NCBI GenBank assembly: GCA_000467715.1
Contig: AJFK01000026.1
Span: 62,001-126,000 of the forward strand
Source: Hysterium pulicare CBS 123377
Taxonomy: Eukaryota > Ascomycota > Dothideomycetes > Hysteriales > Hysteriaceae
Length of the DNA stretch: 64,000 bases
Reading direction: 5' to 3'
The notes beneath the pieces were generated by a model. It searched no databases and was not told the origin of the DNA. It worked only from the letters and a program-made list of their open reading frames with translations. Made by a program: the position numbers and the translations under genes. Positions 1-64,000 of the stretch are shown here, piece by piece. The first letter of the stretch is position 1; the number at the start of each line of letters is the position of its first letter.

Positions 1-1506
1 ACATTCGAGCCGATTCTCTTTAACGGTAATCAAATGACCAACATATACGGCCTCGCGCGTCTGTGGGAAAGAGCTTATACAATGCCACACCTGATGGAGC
101 AATTCCAAGGGAATGATAAGTTGTACCAAGTGAATTTCGCCGTGGGCAATAGGGCGGGAACATGGCTTCTCGAAGTCCATCTACCTCCTGGTAGGGCTTT
201 GGAGCATTTGCCACGCGATAACACACTTGAAGTGATCATTGAGAATCGGGACCATCCAATGTGGATCGGCAAAGGCTACAGAACCAAGGACTCGCCACCA
301 CGTCTCATAATTGTCGTCAATAACCCATTCTTACGCTCCGCTGAGTCGGCAAACTTTGTCGCTGGCATGAAGTCATGCTCAATTCACTTCAAGTCAGCCG
401 ATACCCAAGCTGTAATGGAGCTCATGGCTTTGGAAACGTTAACAACAACCCCAAGGGTCTCACCCGCTGCTAGGCCCAGCGAGCCAAGAGGCTTTTCGCT
501 CCAGGATACTGTATTCTCTTGCGTCACAGCTGCGAGGAAGTCACTGGATGCTGAAAACGTACAATCAAATCCACTCAAGTCACTCGGGGAAGGAGGACTA
601 AAAACTTTACACGATTCCATAGAAGACCTCCGCTGTCTACTTGATTCGGAGCAGCGAGCAATTTTTGACAGGGCGAAAAATGGCGTGCCCGGCGCATTGT
701 TAGCAATAAAAACATCTTCAAGTTACAGAAGCGAGAATAGAAGCACGTTACTTGCAGCTATCACTTTGGCTTATGCTCTTTTCGGACTCAAGGTGTTACT
801 CGTATCTCACACCAACAAAAACGTCGATGAGATCACAAAGCGGTTCATACAGCTTTGCGGATCCCACCCCCCACGCTCTTGCCTTCTTCGACAGCTTATG
901 CGGATATATACACCAATGGTTGAAAACTCCCTCGCGGCAGAGATCATCGCGAATCAACGACCACCGGGCACCATAATCTTCGAGGATGTCGAAAAACTGT
1001 TTCTGAGAGTCAGTACCTCATTGAAGCCATTCTCCCTTGCTCGATCCATTGAAGCCATTGTCAACCATCAACCTCAAAACAAGTTGAAGCAAGACTATGA
1101 AGTCTGGAGAGAGTGTCGCGCGACGAATGTCCGGCCTCTTTCGAGCCACAAGGGAGGTCCAGACGAATGGGAAAAAGTTTTCCGAGGCATGGAATTGATG
1201 GCTTTTGGTAACGCAGCAGTGGTCATGTCAACGATACCGGCGTCCTACGAGCTTTCGCAAAGGGGTTTTCAGGCAGATCTCGTTATTCTCGATGACGCAT
1301 CGAAGATGAACGACTTGCACGCGATTGCCATCTTAGTTGGTCAGGAGAACGTGAATCAAGTCATTATCTGTGGGGATCCGGCGGATTCACCATCGAAGTG
1401 TGCGTCAGGTCAAGCGGGTCAGAATCCTCTTTCGGACTTTCTTGAAAAGTCGATTCTTTCTAGGTGGAAGGCGACCAATCCGGTAGTTCCGTCTTACACG
1501 CTATAG
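1..1506 (+). CDS. Degenerate superfamily 1 (UPF1-like) helicase, 5' partial
   Basis: The frame is open from the first base of the window, so the gene probably starts upstream; the first ATG in view is at 34. The last ~300 residues follow the order of a UPF1/SEN1-type AAA_11/AAA_12 helicase: a Q-motif-like 'DSEQRAIFDRA', a motif I position, motif Ia 'VLLVSHTNKNVDEI', a Walker B-like 'DLVILDDASKM' and motif III 'VIICGDP'. The Walker A loop, GPPGTGK(S/T) in active enzymes, is here 'TSSSYRSENRS', without the lysine, so ATP hydrolysis is unlikely. The reading frame stops before the second RecA domain (motifs IV-VI). A dispersed repeat begins about 15 bases after the stop, so truncation by rearrangement is possible. 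I read it as a decayed or repurposed paralogue. Family call fairly sure; function unknown. Confidence 0.6.
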   Translation, partial: TFEPILFNGNQMTNIYGLARLWERAYTMPHLMEQFQGNDKLYQVNFAVGNRAGTWLLEVHLPPGRALEHLPRDNTLEVIIENRDHPMWIGKGYRTKDSPPRLIIVVNNPFLRSAESANFVAGMKSCSIHFKSADTQAVMELMALETLTTTPRVSPAARPSEPRGFSLQDTVFSCVTAARKSLDAENVQSNPLKSLGEGGLKTLHDSIEDLRCLLDSEQRAIFDRAKNGVPGALLAIKTSSSYRSENRSTLLAAITLAYALFGLKVLLVSHTNKNVDEITKRFIQLCGSHPPRSCLLRQLMRIYTPMVENSLAAEIIANQRPPGTIIFEDVEKLFLRVSTSLKPFSLARSIEAIVNHQPQNKLKQDYEVWRECRATNVRPLSSHKGGPDEWEKVFRGMELMAFGNAAVVMSTIPASYELSQRGFQADLVILDDASKMNDLHAIAILVGQENVNQVIICGDPADSPSKCASGQAGQNPLSDFLEKSILSRWKATNPVVPSYTL

Positions 1507-1518
1507 GAAAGGCGGGAT

Positions 1519-1700
1519 AACCTGAGGAGGTATCATACAGCAATATGTGATCTGCTGTGGCGCTTGCGACTACCTTCTATATAGCCTATTGCTTTTAATT
1601 CATGCCTCTTTTCTTCTCGGGGTAGAAACGCCATATGCCCAACCAGGGCATGATGTGGACACTCTAAAAGCTTCGGAATGTGACACAAAATACTCAGTGG
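1519..1700 (+). repeat. Dispersed repeat, copy 1
   Basis: Similar by eye to about 14590-14765 on the same strand. Shared blocks include 'GCTTGCNACTANC' (1562 and 14630), 'CTTGCTT'/'ATTGCTTT' and 'CCCAACCAGGG' followed by 'GACACT' and an A-rich run. Many differences are C/T or A/G, as expected after repeat-induced point mutation, though I could not count them. No ends, target duplications or coding capacity are visible, so the class is unknown. The boundaries are approximate. Confidence 0.5.
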
Positions 1701-1955
1701 TTGCAATGGAGAAGTTAGTTAACTATGACTTTTCTACATTTATAGAGCTAAAGAGATATAATAAACCTAAGCGACACGTGATTTCATGGCTAAAAAGCGG
1801 CAGCTTAGTCAGCATTATAGAGATCCTCAGCATCCATAGAGGAGATGTTGCCTTCATATCAACGCATTTCCGGGGCGGAAGACAAATCCTTGAGGTGGAG
1901 GAGGAATTCCTTGCGAAGGGATATACTGATTTAAGAGAAAGGGGTTGCGTAGATG

Positions 1956-2215
1956 GAGGGGTGAATCCATGAGGTTGAGGGGTGATTTCTTGACATTGAG
2001 GGCGGTTTCCTGACCTTGAGAGGTGATTCTCTGACGTCGAGGGGTGACGCCCTAAGATTTAACCGCTGCTTCAAAAGTAGAAGTTAGAGGAGGTTGAGAA
2101 TTGACTTCTTGAGCCAGAAAAGTGGCACTCTGAGGTGAGAATATATTAAATGGAGGGGTTTGAGGAGGTCGAGAAGTGACTCCCTGAGCTAGAGAACAGC
2201 AACTCTGAGGTAGGA
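1956..2215. repeat. Minisatellite, two unit types
   Basis: From 1956 to about 2060 there are about five degenerate 20-21 bp units of the type 'AGGGGTGATTTCTTGACATTG'. From 2087 to 2215 a longer unit occurs twice, about 78 bp apart, beginning 'GAGGAGGTYGAGAA' and containing 'CTCTGAGGT'. A related short stretch (GAGGGGTGA twice) occurs at about 9494-9524. On the minus strand the longer pair lies in a 76-codon open frame, but nothing else supports coding. Confidence 0.5.
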
Positions 2216-2431
2216 GCATGTCTTGCGCAAGCCATTCGGCGAATCCGGCAGTCCCACTTCGTGTATTTTGGCCTTGGGACAATCCTTCGGCGGTCTGATC
2301 TGCAATGATATCACAGCCTGATTGGACCCGTGCTCAGAGAGAGAACATAAATAAGTGCTCCCCCTCCCCACTCAAAACAAATTTTTTCTCACCTACCGTC
2401 CACTTCATTTCACATCGATCCGTGGCACATC

Positions 2432-3862
2432 ATGCGTTACTTGACTCTCTTATTCCTCGGCTCGTTGGCGCCAGCCCTAGCGCGCGGGCATCAATCCGGA
2501 TCATCGCCAGCGCAGTATTGCAGAGTCGACAGTGGGCTGGGAGTTGACGCTTGCTTTACTTTTGCTTCCTATCTAAATTCCTCGTCCAATGGAAATGATC
2601 TGTATATTCGCACGTCGACCAGATTTCGAGATAGAGCGGGTTGGAGCGCTGTCGGCACCGGCGAAACCATGTCTGGCGCATTGATGTTCATTTTCTACCC
2701 TGCATCCGCCCATTCTGATGATGCAACCGTCAGCGTACGAACTACTACGTAAGTGTGAAGCTTGTATAATCGAAAATTGGTGTAGCTTATAATTCGCAAC
2801 AGCGAACACCACCCACCCAAACCGGCCGAAAACGCACCTAACTACGATGTCCTCAATGTATCTGTCCAAAATGGATATTACGATATCTCAATCGTCTGCT
2901 ACTCATGTGACCAATGGAGTGGACATGCTATTGATGTTACATCTGAGGCACAGGCCATGATTTACTCTGCACAAGTCGACGCAAAAATGCAGACTACGGA
3001 CAAAGCAGCATCTTTGTCGATTCATACCGATTATAGTACGTCAATCATTACACATTTATAATGCCTCATTAGTCAATGATTGTCCACAGAGCAATTCAAG
3101 ATCAACCTGAATCAAATTCATTCCGAAACCGCATCACCCACTCCACCCGAATTCGCGAAAAATGGACGCAAGACCACCGGTTTGGACGGCAGCATGTCGG
3201 AGAGCTATAAGCAGTTCAAGTACCACGGTATCTTAATGATTATCTCATTCACGGTTATGATACCATCTGCAGTGGTGTACCTTCGAAGTGGTATGCCGAA
3301 AGCTTTTACAGTGCATTGGATGGTTCAAGTTGCAGCGGCGATGATCGCGTTCTCCTCGGCGACATTCGCAATTGTAAAATCATGGGACAGCTTTGAGGTA
3401 TCTCGACTCTTTCATCTCACCATTTCCTTCGGCTAACAAAATGCTAGATGAGGCCTCAAACAACTCTTTCGCAGCACTTGACTCTCGGGACTCTGATCAC
3501 CATCTTTTTGGCACTTCAACCAGTCCTCGGATACTACCATCACGTGTACTACGTGAAACTCCAAAGGAGGACCTTGATCTCGCACCTCCATATCTGGGTC
3601 GGCAGAACATTGATTGTGTTTGCATGGGCCAACACGGGGCTGTAAGCTCCACTGACTCCCCATCCTTCGCCGCAACTGCTGACATGAATCCAGCGGGCTC
3701 AAACTTGCTCACACAAGTTCCACATACATGGTGTACTGGTTCGTTACGGTGGGTCTGGTGGCGGTGGCCATGGTCTGGGCACCAACGATCCCGACTGGTG
3801 TACACAAAATGCGGAAGAGTGGTAAAGAAGCGGAGTACAAGCCGTTGGACCCTGAGACATAA
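2432..3862 (+). CDS. DOMON domain - cytochrome b561 secretory-pathway membrane protein
   Basis: Exons 2432-2748, 2803-3035, 3090-3397, 3448-3641 and 3694-3862 join in frame to 406 residues. A signal peptide (MRYLTLLFLGSLAPALA) is followed by a DOMON-like beta-sandwich domain related to the cytochrome domain of cellobiose dehydrogenase (about residues 25-190). A five- or six-helix cytochrome b561 domain follows. Candidate haem-ligand histidines lie in 'YHGILM', 'VHWMVQ', 'YYHHVYY' and 'HLHIWVGR'. Such proteins move electrons across a membrane to an extracytoplasmic acceptor, often ferric iron or ascorbate-like donors. It sits 1.4 kb from the UstYa/precursor cluster and is transcribed towards it. 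Whether it serves the cluster oxidases is speculation. All junctions have GT-AG ends and keep phase. Confidence 0.85.
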
Positions 3863-5273
3863 GCAACCTGGATTTTGATACTGGTTGGATTGGGAATCTA
3901 TTGGAGGAAATGCGTTACGTAGGTCTATTCATTATGTACCGCGATCCTCTCGCGGAAAGTCGCGCCGTTACGCTTAGATATTTCCGGCTTGTGCAACATT
4001 GTGAAGGAAGAAAGCGCATAATTCCGCCCTACTCCTAGCAAAGCCGCACTTACTCACCTGCCAATTCAAGACGTGATAATTGTTTAATCAGATCCTCTGA
4101 AGTGATGACTGTGCGGTATATACATGCCTGCTGTAATCAGATCCTTCAAATTAATAATTGTCCGGTGTAATATGCCTGCTATAATCAGATCCTTCGAACT
4201 CGTCTATCCCTGCACCCCCACATATCCATATCCCCATAGCCGCATTTGCCCTGCCACGTGCTTGCCCTAAACTTCGGGTAATATCGTATTCGTATACGAT
4301 GTCACTAGCATGGGTGCCCGGGTTTGTGGCCCTACGACTGCACGAGGTCAGCACATTGTCCTGGCAGTAAGCTTTGAGGGAATAGGAACCTCGCCCTTGG
4401 GTTCTTAAGCGACCCTGAAACATCACAGAAACAAAGCATGGGGACAGGGCCCAATCGTGACGAGTCTAGATCCGCAGGAACTCTATCACGAGGCCCACGA
4501 TTTTCGAGGATTGGAATACGAACTGTGACATGTTATCACTTTCTGACCATTGACGGTCAATTTCTGGAATTCTAAGCCCCGCACATTTTTCTAGTTCTGA
4601 TCCTTAAGGAAGCCAAATTGAAATTTCGTATGCCTGTATGTATAATCGACATCAAATGATCAGACTGCCGGCGGCAGGTCCACACAGGTTTGAGGGGCAA
4701 TCCAACGTTGCGGCGGTGTAGCTGCAGTGCTACGGCACATTACTACCTAATGTGCTGGGAAATAATGTTGTATCGTAACGAAAGTTACTCGTCTGTCGGC
4801 AGTGGCAGTGGTTTCATATGGAGTCAAGAATTTGGCAATGCCAGCTACCTTATTCGCGTCATCTTGTCTCAAATACGAATCCCCTCGTTGCAAATGTGTC
4901 AATGACGCTATCATCATTGCCATTGTCTTCACAAGCGTTTTCGTCGTCAGAGAGTGAGATCTGGCGGTGCCTTCCTTTATTTTATCACCTAGTCCAACAC
5001 TTAAGATGTAAACCTGATCAATAATAACTAGATTCACCAGTTGTGGCACTGCTTGTTTTGGGATGGAAACCATTGTTGTATTGCAATCTGAATATACAAA
5101 TGAGTGTGAGGTAGCCAATTATGCAATGCTGATGCGTATGCACAGCAATGATATCGTAGCTGAAGAAAGTGGCGATATAACCCTGAATAGCTGAACAATC
5201 GAAGACATCAATACCCTTTTACGGCTGATAACCAGTCGCCAAGCATCGTGGAAGATTACAAACCTTGCACGCC
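3863..5273. other. Long intergenic interval, no gene seen
   Basis: I find no supported gene. It holds a three-copy tandem repeat at 4085-4205. An open frame of 123 codons on the minus strand (4747-5118) has no ATG at its start and no recognisable domain. Confidence 0.5.
4085..4205. repeat. Tandem repeat, about 48-49 bp, three copies
   Basis: Copies start at 4085, 4134 and 4182 with 'TAATCAGATCCT'. The first two continue to 'ATGCCTGCT' and the third is cut short after about 20 bp. Confidence 0.7.
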
Positions 5274-6011
5274 TCAGACGACCGATGCCATATCTGAGCG
5301 CGGAAGGAAACACTTCAAATACCCGAAATAGGCTTTGACTCCCTCCTCCACAGTGTATGGGTCCCGTGATTCTCTGAGAAAATCAATACAATGATTCATG
5401 TGTTCCACGTCCGTATGGATTTCCAAAACTCCAACAGTTGGGTCATGAGCATATCGCTGTGTCCCGTTGAGCAAGTACCGGCAGTGCTCATAGTGCTCCT
5501 CAAAGCTAACAAATAGCTCTGGGTACTCCAGGGTCCCCTCGAGTATCTGGTCTTGGTGTACGCGATGGCGTTTTTCTTTGTCCAACCAAAAGTAGTAGTC
5601 ACGTTGGTTGACAAAATAGTCGTGCTTTTCTGCGTCGAAGCAGGGACCGGGCGCCCATCCGTTGATGAACAGATCAAACCCGCAGCCAGCCTGAAGAGCT
5701 GTCGAGGGACCACCAGTAGACGGGCAGATGACATAGGGGCCGTTCGGGTCGTCGTACTGTAGCGGCAAACCTCCAAATTCTATCCTTCTCTCTGGAGAAG
5801 CTATGTTCCTATTGGAGAATGCGGCCTTGAAGATGGTGTCTTCAATGGTGAGAACTAGGACGGTACCGAGAATGGCGAAGAGGATGATATGACCTGTAAG
5901 CCAAATGGCTATGACAAGTTTCGGATTCCACGCCTGTCGACGATGCATCTTGAAGGGGTGATTGAGAAGAAACGGTTCTTTCTCTGATGTTGACCACTGA
6001 TTGTCATCCAT
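5274..6011 (-). CDS. UstYa-family (DUF3328) oxidase 1
   Basis: Single exon of 245 residues from the ATG at 6011; an upstream non-ATG extension is unlikely. A short cytoplasmic tail (1-31) is followed by one membrane helix (32-56), a luminal 'CGFD' (110-113) with a second cysteine at 124 (PGPCFD), and the two family signatures HYEHC (173-177) and HMNHC (204-208). UstYa-type proteins catalyse oxidative crosslinking of Tyr-containing core peptides in fungal RiPPs such as ustiloxin, asperipin and phomopsin. This copy keeps the classic spacing and the 'HCIDFLRE' ending of the second motif, and differs from the other two copies in the cluster. It lies downstream of the gene at 6567-7238 on the same strand. 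Expected location is the ER/Golgi membrane, facing the lumen where the precursor passes. Confidence 0.85.
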   Translation of the reverse strand: MDDNQWSTSEKEPFLLNHPFKMHRRQAWNPKLVIAIWLTGHIILFAILGTVLVLTIEDTIFKAAFSNRNIASPERRIEFGGLPLQYDDPNGPYVICPSTGGPSTALQAGCGFDLFINGWAPGPCFDAEKHDYFVNQRDYYFWLDKEKRHRVHQDQILEGTLEYPELFVSFEEHYEHCRYLLNGTQRYAHDPTVGVLEIHTDVEHMNHCIDFLRESRDPYTVEEGVKAYFGYLKCFLPRSDMASVV

Positions 6012-6566
6012 ACTTTCTGTAGTAGTAGTAGGTACTTGTCGAAATAATTGTAAATGACTGAGGAGCAAAGAGAAAATTGCTGGGAACGATGATATATAGA
6101 AGCCAAGATACAGATCCGACGCGAGGGATTCTTTACGTTTTATGAGGACGCCCCACTCAAAGTGTAATTTAAGACTGCTGCGACGTTAGATCCTACGACA
6201 TGAAGATCCGTGCTTGTTGTAATGAGGAGGCGCGGCGTTCGTAATCAGTTGGGCTCGGGCCTCCAAGACAGACCCACTGCACTGTTCAAGGCCAAAGCCC
6301 AGCACGTTTGTTTTATGTGTTCCTTAAGTTTTAGCCTTGTATTGCCTAGTTATGTTTGAGTGAATTAAGTTACTCAGAGTTACTTATATAAATAACTCAA
6401 ACTCATTAAGCTAATAATCCTACTAACTCAAATCTTGGAACTCGGTTGAGTTTGACTAACTAACTGTAACTAATAACTCAGAGTGTTTTTCACAACCTTG
6501 CATATTCCTATCTCAGCGATCGCTTAACCCTGCCGATTTACATTCCCGAGCCACTACCAACTTCAC
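6012..6566. promoter_or_regulatory. Intergenic region with palindromic TGAGTTA-rich block
   Basis: Between two same-strand UstYa genes. From about 6352 to 6490 the motif ACTCA/TGAGT recurs about nine times in both orientations. At 6377-6398 there is a 22-bp inverted repeat (GAGTTAYTTAT / ATAARTAACTC) with one mismatched pair. This could bind a bZIP-type factor or be the relic of a small inverted-repeat element. No gene seen. Confidence 0.35.
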
Positions 6567-7238
6567 TTAGGTCAACATAACGCATCGATTATGTGAAGCC
6601 GTGATGCTCGTATCCTGTACCTTATAATCTTCAGCCAGAACCGTATCCGCACAATGCATAGTATGGTTAACGAAGAGCGAGATGAACTCCACCACTGGCT
6701 TGTTCAGTATCAACGCATGATGCATCAGCTCCCAAGCGTACATGCAATGCACGACATGAAGTCGGTGTTCCGACCACACATACTTCGTGTGCTTCAGAAG
6801 CTCAAGGTCTTGTGGCAATTCCTTCGTGAAGTTCGAGTCGGCGTACCACTTCAACGGACCGTGCTCCTGCGACTTCTCCCAATATCGGTTGAAGACTTCC
6901 TCATCAAAGCACTCCAGTGGTTGCCATGAGAAGTTGAGGACGTCGAATTTGCAGCCTAGAGCGATGGCTTCTTCGGCTGTTGAACCGCAGTGGTTGGTGA
7001 AGATGTCAGACGAGTATCTGGAACGCGGGGTGAGGGTTGTGAAAGTCAAAATGCCGATGGTGATGACTATAGTGATTGACACAACAAGTCGTTTTGCGTT
7101 GGAGGACGATATGAACTGACGAAAACGGGATGGTGAGGCCGTATATTGTGGCATCTTTTCGTCGAAACTGAGATCGATAGAGTCTTGGGAAAGCAGGCTT
7201 TGCTGGTCACTTTCTTCAGAGTTGCTTGAATGAGGCAT
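6567..7238 (-). CDS. UstYa-family (DUF3328) oxidase 2
   Basis: Single exon of 223 residues from an ATG at 7238. A Ser-rich cytoplasmic tail (1-50) precedes one membrane helix (51-69). The luminal part carries 'CGSTAEEAIALGCKFD' (84-99), a cysteine at 110 (PLECFDE), then HVVHC (161-165) and HTMHC (192-196). It shares with the gene at 10595 the layout C-G-x-(S/T)-x2-(E/D)-A-(I/V)-ALGCK, '(W/Y)xxDxxxTKE' and HVVHC. The two are thus closer to each other than to oxidase 1 and are probably duplicates. It is divergent from the precursor gene across a 626-bp promoter, a typical arrangement for co-regulation. Known role of the family is oxidative macrocyclisation of RiPP core peptides. Confidence 0.85.
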   Translation of the reverse strand: MPHSSNSEESDQQSLLSQDSIDLSFDEKMPQYTASPSRFRQFISSSNAKRLVVSITIVITIGILTFTTLTPRSRYSSDIFTNHCGSTAEEAIALGCKFDVLNFSWQPLECFDEEVFNRYWEKSQEHGPLKWYADSNFTKELPQDLELLKHTKYVWSEHRLHVVHCMYAWELMHHALILNKPVVEFISLFVNHTMHCADTVLAEDYKVQDTSITASHNRCVMLT

Positions 7239-7864
7239 GATGGAAATGATTTTGGAAGTTACTGTGTAGAATGGAGGAAGGAAAAGATGGATGGCAGATT
7301 GGAATCAGAAGGAGGGTGGTCGAAAGGTATGCTCCACTGTTGAAGGCGGTTAGATTAGCTAGTATGGGCTGGATCAATGCAATGGCGTGAGGAGTTAGGC
7401 CTGGAGAAAGAGCGGGATGACTTTTGGTAGATCAATGGCGGTGTATTTTCGACGCGCTGAAATTCAACGTTACATCCAAATCCTGTAGGATGCTATAGCA
7501 GAGCGGGGAGGTCCATTGGCATTGTGAATCCTACAGCATGCGTGACAAGCACAGCTGACTGCTGCATTGTAGGGTTCTACATTCCTTGCGGAGCCGGATT
7601 TATCAATTGAAAACAGAATACCTGGTGTGACAAGGACCGGTGCTCTCTGCCTGCTTCCCACGGCCTGTGGGCCGGCTAACTCTAGTCTCTTTGGCCTTTC
7701 TCGGCCTTTGAGTTGAGTATATTGGCATTGCCGTTTTGGTGGGCGACGAGTATAAGTCAGTGGCCTTCCGCCCTTCAGGAAAATATCACACCATCACAGC
7801 CGAGAACCACAGTTTCCATTATTCAGTCTCGATCTTTCTTCCATCCTACTGTGATATCTTCATC
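7239..7864. promoter_or_regulatory. Divergent promoter of oxidase 2 and the precursor gene
   Basis: A TATA-like TATAAG at 7751-7756 lies 114 bp before the precursor ATG. At 7661-7674 there is a perfect inverted repeat CGGCC-N4-GGCCG, which also reads CGG-N8-CCG, the form bound by Zn(II)2Cys6 regulators. Just after it GGCCTTT occurs twice. No gene is seen inside. Confidence 0.4.
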
Positions 7865-9048
7865 ATGAAATTCCTTCTTTACGTTGCTTTGGCCTCTGTG
7901 GCAATTGCTGCTCCAGTTGCGAAAGTCAGCCATGAAGCCCGTGAGTGTCTCCTTACCGAGCTCAACGCACCTGAGCCATAAAAAAATTGCGGTGCTTACG
8001 ATGCTTTAGCTATGGCTCGCGACCCCCAGTACCAGGTTTGTTTCCCCTTTGGTCTACTTTGTTGAGAACTAGACTGACCCAGCTCAGCCCTTCAAGGCTG
8101 ATGGGGACGACATTGCGAAGCGTGACCCCCAGTACCAAGTTGGTTTCCCATTTGGTCTAGTTTATTGAGAATAAGACTGACCCAGCTTAGCCCTTCAAGG
8201 CTGATGGAGATGAGGCTGCTTATAAGAAGCGTGACCCCCAGTACCAAGTTCGTTTCCCCTTTAGTCTACTTTGTTGAGAATCAGACTGACCCAGCTTAGC
8301 CCTTCAAGGCTGATGGGGACGAGGCTGCTTATAAGAAGCGTGATCCCCAGTACCAGGTTAGTTCGTCCCTTACTTTGTTGAGAATCAAATTAGACTAACC
8401 AAGCTTAGCCTTTCAAGGCTGATGGGGACGAGGTTGCAAAGCGTGACCCCCAGTACCAAGTTAGTTTGCCGCTTTAGTCTCCTGTAGGTATTGAGAATTG
8501 GGCTAACCTAGCTTAGCCCTTTAAGGCTGATGGGGACGACATTGCGAAGCGTGACCCCCAGTATCAGGTTAGTTCGCCCCTTATTTTGTTGGGAATTAAA
8601 CTGACCCAGCTTAGCCTTTTAAGGCTGATGGGGACGACATTGCGAAGCGTGACCCTCAGTACCAGGTTAGTTCGGCCCTTACTTCGTTCGGAATTAGACT
8701 AACCAAGCTTAGCCCTTTAAGGCTGATGGGGACGAAATTGCAAAGCGTGACCCCCAATACCAGGTTAGTTTGCCCCTCTAGTTTACTTTAAGAATTGAAC
8801 TAACCCAGCTCAGCCCTTTAAGGCTGACGGGGACGACATTGCGAAGCGTGACCCCCAGTACCAGGTTAGTTCACCCCTTACTTTGTTGGGAATTAGACTG
8901 ACTCAGCTTAGCCCTTCAAGGCTGATGGGGATGATGTTACGAAGCGTGAGCCCCAGTACCAGGTTAGTTCGCCCGTTACGTTGTTGAGAATTGGACTAAC
9001 CTAGCTCAGCCTTTCAAGGCTGATGAGGAGAAGGCCGGCCAATACTGA
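7865..9048 (+). CDS. Repeat-containing RiPP precursor (dikaritin/KEP type), one exon per repeat
   Basis: Model of 12 exons: 7865-7940, 8010-8035, 8088-8138, 8191-8247, 8300-8356, 8409-8459, 8517-8567, 8615-8665, 8713-8763, 8814-8864, 8912-8962, 9010-9048; about 203 residues. A signal peptide (MKFLLYVALASVAIAAP) and a leader ending PMAR are followed by ten units. The first is DPQYQPFKADGDDIAKR; variants carry DEAAYKKR (units 2 and 3), DEVAKR, DEIAKR and DDVTKR; the last is EPQYQPFKADEEKAGQY and ends at the stop. Nine units end in KR, a Kex2 site. Exons 3-11 each encode PFKADGD...KRDPQYQ. All introns after the first are phase 0, 47-57 nt, with GTT-type donors (mostly GTTAGT), a CTGAC/CTAAC branch-like motif and CTTAG/CTCAG acceptors. 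The single invariant Tyr next to UstYa genes fits a crosslinked cyclic peptide. It could instead be an unmodified Kex2-processed secreted peptide. The splice model is an inference. Confidence 0.85.
8036..9009 (+). repeat. Tandem genomic repeat of about 98-109 bp (exon plus intron unit)
   Basis: Exon starts at 8088, 8191, 8300, 8409, 8517, 8615, 8713, 8814, 8912 and 9010 give periods of 103, 109, 109, 108, 98, 98, 101, 98 and 98 bp. Introns are as alike as exons (for example 'GACTGACCCAGCTTAG' recurs), so the duplicated unit includes the intron. Confidence 0.9.
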
Positions 9049-10594
9049 AGAATCTCAGCAAAGGCATTACTGCGAAGCTGCCTGTTTCTGCGAAGATGGT
9101 CAGTTACTGCAGTGCACAATGTGAGGTCACTGATTTGGTTTGGTTATGTGTACCTGCGCGGGCACCCGTTACCTCGGAGGGAAGTTTGAGCCTGGAGGGC
9201 GCGATTACGTATTGGGTATTGTCGCTCTTTCTGAATTCGATATAGTGTTTGGTTGTGAAATATTGATGCTGTTTGCTTGGGAACATTCCTGTTTTTTTGG
9301 TGAAGTGATGTTTAACTGGTCCTTCGTACCTATCGTTGAAGTTTCCTGAATCCAACAAAGGATACTTTCTCCACTCGGTTATTGTGCAACTCGTTTCTCG
9401 TTGCCGTCGTCGAACTCGCTCTGCAATATCACGAGCAGCAGCATTGACGTGATAGTATCCTTAATGTCGCGCTCGGCCCGTTTATCATTGCAACTGAGGG
9501 GTGACAAGTGAGGGGTGAATCCTCTTAATGTAAAAGCCATCCTTTCCATTGAAGGTAAGACGTCCATACAAGCATTGGGCTGGGTTTGCCGGCGTCGTCC
9601 TGACAGGGTGGCACCAGAGGATCAGCATAGGATCGGCACTAAGGCCTCGTGCCCGACTTGTGTTGAGATACGAGGCCTACAAGGGACCCTGGCCCGTGAT
9701 GCCGCAAGTGGCGTTAAAACCAATCCGAACTACCTCATCTCCACCCCTTCCTAAATGCGCATCTCAAGGTTAAACTTTCGACAATGACAAACTTCCCAAG
9801 ATTTGAGGCGAATAGACTCTTGATCTGCTTCCCAAAAGTGATTTTCTAGTTTTTTGAAATTTTTTTGGCTCTGGATTTGGTGACCAAACCGTGATGAGAA
9901 TTTAAGCAGGTTGCCCGGTTTCTTCTTCACACCACTTCATGGGTGCTTGTGGAGCGCCTTGTGCATAGATGAACCTGCCGGGGGCCTTCCACTAACAATA
10001 GCGGTCTACATAGTAGGATTGAGGATGAGGCATCCATTGTGATCCTTCAGCCCAACCCTGTCGTTGAGTACTGTAGCTTTCGTTTAGTACCAACAAGGCT
10101 GCATGGCTACCTTGCTCGCCCTTTTTTGGCCGAAGTGAGCCCGCTCGCGCAAGTAAAGGCGGGATGGAGATGTGGGGCAGCGCACCTGGGATGGCTTACC
10201 TGTAACTGGATGGGGGTGCAGCTAAGGAGCTCGAGAACATATTAACGACCGGTGAGAGGATCGCTCTGAGGGTGGCAATGCTGCTTTGCAGTCTGAGCGC
10301 CATGCAATTCGGGTACAACGTCTCAGCCGTATCCAACCTCTTCCTTGTTCTATGCCACACGCAGAAAATGAATGCAGCCAAGCCTCATGACGGCGGATGT
10401 CGCCTAGACATTCGCACATTTTCAAGAGAATCCCTGAGCGCTGACCAACATGTTTGAGACTATGTAGACCAATTCCCCCCCAAGCCCAGATCCCCCAAGT
10501 CAAGACCTCCAAGTCAAGTTCCTCCTTAACCATCAGTCTCAACATTGACCTTGGGCACTTCGCAATGGCATCCAAATACAAATGGTGACTTCAT
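9049..10594. other. Intergenic interval inside the cluster
   Basis: Presumed 3' end of the precursor transcript and the promoter of oxidase 3. Several open frames of 60-119 codons exist on both strands (for example 10222-10581 minus), none with a recognisable domain. A short GAGGGGTGA repeat at about 9494-9524 recalls the minisatellite at 1956. Confidence 0.5.
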
Positions 10595-11332
10595 ATGATT
10601 ATGTCTTTCCAACGAAGTCAGAGACTGATTCAACATTATAGGTTCAATAGAAACCACGAAGAGCAGTCTCTCATGACCGAAAACTGCGACAACTGTTCGG
10701 TTTCTTCAGCGGAATTTTCGAAACACCACCATGGACAGTCTCGAAAATGCTTCAAGCCCTCACTTTCCACTTTGAAAGATTTGATCTTGATAGCATTTGC
10801 GATTTTGGGCTTCATTGGCATTCTCCAACCCTTGACAAACGTCCATGCACACGTCCACTCGGACGGAGCTGCGACAGGCAAATACCAGGCCGCACCTACA
10901 ATTGCATCCTGCGACTGTGGAAATTCTACAGACGATGCAGTGGCATTGGGCTGCAAGTACGACTCACTGGCCGCTGCTTGGCTTCCTGAACACTGTCGGG
11001 ATGACGAGTTGACAGCTGAGTTCGAGCGTTCTGGGCCAGGTGTCGATGGAAAGTGGACGTATTGGACTGATGCTGCACATACCAAAGAGATTAGCATTGA
11101 GGATATTGCGAAAATGGGAGGCAGTAAGGAGTTCCGATTCCATATGTCTGGTCACTGGCATGTTGTTCACTGCATTTTTTACTGGAGAAAGGAACACAGG
11201 GCACAGTTTAATGGGAAGGTGGTTGAACTGCGGTCGAACAGTGAGGCGCACATCAAGCACTGTGGCAACATTATCCTGGATCCAGGTCATGACACAGTGG
11301 CCGGTGTGGCATTGAACACTGATATGGAATAA
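10595..11332 (+). CDS. UstYa-family (DUF3328) oxidase 3
   Basis: Single exon, 245 residues from the ATG at 10595; a later ATG (codon 27, 10673) is an equally possible start. One membrane helix lies at about 61-80 after a basic tail. The luminal part has 'CGNSTDDAVALGCKYD' (108-123), a cysteine at 134 (PEHCRDD), HVVHC (189-193) and HIKHC (219-223). Its similarity in every motif to oxidase 2 points to duplication. It is transcribed in the same direction as the precursor. Expected to act on the precursor repeats in the secretory pathway; this is inferred from family and context. Confidence 0.85.
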   Translation: MIMSFQRSQRLIQHYRFNRNHEEQSLMTENCDNCSVSSAEFSKHHHGQSRKCFKPSLSTLKDLILIAFAILGFIGILQPLTNVHAHVHSDGAATGKYQAAPTIASCDCGNSTDDAVALGCKYDSLAAAWLPEHCRDDELTAEFERSGPGVDGKWTYWTDAAHTKEISIEDIAKMGGSKEFRFHMSGHWHVVHCIFYWRKEHRAQFNGKVVELRSNSEAHIKHCGNIILDPGHDTVAGVALNTDME

Positions 11333-12493
11333 GAAATGAGGAATCTCTGGACTTGCGATACTTCATGTTCTCCTGTCGTCTAGTACATGATATACTTTTG
11401 GAGTACATATGGTTGGGTTTATCAGATGGTTTTCATACACACGAATAAATACGGATAAATTATGTTCGGGCAAATTTTGATGTGTCTACCACTTGAACTT
11501 GGATCTCACATTTTTCGAACTTGTACTCAGCATCCTCTGTCTCGCCTCCCATCTGATATAAATCCTCGAGCTGGTCTCTTTATTCTCCACCCGCGTACCA
11601 CCAATGATACCACTACAGCCATCGTCAAATTCTCAATATGAAGGCTCAAAAAGTCATGAAACCGTCGTCGCCGAACTACAAGTATCAGTTACTCGACCAT
11701 GACACGACGGCCAACCTATTCGCGGACTCCGTAGGCCGCCATTGTGCAGTGTTGTAGTCCGTTGTCTTTTAGGGCTTTTGTAGGCAAGAAAACTTCGTAA
11801 CGGATTATCATATGCAAGGATGTGAAATGTCGGTGAGTTTTGCAGAGAGTTGCAAGGTGAAGAACCGACCGTATCTCCACGAATTGACCACCATTCCGGT
11901 CAGAAAACTTCGGCAAAAAAATATGCAGCATGAGATCTACAGTATCCTGCTACGCCATTGAGATAGGGATGTAAAATGGTGTGGTATTACCCTTTGCGAT
12001 GTTGTTTAAGGGAGGAAAAAGGTATTCTAGAAGGATTTCGTAAATATACTATTAAGGCACTGCTAGGTTTTTGATTGGCTGCCTTAGATCTCTGGCCCCA
12101 CTATCTACTATGGTCTATAGGAGTGTTTTGTTTATCCTTCACCCCTCACCGCCGCCTAATTTCCCGAGGCGGAACATTCGCGCCGGCTAAAGCTCCGATT
12201 CGATTGGCATCAACTAGGGTCTAGCCGGCAGATCCACCAAGAACCAAACACATATGAGAGCTTTGCCTCACCTCTTAGCTAGCTTTCTTCTTTATCGAAT
12301 ACAATCTTGTTGCCAAGTAACGGCAACCTTTGGGCAGCCCCTTACAATGTTCAAGATATATTCCCTTTAATTCATTCGAACGTTGTCCTCGTGTCAGCCA
12401 ATTGTATACTGAAGGTCAATTCGACGGGCCCTCACCAACCGAACTACAAGGTCTATCGTTCTGGCTGTGCACGCGTATCTCATTTCACCAATC
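11333..12493. other. Intergenic interval; one possible gene remnant
   Basis: Apart from the small frame at 11638 I see nothing coding. Open frames at 12307-12551 show no domain. Confidence 0.5.
11638..11757 (+). CDS. Possible 39-codon frame or 5' remnant of a gene
   Basis: A TATAAA at 11557-11562 and a pyrimidine-rich leader precede an ATG at 11638, a good fungal start context. The short product contains 'NYKYQLLDHD', a type of tail common at the cytoplasmic N-terminus of UstYa-family proteins, but no membrane helix or HxxHC follows. It might be the remains of a fourth oxidase gene. Weak evidence. Confidence 0.2.
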   Translation: MKAQKVMKPSSPNYKYQLLDHDTTANLFADSVGRHCAVL

Positions 12494-14432
<1,939 letters not shown>

Positions 14433-14886
14433 GAGCTTGCATTATGCGCCGATCGAATTTAGTTAAGATGTGATTTCTATCGTGGAGGGACACGTTATGG
14501 TATAATTCAGTTCCATCTAGAGCAGACAGTTAGAATGGCTGGTACGCATGACTACTATTTATGTGTGATCTACTGTCCACATGCATCATTCCTGGAGTAG
14601 TATGAAGTACGTCAATTGCAAGATAAACTGCTTGCTACTAGCCTCTACCTAACCTCTTGCTTCTATTCCAAGGATCTAATCTCAGTAAATATACTATATA
14701 CCCAACCAGGGTATAGTGCAGACACTAAAATCGTGGGAGCGTATGTAAAGTACTGTTACTCTCGATCATTACCTAATTAAAGTATGTACAGAAGTTGCCC
14801 TCTTTCATCGCCTCCAAGTCATCCGCAGTGGACGATAAATCAGTATAAACTCTAACAACCATTTCCCTTTTATGCACCCGGCCATG
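14433..14886. other. Intergenic interval
   Basis: Mostly occupied by copy 2 of the dispersed repeat; no gene seen. Confidence 0.5.
14590..14765 (+). repeat. Dispersed repeat, copy 2
   Basis: Counterpart of the sequence at about 1519-1700, same orientation, 13 kb away, so the two copies bracket the RiPP cluster. It contains a short inverted pair around 'TACCCAACCAGGGTA'. Class unknown. Confidence 0.5.
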
Positions 14887-16145
14887 GACGGCCTGACATG
14901 CCCTCCAGATGCCGTCTACGAAACAATTCTGCAGTACCCACCCTAGACTGCGATAATGAACATGTCTGCACAACTGCAGAATGTCCTTGGCCACGAGTCA
15001 GAAAGCTAGCCAGGTTTTTTGACTTTTATCGGAAGGTCACATCATCGTATGCTCCACAATTTCTTTCTGACGGTCGCCCTGCATTGGAAACCCATGAAGA
15101 CATTCTTCAAATCATCCAGTTCTTGAAGGCACACCCAGATATGCCTCGCGCCGAGGTTACACGGAAATACTTTCTGCAAGATAACGATCGAGAAAGCTCT
15201 AATTGTCCAGTTCCCCCTTTGCCTGACTAAAATCGCGCGTTCTCCCTGGCTGTTAATATCATGTTCATGATCAACTGTTCAACACAGTATCAGTTGAATG
15301 GCTTGTTGGAGTCCGGGAGTAAACCTGTCCCCTGGCATGACGACATTAGTCTGAAGCAATCCATGGCGGAAGCCTTTCCAACGACGGACCATCCAAATCT
15401 GAATGTAAAAGACGAGTCGAAGCAGATCCTCGATATCAAGTCTTCGATTAATGCAAGGCGACTTCGGAAAATTGCGAAGCTTCATTTACAGCCCACTGAT
15501 GATCTTCGACATTACCTGCGGATAGAGCATAAGCTAGGTGTAGTTGAGGTTTATCATCACATAAGCTTTCTAAAAGAGTACTTGATCGCTTCCCGGCTAT
15601 GCCTGACCCAGGAAAACGTTATAACTGAGTAAGCAAACATCTATTTCAAGAGGGTCAAAAGACCCGTAAACAAAAGGCTGCCTCACTGACTACGAACGCC
15701 TCTAACCAGCGGAAATTTATCTCGCCAGTTAGCTCTCGAAGCACTCGATTCAATACAGCAAATCCTTTTTCCCTCAGATCGTGCGTCACAATCACTTCTT
15801 CGGTCTCTGGTATCAAAATCCAACTTTGATCCTGATTGTTTGTGCTTCGAAACTGCTCCGTACCGTTCGGAAGATAAGAAGGATATAGCTTATAGGTACT
15901 TTGGATCTCGGCTTATGGATTTGTACAAGGAGATTGAGAATCCCACACCGCGAGGCTTCGTCGAAAAGTGGCTGGAACGCAAAAGTGGCGCAAGGTACAT
16001 GATGATGGCGACTCTAGTGGGTGTGGTCCTTGCCGTTCTTCTGGGGTTCTTGGGACTTGTCGTCGGCATTTTCCAAGCGTGGGTGAGTTATCAGCAGTGG
16101 AAACACCCTCTAAGCCAGAATAAAGCGCAGGTTTCCCCTCTATGA
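14887..16145 (+). pseudogene. Broken gene for a C-terminal tail-anchored protein of unknown family
   Basis: Coding-like sequence starts with an ATG at 14887 (MDGLTCPPDAVYETILQ) but meets a stop at about 14944 and a frame change near 14998. A second disruption falls near 15190-15245. From 15261 the frame runs well: 15261-15628, an 81-nt intron (15629-15709), then 15710-16145. The 3' exon ends with one strongly hydrophobic helix (about 16003-16080) and a short tail 'YQQWKHP'. The protein quality is high in every fragment ('LARFFDFYRKVTSSYAPQFL', 'SDGRPALETHEDILQIIQFL'), which argues for recent loss. I do not recognise the family. Confidence 0.6.
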
Positions 16146-16373
16146 GCATGGAAGCGCTTATTTTGATAAGACCCCCTTTCTTATAAGTCCTAGGAATGCT
16201 GACTTCGCGTTGATCTTCTTGATGGCAATCAAACGGTAGAAATTTACATTATTTACGTTCTTGCACGCCTATGCGAACATGAAAGGTTATTCGGAGATGT
16301 TCTGTCTCTGTTTTCTTAATTCGACTTACTGTTTTGCGACCCTACGCTTATCTTGTAATAATACTCCCTATTC

Positions 16374-17066
16374 TCATGTGACCGATTCCGGAAGCAATAG
16401 GGCACGCTCAAGGGCGTAGTCCTCGCCTACCTGTTTAATTCCGGGGTAGTTTTTGACTTCTTTGAGTCTGGCGTCATCTAATGTAAGTTGCCCCCAGCCT
16501 TGTACCTTGCGATCACTGTCATGTAGCTCAACGATGACCATGCTCTTATCCGTAACCTTGGAGTCCAGGAACTTCCGCGTCTCCGCCGTCTCTACCTCAT
16601 TGTTTTTATCTCTCGCAAGCGTAACATACATTTTAGGTCTCTCCTGAAGTTGGACTTGGGAATGTCGATCTCTCAATGGCTGGTTAGGCGACTGATGCGG
16701 CGGTGTGACTTCCGGTTCGAACGTACGCACGCCCTGGTAAGATTTGAGCTGAGCCGTCGCGGCGTCATTATTCACGGTTATTCTCCATGAGATCAGTCCA
16801 TTTGAGTTACGGTTTGGCAGGACATCTTCACCGTTTGGGAGGGTTCTCAAGAAAGCTTCCGTTTCGGCGATTTCGGTCGTATTGCTAGTATTGTCGGGGT
16901 AGACGGTGTAGTATTCAGTGGTCTCACGTGGAGCAACCGATGACGAAGGGGCTGACTGGAGTGGAATCCAATCTGAGAGGGAGGACATGCTTCTGGCCAA
17001 TATGTCAGGGAGCGGATTCGATAGTACGGCTTGGATAAAGAATAATGAAAGGAGAACGAAACGCAT
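16374..17066 (-). CDS. Secreted protein with two inhibitor-I9-like repeats
   Basis: 230 residues from the ATG at 17066, chosen because it begins a clear signal peptide (MRFVLLSLFFIQAVLS); the frame is open further upstream without a likely start. Two related segments are visible, residues 52-116 and 146-214: each starts Y-x-V/T-hydrophobic (YYTVYPD, MYVTLARD), then T-x2-FL, a central W (SW, GWG), a charged helix with Leu (TAQLKSY, DARLKEV) and ends with YQGV/YPGI. This fold order resembles the propeptide/inhibitor I9 family, so it may bind a subtilisin-like protease. The similarity is weak and the role is inferred. It neighbours another secreted-protein gene on the same strand. Confidence 0.65.
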   Translation of the reverse strand: MRFVLLSLFFIQAVLSNPLPDILARSMSSLSDWIPLQSAPSSSVAPRETTEYYTVYPDNTSNTTEIAETEAFLRTLPNGEDVLPNRNSNGLISWRITVNNDAATAQLKSYQGVRTFEPEVTPPHQSPNQPLRDRHSQVQLQERPKMYVTLARDKNNEVETAETRKFLDSKVTDKSMVIVELHDSDRKVQGWGQLTLDDARLKEVKNYPGIKQVGEDYALERALLLPESVT

Positions 17067-17886
17067 TGTGAACTTGAATATGAAGTAGATGTGATAGATT
17101 ACGGTAAAGAGTAATTCAACAAATAACAAATCACTCACAACAAAATAGAACGTTGGGGTAGAAGCCGGTGCTTGAAGGGGATGGATATAAGAGTGAAGGT
17201 TAGGTAACAACCAGCTACATGATGTACAGCTTGTTATATATCACTACTCCTCCAAGGACACATATGAAAACAATTTTGGATTCTAGACAGCTGTTAAAAA
17301 CTCGATATAATGCTTGAACGTTTGTTCCAGACGGTCGAAATGCCATGACGTCCTCGTCACCAGAAATACCATAGAATGAGGCAGAGAAGTTGGATGAGGA
17401 TGGGTGGACGAAGTGACCCAGTAAAGGATGTAGGAACAAAGGGCGAGAAAACTTGAAACGCAAAATTTCAGGTACCCTTCTGCTGTATGCTGCATACCTG
17501 GAGTAGTGTCTTAGGAGGCGGCTTGGTATGACGATGGTCGTGTTGTATGGTTCTAACGAGGATGGCTAGTGCGGCGCATGAGGTAAAATGTGGGAAATAA
17601 AGACGGGGACAATACTAGATGAGTGCTGTTTGAAAAAGTTTGAAGATGTGTCGAAATGGGTGGAAATGTGTTGAGATGTGCTAGAGGTGCTGTGCCTCAG
17701 CGGCAACGTCATTTATCACAATATTACCCCGCAGCGCTGCTACGGTGCTGGAAAGATATGTGGTATTAACACAAAGCACTCATTAAAACCCCATAAGATC
17801 TTGTGGGGGCCTTTTTAATTCTTATAGAGCATAGTTGCCAATTATTGCTTCGCTTTGCCTCTCATACCAAACATAGTTCGCATTCA
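17067..17886. other. Intergenic interval
   Basis: Promoter side of the gene at 16374 and 3' side of the gene at 17887. Short hydrophobic open frames on the minus strand (17215-17495) have no support. Confidence 0.5.
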
Positions 17887-18494
17887 CTAATCCCATCCCC
17901 CCTCCAACCACACAGTTGCCTCAAAACTAAACAAGACCCTCCCATCTGGCAGTTTGGCAACAGCCTCACACGTATGATTTCCCGTTTGAATCACAGGGCC
18001 CCAGAGTAAGAAATCCGCAAGTATCTCATTCGCGCCCTCCTTCAACGGTCCACCATATTCCATATCTCTCCTCACCACCACAGTCTTGAACTCACTAATT
18101 TTGGCTTCGACCTCGAACACATCTGGGCGGTCGGGAGATTTCATCCGGGTTAAGAGAGTCGCATTCTCGAGGCCCGGTAGGTCGTAGACAACTCCGTACA
18201 GCCAGAAAAACACACGCTTATTTCTGAGAACGTAAATACTTGCGCCGAAAAGGCCTAGGGGAGGGATGAAATCTACTTTTCAGGAGGATTGGGAGCGACT
18301 TGAAAGTAAGTAATGGCGAGGAGCTGTTCGTTACGTTTTGGACCGGTGTAGTATGCAGGGTTGTCGCCCCAAACCTTTTCTCGGTGTAAGGGCTGGTTTA
18401 AAACATTTTGATCATTGGAGCCGCGAGCCAGCGTTGGAGACGAAAAGGGCAGGGTAAACAGAAGAAGGATGCTGCAAAGCGCGAGTTTCATCAC
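17887..18494 (-). pseudogene. Secreted protein gene, apparently frameshifted; ML-like
   Basis: A signal peptide (MMKLALCSILLLFTLPFSSPTLA) starts at 18494 and the frame reads to a stop at 18273-18275 just after 'QVAPNPPEK'. One base out of frame the sequence continues at once as 'KVDFIPPLGLFGASIYVL' and runs to 17887 (ending TVWLEGGWD). The change falls at an AAAA run, so it is either a true frameshift or a sequence error; a 38-nt intron is a third, less likely reading. The 'ITYFQVAPNPPE' start and beta-rich remainder of about 200 residues recall ML (MD-2-related lipid-binding) proteins, but that is a weak call. Confidence 0.5.
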
Positions 18495-19055
18495 GAACTG
18501 CGGAAAATGGTGGGTGTGATGGTAATGCTGCGGATTGTGAATTAAAGATAGGAGGTTCTGCGGCGTAGCTTCTGCGGCGTAGCCAAAAATTCGCCAGCGT
18601 TTCTCTCTATGGTCGCATAGAAGCAGAAAGCTTTATGCTTATGGATTAACCCCCCCCCGGGTGTCAGATAAGTCCCTAACCATGACTGGTTTATGGCGAC
18701 ATAAGAAATAAATACTGTCTGTATAGATTAATGCTCCGCCTCCGGAGTTTAAATATATGGGGTAATAATAGAAGAGCCTTGAATAAAGGCCTGGATGACA
18801 AGTCGATGTAGTACTGTAAGTCCTATTAGATGATAAAAATAGAGCAATAGTTTCTGGACGTGAGGTTATGGGAGGGGGAAAAGCACGGGCCAACTGCACC
18901 CACGTCAACCGATGGTGGCAGTGCAGAGAGGGCTGAATTTCTCAAAGTTCCTCAAGGCACCAGCACGATGACCATGATTATCATGAAGTCAGTGTCTGGG
19001 TCAATCCTCGTCCTTTTTCCTGTCGCTACCCCTTATCAGATCGAGTCCGTTCGCT
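18495..19055. other. Intergenic interval
   Basis: Contains a run of nine C at 18650-18658. Nothing coding is supported. Confidence 0.5.
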
Positions 19056-21615
19056 ATGTCTACCCTTTGCTCCACCTGCGCGGCTGTCGACTTTGACAGC
19101 CTTATGTATTCCGAGACCGTCACAATTTACCCATTAAGAACAGTGCAAGACATAGTATCAGAAAATGAATGTCCAAGCTGCCGGCTGTTTGCCGCCCTCT
19201 TATCTAAATCCTGGAACATGTCAGAACCAGAAATTGCGCATATTCGTCCGCCAGTCCGTAGCTGGCTTCGGAACATCCAGTGGGCACGATGGGCCACACC
19301 TAATAAAGCTACCGGTCACTATCGCCTGATGTTGGGTACTGATTGGATACCTAGTATTGAAAGAGGCTCATTTTCCAGCTCCACTCTCGCTATGCTGTCG
19401 CTCAGATAGACGTTAGTCCTATTGCTTCTAATTCCCCAACGATGGTGCCAATCGATGATCAGACACCGTTCATGTTCCGACGAAGGGTCCTGGAAAGTGA
19501 AATTCGGTTCCCTATGATATGCGATTGGCTTTTGGAATGCGAGTCTCATCATCTTCACTCGCAAGATGTGAGCCCGCAGCCTGACCGTTCGTCTCGCCTG
19601 GCATCGATCAAATTCCGAGTCATTAACGTTACGACAAACCGGATCGAAGAGAGCCGTGGTCGTTATATCGCTCTTTCATACGTTTGGGGAGCATCCATAA
19701 CGCAAGATACGAACAAAAGCAAAGCATTTGACGACGAGGGCTGCCTTATCATCGACAATTTGCCGAGGACCATTAGAGACGCCATTCTTTTGACGAAACT
19801 CGTAGGAGAGCAGTTCCTATGGGTTGACTGGCTATGCATCGACCAGGCGGACTCTGCACACAAGACTGCTGCCATCAATAGCATGGATCTAATCTATGAG
19901 TCAGCGTGCTTGACCATCGTTGCTGCTGCCGGAAAGGATGCAGATGCCGGTCTACCTGGACTTCGGTCCACTCCAAGGCGGGCAGAGACCGTGACGGAAA
20001 TTCGAGTAGGGAACAAAACGGTACAAATGTGCGCTGCCAGGCCCAGCCTCGCTACGTTGATTGAGCAGAGTCACTGGAACACCAGAGGATGGACGTTTCA
20101 GGAACATATGTTATCGAAACGAACCCTTTACTTTACAGAAGATGAAGTGTTCTTTTGCTGTCCGAACAACGTTTTTGGCTCGACTATCTGGAATTATGGC
20201 TCGCATTATACCAATTACACAGATATGCGATACAGTTGCTGGAGAGAAGCATACGTTCTCGAAACGCGAAATGTTCATACCAACTACCACCCCAATATTC
20301 CATGGGGAGATAGCGGCTTCAGAAAGGCACAGCCTGCGATACGGCCATCACTTGAAGTTAAAAGTTCCGAAGACCTAAATTCTACACTGAGACGGCCTCG
20401 CGAGAGCAGTTCAGGGTATACGCATGTGCAGCCAGCGTTTGAACTCAGAAATCCCGAAGTCTTCAGCTCCAACTTCGCAGGGTATGCTGATCTCGTTTCG
20501 GAGTATTCTAGGAGACAGCTGTCAAACGGCGAGGACGCTGTAGCGGCGTTTGCCGGGATACTTAATAAGCTATACCATCAGCTGGGAACTACAAGAGCGC
20601 ACGGGCTTCCACTTTCGGATTTTGGAAAAGCCCTTCTATGGTTCCCAAACGATTCCAATCGGTCTTTACGACGTCGACAAGCCCAGTGCAGCCCAGGTTA
20701 TAGGTTTCCAAGTTGGAGCTGGTCTGGCTGGGAGGGCTCGGTTTGCTATCATCTCGCTAACAGTGATGTTGGCTTCTCTCTGAGGATTCGTAAGTATGAA
20801 GCTATCCAAAACTCATTTCGTGATGCTGATACTCATAAGCGCATTTACACGTTAAATCTGTCATGATAGTAGAAATGCTTGTAGAGTGTGTGTCACATAA
20901 TAGTTACGTGATAATCGGGCGCCTGCAGAGCGTGCAGGATGAAAAGAAGTCTAAGCACGACGGATTACAAACAGAAGACGAATCGGAACTCGAATATGAT
21001 ATGCCAGCCTCCCTATTGTCCGGTCCACCTGTACAGTCTCAGCAATCCAACCACGATGGATCACGAATGCAGGATAGATTGGCACGAGGAGCTGTCTCGT
21101 TAACTCCTCTATGGTCAAATCTACGTGTACAGTCTCAGCGAATGCTAAGCTACATGTACGGAGCCATGAATAGGTCAAGTACGCAAGACAACTCACCTAT
21201 CCTGCGTCTCTTCACTACTTGTGTGATGGTTCATTCAGGAGCTGAAGAACCCGCAGCGATTTACGAGACCCACACCTTCGATGTAATACTGGACGAAAAA
21301 GTGTCACCACTGGGTGTGCAGTCTGAAGAGCTTAAGATCGTTGCGATCCGTGGAACCCGAGATGATCCCTTCCAGATCCATGCTGTCACTGCTTCGGATC
21401 TGACTACAAGGATAGAATTGCCGTCTGGAAGGTTTGAGCTGGTGGCCGTCTCGAGAGGTCGACGTCACATGGAATACGAAGAGCAACCGTACCAGGAATA
21501 TGTGGCGTTAGTAGTGGAACATAATGGGGATTACTTCGAGCGCATCGGTGTTACCTGCATACAAAAGAACGTCTGGCTAAGTGCAGCTCGTGAGACCTGG
21601 ATAGATCTACGGTAA
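19056..21615 (+). pseudogene. Heterokaryon-incompatibility (HET) domain gene, broken
   Basis: An N-terminal zinc-ribbon-like segment (CSTCAAVDFDSL, CPSCRLF) runs from the ATG at 19056 to a stop at about 19407. One frame over, from about 19372, coding goes on (LHSRYAVAQIDVSP) into the HET domain with its three signature blocks: 'YIALSYVWGA', 'LWVDWLCIDQ' and 'NTRGWTFQEHMLS', to a stop at 20864-20866. From 20863 a third frame gives the C-terminal part (VECVSHNSYVIIGRL...) to 21615, the kind of sequence that normally follows 'YTLNLS' in HET proteins. So two frame changes break one original gene of about 830 codons. HET proteins trigger incompatibility cell death when intact. Confidence 0.75.
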
Positions 21616-21654
21616 ATCGCCGTGAGTGTATAGGCTGCTGCATTAACAAGGTAA

Positions 21655-22373
21655 ATACCACAGACCCCCGAGAATATGGACCTTCGGGCCTATATGCTTT
21701 CAAAGTCGTCATGCAATGCGTACTGGATAATTCACATAACCTCAAAACGCTGAGGCTTAGTCGCTTGAGCTGGAAAGTTTTCACATTGTAAGAATACGAT
21801 TCTGCATGGTGTATCGCTTGTGCGAATCTGACAACTCTGGATCTGGCATTTGCTGTATCTGAAAATGATAGTGTTGAGGATGGAGATTATTACGAGGTAG
21901 AGCAATCTCGAGCGGCGTTGGGCATTGGGCTCCTGAAGCAGTTTTTAGGATCCATGAGAAATATTCGAAACATGAGCATCGATTTCCGACAATATTGCAA
22001 CGAATCTACTGATTCACCAGCCCGGCTTCAGGATATCTTCCCTGCGGGGCTCCTTTGGCCACATCTACATGAGTTTACTCTCCGGTTTTGCGATACAACG
22101 GAAATCTTCCTCGTTCAATTCCTTTACGAGCATTCGACAATTTTGACATCCCTTCACTTGAAGGAGCTACAACTGGAGCCGGCGGGATCCTGGATACGAT
22201 TTCTGACCACGATTCAGCCGCATCTCAACTTAGAAGCCGCGACTGTGACTGGTGGTCTGCTTGCCGAGCGTGGCAGTGCTGGGTGGACCCTCAGTGAAAC
22301 ATTGAGTTCTGCCTTAGCGCAGTATCTAGTGCATGGAGGCGTATGTCCGTTGAATGAGGGAAATCGGTTGTAG
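21655..22373 (+). pseudogene. Fragment of an LRR/F-box-like fungal protein
   Basis: A frame from about 21655 (PREYGPSGLYAFKVVMQCVL) shows leucine-rich spacing (NLKTLRLSRLSW), meets one stop at 21789, and resumes as 'NLTTLDLAF' into the open frame 21918-22373 (LLWPHLHEFTL, LTSLHLKELQL). There is no start codon or F-box upstream. It looks like the 3' half of a decayed gene. Confidence 0.45.
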
Positions 22374-23881
22374 GACTATAGTTAGGGATGGCATGGAATT
22401 CAAAACAAGAAGGGTTGGACATACGTAGGATTCCCTCATGTGTAACGATGGGTAGTCTGATTGATAGCTGGATGATCCTGGATAGGCTTACTCTATAGTG
22501 GAAAGCCTTATTGCCTTGAACTGAACGCATAGACATTTGACCAATGCATAAAGATTGCTATTGGTCGTTAAAATATCCACTTCCAATCGCCTTACAGCAT
22601 CTATATTATCCGAATAGATCTTATTTAATATACTATTTTCCGAACTGCAATAATGATAGCAACTTACTTTAGTGCTATCCTTACTCTCATCCGACTCTGA
22701 AGGCTGGTAGCAAAGAAGATGGTAGGTACAGACCGATCTACGAAAACGAGGACACCACTGCCCATGGTACCCAATAGGTGCCAACGAATGCACGTGATTA
22801 TGCTGCTTAGTCACCTGGAATTTCGGATTCTCCCAAGCGCGCTAATATCTCTGTCGTTCCATTCTAACACCCTATTCCCATCTTTGAGTGTCACTTCCGT
22901 CTCTAAAGGGCGCCAGATGTCCTTGCAGTATCTTGTTCTGGGTCACAAAACGTTCCCACCTGCTCAGCGCCTTTGCACCGTTCCGCTCGGCCCAAACACT
23001 TCAGTCCCGCTCCGTGCGGCTTCATCCTATGCAATAATCCTTTTCGGAAGCCTCGTATATGCTATGCTTGCGAATTGTCCGCTTTCTTTGAAGAGTTGTA
23101 CTTTCGATTCTGTTGTTTTCGCTGCGCACTTTTCGCTAGTTGACCCAGAATTTCTTATCGCAATAGGTTTTCGTAAGGTCAATGTCGGAGACCGAAACCG
23201 TGTGCCATGTCGCATGAGGGACACAACGTCTTTCCTCGCCGTATCGAAGATCTTTTGTTGGGGGTTTCTAGGAATTTATGTACGCCAGCGAAAGCGACGA
23301 TTTTCGGTTTCCGAAATCCCATCATTATATCCACCAGCTTCCTGTACCCCCGGCTCAATCGTGAGACCTGAGATCGCTAAACCTTTCTCTTAACTGGTAT
23401 TGACTAATTCTCCGACATCACTTTCGTTCGTTCGTCGCATATTTTAATGTTGACGTACTGATCTACCTTGAAATGGCTAAGGCGACATAAGCACCGGGCT
23501 TGAAATGCGGTCGGAATTCCATTGGCCTAACGTGTTTATGAAACTAGATGGCCTCCTTCTCTATTATGAATTCTTGGCGCGCCATACGCTCATCGAAGAT
23601 GTCTCGGTGTCCTTTATTTACCAAGGGTTCGGAAACCAACCAGCCCTATGAAATCGCCATCTTTTCAAGAACCCGACATGCGCCACATAGGACGAAAGGT
23701 ACAAAACGTAGAAGATGTCTCAGCTAGATCAGGTTCGCTTTAAGACATTGCGTTTGACATATAGCTGCTCACTGCCCAGACTTTGATATCGAAGCGCATC
23801 GTCAATCTAGCCTAATGGTTGGATGCCAATGTTCCTAGCAACAAAGAGAACACTGTATACCATTGGCAGTCGTTTCCAATC
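22374..23881. other. Long interval without supported genes
   Basis: A 224-codon open frame at 22719-23393 (plus) has no recognisable domain and shifts between plausible and implausible composition. I treat the interval as non-coding or decayed. Confidence 0.4.
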
Positions 23882-25420
23882 ATGCCGGCAATCGATCTCC
23901 ACACCACGCCAGGAATGGCCCCTCCGCCTGGAGTCTCGGCACATCCACTCGACAACTCTCCGGTACCAGCATCCCTGATCATCACAGCTACCGTATGTCT
24001 GTTTTTGACGACGACCGCAATTTGTGCGAGGATGTTCACCAAGGCATATGATCTACGCCATGTGCAGGTAGAAGATTGTGAGTTCTACTACTCTAAGCAG
24101 GAGGAATTTTATTGACTTGCTCTAGATGCTATAGTGTTTGCATGGGTATGTTCGCCTTACGTAGACGGTAATATCAACTGATTGACTTATTCTTTTAGCT
24201 CGGGTTCGTCGCATGGACTGGCGTACTCTTTGATGGGACTATCGCCGGGCAAGGGCACCATCTATGGAATGTCTCGAAAGTAGGAGTTAAGAGAACTGCT
24301 CTTGTACTAACCTCCCCCAGCCACTTCACAACTTCGTTACTGACACTGCTTAGCTCTCCAACATCCTAGCCATAGTCTACATTCCAGTAATGTTCGCCGC
24401 CAAGCTAGCCGTTTTGCTACAAATTAGTCGCATATTCGCCGGCATCCAAAAGAACTTTATCTTCTGGTCCGTCCGATTTCTCATCGCACTCAACTTTCTC
24501 GTCTACCTCGGGATATTCTTCGCTCGCGTGTTCGCATGCGTGCCCAGAGCTAAAATATCAGATCCGACGGTCCCTGGCCATTGCATCAGCCAGAGTGGGA
24601 GTATCGTCGCGACTGGGGTCATCAACGCGGTCTCAGATCTCATGATTCTTGCGCTTCCGCTTTATGGCGTTTGGGGTCTGCAGATGGCTCCGAAGAGGAA
24701 GTTGGCAATCGCAGCCGTGTTTGGAACTGGACTGCTGTGAGTCTTTCTTGCAAATTGCTTTGACCATCCCCATTTGGATGACTGGTAGCTAATATTACAT
24801 TTCAGTGCGTGCGTTGCAAGTCTAGTCCGTCTCGTCTACAGCATCCGTCTAGATGAAGATCCAGATTTCACAATGGGCATCTGGCCCGTTGACATGTGGG
24901 CGTACGTCCCTTTCTTCTCCCTTGGCCACATAAACCCACGGTGCTAACAATGACTGCATCTAGTCTAGCAGAGTTCACCTGTGTCATTCTCGTCGCTTGT
25001 TTTCCCACCTTCCCCCGCCTCCTCAAATACATTCAAGGCCGCGTCCGAAAGCGTCGTTCCACCAGCTACATCAACCAAACGAAATGGCCTTCAAACCCAT
25101 CCAGTTCCAAACCTAGCAATCTCAGCTCTACCCCATCTTCTACGCCCAAGAACAGCGCCGAAAATGATAATATCCCGATGCAAGAACGGGGTGAAGCCAG
25201 TAGCGGGGCAAGTAGTCAAACAGCTGTCGAAGCACCTTCGGAAAAGAAATCGAAACCGGGGAAAGTGAAGAAGCCGAAAGCAGTTTATACGAAAACGCCG
25301 TTGAGCTTTACGAGTATTATGAAGACGGTTGAGGTTAGGTTGAGCAATCATACGGGGCCGAAGACGCCTGGGACGCCGGAGTTTGTGAAGAGTTATACGA
25401 CGCCTTTTGAGGGGACGTGA
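23882..25420 (+). CDS. Fungal rhodopsin-type seven-helix membrane protein
   Basis: Exons 23882-24077, 24126-24145, 24199-24279, 24354-24736, 24806-24901 and 24964-25420 join in frame to 410 residues. The start is the first ATG in the frame (MPAIDLHTTPG). Seven hydrophobic helices follow, with family stretches 'ICARMFTKAYDLR', 'VEDYAIVFAWLG', 'KLAVLLQISRIF', 'VFACVPRAK', 'NAVSDLMILALPL' and 'LAEFTCVILVACFPTFPRL'. These mark the Fung_rhodopsin (PTH11-like, without CFEM) family of plasma-membrane proteins. The last 130 residues are a Ser/Pro/Lys-rich cytoplasmic tail. The second exon is only 20 nt. Ligand unknown. Confidence 0.88.
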
Positions 25421-25638
25421 GTGGAGTCGGCGTACGAGTCGTTTGAAGTCTGAGCAGCAATTCGAAATTGTATGTTGAGTAAATGAACGTATTAGATTAT
25501 ATTAATTATAAACCAAGCTGTCTATATCATAAAGATGCATCAATCATTACCTGCGACCCAAGGATCCTCAAAATAGAAACGCCGATCTAAAATCTACGGT
25601 CGTAATCCTCCCAACCTCAATCGCGCAACGCAAACTCC

Positions 25639-28600
25639 TCACGGCTTGAAAAGCTGTTCTTTCCTGAAAAACATGAAAAATCCAACACACACCAACCCCT
25701 GAAAGAAAAGCGCAACCCAGAACCAAGGCCTCTCCAGCCCATGCAACGACAACGCAAGATTAGGAAACACATCCCCAGGCCCCAGCTTATCGGGTGCAGA
25801 AGCTCTCGCAGCAATAGTAGCAACACTCCCAACGACCTGCGCCGCCATAAGCGTAAACGCGACATGAAAACGCGTCATAGTCTGCAGAAGAATCATCCCG
25901 AACCCAACTCCCTGCAGCGCATCAAGAACACCAAGCCAAAGCCAAAGCGCTCGTCCCAAAAGAGCGCCCGCAACTGGAGTGCCTGCCCACGGAATCCAAG
26001 AACCCATTCCGCTGGTTCCGAGAAGCATTTGAGCCCAGCGGGGCGCGCCAAGGCCGATGGCGAAAATGGGGAGGATCCAGCTGTGTTCGGTGGATAGTTT
26101 GGAGAAGATTCCGAAAAGAACGGCCCAGATGATTATGAAGAAGAAGAGGATTAGGAGGAGGATGGACCATGCTGGAGCGTGGGTTGAGGACCAGAGGTAG
26201 CGCCAGTTGCGACCGTAGGGGGCGGAGAGGAAGTAGTTCTGGATGATGACGACGATGAAGAACCAGATTATGATTTTGCGGCGCCTTAATGATTTGTAGA
26301 ATGATGGTACCTGCCCGGGACTGGAGCGGTAGAAGTCGGGAAGACCGAGGTAGAGGATTACACCAATGGCGAAAAGGAGGAGGGCGATTGGCGTTGTAAC
26401 TGCGGTGGCGATTGGCGTGGTCGTGAAGGATGTTGTCGATTTGCCGGCGCTGGAAAGTGAAGCAAGATGAGAGCCCCAGTACCAGAGAACCGTGACATAG
26501 ATCTGCTGAGTCCCTTGCACAACACATGCTCGGAAGGCCCAGGTGTGAACAGCTGTACCGCCCTCGCTTCCGAAGTTCAGAGCGAAGAAAAGAGATCCAC
26601 TACCAGAAGCAACGGCATAGATACCTGTCGCCACATTTTGGATCCACCCACGCGCGAATATCGACGTACCATATGGAGCCATTCCTAGGATGAAGAATGC
26701 AATTCCGTAGCAGACAAATGGTAGTGCGACAACATGTACGGCCTTAAAGCGGCGGAATAAGCACCACCAAATGATGGAGCTTGCAAGGTATATCGATGCG
26801 ATGATATAGAGCTTTTCAGCTGTCTGGCCGATCTCACCAGAAAGAAGGGTGATTTGATAAGAGTTTGCTGCAAGAATTTGTCCCTACCAAGCATTAGTAT
26901 TAAACGCTGAGTATATGGGGCGGAGGACTTACCAAGGCGAGAAGGAAGGAATATAGCGGCCAATCACCAATCTTATATTGAAGGAACTTGCGAAGCCCTT
27001 TTGGGGGAACATAATCTTCGCCGAGCTCAAATTCTCCAGAACAGTTGTCCTGGACAGTCGATGTAGTGAATTCAGAGTTCGCTTGAAGTGAAGAAACGCG
27101 AGATGGTGTCGTCGATCTGTTATCGAGTTTCGCGTTATGGAACCGACCAAACCAGCTCTTCTCAGACTTTGTGATAAATTCATCAATGCAAAGTCGATTC
27201 GTCGAAGCCTTTCCGTTAAGGTTGCTGAGCATTTTCTCGAATTGCTTGTAGTAAGTGCCTTGCGAGTCCGTGAAAAATGGGTCGACTTTCTGGAGATTGT
27301 AATTCTTCTCATCTCCTACGATCGTTTCCAAGCTAAGTATAGAGGGGTTGGCGCTTAAGGCGTGGGAATTTCCAGGTGTAGCAGCGCCCGAAGACGTCGA
27401 AATGGTTGATACCGCCGAATTGGCCCTCGAAAGTCGAGGAGCATTAGAAAAACGAGGTGCAGTCCTTCGGGGGATTTCAGGTTGCATTGGAAGCGGCCAA
27501 GATGGTTGTGAGTTGTGTGTCTGACTTATAATAGGGAAGAGATGATACCCATGTCCGGATTCGGTTGAGCTCAAGCTCGTTGTTGAAGATAGCGCCACAG
27601 GAGTGATCGAGCCTGAACTGATAGTGGGAAGCGTTGGACGCTTTTGCACCCTAGGTCTCTCCACCTGTGAATTGTTTGAAGATCGCTGATGTTCTGATTC
27701 CGACGCCGGAACTTCACGAACCGGGCTTGACGCTCGACTTGACGCTCGACTTGAGACCCTGCTTCCTGCCCTGCTTCCAATCCTACTAGAAGGAGTGGTA
27801 TTTGAGGGTGAGGTCCATGCAGATCCAGGTAATGAAGGCATGGGACTGAAGGTACATTTCGGGTTACTGGGTCTAGACTGCGAGAGACTTTTACGACGGA
27901 CCTTCTGGTTCATCTTAATAGAACCAGCCTGTAGTTTCTCTAAATCCTCAATCCACTGAGCCACAGGAAAGCGTTGGAGAGATGATCGAGCTCTCATCAT
28001 AGCCCGAGTCTCTGCAGATGATGCCAAAGCAGTCTTGATAGCGCTTTGGAATTGTCGAATTAGATGTTTCGTTGCCACTGATTCAATAGTGAACCACCAT
28101 CCAGGCATCTGACCAAGGCCACCAACACGAGATCCAACTCCTAGAGCGCCTTTTCGACCGAATTCTACTGCAACGAGGCCGAAGGGCTCATCACGAGAAG
28201 GGATCAAGGCGAATTCGGCGCCAGAGAATATGCAAGGTGGTAACACTGTAAACTCTGGTTTAGAACATACCCTGTCAGGGTAGATTTTTGTGAGTTCGGC
28301 TAGCTTCAAAGCAGCGAATTTCCCATGCAGGTCAATAACAGGGCCGATACAGATGAGCTGAGTGTTTGGGTTGTTTTCGAGTACGGATGGAAAGACGTCG
28401 GCAATGACATCGACGCCTTTTTGAACGGACCAGCGTCCAACGAAGACGAAGAGCTCGGCCTATAAAAATCAGCATGTTTATTAGATGAGCTGGAAATGAT
28501 GTGACTTACCTCTGGGTCGATCTTGAGACCTGCCCACTCTTGGGCCTGAACTCGGAGAGCTTTTCTTTCGGCTTCTTTCTCTCTGTCAATTACTACCTCT

Positions 28601-31600
28601 TCTGGACCAGGAAGTTTTTTGTCCCAGGTATCGGTATCTGCAGGATCTGGGTTCGGGAGAGATCCGACTTTTGGTAAGCCCCAGAAAATTGGATACCGTG
28701 CAAACGAGCGTTTCCCATATTTCTTCGAAACACCTACAGCACCATAGCCTTTCTGATGGATTCGGAGATAGCTTGCTCCTGCATGCAAGAGATTGAAGAC
28801 TTCTCCAAACTGCACGTATTTGTTGACCACATCGTGACCAAGGTTGAAGACGGAACATATCTCATCCATGTCCTGTGGGCGCTTAATAGACCATAGCCCT
28901 TGAAACTCAGCATTGTGTAATGAGAGACAACAAGGAGGGGCGGCATCTGGTAAGAGGTAGAGTGGCGCTAAAGATCCATGATAGTCGTTAATATGGTAGA
29001 TATCTATCTCGGGGAATCTTCTAATCGTCTCGGCAATGCATTGGTTCCATGCCGAGTAATAGATGGCGCTATCCAGATCGTCCATCCTCGCTGGGTACGG
29101 CTCATTCTTTGTTTGTGCTCGGAAAACAGGGGCATCCAGCAATACGAAAGTGATGTTTTGATGGCGGTGGTACTGGACGGAGATACTGTAATCTTGGTTC
29201 ATGATGACAATTCTCATAGGCTCAGCAATCTGATCAATAGGATAATCAAGACCGCCTACGCAAGGCACTACCCAGATCAAGTTTTGATGGTGAAGATTCT
29301 TACCCATGAGAGACGCCATTACTCCCAGTCCGCCGATCTTAATCTTCAACTTCCAGTCTTCGATTTCGTATTCCATTGTTGCAATGAGCACTGTTTTTCG
29401 GTCTTCTCCGTCAGTGGTGGCAAAGCCTTCTTGGCGCTGAGGGTTCGGTGAAGTCAGAGCTCTCTCTTTGAAGAAGGCAAGCGTGCTTCGTGACTGCTCT
29501 TTTAGCATGCTAAGTGCTGCTAATGTAGTCTGGCTCTTTTCAGTAACACCATATTCGTTGAACTTGACATGATAGAAGAACCTGGCAAAGAGGTAGATGG
29601 CTAGCGTTCCGGTGAAGATAGGTGCGAGCGCAAGAATCATCATTATAGCAAGCTGTCTCCAGGCTGATCCGATAGGCACAATGTGATAGCGCAAATCGGC
29701 ATCATTGGCCACGAGTTTCAGCCCGGTGTACGGCATTCCTGGCCTGGTCAAATTGATGACATTCTTTCCCAGATTCGTAGGCGGGAGCCAGTCCAGAACA
29801 TTGTCTCCGTCAACGTCGCCGTAGGTCTTGGACTTATCAGGGAGTCCGTCTGGATTTATGCCCCACGTACTGAGAACCACTTCGCTCGGATATTCAGTCA
29901 TGATTGGAAAGGTCCAGCCGTCGGTCCCAATCTGCATCTCATCTGGTAGGCCGGCATCGTAACCGTACTGATTCCAGACACCAGTAACATGCATGTGCGG
30001 CCATCGTCTGGGAGGTGTGTTAACACCAACATTGCCATGCTGAACATGATCCATGCTACCCGCCATTTCACTCCAGTACCTGATCATCACATGCTCACCC
30101 TTCCAGGCTTGATCTTTTGTTCCGGACCATGATTGGGGCGAAAGGACCGTCTCGGAAGCCGAGTAGTCGAACCACGCACTCCAAGTCGTCCCCCAGTTGA
30201 GCGAATATTGCCATTTGTCCGCCCCTGTGGCCTTTTGGGTGACTTTGAGACTTCCAGATTCCGAATCGCGATGAAGAAGTGATGACGAATAGTTCGCGCT
30301 CGACGGAAAGACCATGGGATTGTCAGACTGGCCAATACGAAACATGAAGTGGTCCACGGCGTCGGTAAAAAGATTTGCCGATTCTGATGTGGCATTGCTG
30401 ATCGTGAAAACATGGATTCCATCGAACACATTCTCAAGTTCTCCTTTCATGACCCAGCCGGACGCAGTTTGGCCAACATATTGCGGCACATCGGGTTGGA
30501 CAACCTGACACGTAACGCTTGACTCGTTGAGGCGAGCAACCTCTCCATTTCGAGTAGACGAGGTTGAAGAGAAGTTGCGTACTACTGAAAGGCAGTTCAT
30601 TTCCACTGAGAAATAGACTTCAATTGGAATGACCTGTGGTTCCCCATCGGATACTGAGGACAGCAATCTTGAATCATGCGCGGGTACAACCTGAGTAATG
30701 GTCGGAGCCGGGTCTGCGAAGCTCTCCTTAGGAACAAAGGCCTTGTATCCCCATGGCTGCATTTCAATAGAGCCCAGACACCCGTTTGTGGTATTCAAGC
30801 CTTCAATGCCGAGTATAGTACCCGAGGCATCAAGATCGTATTCCTCGTAAGGATAGAACAAGTTTTTGACGGTGACGTTTTCCGAAAAGGGCGAAAGGAG
30901 AGCATCGCTTTGGTTCTGACAATTGAAAGTGTAGTTTGTGGTCTTATTATTATTATGATAAAGAAGCCAGATTCCTTGGTTGCCGTGGCCTCCAAGAGTG
31001 GACAAGTCTTGAATACCTTCAAATCTGCCTCGATATATGCTCCAAATACCTGTTGGTGAAGGCATTCCAGCGCTCCCAGGCAAGTATATGTCGCGGATCC
31101 GGGTAGAGAGGGTCTCAAGCTGGAACCCATCATTCAAAACGGGATATTGTCGCCGAAGCTCGTACATCCTCTTGATGATATTGCGGAGAGGATGAGAAGG
31201 ATCTCGATGATCGAGACTGATTGAGTCATCTTCGCAGCCACGAAGAGCCTTATCGAAAGGCATGTTGACATAAACCTCCTCTCCCAATTTGTAGCAGCCA
31301 TGAAGTTGCCAAGCGCGAGACGATGACATTGGCATTCGACCGAATACATAGTCCGCAGCCTGATTCTCCAGGACATAGGATTCCTGCTCTTCTCCCCAGA
31401 GATGGAACGGCATACCTGGCATAAGAAGATTCGTGATAAAGAGGCCCAGAAGATGGCGCTGAGTTCCATTGGCAAGAGACGGCCATCTGAATACGTCCTG
31501 GTTAGTCATCCCGAACAGATGACGAGGGTCGAATTTTCCAGTATTAGCATTAACCATGTCTTCGTGGATGAGTAAGTCATGCCACAGCTCCACGAAGTCA

Positions 31601-32975
31601 ACGCCGTCCAGACCTATGGGCCCATCGAGGCCAAGGAATCTGGTTAAGGCCCCGTAAGTGGGATAGTGAAAAGCGTCTCCGTCTAAAGCGCTTGACCCAA
31701 AATCGCGAAGGTAATCGCTGGAGTTTTCTACGTTCTTTGCCTCGACTGCTGCAGTGAGATTGGGCCATGCCATGTCCGGTTGTTTTCCACGGCCAATGAT
31801 CAGAGAGGCGTAAGGTACTTTACTAACAACCTCGCCCACGATCAAGAAGTTCTCTTTTCCATATCGCCTTGCGCACTGACGCTGGTAGTTGGAAAACGTA
31901 GCATGGACATCGATAGGAGTTTGCGCTGCTTTGTCCATTCGGAAACCATCAATATCAAGCATGGCAATTTGCATGCAGGAGAAATGCATAACCTTATCTA
32001 GTACATCGCTCTGCCAGGTTCGGAGACGATCTTGTACGGAGGCGAATTTGGCAAGTTGGCTTTCGTACACCGGAACCTCTCCAACACCTTTCATGTCACC
32101 ATACTAGCTTCAAGTCAGTCCCTCTAAAAAGGTGGGGGGTTTTGGGCCACTTACCTGATCAAATTCGCTGCCCTTGCAACCACGACTCATTGCTTCCAGA
32201 ACAGAAGAATCATTCTCTGGGTATCCATCGGTTGCCCACATGCGTGGGTATTGACAAGATGCATTATGGTCGTTGCATGGGCGGAAGTCATGATACTGTC
32301 GGCTAGTCTTCCAGGACACGTCGTACTCAGCCCAATTGAACGGGGCAGAGGCATTTTCGTATTCATTCCACTGCAGTAGATCGCCCATTGTTCCAAGAGT
32401 ATTGTCTAATACCACATACATGCCTCGACGGTGAATCTCGGTGATCAGGTCTCTCCAGTCTTGAATCTGTCCGTGATGATGGTCAAGCAGAGTAAAATCC
32501 AAAGGGCCGAATCCGTCGCTTGCCCATGGCATATTGATGAAGGGTGTTCCCGAAAGATAAAGCGCCTAAGAGTTTTAGTACTTGTCTCTGGAGTGATGGT
32601 GATAATTACCTTGATTCCCATGCCTTGAATATAGTCAAGGTTGTTCATGAGACCTTTGGTGTCGCCACCAAAACGAAATTGGTTGCTTGTCCAGTCATGT
32701 TCGAAGTTGGTGCCGTTTGCTTCGTTATTCGTAGGATCTCCATCGACATATCGATCAAGAGTGACGACATAGAAAGGAATCCGCCAATTTGAGGGCGAAG
32801 GATGATACGTATGATTGTCCCACTGACCCCAGTACTCCAGCGGGTTTAATGCACTCCGATTCTCGTTCAAATTCCATCCTTCATGTGCTGGGTCGTACCT
32901 CAGGGCCAGGACCGATAGAAAAAGAAAGGAAAGAGACAAAACATGGCGAATAGCAATCATTGTCGCTACGCGCAA
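25639..32975 (-). CDS. ags1: Cell-wall alpha-1,3-glucan synthase
   Basis: Exons (minus strand) 32975-32610, 32565-32155, 32103-28510, 28459-26933 and 26883-25639 join in frame to 2380 residues, the usual length. Order: signal peptide (MIAIRHVLSLSFLFLSVLA), extracellular alpha-amylase-like GH13 domain with 'DIDGFRMDKAAQTP' (about residue 308), a membrane helix near residue 1110, a cytosolic GT5 glycogen-synthase-like domain with 'KIGGLGVMASLMGK', an acceptor-end 'SRDEPFGLVAVEFG', a Ser-rich linker, and a block of about ten helices (last 400 residues) thought to export the chain. It makes the alpha-1,3-glucan of the wall. Junctions were chosen where phase and family sequence agree, for example 'EFDQ-YGDMKG'. 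The Ser/Arg run near 27720-27780 is a small in-frame repeat. It appears intact. Confidence 0.95.
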
Positions 32976-34776
32976 CTGTGATCAAGCTCAAAGGCAGGGG
33001 GAACGTGGAAGGGAAGCAATGACTTGGCATTTTGCTATATGGCTGCCGAGTTTCTTTTATCTCTGATAGAGTGACCAACCAACCCCTAAGATTTGAATGG
33101 TGAGAAGATAATGTGGGACTGGAACCCCACTGCCAAACACCCAAAGCTAGGCTCACAGACATGTTGATAGCTCTAGAAGGAGAAGGCCGGCCGCGTAAAG
33201 TTCGGTTGAGAGCTGAATAGTTTGAGATGGTGTGGGGAGCTTCGACAGAGTGGGATACTTCATGCTTGAGCAGAAAACTGTTGCAGGCGAGTCACGCAAC
33301 CTATGCACTGATTGATTGCAAGCTCCATAGTGCTGTTGGTAACCCGTGGTCGCGTTGGGGCTCCATCGCAAACGCCCTTGAATTGCCATCGAGATGGGTC
33401 AGAGAACGGCCCAACTTCGGAGCCAGCGGTGTAGAGAAATTTTGCGTCATGGAGGGCAGTGATCGCAATCTGCGAGACGACAATGGTTGAGAAGGCAGAG
33501 TAGAAGTTTTTCTGCGTCAGGGGTCCGCTATCATCTGCGCCTCGTGAAACGTGAAACGTGAAACTTCTGCCCAACCATGGCGCAAAGCGGGAACTCGACT
33601 CACGTGACGGCGAACATGTGGGTTGCACTGTGGTACGCTTATGCCTGATCTGACTTGACGCAGCACGCTAGGCACATATTCGGTGGTCCCACTCAGCAAA
33701 AACCAGCGGAGGACGTGTACCTTGTGCTTTTCCAGTGGTCGACCGAGCCAACCAGAGCCTTCTGCCGCCTGTTTCCGCCATCTTGGCGTGCTTCCTTTCT
33801 GTCAGATTCTATGCTAACCTTGGTCGTGGAAACGTGGCGCCAAGACTACACACCGACCACGCGTTGCGTTGCGTTGCCTTGTATTGCTGGTACACTCGAC
33901 TTTCTGACATGAGTTTATCGCAAGTGGCTGGCTAGGTGTCCCTGTTCTGATCAGGGATCTGTCGACCGAGACGCATTGGGACAGTCAATCTATCCTACCC
34001 CTACTAGCCAATCCAACGTGTCTCAACCATCAACATGCATTCACATGATGCAGAATTGCCAATGCACCAATTCTGCATGCAAGCAAAGCTCCGTCAGCCG
34101 TCGAGGAATAAATGACGTGCTCGTTCCGAAGATTGGCCCGCCGTTGTTTTGTACCTACAGTAGTGTCTCGGTGGATCGAACACGGGCCCGTCCGATAGGG
34201 ACAGCTTTATCAACACCTGCCTATCCACTGGACTCCGCTAATGATAGCATATATTAAATTGCATCGCCATTTTTCTATGACTTCTTCTGCATATCTCCAG
34301 AGAGCAACCGCTCAGCTGTTGAGTTGCAGCCATGCTTGACAGTTGTTGAGGCGTGGAAGTCGGAGTGCAGCACAGAGAGAGATGGCGTCAACAGTCATGC
34401 CGATGACCGTTGGGGCAAAAGATGGATGGATTCTTACATTTTTCACGGAAGGGATCGAGACACATGAATTATACTCGCCTGCTTCCCAACGCTTCTGCGC
34501 CTCAACCTTCTTCATGTAGTGACTGCAGACAAGAACTTGCATACGAGCTGTGAATACTCTCGGTCTGCTGTGGGGTCTGCCGTTCCGAAGTCGTCGAGAT
34601 TATCTGGGCCATCTCTGCACCGTTGCCGTCAGATGCCTGCCAGACGGTCAGCAATGAATTCTTAGCATCGGTGTCCTATCCCCCCTCAATGATCTGAATC
34701 GAGAACGCCGAGTGGGAGTTACTAAAGGGGAACGAGGAATCACTACTCCATCCATTAGCGAATGACACCAGTAGCT
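32976..34776. other. Promoter region of the glucan synthase and gene-free interval
   Basis: No supported gene. Two small simple repeats: GTGAAAC three times at about 33544-33564 and GCGTT three times at about 33863-33877. Confidence 0.5.
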
Positions 34777-35765
34777 TCATACGGCACGATAAGGGCCCTT
34801 GTCAAGCACAAAGGTTTGTTGGAAAACCAGTTTTACTTTTAAATTAGTCCTATCAATCGAGCAGCTAGTCCTGGATTGCGATTCATGGCCGTCAAGGGTT
34901 TTTTGTTTCTGGCACAGCGAATAGCTTTGGAGTGAGCGCTCGGAGATTTCGTGCAGCGGCTCGTAGCAATCAAATCGAAGATTTTCTTCTCCTGACTGGT
35001 CCAAATAGGTACATAACTCTCGAGCATCGACATTCAGCATTTGAAAGTCGATTTGCATGTTCTGCATTCTGGTGCAGAACTGCAGCAAAAGCTTTTCCAG
35101 ATAGTAGAACAGAGCTCCGTTCACGTCATTCTTAGCAGTGGGGGCATGCTTGATGTACTTCGAATGGAACCACCCGCTGTACGGGTCAGCATCATCTTTC
35201 ATTGGCCAAATCTTACGGTATTGGAAGAAGGTTCTGCTACAATTTAGCAAATACAAGACAAGGCCTCGGGATCAGGTACGCATGGGTTGGGTGTTTTGAA
35301 CTCCCCTCGGAAACATCCATAAGGCAACAGAGTGCCATCTTGTCGGAATTTAAGCATTGCCATCCGCATATTGCGGCGCTGGTTGTTCAACGCATGATGT
35401 AAATAGTCGACTCTCTCCGGTGCCAACATGACTGCTTTTTCAACTCGATGAGCGTCCTCTGCTGCGAAGGTCTCCGGGATCTTAAAGAAGCTCCTCAACT
35501 CATACCATTGTTCCCGTTCCAACGTTAGACGCAAGGGTTTGGCCCCGAACGCGAACTTCTTTACTTGAAGCGATAACGGCTCTCTACCCTTTATCTTTTC
35601 ACATACTTGGTCGATATGTGGCAGAATGAATTCTTTTAGGATAGCGAGCATGCTCTCGGGAATTAAGGCTGAGTACCATAGGTGGATCATTTTCGGAACG
35701 GCAAATTCCGGCTCAAGAACCGAAGCTGTCAAAAGGAGGATCGCATTGGGCATTTTCCATATCAA
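34777..35765 (-). pseudogene. DUF4470-like protein gene, truncated and decayed
   Basis: From 35765 down the frame reads 'KMPNAILLLTASVLEPEF', 'HLWYSALIPESML', 'PLRLTLEREQWYELRSFF' and 'AVMLAPERVDYLHHAL', then after about 35244 'IWPMKDDADPYSGW' and 'IDFQMLNVDARELCTYL' to 34777. These are in the order seen in fungal DUF4470 proteins, which often carry an N-terminal MYND zinc finger, absent here. No ATG opens the frame, and a GT-AG intron across the join (about 35214-35262) does not keep the phase. Downstream the family-like sequence continues in another frame (KKPLTAMNRNPGLAARL). I call it a relic. Confidence 0.5.
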
Positions 35766-36916
35766 TATCGACGATCGTTTCCAAGAGCGGAAAGCCTTGG
35801 ATGCTCTCTTTGAGAACGTCCTTTCAATCTTCTCCCCCTTCCCAGTCCGGTATCAGGCACGCATTATTCCAGTTTGAGGCTAGATAGGAGCAGTTTGATG
35901 AAGGTTTGGTTGATCATTCTGGTTCGTGTGGGGCAGTTGAGGATATATGAGGACTTCGGAGTTCGGTCGATGCTGCGTGATGAGTCGTTGCAGGTCTCAT
36001 AGATGTGAGATGTCTTGGGCTGGGAAACATGGCAGTATATATGATGTGAGAAGCGAGGCTGTTGTTCTACGGCAGTGGGCTAGGAGATGGGAGGGGCTCT
36101 CTGGTTGATGGTGAATAGTAGACGTCGCGAGTCCTCCTTGGAACTTGCCACCGGCCCATCTTCGGCATATTCTGCGGTTCAATCTCAGCACTTCAGCCTT
36201 CCGCTTCAAACGTCAGTGAACGATAAGGCATCACCAGACGATAATCTTCGCAAACTCACCTAGTCTTGTCTATGTCTTAAGAAGCCAGTCTTCACCTGAA
36301 TCTCTACGGAGTATGTAATTTCCCATGTCGCTCAGATCCCAAAAGTCTACATAGAGATGTCAGACTTCGGCCTGGCAACTAGATGGATTGAAAGAATAGC
36401 TCTTACGACTGTAACCGGTATGAAATCCTCTTCAATGGGAGTATCTTTAGCTACTCCAGAGATTGTGGATACGGTGCAAGTACGAGCACCGTCAGGTCAG
36501 GAGTGAAGAGGATTCACAAACATTTTAGAAATTATGAAGAAATGAGAGTACTTCAAAAGCGAGACACAAGATGGTAGAATAATCCGAATGATGAACACCT
36601 TCATGTATGAAGTGAATCAACTAATCTAAATTGGGACTAGCACAGCGGCTTAGACGCCTGTACCTCAGTCCTCAACTCCAAGTACAAACATTTTGATCAC
36701 TTATATGACAAAGTCATTCTTACATTCCTTAGTATGCAGTGAGAAGCCCTGTGCATTAAAAGCCGTGTTTTGACCCAGCTTTTGGTATCATCAGCCTTGC
36801 GGTTGCCTTTCACCCCCAGCCTTATTCACTGTCCCACAAGGAGGAACTTCCGACTCTACGTCTTGCTTTCTTCACTTTTGGTTTCTCGTTTTCGCCTGTA
36901 TCAGGGAGGAAGTCAC
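35766..36916. other. Intergenic interval
   Basis: Contains no supported gene; the last ~150 bases are the leader of the gene at 36917. Confidence 0.5.
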
Positions 36917-38170
36917 ATGGATCCGGATAAGGATAAGGTTCGCTCAGCACGAAACAACTTCTTCCACATGATTAAACGGCAGCGCACGTCTTCATCCAAA
37001 ACCCCCGAATCAATACCCTACGAGACTACCACAGCATCTTCTATGGGAACCGCTCCAAACAAAAACGAGAAATACAGTTCCATCTACGACCAACCCCCCG
37101 ACATTATGGACTCCTCCTCCAAATCATCATTACTCCTCCGCTTCTTCGACCCCAACATCCAGGCGCCTGACGCGCGAGGTCGCACCTTGAGCGATATCAT
37201 TGCATGGCCTGACGAGTATCTGGAGAGATCGCATGACTATATTCAGATGCTTTTCCCGTTGCCGGAAGGATCGCCTTTCAATATCACGGCGCCGGTCATT
37301 GATCGAGAGGTTATGGAAGCTTTTAGATCACGTGCAGATTTGAGAATGTCGATGCGCATGGGATTTGAGAGGATGTTGAAGTTCTATGGATTTGCTATTA
37401 AAGGCGAAGAGTACGCTGATGAGCCAGAAGAAGCGGAGAAGGAGGACGATGAGGCTTCTGAGATGGAAGAAAAGATGCCAGATCATGTCGAGAAGAATGG
37501 TAGAGCTCCCGATGAGGACAATGCAAACAAATATCAGGGTGAGCAGGAACCTATAGCAGCCGAGAAAGTTACCGAAGCTGCCACGGGGCTCAACACCGAA
37601 GCGGAGGCCGACAAGACAGGATCTATCCAACCCACCACCAGTCCTGAACCCCCGAAGAAGACCTCTTCGTTCCTCTTCCCACCCCTCGAGATCATCAGAG
37701 GCCGCCACTTCCCCGAAGCCGCACGCAACTGGGTCCACCGTTTCGACCACAATCACCTAAGGATCACACGCATTCTACGTTGCCTCCGAGTTCTCGGCCT
37801 ACAAGAAGAATGTCAAGCATTCTACAAAGCATTACAGGAGGTCTTTGAGTTCACTGGTCGAATCAATGAGAGGAGCATGATGTACTGGACGCGGGCCGTT
37901 GAGCGTCCATTGTACATCGCGCCGGATGATGAGAGGATTAGATGGCTGAAGAGATGGGAGGACGAAAGGAAGCTGATGGCGAAGGAGGCGGGCTTGAAGA
38001 GAGAGGCGGAGAAGAGCAAGGAGAATGAGGCTGGGAATTCTGATGTATTGGAGTCGGTTGGTGCGGATAAGGCGATCAGTTCTGAAAAGAAAAACTCCGT
38101 AAGCAAAGACACCGATGGCCCTGAGGGAGGCATCGGCGCGGAGGGCGAGGAGCAGGCTGAGAATTTGTAG
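36917..38170 (+). CDS. OGFr-domain protein
   Basis: 417 residues in one exon. The ATG at 36917 (MDPDKDKVRSARNNF) is chosen because the longer upstream frame has no ATG. Residues about 40-175 match the opioid growth factor receptor N-terminal conserved region: 'LLRFFDPNIQAPDARGRTL', 'WPDEYLERSHDYIQMLFPLP', 'REVMEAFRSRADLR' and 'MRMGFERMLKFYGF'. An acidic linker (175-255) is followed by the second part 'ARNWVHRFDHNHLRITRILR' and a Lys/Glu-rich tail. Function in fungi is unknown; the fold is helical and the protein probably nuclear or cytosolic. Confidence 0.9.
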   Translation: MDPDKDKVRSARNNFFHMIKRQRTSSSKTPESIPYETTTASSMGTAPNKNEKYSSIYDQPPDIMDSSSKSSLLLRFFDPNIQAPDARGRTLSDIIAWPDEYLERSHDYIQMLFPLPEGSPFNITAPVIDREVMEAFRSRADLRMSMRMGFERMLKFYGFAIKGEEYADEPEEAEKEDDEASEMEEKMPDHVEKNGRAPDEDNANKYQGEQEPIAAEKVTEAATGLNTEAEADKTGSIQPTTSPEPPKKTSSFLFPPLEIIRGRHFPEAARNWVHRFDHNHLRITRILRCLRVLGLQEECQAFYKALQEVFEFTGRINERSMMYWTRAVERPLYIAPDDERIRWLKRWEDERKLMAKEAGLKREAEKSKENEAGNSDVLESVGADKAISSEKKNSVSKDTDGPEGGIGAEGEEQAENL

Positions 38171-38534
38171 GGCAGTACGAAGGAGCAAAACATGCAGCAC
38201 TTGTTTGCCCCGATGTTCTAGTCGTCTGTACTTGGATAGGCCGACTTTTATTTCAATGCTCTGGATACCTCTGTTTGGCTCTCCATAGACCATTTCCCAG
38301 TTTCTTTGGTTTTGGATTAATCTCTTGAGAGTACTTTTACTTTGCTAGAAGGACTATGACGGAGAACAATAGTTGTATCGCGTTGGCAGGCAAGACGTTC
38401 ATAATGAATGGAGACACAGATTTGGGATTCTTGTGATATTGCTCATATATATACAAGTGCTGGGCAACCCCAGAACATCAGCACGCAAACTTCCTTGATA
38501 TCATATCCCATCATCCTTCAATTTCCGAATGCTC
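38171..38534. other. Convergent 3' interval
   Basis: Lies between two converging genes; nothing coding seen. Confidence 0.5.
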
Positions 38535-39001
38535 TTAAAACTCTTTGATGAGATCTCCCCTTCGCTTGCCACGCATATCCCACTTGCCCTAAACCACCAA
38601 ATGCATCAGCATAATCCTTGATCACCTCCAAGCGTCTCCAAACTCGTCCATTCAGCTCAGAACCAAGAAAGAACACTCACGTCAAATTTATAAGCGAATA
38701 CTCCCAACGTAACAGGGACCGCAACGACGTAGGCGAATGTGATCCAAACGGTTCGGGGCGTGAATCGGAAATACTCGTGCCGTTTGACGTACATGTCTGC
38801 GCAACGGGATTAGATCCAAGACAAATTCTCCATGCGAACTCGTAGGATAAGGAGGAAGAGGGTGTCGTACTGGCGTATTTGACCAACGCAGGGTCCATGT
38901 GGAGAGCTATGAGTTGACAGACGTCAGCGGGTTCTCGTCCATTGCGAAGAGCAGGGTGAAGTTGGGAGAATCAATGGATTCGTACTGTCTGCGTGACCCA
39001 T
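38535..39001 (-). CDS. Complex I subunit, NDUFB4/B15-like
   Basis: A small gene of four exons (minus strand): 39001-38986, 38906-38871, 38796-38681, 38588-38535. Joined in phase they give 73 residues: '[19 protein letters not shown]', then '[16 protein letters not shown]', one membrane helix '[18 protein letters not shown]', and '[20 protein letters not shown]'. The [H/Y]-FRFTPRT-x-WIT motif with a single helix and a basic matrix or intermembrane tail matches the accessory B15 (NDUFB4) subunit of mitochondrial NADH:ubiquinone oxidoreductase. Splice sites are all GT-AG. The first exon is 16 nt and the second 36 nt, so simple open-frame scans miss it. Confidence 0.85.
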
Positions 39002-39523
39002 GATGAAAGCTTTGGCTGCTCGCCTGGAGTTCAAAGGGTCGGTGTGAGGGGTTGTGGTCTGGAGACTGGATTGAGGTTCGGCGTTCGTGATGAGGTTCGA
39101 CCGGATGTGACTAAGCGGGCTTGGCGTTCGATTGCTGCCTTGGATCTTAGGTAGGCATTTTGCCCGACAACGCTATTTCATTATGCCGCGGCTTCTTTCT
39201 TGAAGATGCACAAGCTAATATCTAGTTGCCGAGCACGTCTTAAGAGATTGAAAAGTGCCCAAGTCGTTTGAGCCCTGAACTCGGATATGATTTTCACTGC
39301 TCTCTGATTCCTGAGCTATACTTCGTATGACGACACATTTGATTGTACCGCAACCGTTGCCTTTTTGAGCTAACTACACCAAAAAAAGTCCGGCAAAGGG
39401 AAATCTTCGAAGTAAGACCCTTATCTCCTTATAGAAGAGCAGAACCGTCCTTAAGATATCTATCAATCTTCTATTCCTGTACCAGTCCACTCATTCTACC
39501 ACCATCAATCGAAAACGTTGAAA
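39002..39523. promoter_or_regulatory. Divergent promoter
   Basis: Shared 5' region of the complex I subunit gene (minus) and the glutathione transferase gene (plus). No further gene seen. Confidence 0.4.
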
Positions 39524-40635
39524 ATGGCCGCACAATCGAATCAAGGAGCCAAGGTCACTCTCTACTGGTATGTTCGCCACTCTTATGTTTGAGTCTCATT
39601 TGTTATTGTTCTTTCTTCAGTATGCTTCCCTTTCTGTATCAGCTGCACGAAGTAGTCCTTTACCCACCCCATGCCTGCCCGCTTCGGTCTGAATCAGGAC
39701 AAGAGACTCGGCGTCTAGATAGAGTCAATGAACGAAACATTCCACTTTCAGATTGTTACCCAACAAGACACAAGTCCAATCCCTGCTTTTTATTTCCGGG
39801 ATCATTCAACTGCATGGATAACGTGTAACTGATTTGATCACATAGGCTCGACAAATCGCGCTCGCAAAGAATTTTGTGGCTCCTCGAAGAGCTAAACGTC
39901 GAGTATGAACTCAAGATCTTCAAACGGGGCTCCGACTTCCTAGCTCCTCCGGAACTCAAAGCGATACATCCACTCGGAAAGTCGCCCGTAGTCGGCATTC
40001 AGGCGCCTGGCGCGGAGAAACCGTTAGTTCTTGCCGAGTCGGGAGCTATCGTTGAATACCTGACCGACTATTTCGGCAAACATCTTGTTCCCAAGCGATA
40101 TCCCGAAGGAAAGGAAGGTGTGATTGGGGCTGAGACGGAAGAGTGGTTGCGTTACCGTTTCTACATGCATTACGCTGAAGGCAGCTTCATGACCCTGATG
40201 CTGCTCGCCCTATTTTCGAACAGTAAGTGGCATCCAATCACAGCATCTATCTGATCCTTACATGTGATAGGGATCCGAAACAGCCCAACTTATTTCTTCC
40301 TCAAGCCAATCGTTCGCGGTGTTGCCGACAGGATTGACAGCTCATTTATAAATCGTAATCTAAAGACGCACTTGACTTTCATTGAGGACCAGCTCGCCAC
40401 TTCCCCGAACAATGGAGAGTTCCTCTGTGGCGCCGAGCTAACCGCAGCGGACACCATGATGATATTTCCCTTGGAGGCAGCCGTGCAACGAGCACCAATC
40501 ACTGCGGAGTCGTACCCCAAGATCTATGCCTGGGTGAGACGGATGCAGGCGCGGGAGGCCTACCAGCGGGCCGGGAAGAAGGTGTCAGAGGCAAGCGGTG
40601 AAACGTACGTTCCCGTCTCAGATATCAAGATGTAG
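39524..40635 (+). CDS. Glutathione S-transferase (Gtt1-like)
   Basis: Exons 39524-39567, 39846-40222 and 40271-40635 give 261 residues. The first intron is 278 nt, long for this window. The thioredoxin-like N-terminal domain reads 'VTLYWLDKSRSQRILWLLEEL' with the active-site serine in the SRSQR stretch, then 'HPLGKSPVV' (cis-Pro) and 'LAESGAIVEYL' (Glu-Ser binding glutathione). The helical C-terminal domain carries 'CGAELTAADTMMIFPLEA'. It conjugates glutathione to electrophiles or reduces peroxides; cytosolic or ER-associated as in yeast Gtt1. Confidence 0.92.
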
Positions 40636-41736
40636 AATCTTGCCACAGAATGATGTCTGCCTACGGGTGGCCACTTTCATATGCGTAGGCAGCTGAGAGT
40701 GCACGCAATGATTTATAGCTATCCGCACACTCTGGAGTTTAGCGGTATATCCGTCGCGGTTGGCCTGGATGAAGCATACGTGATCTGGTCAGGGGGTAGT
40801 CACACACCGTAGCCATGTCAATACAAGGGGACGGGATGTTTCCATATCACTTAAATCTAGAACCTTAACCGTAGCATCCGATGGAATTCTTTATTGCTGA
40901 CTGATGCTCCAAATACTTACCCAAGGAGTCGCATCGGTGTATTGGGTGTTTGCTCGGATGTCTTCATATCCGGATCTCACACTGTGTTCAGCTTTGATGT
41001 CATCACCTTCGCACGAAATGAACACGGATATAGGCGACGTACTAACCTCTACTCGAGAGACTTATGTCAGGTGTACCTTTTTTCTGATAGAACCTTTGGC
41101 CAGGACGGAACCTCGTTCTCAAATAGAGCGCATCGGCCGAGCAGACCGCAGCGTTCCACATAATCACTTGTGCGGCTGGTGCTGACAGCAGCAGCCAGCG
41201 ATGACGGACGCACGGTTTGCACAGGCACCGATAGGAGCAAGTCATCAGCCTTGCTGCTTATACACCCCGGATTATTCTAGAAACCTCATACGCTGCGCCT
41301 ATTCGTAAGGCCGCTGATAGGCCCGCCATGCGTCGGATTCTGCATCTGAACAGCATGGCGGTCGAGATGCGAGCGAATATATATCTTGGCGCTGTTGTCG
41401 CGACCATATATCATCCTGACTACGCGCATCCCGCAATTCACTCCTTTTGCCTCTGAATTCAAATTCAGGAGAGACTGACAACGCGCCTGGTACCATCGAA
41501 TGAATCGGCTCGTACTTGGTGAGTATTATTATTAGCAGCGCCTTTCCTGTTGCGGCGTTTATTCCCTCCTCAGCTATCCAAATTTGAAATATTTCCTTAC
41601 CAACCTCATTACTCATCCAGCTGCTCATCTTAGCCATCTTTTCTTTCACTTCACCTCCTTCTCCATCAGTCTCTCGAGACTGCTTTCAGGCATTTTCTCG
41701 AGTGCGAATTGGCCTGTCGCGACGAAAGAAAAATAA
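40636..41736. other. Intergenic interval
   Basis: Open frames at 40894-41185 (plus) and 41299-41649 (minus) have no recognisable domain; the second overlaps the probable leader of the gene at 41737. No gene is supported. Confidence 0.5.
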
Positions 41737-44461
41737 ATGCCTGAACAGTCTGGCCGAACTTCATCGAGGGACTTTGCATTTCAAAGCACTGACCAAGCCT
41801 TTGGTCAAGGCCTCGGCCGCGGTGAACCGTCGACAACAAACACATCTTTCTTGCCATCCACCAACGAACGATACGATGCGGAGAGCACTACAAATGCCTC
41901 AGATGCGACCTCTCACACTGTCTCCAGCTCCACGGCGAACCAAATACCTGCGCAAGAAGCTGCCTTGAGGCTCCCCAACTTCTCCGCCCATGAGCAGAGC
42001 TCCTTCCAGAACCAATCGCCCAGTGCATTCGCGAACTACGGATTCAGTCCTGGCGGACCTATGGTTTGGGATTGGAATAGTTCAATTGAGTTTCCAGAGT
42101 TCACGCATCACTACGAACCGCAAGGTGAATTGGTTCAAGAGCTCCAGAGTCAGCAACTGCCACCGCAAGAATTCCACATCCCGCTGCCGGTCACGATCCC
42201 AGACCAGATCTTCCACTCTCCGCAACCAATTCACAGTGCACACTCAGTTACCACTCAGAATCCTCTATCTCCTCCGCCTCCGCCTCCCAAACCTCCTCAG
42301 AGACCCGCTGTCCAGACGGGAATGAAGCGGAAAGCAGAGTCAGAGCCCAGTTCTGCCACGTCTCAAGGCGCTAGCTTTGTCGCAGAGCTCCAGCAACCTT
42401 CCGCGAAACGGCCCTCGAAATCGCGCTCTTCCTCTTCCGCGTCAGCGAATCCACCTGCGATTGCTTCGGCGCAGGGCGATCGGAGGGCATCTATGTCGCA
42501 AAAGAATACTGCCACGGCAGCGACAGACTCCGCTCAACAATCAGGCTCGAGTTCGAATAATGAGGGGCAGCGAAGGCAGGAGGTGAATAGGTCAAAGGGT
42601 ACAGGACCTCAGGGACGAGTAGTGGATGTGTCGAAACCGAGGAGGGTACCGGAATCTTCGGGAGCAGATTATCTACCTGCAGGGAAAGTCTTCCCCATAC
42701 AGATTGGTTCAGAACTGTTTAGATTATCAGGGGCATCTATTTCGTCTGATGGTAAGCTCTCCACGTCCTCATTTGCCCTTCATCCCCTGAGAATTTCGTA
42801 CGCCCCGTTATAATTTGTGGTGAATAGCAGAACTGAGAATTCTAGAGCACCCTCATACTTGTCGCATTTCTTCGGCGAACAACTCCATAACAATTCAGGT
42901 CGCGCCGGTGACTTGAGAACGTTGTACATAGACCGCGATCCAGCTACCTTCCGCGACATATCTCTACATCTCCAAGGTTATCATGTAAAACCGCGAGACG
43001 GGGAACATTTTGTCCGTCTATTCGCCGACGCACAATACTATAGCCGTAAGTATACCAACATATTCCAAAGACTCGGAGTCGTTCTGATGATTCCTCGATG
43101 TAGTACCCCGTTTAACAAAGCAGCTATTCAACACCGACATCTTCATCCGCATCGGCCAACGCGACTTCCAAATCCCGCGCGATCTCTTCTCCTCCCCAGG
43201 CGACAGCCCAAACTACTTCTCACTCGGCTTCGCGCAATTCTTCAGCACGCCCACCGAAGTATTCCCTGGGCTAGACCGTAGCGCTCTCCTCCGTCCTCCA
43301 TCCATCCACCCTCCCACCGTCCCGAACCGCTCCGGCGACACGTTTGCAGAGCTGATGAGGATGCTTCAGGGGTATACGATCAAGATTCGCGACGAAAGCC
43401 ACAGGACAGATTTATTGCGGGATGCGAGATACTTCCATTTGAAGGGCTTGGAGCAGAGATTGATTCCTTGCGATGTGAGTTATAATCTCAAGCGAGGGAC
43501 GTCGGAGATCTTGATCAGGCTTGAGGATATCCGACAGAGTGGAGTGACTTTTACACCGGATAGTAGCACGTCGACCGCCTCGTCCAGCTCTGGGGTTTCT
43601 GTTTCGGGAGCGTCTCCCGCCCCTCCACCGAGCACCAGTAAACCATCCAGTCCAGCTCCTTCGAATACCCAGCAGCAACAGCATATATCCAACCATCCCC
43701 GAGCTGGAACGGTATCTTACGCCCGCCCCTACACAGACGACCACTCCCACACAAACATCCTAATCCTCGAGATCTCAAACGCCGAATCCACACGTCTACA
43801 CTTCCCAATTTCTCCTCCCACATCGTCATCTCCTTCCACGACGCTAGACCTCCGCGCCACATTCCACGCCCAAACCCTCGCGCGCATAACCTCCCTCTTC
43901 AGCGTCGTAGCCAGCAAAATGGGTCTTCCGGCAACCCAGCCCCTAGGACTCATGCTGTTAGCCTCTGGAGGCGGCGTCGCTGCGCAGCCCGTTAGTCCTG
44001 CGAACAGCGGGGTTAGCGAGAGCAGGGTGCGTGTACGATGGGAAGAAGATGCTTGGGTGGAATGCGATGGATCCGTAGTCCAAGTAGCGCGAGATAAGGA
44101 AACAGGACGGATGGGCGTGAGGAGGGTCAAGGGGAAGGGGGAGAACAAGGAGCTCAAACGGAAACGCAGAGCGATAGATGGAGAGGAAGTTGAAAATGAG
44201 GATGGGCGGGATGTTCGAATGACATTGAGCGCTCCGACCACGAAAGAAGAAGCCGTTCTGGAAGATTGGATCTGGGGTGGTCCGCAACATGACGACGCGA
44301 AAGAGGACGAAAAGGAGTGGATTCTTAAGCGCTCGCACTGGCGTTTGCGCGTTGAGCCTGTGCATGATGGCAAGATGCAGATTATCATGGGCGTTGTGCG
44401 CCTCGAAGCGTTTTCGGGGGAGAGAAGTAGGAATAGGAGTAGGGGTTTTTTGGGTGGGTGA
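41737..44461 (+). CDS. BTB/POZ-domain protein, Whi2-like
   Basis: Exons 41737-42751, 42848-43045 and 43104-44461 give 856 residues. A low-complexity Ser/Gln/Pro N-terminus (1-310) with a basic patch 'GMKRKAE' leads to a BTB fold 'FPIQIGSELFRLSGASISSDAP', 'LYIDRDPATFRDISLHLQGY', then a second BTB-like part 'IFIRIGQRDFQIPRDLF' and 'LMRMLQGYTIKIRDE'. The C-terminal half has 'SYARPYTDDHSHTNILIL', 'MGLPATQPLGLMLLASGGG' and a Lys-rich stretch. Related fungal proteins include the stress and nutrient regulator Whi2. Junctions were fixed by phase and family sequence ('SSD-APSYL', 'YYS-LPRLT'). Confidence 0.85.
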
Positions 44462-44869
44462 AGAAAAGAGATGGATGGGTATGTTTTGGAGGATGTCTGA
44501 TGAAATCTGTGAGCATTCCGAGGGTATTTTGGTCCCTTGTTGTTTTGAGGGATTCGTCCAAGCGTCTGGTTTACGCATTTATATGGCTCTTCGATGGGTT
44601 TCAGTTTGTGTGCGGATTTGGAAAACAAGATCACAAGCATTTAGCATTTCGAGGATATCTGGTTCTAGCAGCGTTTTCGCAACTTAGATTCTTCGTGTCA
44701 AGATTTTAGTTCAAACTATTCAATTCATATTTGATAACAAAGCTGTCCCACATACCCACTGCATGCAGAGTCTACAACTGCTCTCTAGTTACTGATAGTA
44801 AGATTGCTGCAGGGACGGAAACTCCCCAAAGAAGACACAAAGAACCTTCAAAATAAATGGAATAATACT
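44462..44869. other. Convergent 3' interval
   Basis: Between converging genes; nothing supported. Confidence 0.5.
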
Positions 44870-46585
44870 CTACTGCGGAATCCTTACTCCTCCAGCCCAC
44901 CACCCCGAATCGATCCAAACCTCATTCTCACTACTCGCTCTATCAACCGCCCGTGTCATCTTCCGTCTATCCAAATGCAGGTCCTGATGCGCAGTGCCAT
45001 TCGCACTTACATTCGGGCTGTCATTTCTCGAATTCGGCGGTGAAGTCTGGGTAGGTGTTGATATGCCAGTCGATCCGGTCGGCGAGGAAGTGGAAGTAGA
45101 AGCAGGGGAAGATGAGGTAGTGTGGTTACTAGATATATGACGCATGATCCTTCCTGCGGCATATACGCATCCGCCTACTGCGTGTCGCACTAGGGAATCA
45201 CCTGCTAGACTGCCAATTATGAAAACGTTGGGGGCGACTTCCAGGTCTGTTTCTGCTTTTGCGCGGAGGGTGCGGCCCGATATCAGTGCTGAGGGAAGTT
45301 CCTGAGGAGGTGAGGGATTGGTAGGTGGAGTCCCTAGTACTTCGGATAGGAGATCCGGGGAGAGATAATCGAGCGTTCCTCTACGGCCGACAACATATTG
45401 TATTCCACCTACATGTCTTTCAATGAGGTCTCCTGAGCTAGTTTGAATCTTGATGGCTGCGCTGTCGGCGTCTATGCTGACTTCCAGAATCCGTGCGTTC
45501 GGAAGCCCTTCGTACAGGGCTGCCCAATCGCGCTGGTTGAAGAACGGGTTGGATTTTCGGCGCATCAGGGGTGACTTTGACTGCGCGAATCTCCCTGAAC
45601 AACTAGCTGCCAATTTCATCTGACGGTAAATAGTCGCATACTCCGGGTACGCAGTGTGGTGGCAGCCTCGCAGAGGTGACGGTCGCTCTTCCGGCATCCA
45701 TTGGAAGATGTGGATGATTTTGTGGTTTGTAGGCGCTGAGATTATAACATCGGCAGCCGAGAAACCTGAACCGATGACCAGTAACGGGTCGGATTCAAAA
45801 TGAAGGTTGGCTAGTGGTGCCAGGAGAGGTGGCGGTTGCAGGTTGACGGTGAAGATGCCAGACGCCAGAACCAGATGCTTGCACCAGATGCCATGAGAGC
45901 CTATGAAAAAGCCATTTTCGGTTCTGGAGACCTGGCCAACCTCCTGGGAAGTATGAATAGTATCCGCGATGCCCACTGCCTCGGGATATGCCTTGAAGTA
46001 TTCCGCCACCTCTACTCTTGATGGTCTTACAAAATCGCACTGCGGCTGATTTCTGCTTTTTGCTAAGTGATCCGAGTAAGAGTATCCAGGCAGCGAAAGC
46101 ATCTCGGCATAGCTCAATGTCCCAATGTCCCAACTCGCCGAAACCGGATTCTCGGCCCATTGTCCTCCGGCCTGAGGGCTTTCTCCAATGGCTATGTGGG
46201 AGATCGCTTTCTTTGGCTCATATCTCCATTCTATGCAAGATTCAGGATTCACTTCTGTATCTGCATTCGGTCTAAGGAGGGTATCTAATAATGTGTTGAT
46301 CGGAAGCGCTTGGGTCGAATAACGGAGGGAGGAGGCAAAGTGGGCGTAGAGGTCGGGCGTCAAGTCTAGAAGATTAGGGCGCTCTGAAAGCTTTGCGTCT
46401 AATATGCTATCTTGATGGTTCCGAGCGTAATAAGGTATATGGCCATGAAGGATATAGGAGAGGATGAGTGCGGAGGGCCCGTTTCCTGTATTTGTTAGCG
46501 ATGAGCGGTCTGCGAGTGAGTGTGTTCTAGTTAGCGATTCACCTATGATGACGGTATCCACACATTGTGGCAGAGACTTAGCCAT
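44870..46585 (-). CDS. OSGIN-like flavoprotein
   Basis: Exons (minus) 46585-46543 and 46485-44870 give 552 residues. The 57-nt intron is a multiple of three and has no stop, so an unspliced reading is also open; splicing restores the dinucleotide-binding loop 'VDTVIIGNGPSALILSYIL'. A second GxGxxA/S loop 'LLVIGSGFSAADV' and 'NVFIIGSLAGDSLVRHAVGGC' complete the FAD/NAD(P) pattern seen in OSGIN1/2 and related monooxygenase-like proteins. The C-terminus is Ser/Thr-rich. Substrate unknown. Confidence 0.85.
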   Translation of the reverse strand: MAKSLPQCVDTVIIGESLTRTHSLADRSSLTNTGNGPSALILSYILHGHIPYYARNHQDSILDAKLSERPNLLDLTPDLYAHFASSLRYSTQALPINTLLDTLLRPNADTEVNPESCIEWRYEPKKAISHIAIGESPQAGGQWAENPVSASWDIGTLSYAEMLSLPGYSYSDHLAKSRNQPQCDFVRPSRVEVAEYFKAYPEAVGIADTIHTSQEVGQVSRTENGFFIGSHGIWCKHLVLASGIFTVNLQPPPLLAPLANLHFESDPLLVIGSGFSAADVIISAPTNHKIIHIFQWMPEERPSPLRGCHHTAYPEYATIYRQMKLAASCSGRFAQSKSPLMRRKSNPFFNQRDWAALYEGLPNARILEVSIDADSAAIKIQTSSGDLIERHVGGIQYVVGRRGTLDYLSPDLLSEVLGTPPTNPSPPQELPSALISGRTLRAKAETDLEVAPNVFIIGSLAGDSLVRHAVGGCVYAAGRIMRHISSNHTTSSSPASTSTSSPTGSTGISTPTQTSPPNSRNDSPNVSANGTAHQDLHLDRRKMTRAVDRASSENEVWIDSGWWAGGVRIPQ

Positions 46586-47185
46586 GGAAGGCTTTGGAGT
46601 TCAGGAGATGCCATTGAGAAGAGATGGGAGAGTTGGAGCGGTAATAATGAAGTTTTCAGATGGGCCGTCTTTGAAGTGCATCCGGCTTTTAACTAGCTTC
46701 CCCTCCAGCCGCGGCATCAAGCCGGTGGGGGCAGGACAGGCTGCTACCACCACGCCCTATGCATTACGGGATGTCCTACCTAGGTATACGGGTGGAAACA
46801 TTGCTTTTTGCATCAGTCAGGTGCATTGTCTTACCCTGCATACGGATGTAATCGACTGCAGGGAGATGCAGTTGCTTCACGTGGGGTAAGTAATGCGGGG
46901 TGGGTATCGAATAATCAGTTGGGGAATGAATACGAAGATAAATGAAATGCTGCTAAGTGGGAGATGGGACATGGGACATATTGTAATGTGCATTTGTCAT
47001 GTATCCGTATAAGGGAAATATCCTCTACCCTCAACATCCAACCTGTTTCAAAGACCGTGGTATAGAGCTCGCGAAATCTTACAAGCCAAATCAATGCATT
47101 CCGCTCCACCAAGTGCGACCAGGTCCGGTATTGGAAAACATCGTCCCTCCCAAATGGAAAAGAAAACCAGGAGAACCCTCCACTT
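46586..47185. other. Intergenic interval
   Basis: Promoter of the OSGIN-like gene and 3' end of the next; no gene seen. Confidence 0.5.
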
Positions 47186-49120
47186 CTAATATCTGTATGT
47201 CACAGTACCTCTCTCCGCGATGGGCGACACATCACTATCTGGTCTCCCTCTCCCATCTCGGGGCCTCGACTGCTCCGGTGTCCTCGGGCCATTATTAACC
47301 GGGTAATCACGTGCATATTCTTCTTCCTCCGTCATCTGCCTCTGTGGAGGAGCACGGGGAGGCGATGCACCCCCGGACATGGTGAGATTTCGCCCGGAGC
47401 TCTCTTGACGTTGGATATATGAAGGCGTTGGCTGATAGCCGGGGTGATATGGAGCCGGTGGGCCATTATTGCCGATACCAAGGCCATGGTTGCTATTTGA
47501 TCGTTCCCTCTGGAGGTCTTCCTCGCGGTCCGAGACACGTCGCATTGCATCTCGCGAGGGTGGCGGAGGAGCGCCAGCCGGAGATTGGTAAGTTGGAGAA
47601 TGATGATCTGCGAACGGATCATCTGCGTACTCTGAGTTGGAGTTGGTAGGCGAAGCTGTTCGCTGACGGTGAGGAGCAGCCTGGAGGGACATCGGAAGGG
47701 GCTCGTATGAAGGATTTGAAGGTTGCGTCTCTTCTTTTGAGGAAACATTCAGTGGGGGTAGGAGTGAAGCTTCATGGCGAGGTGGTACAACCGGTGGGTT
47801 GTATGAGTGGTTCATTGGAGGTGGTACACTCGGTGGGCTATAATTGCTCATTGGAGGTGATACAGCTGGTGAGTTATAAGATCTGTTCATTGGAGGCGGT
47901 ACAGCCGGTGTGTTATAGTTATTCATTGGAGGTAGCAGGGCTGGTGGGTTGTAAGGGCTGTTCGTCGGAGGAGGTACTGAGGGTAGCGGATTGTTGTTGT
48001 TTGACGGGATGGGGGGTGATGGAGTAGCACCCCCAAACGCTTTCCGAGCTTGCAGAACGGCGCGCTGATGTTTCGAGGCCGCCAGGGACAGTTGCTCATT
48101 TGTCTCGATAAGCGTGAGCATGGTATCATCGTCTGGTGCTGGGTTGTCGCAATTGATGTAGCCTTGGACACTTCGTTGTGCTGCTTGACAGCGCTCCGAG
48201 AACTCTTTTACAAGATCGTTGCTCATTAGTTCGTTTGGAGGTGTGGATTGGACAAGCTGGAGGAGAAGCTTTGCAGATGTCCGCGCTTCTTCTATGCGTC
48301 CAACAAGTTCGGCGGGTGGTGGTAGACCCCGTTCACGTCGTGACCCTGACCCTGACCCAAACCCTCCTCCTCCTTGTTGTGCTCCATTCCATGCCGGAGC
48401 ATTCAAAGTCCGAGGACCAAAATGTGGTGTAACGCCTCCGTTTGCGCTGGCCATCAACCCCTTCTCTTTCCTCCACATGGCGAACAAGATGTTGAGGTTC
48501 GTGTCATAGGCCTTCTCCCTATCAAGAGCATCTAGTGTCTCTTTCAGTATCTGGCTGACGCTAGGATCTCGCCCATTTCGTAGCAAATGTTTCACCGTGT
48601 CCGCAAAGTTCTTATCCATATTCTTTGTGAAGGACTGGCCGGGATTATCTGCCAGTATCCGAATGAGCATGACGGCATTGTACTGTACGTGTGGACGACC
48701 GTAGTTCTCTTTGGAGAGGAATTTGCGGATCTGACCGCATGCTGCAGCGGCTGCGGCAGGACTCGCGACGGCGGATTCGACGATGGTAGGAAGATGTAGG
48801 ACTTCTTCTCCCTGGAAATGAGTTGGTCAGTTGATGGATTAGAATTTTAAGATGCAACTTACGGAATTTGCGGCTCCAGACTCACAAAACAGTCTCTAAT
48901 AAAGAAAGTCAGTCTGTGAGCTGGTTGGGGTTGGACTTGAACCTTACAACTCCTCTTGCGGCATTGGCTTCTGGTGTGTCGAGTTGAGGCGCGTTTTCTT
49001 CTTCTTGGCCTGCTAATGATTGATCAGGACATATGGAACTTCAATATGTTGCGCTTCCCACTCACCTGGACGTTTGTTCAACAAACTACCCAGGCCACCG
49101 GTAAACCTTTTGAGCACCAT
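47186..49120 (-). CDS. VHS-GAT domain protein (Lsb5-like)
   Basis: Exons (minus) 49120-49066, 49009-48948, 48895-48863 and 48811-47186 give 591 residues. It starts 'MVLKRFTGGLGSLLNKRPG'. The VHS-like helical domain (about 45-170) includes 'LVLPTIVES'-type 'HLPTIVESAVASPAA' and 'VMLIRILADNPG'; a GAT domain follows at about 220-310 ('ELVGRIEEARTSAKLLLQL', 'TLIETNEQLSLAASKHQRAV'). VHS-GAT proteins bind ubiquitin and sort cargo at endosomes or couple actin to endocytosis. The rest is Pro/Asn/Ser-rich and holds about five copies of a 13-residue unit (NSPYNPPALLPPM-like), encoded at about 47790-47960. The 33-nt exon 3 is needed to keep 'RLFCESGAANS'. Confidence 0.85.
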
Positions 49121-51476
49121 AGTAGTAGCCTAGCGCGCGGAGAATCTGATGGAGTTGTAGATGTTCAGGGAATATTGGATACAAGAAGTAAATATGGCAG
49201 AGACGCCTGGTGTTGTCCTAGGCACAGGATGTTTTGATTGCAAGACGTGAAACGTTTATATTGTTATATAATGGCTGGTGCGGCGTCTGGTCGTGAAGTG
49301 TCGGGGTTCTCTTCAGCGCACGCACCTGCACAGCCCCAAGAGCGCCCAGAAAACGGTTGACGAACCCTCCAACAAACCTTCGTCACCTTCCGCGTACTAC
49401 GGAGACATGAGGCTGTGGCGAGGCAGAAGCTGTTCTATTACTGGATTATTTTGTTCTTCTTTCCGCATATCTTCAATAGCTGCTGGGAAACATTGACACG
49501 GCAAAGACTGCCAATGCTGGGCATTCGAAATCAATCACCCACATACTGGCCCCCATTTGACATTGTATCTCAATTCACATTTTTTTGTATTATGAATACG
49601 GACGGGTGAGATGACAGATGTATGCTTCTCGAGGTCGTTCTCAGTGAAATATCTCTTACTGCGAAGTGAAGATACGTCCAGAATAGGTGGTAGTTTTGCG
49701 GATTTAGGCTTCACTTTTCCTGCGTCAACAGTACAACAATATGCGAATGGCAACTCTGAAGCCTGCTGGGGGCTAGATGTTACTCCAGAGTCAAAATACC
49801 AAGCTCCAATGGCGTACGCGGACAACAAGAACGATTGTAAAGAGATTGATGCGCACTTCAAAATTCTACGACTCTTTACACTCAATGTGCATTCCTTCAG
49901 GTAATGACCGCTGTTCCATCTAATAGTTCAAAGCCATCCAAGAAAAGAAAAGTATCATAGGATGTTGACTGTCAGCTGGCTTATTTGTGCTCTGACCAAT
50001 CCACTCATCCCGAATCATCTATCGCCTATACATCGCTATCCAACCAAGATGACGCACACGTTGTCCTCTCCAACGACCAAACCATCCCATCGCGCAAATA
50101 AGCCTCGATTGCTAACGATTCTCTCCTAAGAAACCTCCTCCAAGCCTGTCTCTTTGTTGATTTTGCCCTGCACCACAGACTTCCGTTCTAGTTGATTCGC
50201 AAAAGTCGATGGCGACATCGTGCTGTGAAATAGGGCCTCCTTAGTTTTGCCGAACTGTGAGGTTGTTTCGGCGTCGGTACAAGTGTTCGGAGGAGCCATG
50301 TTTCCGCGGAGAGGTTCCATATCGAGGTCTTTGGTCTTGAGGAGTGGAAGTTTGGGCGGTTGTGGTCTGGGATCTGGGTGTGAGGTTGAAGTAGAGGTCT
50401 GAGAAATGGATTGTATTGTAACTGATGCTGCAGTCGGAGACATGACTGTTATCTGGAGTCGGGGTTTTGGGTTTCGTAGCTATAGGAGCTGCAAAGATGC
50501 TTTCTGAAGAAAGAGGAATTGAAATTGAATCATTGAAAATGAGAATGCGAAAGAATGTTGCACGCACATGCCATTCTGCTGAACCTATGAATCTCAAAGT
50601 TAGGGCTTGCAGAAGCTTAGCAGATGCTGATTTCATATATCCACTTTCTTTGCAATTGAAGATAACACTCAACCGTGGAACGAGGGTGGAGGCAACCATA
50701 CTTGTTAAGGTACCCCTTGGAGTATAGAACCAAAACAGGAATGCAAAGCTACCAGAGCAGAAGAAGAGCACGAATGAAAATTTTGTGACTTGTCTTGATA
50801 GTATTCACCTTCTTCGTAATTTTCGATGATGCTCAGACCTTTCGAACTTATCGACCTCAGGCAAACGTTTCTGATACGAGGAACCATTAGGATCACTTCT
50901 CAAATCCGGATGATCGTCCATAGCTTCATTGTTTTCTTCCCAATCATCCCTTGCAGCTATCCTTCACTTCCGTTTACGATGCACGATGTTATCAAACGGA
51001 CCCACCCAACCAAGTTATACTTGTCATGCTATTTTCCGGGTCACCTTACAGAAACCAATTTGCTTTAATGCCTGGTACCGAGAGCAACTCAGCTGTGTAG
51101 GCTGAGAAATGGTGGCGATTCAACATAAAGCTGATGGTTTCTCGCAGCTTTCTCAGCTGAGAAGATCCGACTGCGTAGATTCTTTTAGTCTGGGGCGAAG
51201 GGTTACTTAAGTGATTTTGGCGTCGATCGGATGACCCAAATAGAAATGGCTGATCCTGTCACGGGCGACACTATCGACGTCACTAACCTCAACTCGTCTC
51301 ACACGCCTGCATGAAACACAGCGAGAAGGCTGAGCAGCACCGACGATGCCTTCTGATACTTCTGCCTCTTCTTCCTCACCCCGTGCGAAACACCCTCCAT
51401 CTGACCTTCAACCTCCATAGAGTCATAGGATACCTCTCGCCATACACGACCGACTCATCAAATAAAACCACCCATC
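49121..51476. other. Long interval with one doubtful gene
   Basis: Apart from the doubtful minus-strand gene at 50126-50921 I see nothing supported. Open frames around 49535-49904 on both strands have no domain. Confidence 0.4.
50126..50921 (-). CDS. Possible small multi-exon gene, structure unresolved
   Basis: Two coding-like pieces lie on the minus strand. One starts at an ATG at 50921 (MDDHPDLRSDPNGSSYQK...) and ends at a GTGAAT donor near 50770. The other, 50443-50126, reads 'MSPTAASVTIQSISQTSTS' to 'NKETGLEEVS' and a stop. Between them 'SFAFLFWFYTPRGTL' may be an exon with a membrane helix. I could not find a set of junctions that keeps phase throughout. The family is not recognised. 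Confidence 0.25.
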
Positions 51477-52703
51477 ATGCCCGAAAGCGCAGCTGCGATG
51501 GCCGCCGAGGCCAGACAGCGCATGCAAGAGACCAAACTCGAGCACGCAACTCGCTCAGACTCGAATTTCCACGATTTCGAACACGATATGCCGAGACTCA
51601 GCAACAGGTTCGACGCCTCTCTCAAGGACAACTTGACCTCCTACCTTGGCTCCCGAAACCCTTTTTATAGCAACGTCGATCCTGAGCACCACCTCGTATG
51701 GCTTCTCGATAATACTGCGTATCAGACACCGGAGGGCCAGTGGAAGGCGGAGTTTGTTGCCGCCTACTTCATCAAGGGCAGCGGAAAGGATACCAGTGAG
51801 GTGGTTGCGTGGATCAGTGAGAAGATCGGTCTGGCGAAGGGAGATGAAGCCGAAGGCCTCATTGCGAAGAGAGTGCAGCCTCTGTTGGATGCTATTCTAC
51901 CAGCACATGCGGTCAATGTCGATGTTTGTGGCCAGGACATCAAAAGACTTGGACCTGGTGGTCGAGATGGCATCAGCTCCGACGAGGTGGCTATCACTGG
52001 CACTTATGCCAACGGTCCAATCCTTGAATCAAAGGTTATCAATGCGGATGCGACTCGTACGAAAACTACATTCGCCACATCGTCCGGCTGGGCAGTCATC
52101 AGTGACATTGATGACACCATCAAGAAGACTCTTACCGCCTCGCCCATTGGTATTCTAAAGACCACATTTGCCGAAGAGGCCGAACCTATCAAGGGCATGC
52201 CCGAGTTCTACAAATACCTCAACCAGAAACTCGATAAGCCGCCTTTCTGGTATCTTTCCGCTTCACCATACAACCTCTACCCATTCCTCCACGATTTCCG
52301 CAATACTCATTATCCATTTGGAACTCTCATCCTTCGTGAGGCTTCATGGATGAACCTCGCTGGACTCTTGGGGAATCTTACCCAGGGCACCCAAGCTTAC
52401 AAGACTAGCCGCATGGATAAGGTCCATGGTTGGTTCCCTCAACGCAAGTTCGTCTGTATCGGCGATAGTACTCAGACGGATCCAGAGTCTTATGGCGAGA
52501 TGTATCGAAAATATCCCGGGTGGATTGGTGCCATCTTCATCCGCAAGGTTACAGGTGTTGCGGAGATGGACGAGGAAAAGAAGAACAGTCCGGACAGATT
52601 CAAGAAAGCATTCGAGGGTGTCGCGGAAGATGTATGGCATGTTTTCGAGGACCCGAGTGAGTTGTACGAGAAGGTGGATAAACTGGTCGGATCAGGATCG
52701 TAA
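51477..52703 (+). CDS. App1-like phosphatidate phosphatase
   Basis: Single exon, 408 residues. The catalytic DxDxT motif of the HAD-like APP1 family is at residues 210-214 (DIDDT) inside 'WAVISDIDDTIKKT'. Family stretches follow: 'GMPEFYKYL', 'FWYLSASPYNLYPFL', 'HGWFPQRKFVCIGDSTQTD' and 'PGWIGAIFIRKV'. App1 in yeast dephosphorylates phosphatidate and acts with actin-patch endocytosis proteins. No membrane helix, so peripheral. It appears intact. Confidence 0.93.
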   Translation: MPESAAAMAAEARQRMQETKLEHATRSDSNFHDFEHDMPRLSNRFDASLKDNLTSYLGSRNPFYSNVDPEHHLVWLLDNTAYQTPEGQWKAEFVAAYFIKGSGKDTSEVVAWISEKIGLAKGDEAEGLIAKRVQPLLDAILPAHAVNVDVCGQDIKRLGPGGRDGISSDEVAITGTYANGPILESKVINADATRTKTTFATSSGWAVISDIDDTIKKTLTASPIGILKTTFAEEAEPIKGMPEFYKYLNQKLDKPPFWYLSASPYNLYPFLHDFRNTHYPFGTLILREASWMNLAGLLGNLTQGTQAYKTSRMDKVHGWFPQRKFVCIGDSTQTDPESYGEMYRKYPGWIGAIFIRKVTGVAEMDEEKKNSPDRFKKAFEGVAEDVWHVFEDPSELYEKVDKLVGSGS

Positions 52704-53451
52704 AGGAGTGTTACAGCAACCTATTCATTCTCAGCATTGCTCTCTTTTTAGCGTACATAAGCATGAAGGTTCTATTATGACTTTTCCTTGTCGTCGGGTA
52801 TAACGTGGGATATCAGAACATACTCGGTCTGCACTACTTTTTTCGTAATTACTCATGGTTAGATACCCTCCTTACCTAATCTCATAATCAGCAATATATA
52901 CTAACTAGTACACTATAAATTTATTCCCGATAGTTATGTCCACCGCCATCCATGTTTTATCGTATAGTGAAAAGCAGCATGCCTTTCTCTAGGTGAGATG
53001 AACCTTCACTCTTTCAGGCCTTTTTTTTTGCACAAGCCATCCGTATACAAGAACCTCGACCTTGAATAATCTAAAACTATTGATCTGCCCTAAGATGAGT
53101 GAGCTGCCAAGCATTGCGGGGCTCGTTATTGGCTCGAGTGGGCTAAAATTGCAGTGCAGCCCTTATGAACCACAAAACTTTCGTCATCGAGTATAGGAAC
53201 TATACTGTATAACAGACGCACGACTAAAGAGTATTTCTAGTTATCTTTCTCTAATTCTCTATCATCGTAGTAGTAATTTCGGCTGTTGTAAAGGTCGACT
53301 TTTCTGCTCTACGAATTATTGCGGCCCTGTTGTCTATGGCTCTATCGAAATCACTGGATATTCGCGCGTTTAGCTATGTGGGAGATACTAAGACTTTTTT
53401 CGTTGCTTTCGAGACTTTTATCTATCCAAACCGGTCATTCCCATTCTAACC
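52704..53451. other. Convergent 3' interval, AT-rich
   Basis: No gene seen. Confidence 0.5.
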
Positions 53452-54305
53452 CTACGACGACGAAGTCGATGCCACATTCGCAGGTCTACGCATAGCCTGG
53501 AAAATGTCAGCACGAATTTCAACTTCAGTTCTTTAAAAGAAAAGCTAGAGTTAAGGAAACATTGGAGTTACTCACTTCAAGCATGATTCCCCCCTCATGT
53601 CCAAAATCTTTTAAATCGAAAGGCATCTCCTTCTCCCTCTTGAAGCCCAACCTCTCGTACAACGGAACACCCATCACACTAGCCTCAAGATAAACCTCAA
53701 CGCCCCTCTTATCGGCGTTCTCGAGACCCCATTCAAGGAGCATCGTGCCAGCTCCCCTCCGATGATGCTTGGGATGCGTTACCAGAACATTAAGCACTTC
53801 TCGATCGTTAGCCAAGCGTCCACATTTGCGGATGAACCTGGATTTGAGGTTCTCAAATACGGAGTGGTGGATCTATACTATAATAACATCTCCTCCCCAT
53901 AATCTCATATCGAGTCTTATGCAACATATCAACCAAAGATCGCCAAACCTCGGGATCAGCTTCCGGCAAGGGCTCGGGGATCTCCATATCCTCCTTCACC
54001 TGCTCTTCGCTCTGCTCCATAGCCCCGCCTGCCTCCCCGCCTGCAGGCCCATACCACTTCCACCTCGCTACCGCAACAATCTCATTCGTAGCATCGTCTT
54101 CGACTTTCATGAAGGTGGTCGTTGCGTCTTCGGAGATTATTTTGGAGACGTCAGAAGCCATTTCCGCTTGTGTGGCTGAAGATGGTAACCGAGATGGTAA
54201 GTGTACGTATAAGATCTGATTTACGGATGAGGCGAAGGCGAGGAGGCGGATGTCGATGTATGTTGAGGCCCCTGTGGGCAGGAGGGGCGAGAGTGTGAGA
54301 GGCAT
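53452..54305 (-). CDS. GNAT-family N-acetyltransferase
   Basis: Exons (minus) 54305-53879, 53796-53576 and 53496-53452 give 230 residues. The ATG at 54305 (MPLTLSPLLPTGAS) is preferred; the frame is open further upstream to an ATG at 54470. The first intron (82 nt) has a branch-like GCTAAC near its end and its removal joins 'GRRCYY' to 'MLNVLVTHPKHHRRGAGTML', the acetyl-CoA-binding motif A (R/Q-x2-G-x-G/A). 'GVPLYERLGFKRE' is motif B. Substrate unknown; such proteins acetylate small amines or protein lysines. Confidence 0.85.
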
Positions 54306-54912
54306 TGCGACTTTTATGAAAGGTGTTGTTTCGTAAGGACGGAGAATAGATTTATTTGGATGGCAAGGTTTTGGTAGAAATATGTAAGTCTTTTGAGGGT
54401 TGGATGGAAATGTTTGACTCTTATACTTACGTGGGTCTATCGGGCTGGATGAGTCATCAGTCCGCAGCATAGGAATCTTACCTTGTTCTTAAGAGGAAGG
54501 TGTTGCAACTCACGGCACTCTTGAGTATCTTGCTATGCTACCAAAACTCTACTTATCCGTAGCTAGATATCATCGCATGTTTGGAGGGTGTATGTTGTTG
54601 AAGGAGATAGTTCTAAGGTTTAGGGAGAATATACTTCACGTGACTTAGTTCTGCATTAGGGAAATCTTGGAGCCTTTTTCTTACCTAAAAGAAACTAGAC
54701 ATGTGGACAAAAACTCTATATTGACTTGGCCCAAGTTGACTATGTGAAAGGGGGAGAAAGAGATATCGCCGTTCGGAAGGGTCCCGAAAAGGTTCCGAAA
54801 GATAGGACTAAAATCCTTAACTCAAGCTGGCTAGTCCCAGAACAACCAATTACTACCTAGGTATCTCGACATTTGTACCGCGACCTTGGATCCAATTCGT
54901 TGTTCTATCCCA
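54306..54912. other. Intergenic interval
   Basis: No gene seen. Confidence 0.5.
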
Positions 54913-57055
54913 TTAAGCCCTCGAATCCCTGCGAACTGCGTCTGATCCAGGAACCTTCTCAACTTGCATCTTAACAGCCTTCTCGCCCTCAACATCCATA
55001 ACCTCAGCCAACCCACCAGACCCCTTGGTAAGCTGAGCTCCTTTCCGTCCAATAAGATACCATGGTAAATTGAACATTTCATCCATAGCTTCCAGGCTCT
55101 TGCCCGTCGTTTCGGGCAAGAAGAACCACACCCAAATGAGGCCCAAAAACGTCACCGCGGAGAAGAAGAACATAGTTCCGCCCGTCGTCATAGACAAGAA
55201 CATGAGTGGTACTGCCTTGGAGTTGCCATATTGATTTACGAAGTGGAATGTCATGGCAATACTACCGCCCAGAGCACGAAGGCGAAGAGGGTAGATTTCA
55301 GAATTGATGAGGTATTGGATGGAGTTCCAACCCAGCGCCCACCCGAAGCCGGAGAAGTAGATCATGACAATGGCACCAGTGGCTGCACGCTTCTGGGATG
55401 GGGATTGTGGAGAGTCGTCATCGCCGACGGATTTGTCGATTACGAGGAAGAGGGCCATGTAGAGCATGCTGAGAAGTTGAATGATAATACCAGAGGAGAG
55501 AGCGCGTTTACGACCGATTAAATCGATCAGAACAAAGGCGCAGAGCATAGACGAAATGAATTTAACGAGGCCGAAAATAGCGGTGGCGAAGAGCTTCTCG
55601 CGTTGACCGGTTGTGCCCCTGAGTCTATCGTTAGCAATGACGTCTCAAATGTCTAAAAGTACAATAAGAAAATGAGTGGTTCCGAAGGATTGGTCGTATC
55701 GCGGTTGTGGCTCTACAGGCCTAACCTTTCCCCGGCCTGTTAAGACAAGATCTACTGTATGGTCTACTGTCGAGGTGGGTTTAATGACCAGAACTTGATA
55801 TGATAACCTTCATTGAGTCTAATTTATCTTTGCGTACTGATGTGAAAGAGGGTGATAGGTTTAAACAGACACCTTGAGAACAAGGAAGGTTGACAACTGT
55901 GTGGTATGTGGGGAAAGTATGAATGAGAACTCACATCATTTCAAAATATTCCGGGGCATATATCGTAATACTGTTAGCACCAGACCACTGAGCAAGAAGT
56001 TGAGACATAATGCTCAGCTGAATCCTATAGAGATTGGCCTTGATGGTGACTAGTTCGCGAATTGGTCCCAGCCAAGAAGTTCCCAGGGTAGCCTCGCGCT
56101 CCCGATTCAACTGATCGTTGATGTCGATGATCTCGCTCGTTACGTATGGATGATCGGGAGGAAGCTGGCGGAGCTGACTGAGATTCTTGAGGGCTTCTTC
56201 ATGACGACCGACTTTGACGAGCCAACGTGGGCTTTCCATTGAAAAGAAGCTCAGACCGAAGATGATACCGGCAAACATGAGATGCATTGAGTTCGGTACA
56301 AGCCATTGCGCATCGGATTTGGATGAGATATGGATCGATGATCCCCAGGATGCGAAGTAGGCACTATGAGGAAGTTAGCCCCAAAATAACGTGAGACTTT
56401 GTTCACTTGGGATCGAGACATACAGCATGATACCCCTATAGTCACATCAGCCTTTTGTACAGTTCTTAAGCTCCTTGAGATTGACTTACAAATACACAGC
56501 TCCAGCAAAAGCGCAGACGCAAAGTCCACGGATAGCTCTCGGCGCAGTCTCTGCCAGATACGTCGGAGCAACAACAGTTGTCTGGCCAATACCAATTCCT
56601 GCAATGAAGCGGCCGGCGTATATCATGCTGATACTTCCTGTAGACGCAGAGCCAAGGAAGATAGATATACCGAGCACCCATATAATGCAGAGTTGTCGAG
56701 TGGCCCAAAGACGACCAATCTTGTCCGTGAGGTAGAATGCGACAAGGGCACCTAAAATACTACCCATTTGAACCATCGATGTGATGTTGGAAAGCAATTC
56801 GGCCTGCTCATGTTTCGATTTACTCGGGTCTTTGAGGCCATATTTCTTAATAAATGGAGTCAATGTCGCTGTGGTTCCTATGAGACCCTCATCAATGCCT
56901 CGAGCGGCACCCATGAGCCCGAAGACTAAGCAATTGTCAGATCATGGCATTCATGAACGAGTCTTGGTATACACACCAAACACTCCATACCACAGACGCC
57001 AGTTGAGCGACTCTTTGGGCGTGTCCTTAAGATTCTCTCTCCATGGGTTCCACAT
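54913..57055 (-). CDS. MFS transporter, sugar-porter family
   Basis: Exons (minus) 57055-56977, 56925-56490, 56435-56424, 56363-55935 and 55618-54913 give 553 residues with twelve helices. The third exon is only 12 nt; it supplies 'LGIML' between 'AGAVY' and 'AYFASWGSS'. Signatures: 'DKIGRLWATRQ' (loop 2-3), 'YAGRFIAGIGIGQ', 'MESPRWLVKVGRHEEA', 'AQWSGANSITIYAPEYF', 'DLIGRKRAL' and 'LPETTGKSLEAMDEMF'. The sugar-porter family moves hexoses, pentoses, quinate or uronic acids. The fourth intron is long (316 nt). It lies just downstream of, and on the same strand as, an Ldh2-family dehydrogenase, which may share its substrate pathway. Confidence 0.9.
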
Positions 57056-57764
57056 GGTCAGTTGCCTCTTGGCGGTGTAGCTGTCTAGTGAACTGGGGCA
57101 AATAAGCCTATTAAAATGAAGCCGTAAAAGGGTAGTCGAGGAGCAGGAGTTAATATGTGAAAGTGAGAAAGGTTACACAAATTTGGTCAAGAAAGGATCT
57201 CAGACATCACAGATTCAAGATTGAAAAAGTGGTGCCCTGTATGATTAATATATTGTCTCCCCGAGGCTGGCAAATCTTCGGATCTTGTCCGTGCAGTCAC
57301 GAAAGCCTGGTCAGCCCTTCCCGGCCGTCTTTGAACAGCTAATACATCCGACAGGTAAGGTTACTTCTATGCAACTAGTCAGACGGCATGTAAAGAGGTC
57401 ACAACGGGCCATCTAATGTTGCAACGACAAGCGACGGCACAAGGCCTTGCAGTGCTCGGCGGGGAAGCCATGTCTGGGGAATGAGGATAACAGCACTTGG
57501 CAGCGGAGAAGCCACCGTGAGGCGGGTTCGTTCTGGTGAGATAGTACGTGGTGTTGTAAATTGCCAAGTCCGTTCCCCGCCATTTTCCGCTGAGAGTTAC
57601 TTGATATGGGGTTGGTAGTTTTTTGTTTCGCCGGTGTTACGCCATTCGTCATATCATTGGTCACTCTCTGCCGGGTGAATGCGCACCGAAGCGCTCATAG
57701 TTTCACCATGGGAGTATTTTCGGAACTTCAATTTTCGGATAAGAGTTTATCAGCTACTGAATCA
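57056..57764. other. Intergenic interval
   Basis: Promoter of the transporter gene and 3' end of the dehydrogenase gene; nothing else seen. Confidence 0.5.
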
Positions 57765-58868
57765 TCAGAGACGAGATTTTTCGGAATTCCCATGCGATAT
57801 ATTGATCGGATTAGCTGCAACGCGTTGTGCTTCCTTGTTAAGCGCATCCAGTTCTGCTTCTACCAACGGAATACCATTTTTGAGCCGTTGTTCCTTCGTC
57901 AATTGCTCGAGTTCTCCTGGGAAATATATCTTATCGACCCCAGCCATCTTGTCCGATGATATGACTCGGTTATAGAGATAATCCATCCGATCTTTGAATT
58001 CATCTAGGCCCATGAACAGGTCTGGCTTGATGGCGACGAGAAAATGTCCCACATTGGCAGGTTTGGAAGGGTCATACGGATTGGTGACATGTCCAGCGAA
58101 TGCACTCCCGGATAGGACACCAGAAAAGACGTCCATCATGACTGCTAGTGCCGAACCTTTGGGACCACCCATTGGTAGCATCACGCCTTCCAGAGCCCGG
58201 GCTGGGTCGTCTGTCTGTCTCCCTTGTGCATCCAATGCCCAGTCCTTTGGAATCTTCTCGCCTCGCCGAAGAGCTTTGTAGATCTTACCTCGAGCCGCAA
58301 CACTGGGTGCCATGTCCACAATGAAAGGTCTTCCTTTGCCTGCTGGTGCGCCGCAAGCTATAGGAGAAACACCCATCAACTTCGACTTTCCACCCCAGAC
58401 AGGCAATGCAGGTGACGAGTTCGTGAAAACCAGACTCATCATGCCGGCATCCAATGCTTGTTGGACCACCCATGCTGACATCCCAAAATGGTTCGAGTGT
58501 TTGACAGATACCATTCCTATCCCCATCTCCTGAGCCATTGTTATAGCAGCAGACATGCCTAGATGTGCTGCTAAGAACCCGAATCCATTGTGTCCATCTA
58601 CTTGCGCGACTGCAGTCGTAATCTGGCGGAGAGTGGGAGAGGCTTTGGGGTCGAGGACGCCTTGGCGGATACGCGCCATGTAGGACGGGATGCGATTGAT
58701 GCCATGGGTATCGACACCGCGGAGGTCTGCTTCTACGAGGCATTTGGCAACGATGGCTGCATTTTCGGGCGGGACACCGTTACCGACTAGGACAGCTTCT
58801 GCAAATGTTCGGGCATCGGAGGGACTGACATGGAACATTCGGTTATCTGTTGGAGATGCAGCAACCAT
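57765..58868 (-). CDS. Malate/L-lactate dehydrogenase family (Ldh2) NAD(P)H oxidoreductase
   Basis: Single exon, 367 residues. The Ldh_2 fold is marked by 'DLRGVDTHGINRIPSYM', 'VDGHNGFGFLAAHLGM', the catalytic-site 'VKHSNHFGMSAWVVQQAL', 'FIVDMAPSVAARGKI' and 'MGGPKGSALAVMMDVFSGVLSG'. Members reduce 2-oxoacids or cyclic imines (malate, ureidoglycolate, 2,3-diketogulonate, delta-1-piperideine-2-carboxylate) with NAD(P)H. No targeting signal, so probably cytosolic. Same-strand neighbour of an MFS sugar-type transporter, suggesting a small catabolic pair. Confidence 0.92.
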   Translation of the reverse strand: MVAASPTDNRMFHVSPSDARTFAEAVLVGNGVPPENAAIVAKCLVEADLRGVDTHGINRIPSYMARIRQGVLDPKASPTLRQITTAVAQVDGHNGFGFLAAHLGMSAAITMAQEMGIGMVSVKHSNHFGMSAWVVQQALDAGMMSLVFTNSSPALPVWGGKSKLMGVSPIACGAPAGKGRPFIVDMAPSVAARGKIYKALRRGEKIPKDWALDAQGRQTDDPARALEGVMLPMGGPKGSALAVMMDVFSGVLSGSAFAGHVTNPYDPSKPANVGHFLVAIKPDLFMGLDEFKDRMDYLYNRVISSDKMAGVDKIYFPGELEQLTKEQRLKNGIPLVEAELDALNKEAQRVAANPINISHGNSEKSRL

Positions 58869-59975
58869 GTTGGGGGTTGGCTATCGTGCTTGAGTCGACC
58901 TGATCTAGGCCGAGGGATGATCTCAGTTGGGCGCATAACATGGCGTGGCAGATGGGTAATGCCGCGCATGGAGCCGCGTGAGGTGAACGGTCAGCTCATG
59001 GATGGGGAATTGAACAAGTGGGGGAGAGTTATGCTCTATCGGTCCTTTCATGGGAGAGTCTGGGGGGATGAACGTAAGCGGGCGTGATCCAAGCTCCCTA
59101 CCCACTTTCACCACAGCTAGATGCGAGCCCAAAACAAGGAAGAAGGCGAGTGCAGTTCTGTAGCTGATCCAAAACTTTGTTTCTATCCAGGTACCCAATT
59201 GAAGATCATGTTTCATCGACAGCGCTAGAGCTCGCCCGGTCGGAACAAGAGCCTGATGGTTGTTTGGTGGATTCTGTGTAGCAGACGAGAACGATGTTAT
59301 GTTGTTGCCTGCCCGATGGAAAGGCGCTGTCACGTGGGTGCCACAACATGAAGAACCTTGCATGGGTGATTATATTTAAAGCTCTCGTTTATGGTTGACT
59401 TCGTTGAATGATATGACAGTGCTTCTTTAATTTTGCGTTGAGTTCTCATTGGTTTTGTTTCTTTGGTTCTGGTACGCCATCGTCCCCGTTGACAAAAACC
59501 TTGCATGCCTTCTGTACGAAGAAGTGCGGAATGACGCTCAAGATACTCTGTACTTAGTAATGAGTTTCCTTGATAAGCTACTTATGGGTCTCCCAATTCG
59601 GTCTTTTCCCACGCTGTCTCTACTAGAACTTGCTGTAGAATATACCTATGTTAGCTATAAGTACATGAAGCGTTCGCTTCCCTAAACCCCCGAGCCATCT
59701 CTTCGCCATCCAGAACGTAGTCACACTCGAACCTCTCCTACCCATTCTGAGGACTAAGGATGAGATAGACTTGATGGTGAAGGCGTCCCGATTGCAAAAC
59801 TGATGAACTCAACTACGCCGCTCGGCTCCAAGAGTTGCTACAGCCGGAGAAGAGTGTCGGTATAATTACTCCACCGAAAGCACAGTATGAGCGGTGGGAA
59901 TGTGCTCGAATACTATGACAGTCATGAAACGTGATCTGAGATAGACTGAAGTGCGAGCATATATGATTATAAGGC
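58869..59975. other. Intergenic interval
   Basis: A 146-codon open frame at 58923-59363 (minus) lies in the dehydrogenase promoter and lacks any domain. No gene supported. Confidence 0.5.
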
Positions 59976-61370
59976 CTAGAGCCCAACACCCAGGATCATA
60001 CCAGCGCTCGAAAATGCAGTCCAAACAGCACCTTGCTGTACCAGCTTCGGCGGGCAATATCTTATCATCCATAGTTAGCTTATGTCCCAAACAATTAGAT
60101 GCCTACTCACAAATCTCCTGCCAGCCGCACAAAACCAGCCCAGAATAACCATGACGCCAACCAACTTGTGATTACGAGTAAACTCCCTAGCATTTGCATT
60201 AACTTCGAAACCATGTCCACCCCACCACCTTCCTTGAGCATGACGAAGATGAAAGTCGGCGCTGTAAGATACACGAAGGATTGTGCACATAGCCAGAATA
60301 GCGCTCCAGCGTACATAATGTTGGCGTTGTGGCCAATGGGACCTGGAAGTGTGCCCGGAGAGTAGTAGCCACGCTTCTGGGCGAAGACAACAGTCTTGCC
60401 CATGTAGTAGAGCGTGAAGATCTGCAAGAAGATCTCGGCCCAGTATTGAGATAATGCGGCATTTCTCCAATAGTAGTCGTCTTCATATTTCGGTTCGCTC
60501 GGGGCAGGTGGATGCTCGGGGTGTTCTGCAAGAAACGGTTGCTCAATAGGTTGAAACACCGATACACTCGTCATATCCTTTAGCTCCACCTCCGTGAATC
60601 CAGCATGCGAATCTTCTAAAAGTGGCTGGTTATCATCCGGTTTGATGGGCTTGGTTTTCTTCACACCAGATAAAAGCATGACCAGAATCCAGGAAATCCG
60701 CGGACGAGCAGCGAAAAAGAACATCAATTGCGGAATAGTGAAGCCTTGCCCGTAGCCGGGAGTACGCTTGATGATAGTCGCAACAATAGCATTAGCGCCC
60801 AACTGCATAGCAAGAGGCACGATCCACATGTACATCCAAGAGTTACCGCCTCGCTTGCCAAAAAGACCAAAGGTGAGCTTCTTGACTACAAGACGATGGC
60901 CGAAGACGGTGCTGAGTGCTCCAGAGATCACGTTGATGGCAGCGAAAGTGATCAGGATGCTTCCCTCGCCGGGACATGGATATTTCGTTGCGTCATCTGA
61001 TGATGGGGCGACCTTCCAGGTCCATGGAATGAGTTCAGTAGCATTCGTAACTAAATCGGATGTCAGTTTTGACTTCCGCCCCTGCTCAAATCGCTAGTAC
61101 TCACTGTAGACCGTGCAGCCGCTCTGACATCCGTTATCCAGTAGACAATGCTCAGGAGATTTACCGCAGAATCTGCACATCGTCAGCATACGCCATATCG
61201 GTTGTCGAGAAAGCAATCATCTACCCATATTTCGAACAGCAGCGGCCCCAAATAGGATCGCATGTTGAATTGCCATGCCCTAGCCCGCATCGGTGCTCCT
61301 CACGGTCGATGAGGGAAGCAACAACCACCGAGCATGCTGCAAAGAATAGAAATAATCTTCGAAGCCTCAT
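59976..61370 (-). CDS. CBM18 chitin-binding multi-pass membrane protein
   Basis: Exons (minus) 61370-61225, 61172-61105, 61050-60111 and 60060-59976 give 412 residues. A signal peptide (MRLRRLFLFFAACSVVVAS) precedes one hevein-type CBM18 domain with eight cysteines: 'CGLGHGNSTCDP', 'GRCCSKYGFCGKSPEHC' and 'NGCQSGC', split by an intron. About seven or eight helices follow, separated by a cytoplasmic-type loop rich in Pro/Glu (about residues 215-260). The last exon adds 'YCPPKLVQQGAVWTAFSSAG' and a final helix. An extracellular chitin-binding head on a polytopic membrane body suggests a wall sensor or anchor; that role is inferred. Confidence 0.85.
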
Positions 61371-62365
61371 GTTACGGGTATCAAGCCTCAACAAGCCTTG
61401 CGATTGCGATGAAAGAGTCTCTGAACACCCACATGTTAAATTGCGATGCGGCTGAAGGGAGGTGTCACGTTTCTCAGGCTTCAATTTTATCGGCTTGGCG
61501 TAATAAGCCAATCGCTTGTTCTCAATCCTATCGTGGCTCTGGACTCAGCTTAGCGTGGTCGTGGCGTTTCTGTGGCTGCAGAGACTCTGCAACCGAGGCA
61601 GGAGATCGAATCGGCTCATCTGGAATGAAGCCTCCGACTGCTGCTAATATGTCCGGGGAAAGCGAATAATGAGAACTGATATCGTGGCGCAGTTTGCGTG
61701 GTGTCGTGTCATGGTGTTGTGGACGGTGAGAGGACTGACAGCCCGAACGCTAAACGCTAGATGGAACCGCTCTAGCCTATTTGGATCCTTCCTTTGATAC
61801 ATAGCGGAATCGTGATAACTGATCAAGACACACAGAAGTAAACTCTGAAGGTCGAGGAAACCTTTTCACAAATGCTTTCTAGGTGGTATTTCGACTCATA
61901 CCTACTCTCGGGTGGGTGGGAAAAGGGATGCCGGAAAACACATGAATCTGAGGCCGCCTACAAAATTTCAACATCACACTTCAGAAAGTCCCAATTTTCA
62001 TGAAGTTATTTCTAACTAAGCACAATGCATCTGTCCTTGCCCCTGCTCTGCAACATATTGCGATGGGGCCTCACGCCTTCCGCAGGGTTTGCTTACATGA
62101 ATAAAGGCAGACCACGAAAAGAACCAACTTCAAAGACGCCGGCAATCGAAACAAGGAAACATACCCTTGATAACATAACCCTCGTGAAAGGGTACACGAA
62201 ATTGAAGGCCTAGAAAGCATCTTGAGACATCGCCCTACAAATGGAGAAAACTCCTTCGATGCGTCGGACCAAATCATAGTGAAAGCCTCGATTTTCCGCA
62301 GATTGAAGAGAACATTCCTGCATATATGAACCAGAGACATCCGAACACCGATAGATCGCGTTGCT
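61371..62365. other. Intergenic interval
   Basis: No supported gene. Confidence 0.5.
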
Positions 62366-63965
62366 TCAATCCTTCTGTTTCTTTGGTTCCGACGTCGTTA
62401 TGAAGTTATCGTATGCGCTGAAGAATTCTTCTGTCTTCTTCGCAAGTCGGTCCTTTGCTTCATCGACTTCTTTCTGCTTTGCGTCGCGTCTCTGAAGTTC
62501 AGCCTTGAGGTCTGACACCTGCTGTTCGAGGCTCGAGATATTCTGTATGCTGCGTCTCTGAAAATCAGCCCTGCGGTCGTCCAGCGCTCTTTCAAGGAGC
62601 CCTTTAAGGCCCAACGTATCCTTTTTGAGTTTCGAATTTTCTTTTTCGAGTTCTGCCTTATCCTTCTCGAGAGCCGCCTTACCCTCCTCGAGAGCTGACT
62701 TGTCCTTTCTGAGTTGTTCGTTTTCGTCGACAAGATTCGAGCTCGTTTGGAACCGTTCTAGCTGAGCAGCTAGGGCTATCTTCTCACTTTCCCGATCCTT
62801 CTTTTCACTTTCCAGTTGCTTCATTCTGGACTCAAGCTCCTTTTTGGTCTCCTTTTTGCCGATTACTTTGGCGCCTCCGGACTGAGGAACTTGTTTAGGC
62901 ATGTTTTCCATGCTTTGATCATAAGACGGAGGAGGGGTATCTTGAGCTACGCCGACGAAGAGCGACGTTTCTTTCGGTGAATTGAAAATGGAATCACACT
63001 GGGAATCGAATGACTTCTGAGGGTTCTGCGGTGATTGTAACGGTGTGCCAACACTGATTGGTTTAATCGAACCGCTGTCGGGAGTTGCGAGACTCCGGGA
63101 CTTCTCGAACACGGAAGTGCTACACAAGAGTATGTTAGTAAACGGCTTGTAGACGTAGATTGAATGGTTATTATAGCCTATGATCATGGTTTGCTCTGAT
63201 GTTTGCACATAGGTCTAGAATATTCCAACCAATTTGTCTACAATCAAGCAAGATTGTGGATGTAGGGCGTCACACTTACATATTTGTCTTCTCATCCTCT
63301 TCACTGCTAGATAAAGTTATAGATATTGGCCGTTGACGTTTCCGAGGAGGGGAGTTAGTTGGACTCGCGGTTTCGGTTTTGGACCAGCTCTGAGATTCAG
63401 ATGGAGCCCATTCGGATGTTGACGACTCGTCCTGCGCGTGAATCTTTGAGGCCTGATCCGAAGAATCTTGGGGCATATCATTCTTCTTTGGAGACTCATC
63501 CTGCGCCTGAATATCTGGAACTTGATCCAAGGGACCTAGGAGCATATTACCAAACACTCCATTCCTATTCTTCTTCATGTCTTCATATGCGTGTCTTATC
63601 ACTCTGAAAGCCGCTTCGTAAGGGTAGACCGGCCACATACTATAAGTCTGAAAGTGGGGGAGTATCTGGGACTCCTTCACAATCGCAATCATGGCATCAA
63701 TCCAGAGGAGGGAATACCCTTTTTCAATATCGTTGGTAATGATATGGCCTCTGGCTTTGTCGTCTGCTGCTGGGGAGAATTTCTTTTCGAGAAAATCCAA
63801 CTCCCTTGGGCTCAGATCTTCGTGCATTTGTGCAAAGTGTTCTGGGTCTAAATAGCAAGACTGTGTCCAGGAATGGAGCGGACCGAGGCATTGATTGGTG
63901 ACCCAGGCTTGTATCTCAGTGTTTGCCAGGTCTGGCTTTCCCCAATTATTCCATATTTCGTCCAT
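62366..63965 (-). CDS. Coiled-coil protein of unknown function, possibly continuing past the window edge
   Basis: Exons (minus) 63965-63280 and 63119-62366 join in phase to 479 residues from the ATG at 63965. The frame stays open to the window edge (KRGRVGARRAK before the Met), so an upstream start or exon is possible. The first 110 residues look globular ('LLWIDAMIAIVKESQIL', 'MWPVYPYEAAFRVIRHAYED'). An acidic/Ser-rich middle with a basic patch 'PPRKRQRP' (possible nuclear signal) follows, and then a coiled coil of about 170 residues rich in Lys/Glu heptads (LEKDKAELEKENSKLKKD). No family recognised. Confidence 0.7.
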
Positions 63966-64000
63966 TTTGGCACGACGGGCACCGACTCGTCCTCGCTTGT

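Follow-up and report, generated by a model that had tools for sequence, protein, structure and literature searches.

A gene in which a putative intron interrupts every copy of a short repeated peptide lies at positions 7865-9048 (+ strand) of the window, the whole 64-kb stretch of DNA that was analysed, in a host genome that totals 37.2 Mb over 596 contigs. The gene probably encodes the precursor of a Kex2-processed repeat protein (KEP) with intron-bearing repeats, whose peptides may be modified by neighbouring proteins with HxxHC motifs. At the sequence level, assignment to the KEP class is well supported, and a RiPP-type modification of the peptides is plausible. As far as the literature searched extends, what is new is that, in a fungal precursor, each of the short peptides bounded by Kex2 sites contains a putative phase-0 intron. 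If this arrangement is real, no mature copy of the peptide can be made without splicing.

The rebuilt gene model, with its putative splicing, comprises 12 exons and 11 introns, and one open frame of 612 nt including the stop codon spans all 12 exons and encodes 203 aa. The protein starts with MKFLLYVALASVAIAAPVAKVSHEAPMAR, upstream of the array, and a hydrophobic N-terminus is followed by ten PQYQ-PFKAD units, with ten copies of each half; nine units end in KR and the last runs to the stop codon. Exon 1 (7865-7940) encodes a leader (MKFLLYVALASVAIAAP...) that, by eye, resembles a signal peptide. It is followed by intron 1 (7941-8009; 69 nt, phase 1, GTGAGT...TAG, without a CTRAY match) and by exon 2 (8010-8035), which ends in the first DPQYQ; AR, not KR, precedes this copy. 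Between 8036 and 9009, ten putative phase-0 introns (introns 2-6 at 8036-8087, 8139-8190, 8248-8299, 8357-8408 and 8460-8516; introns 7-11 at 8568-8614, 8666-8712, 8764-8813, 8865-8911 and 8963-9009) alternate with nine exons that encode PFKADGD-x-KR-[DE]PQYQ (exons 3-7 at 8088-8138, 8191-8247, 8300-8356, 8409-8459 and 8517-8567; exons 8-11 at 8615-8665, 8713-8763, 8814-8864 and 8912-8962). Seven of these internal exons measure 51 nt and two measure 57 nt, while introns 2-11 are 47, 50, 52 or 57 nt long and each falls at a Q/P junction. Exon 12 (9010-9048) contributes PFKADEEKAGQY and the stop codon, without a KR. Read without splicing, the array (8021-9031) contains 26 stops in the frame shown.

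The original prediction placed the gene correctly and had its unit count, its intron phases and its 51- or 57-nt exons right, all of which recur in the rebuilt model of 12 exons, ten units and nine KR sites with the introns after the first between Q and P. Its claim that every peptide repeat has its own exon has to be corrected. Because the KR-to-KR segment is DPQYQPFKADGD-x (DPQYQ|PFKADGD...), the intron falls inside each peptide, after residue 5, and no exon corresponds to one peptide. Each internal exon is instead a Kex2-site cassette that joins two half-peptides, with the end of one peptide before the KR and the start of the following one after it.

Splicing is predicted from signals that recur throughout the array. 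The set GTNNGT...CTRAC...YAG is present in all ten of introns 2-11; since exactly 9 nt follow the branch motif in 10/10 introns, all length changes lie upstream of it. Composition shuffles of the same introns never carried the signal set (0/20,000). On the + strand, a relaxed version of the pattern matched 11 times in the 1.18-kb gene, corresponding to the ten introns plus an alternative donor at 8361, versus five times in the other 62.8 kb; on the − strand, it matched ten times in the whole window, once inside the gene. Two features count against the spliced reading. Introns 2-11 carry T at donor position 3, where fungi more often have A or G, so splicing could be leaky, and intron 1 shows no CTRAY match despite its GTGAGT donor.

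The variation among the nine internal exons is mostly silent. Over 36 pairs, 42, 28 and 162 differences fall at codon positions 1, 2 and 3, respectively, giving a pS of 0.376, a pN of 0.066 and a pN/pS of 0.18, which are raw proportions, not corrected for multiple hits, among copies that are not independent. Without the five variable linker columns, the remaining core yields a pS of 0.392 and a pN of 0.0065. This predominance of silent change indicates that the frame is under selection. Internal exon lengths span only 6 nt, and the differences in intron length are mostly not multiples of three. With the spliced precursor as query, a search found no homologue at E ≤ 1e-3 among 5.8 billion proteins. 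That result would suit a decaying or silent locus, in which tandem DNA retains coding relics and gives no spliced product, but such a locus is very unlikely given the strong bias towards silent change, the frame that stays open over 12 exons and the splice signals intact in 10/10 introns.

Introns 2-11 share 77-93% pairwise identity. When a 22-nt intron core was searched against the whole 37.2-Mb genome with at most 3 mismatches, seven of the ten introns were matched and no site elsewhere, and the backward control gave 0 matches; the exon core occurs ten times in the genome, every time within the precursor gene. The likeness of the introns and the confinement of their core to this gene make it more likely that a unit was duplicated together with its intron than that a mobile intron inserted again and again. 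Judged from the sequence, the array most likely grew as a 98-109 bp unit, with the intron already in place, was copied in tandem. Unit spacings are 98, 101, 103 and 109 bp, and the fact that eight of nine are not multiples of three is harmless because of the introns.

Simple whole-unit duplication would predict a correlation between exon and intron distances, and the Mantel result counts against it, with no correlation upstream (r 0.06, p 0.34) or downstream (r -0.015, p 0.44). Descent may not have proceeded simply by whole units, unless the test lacks power: copies may have converted one another, or the sites may be too few to show a correlation. Uncorrelated distances would also be expected if introner-like mobile elements had entered every repeat of a once uninterrupted array at one site, by separate insertions, and near-identical introns at that site in all ten repeats fit the scenario. 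We nevertheless regard it as extremely improbable and already largely refuted, given that with as many as 3 mismatches allowed the intron core is found nowhere else in the genome (in a search that saw 7/10 introns) and that duplication is a likelier course than ten insertions confined to a single gene. An introner-like family would show near-identical introns in many genes, whereas 7/7 genome matches of the 22-nt intron core in that search fall in the precursor gene.

The predicted spliced product has sequence features of a KEP. Like the proteins described in the cited parts of two KEP surveys (PMC7329392, PMC6339444), it combines an N-terminus that by eye resembles a signal peptide with at least three repeats of at least 8 aa between dibasic sites, a Tyr in the repeat and X-Pro after KR; unlike them, it is encoded with an intron in every repeat. 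Tandem repeats of this number and length between Kex2 dibasic sites are the KEP criterion given in PMC7329392, and the spliced model has ten units and nine KR sites. In the pathway we favor, the transcript would be spliced at ten near-identical phase-0 introns, one within each peptide, and the precursor would enter the secretory pathway, where Kex2 would cleave after every KR. A carboxypeptidase would then trim the KR, and Ste13-type removal of the leading DP is possible. The expected yield is some ten (DP)QYQPFKADGD-x peptides per precursor, with DPQYQPFKADGDDIA and QYQPFKADGDDIA among the candidate mature forms. Three flanking remote relatives of UstYa probably oxidise the peptide, for which the conserved Tyr is the most likely site.

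Two other fates of the spliced precursor have to be weighed. According to the cited part of PMC7329392, α-type pheromone KEPs that are processed by Ste13 carry XA or XP directly behind the Kex2 site, and here DP or EP follows 9/9 KR sites. Together with the distant relation of the neighbors to UstYa, this motif makes it possible, if not the expectation, that the peptides act in linear, unmodified form as hormone- or pheromone-like signals that are trimmed by Kex1 and Ste13 and have nothing to do with the HxxHC proteins encoded nearby. We know of no pheromone-like mature sequence that the peptide resembles. Against linear signals stand the flanking HxxHC pair, which appears to be conserved together, and the Tyr of the peptide: among the repeats of KEPs adjoining DUF3328 genes, 65.6% are reported to contain Tyr, versus 38.2% of other repeats (PMC7329392, cited part). 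A repeat protein that is secreted yet left uncut, as a component of the cell wall or surface, is improbable; the repeat protein SspN was seen uncleaved despite its kexin motif, but the cited part of that report (PMC6374014) gives SspN a single site, versus nine evenly spaced KR sites here, present in 9/9 internal exons.

Modification of the Kex2-released peptides would depend on the genes on either side of the precursor. P0001 (6567-7238, − strand; start codon from an alignment) encodes a membrane-helix protein with two HxxHC motifs. P0002 (5274-6011, − strand) and P0003 (10595-11332, + strand), both with start codons placed by eye, encode proteins of the same family, P0002 being more divergent and P0003 sharing 35% identity with P0001 in the core region. 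In whole-genome searches, P0001 and P0003 each recovered itself and the other (35% and 33% identity) and nothing more, whereas P0002 recovered itself alone, although direct comparison with P0001 gave an E value of 3e-6. The H and C residues of the two motifs are invariant in 45/45 aligned family members. The Pfam UstYa (PF11807) cut-off was reached by 0/3 neighbors, including P0002 with its weak match at E 0.065, and the profile search found no PF11807 match within the 64-kb window. At E ≤ 1, 16 of the 45 family members match Pfam UstYa, the best at 1.8e-4. Alignment of the HxxHC family with seven UstYa proteins of the host genome by hhalign superposed both motifs with a probability of 52.8% and an E value of 1.4e-4, and with a narrower alignment the probability was only 11%. 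The predicted model of P0001 (mean pLDDT 73; at least 90 in 104/245 residues) agrees around the motifs with the weak model of one UstYa protein of the host genome (mean pLDDT 59), both showing a strand, helix, short helix, helix and strands. Among solved structures in the PDB, none matched the P0001 model at E ≤ 0.001. No cut-off was reached, yet the relatives at E ≤ 1, the hhalign result and the likeness of the models point to distant kinship; on these sequence comparisons and predicted models, P0001, P0002 and P0003 are best described as one family of remote UstYa relatives, not UstYa members.

Named relatives of these proteins come from filamentous ascomycetes, e.g., Metarhizium, Beauveria, Colletotrichum and Claviceps. 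Among the 120 of 209 P0003 matches listed, seven of the 19 P0001 homologues pair with a P0003 homologue of equal longest-contig size (9062, 7946, 7902, 60108, 9563, 5971 and 321444). All of these but the last are the lengths of metagenome contigs. The equal sizes would place both genes on the same contig, and the flanking P0001-P0003 pair thus appears to be conserved together. In Metarhizium acridum, the two homologues bear consecutive locus tags (J3459_016635/016636), which suggests that no precursor is annotated between them; this fits either the absence of one or a missed multi-exon gene. Two further family members, P0026 (Colletotrichum melonis, annotated at 377 aa) and P0028 (C. simmondsii, 372 aa), seem to hold two tandem HxxHC-family modules, as fused genes or merged gene models.

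The original prediction of a RiPP precursor stands in part. The gene is a Kex2-type repeat precursor beside remote UstYa relatives, and it shares Tyr-containing repeats, KR sites and adjoining HxxHC proteins with the dikaritin precursors ustA (ustiloxin) and phomA (phomopsin). A dikaritin type is supported only in part: the neighbors stay below the Pfam UstYa cut-off, the YXIX core of the ustiloxin/phomopsin type is absent from the precursor, where the Tyr common to all units sits in PQYQPF, and no tyrosinase or methyltransferase was named among 37 of the 91 long ORFs of the window, a set of stop-to-stop fragments in which split genes could be missed. The repeats of ustA and phomA are not known to be interrupted by introns, unlike those of the gene described here. 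Ding et al., as quoted in PMC12048977, list tyrosinase and methyltransferase genes for dikaritin clusters; according to PMC12048977 itself, some of these can be missing from functional clusters.

The original prediction knew of no described precursor with this layout, and the open-licence literature searched likewise yielded no fungal Kex2 precursor reported to carry an intron in all of its repeats. The main texts of the KEP surveys PMC7329392 and PMC6339444 make no mention of introns, exons or splicing, and neither does the Trichoderma RiPP paper PMC7099791. In the cited part of PMC9769878, introns come up only for cDNA cloning, and for repeated Huntiella a-factor genes the corresponding part of PMC10182648 describes an absence of introns. 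Repeats multiplied through exon duplication have a precedent: in nasonin-6 of the wasp Nasonia vitripennis, each defensin repeat has its own exon, which the cited part of PMC2853521 credits to exon duplication. That protein differs in having, as described there, phase-1 introns and folded defensin domains without protease processing signals, whereas the phase-0 introns of the present gene cut short, KR-bounded peptides. Among vertebrates, the caerulein precursors of frog skin encode short secreted peptide copies on repeated exons.

The uniform phase of the introns also has consequences for alternative splicing. Exon skipping had been predicted to be safe for the frame, and this is borne out by the gene model: joining each phase-0 donor to its own or a later acceptor keeps 55/55 pairings in frame with the normal stop, for products of 46-203 aa. 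Single retention of intron 1-6, 9 or 11 ends translation within that intron (38-204 aa), while single retention of intron 7, 8 or 10 gives a frameshifted product of 219 aa. Control of peptide dose and mixture by splicing itself, through skipping or intron retention, is speculative and in our judgment unlikely. If it existed, ten near-interchangeable phase-0 donors and acceptors would let the fungus adjust the number of peptides through its RNA, and a retained intron would end translation after a set copy number. Recombination within introns could likewise alter copy number, with unit length free of the multiple-of-three constraint. If its layout is real, the precursor is also a natural setting in which to ask whether peptide dose is varied through interchangeable splice sites.

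Uninterrupted repeat precursors occur in the same genome. Its 43 UstYa matches were grouped by us into 28 loci, of which 17 were read with some 5 kb of flanking DNA, in places less, and eight with about 1.5 kb. An open-frame scan of 68 loci, covering 25/28 UstYa places, listed two KR-repeat precursors without interruption, C307 and C281. C307 (L036, about 1310-1655, + strand) has five repeats, FEADPMLQVGD...SSYAGKR, in a 115-aa frame about 1 kb from a UstYa match, and an MKF-type leader like that of the gene described here; its F-x-A-D resembles PFKAD. C281 (L045, about 3013-3483, − strand; SYAHLYKEAEDEGLVKR) occupies a 157-aa frame that lies no more than about 2 kb from a UstYa match; a period-90 tandem array falls inside it. 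Both resemble the present gene in their KR-separated repeats, with a UstYa match within about 2 kb, but differ in that their repeats sit in one open frame. Further tandem arrays lie in L047 (period 69), L052 (174) and L064 (30). UstYa (PF11807) matches are also present on the precursor's own contig, about 50 kb upstream (C23:18060-20366).

The same scan did not list the gene at 7865-9048, although its DNA was included as L031 and L032. If the layout is real, genes of this type would escape searches for a repetitive open frame, and annotation-based surveys would pass over them wherever gene calling fails on series of 51-nt exons, so that the number of RiPP-like precursors in fungi may be underestimated.

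Further right, the next gene (12494-13222, + strand) resembles, judged by eye, a UDP-galactopyranose mutase; Pfam searches with two of its exon fragments gave no match. Elsewhere in the window, a HET (heterokaryon incompatibility) domain is encoded at 19361-20866 (+ strand; E 7.8e-33), and tandem repeats of about 39 nt lie at 47771-47977, inside a reverse-strand ORF with a GAT domain.
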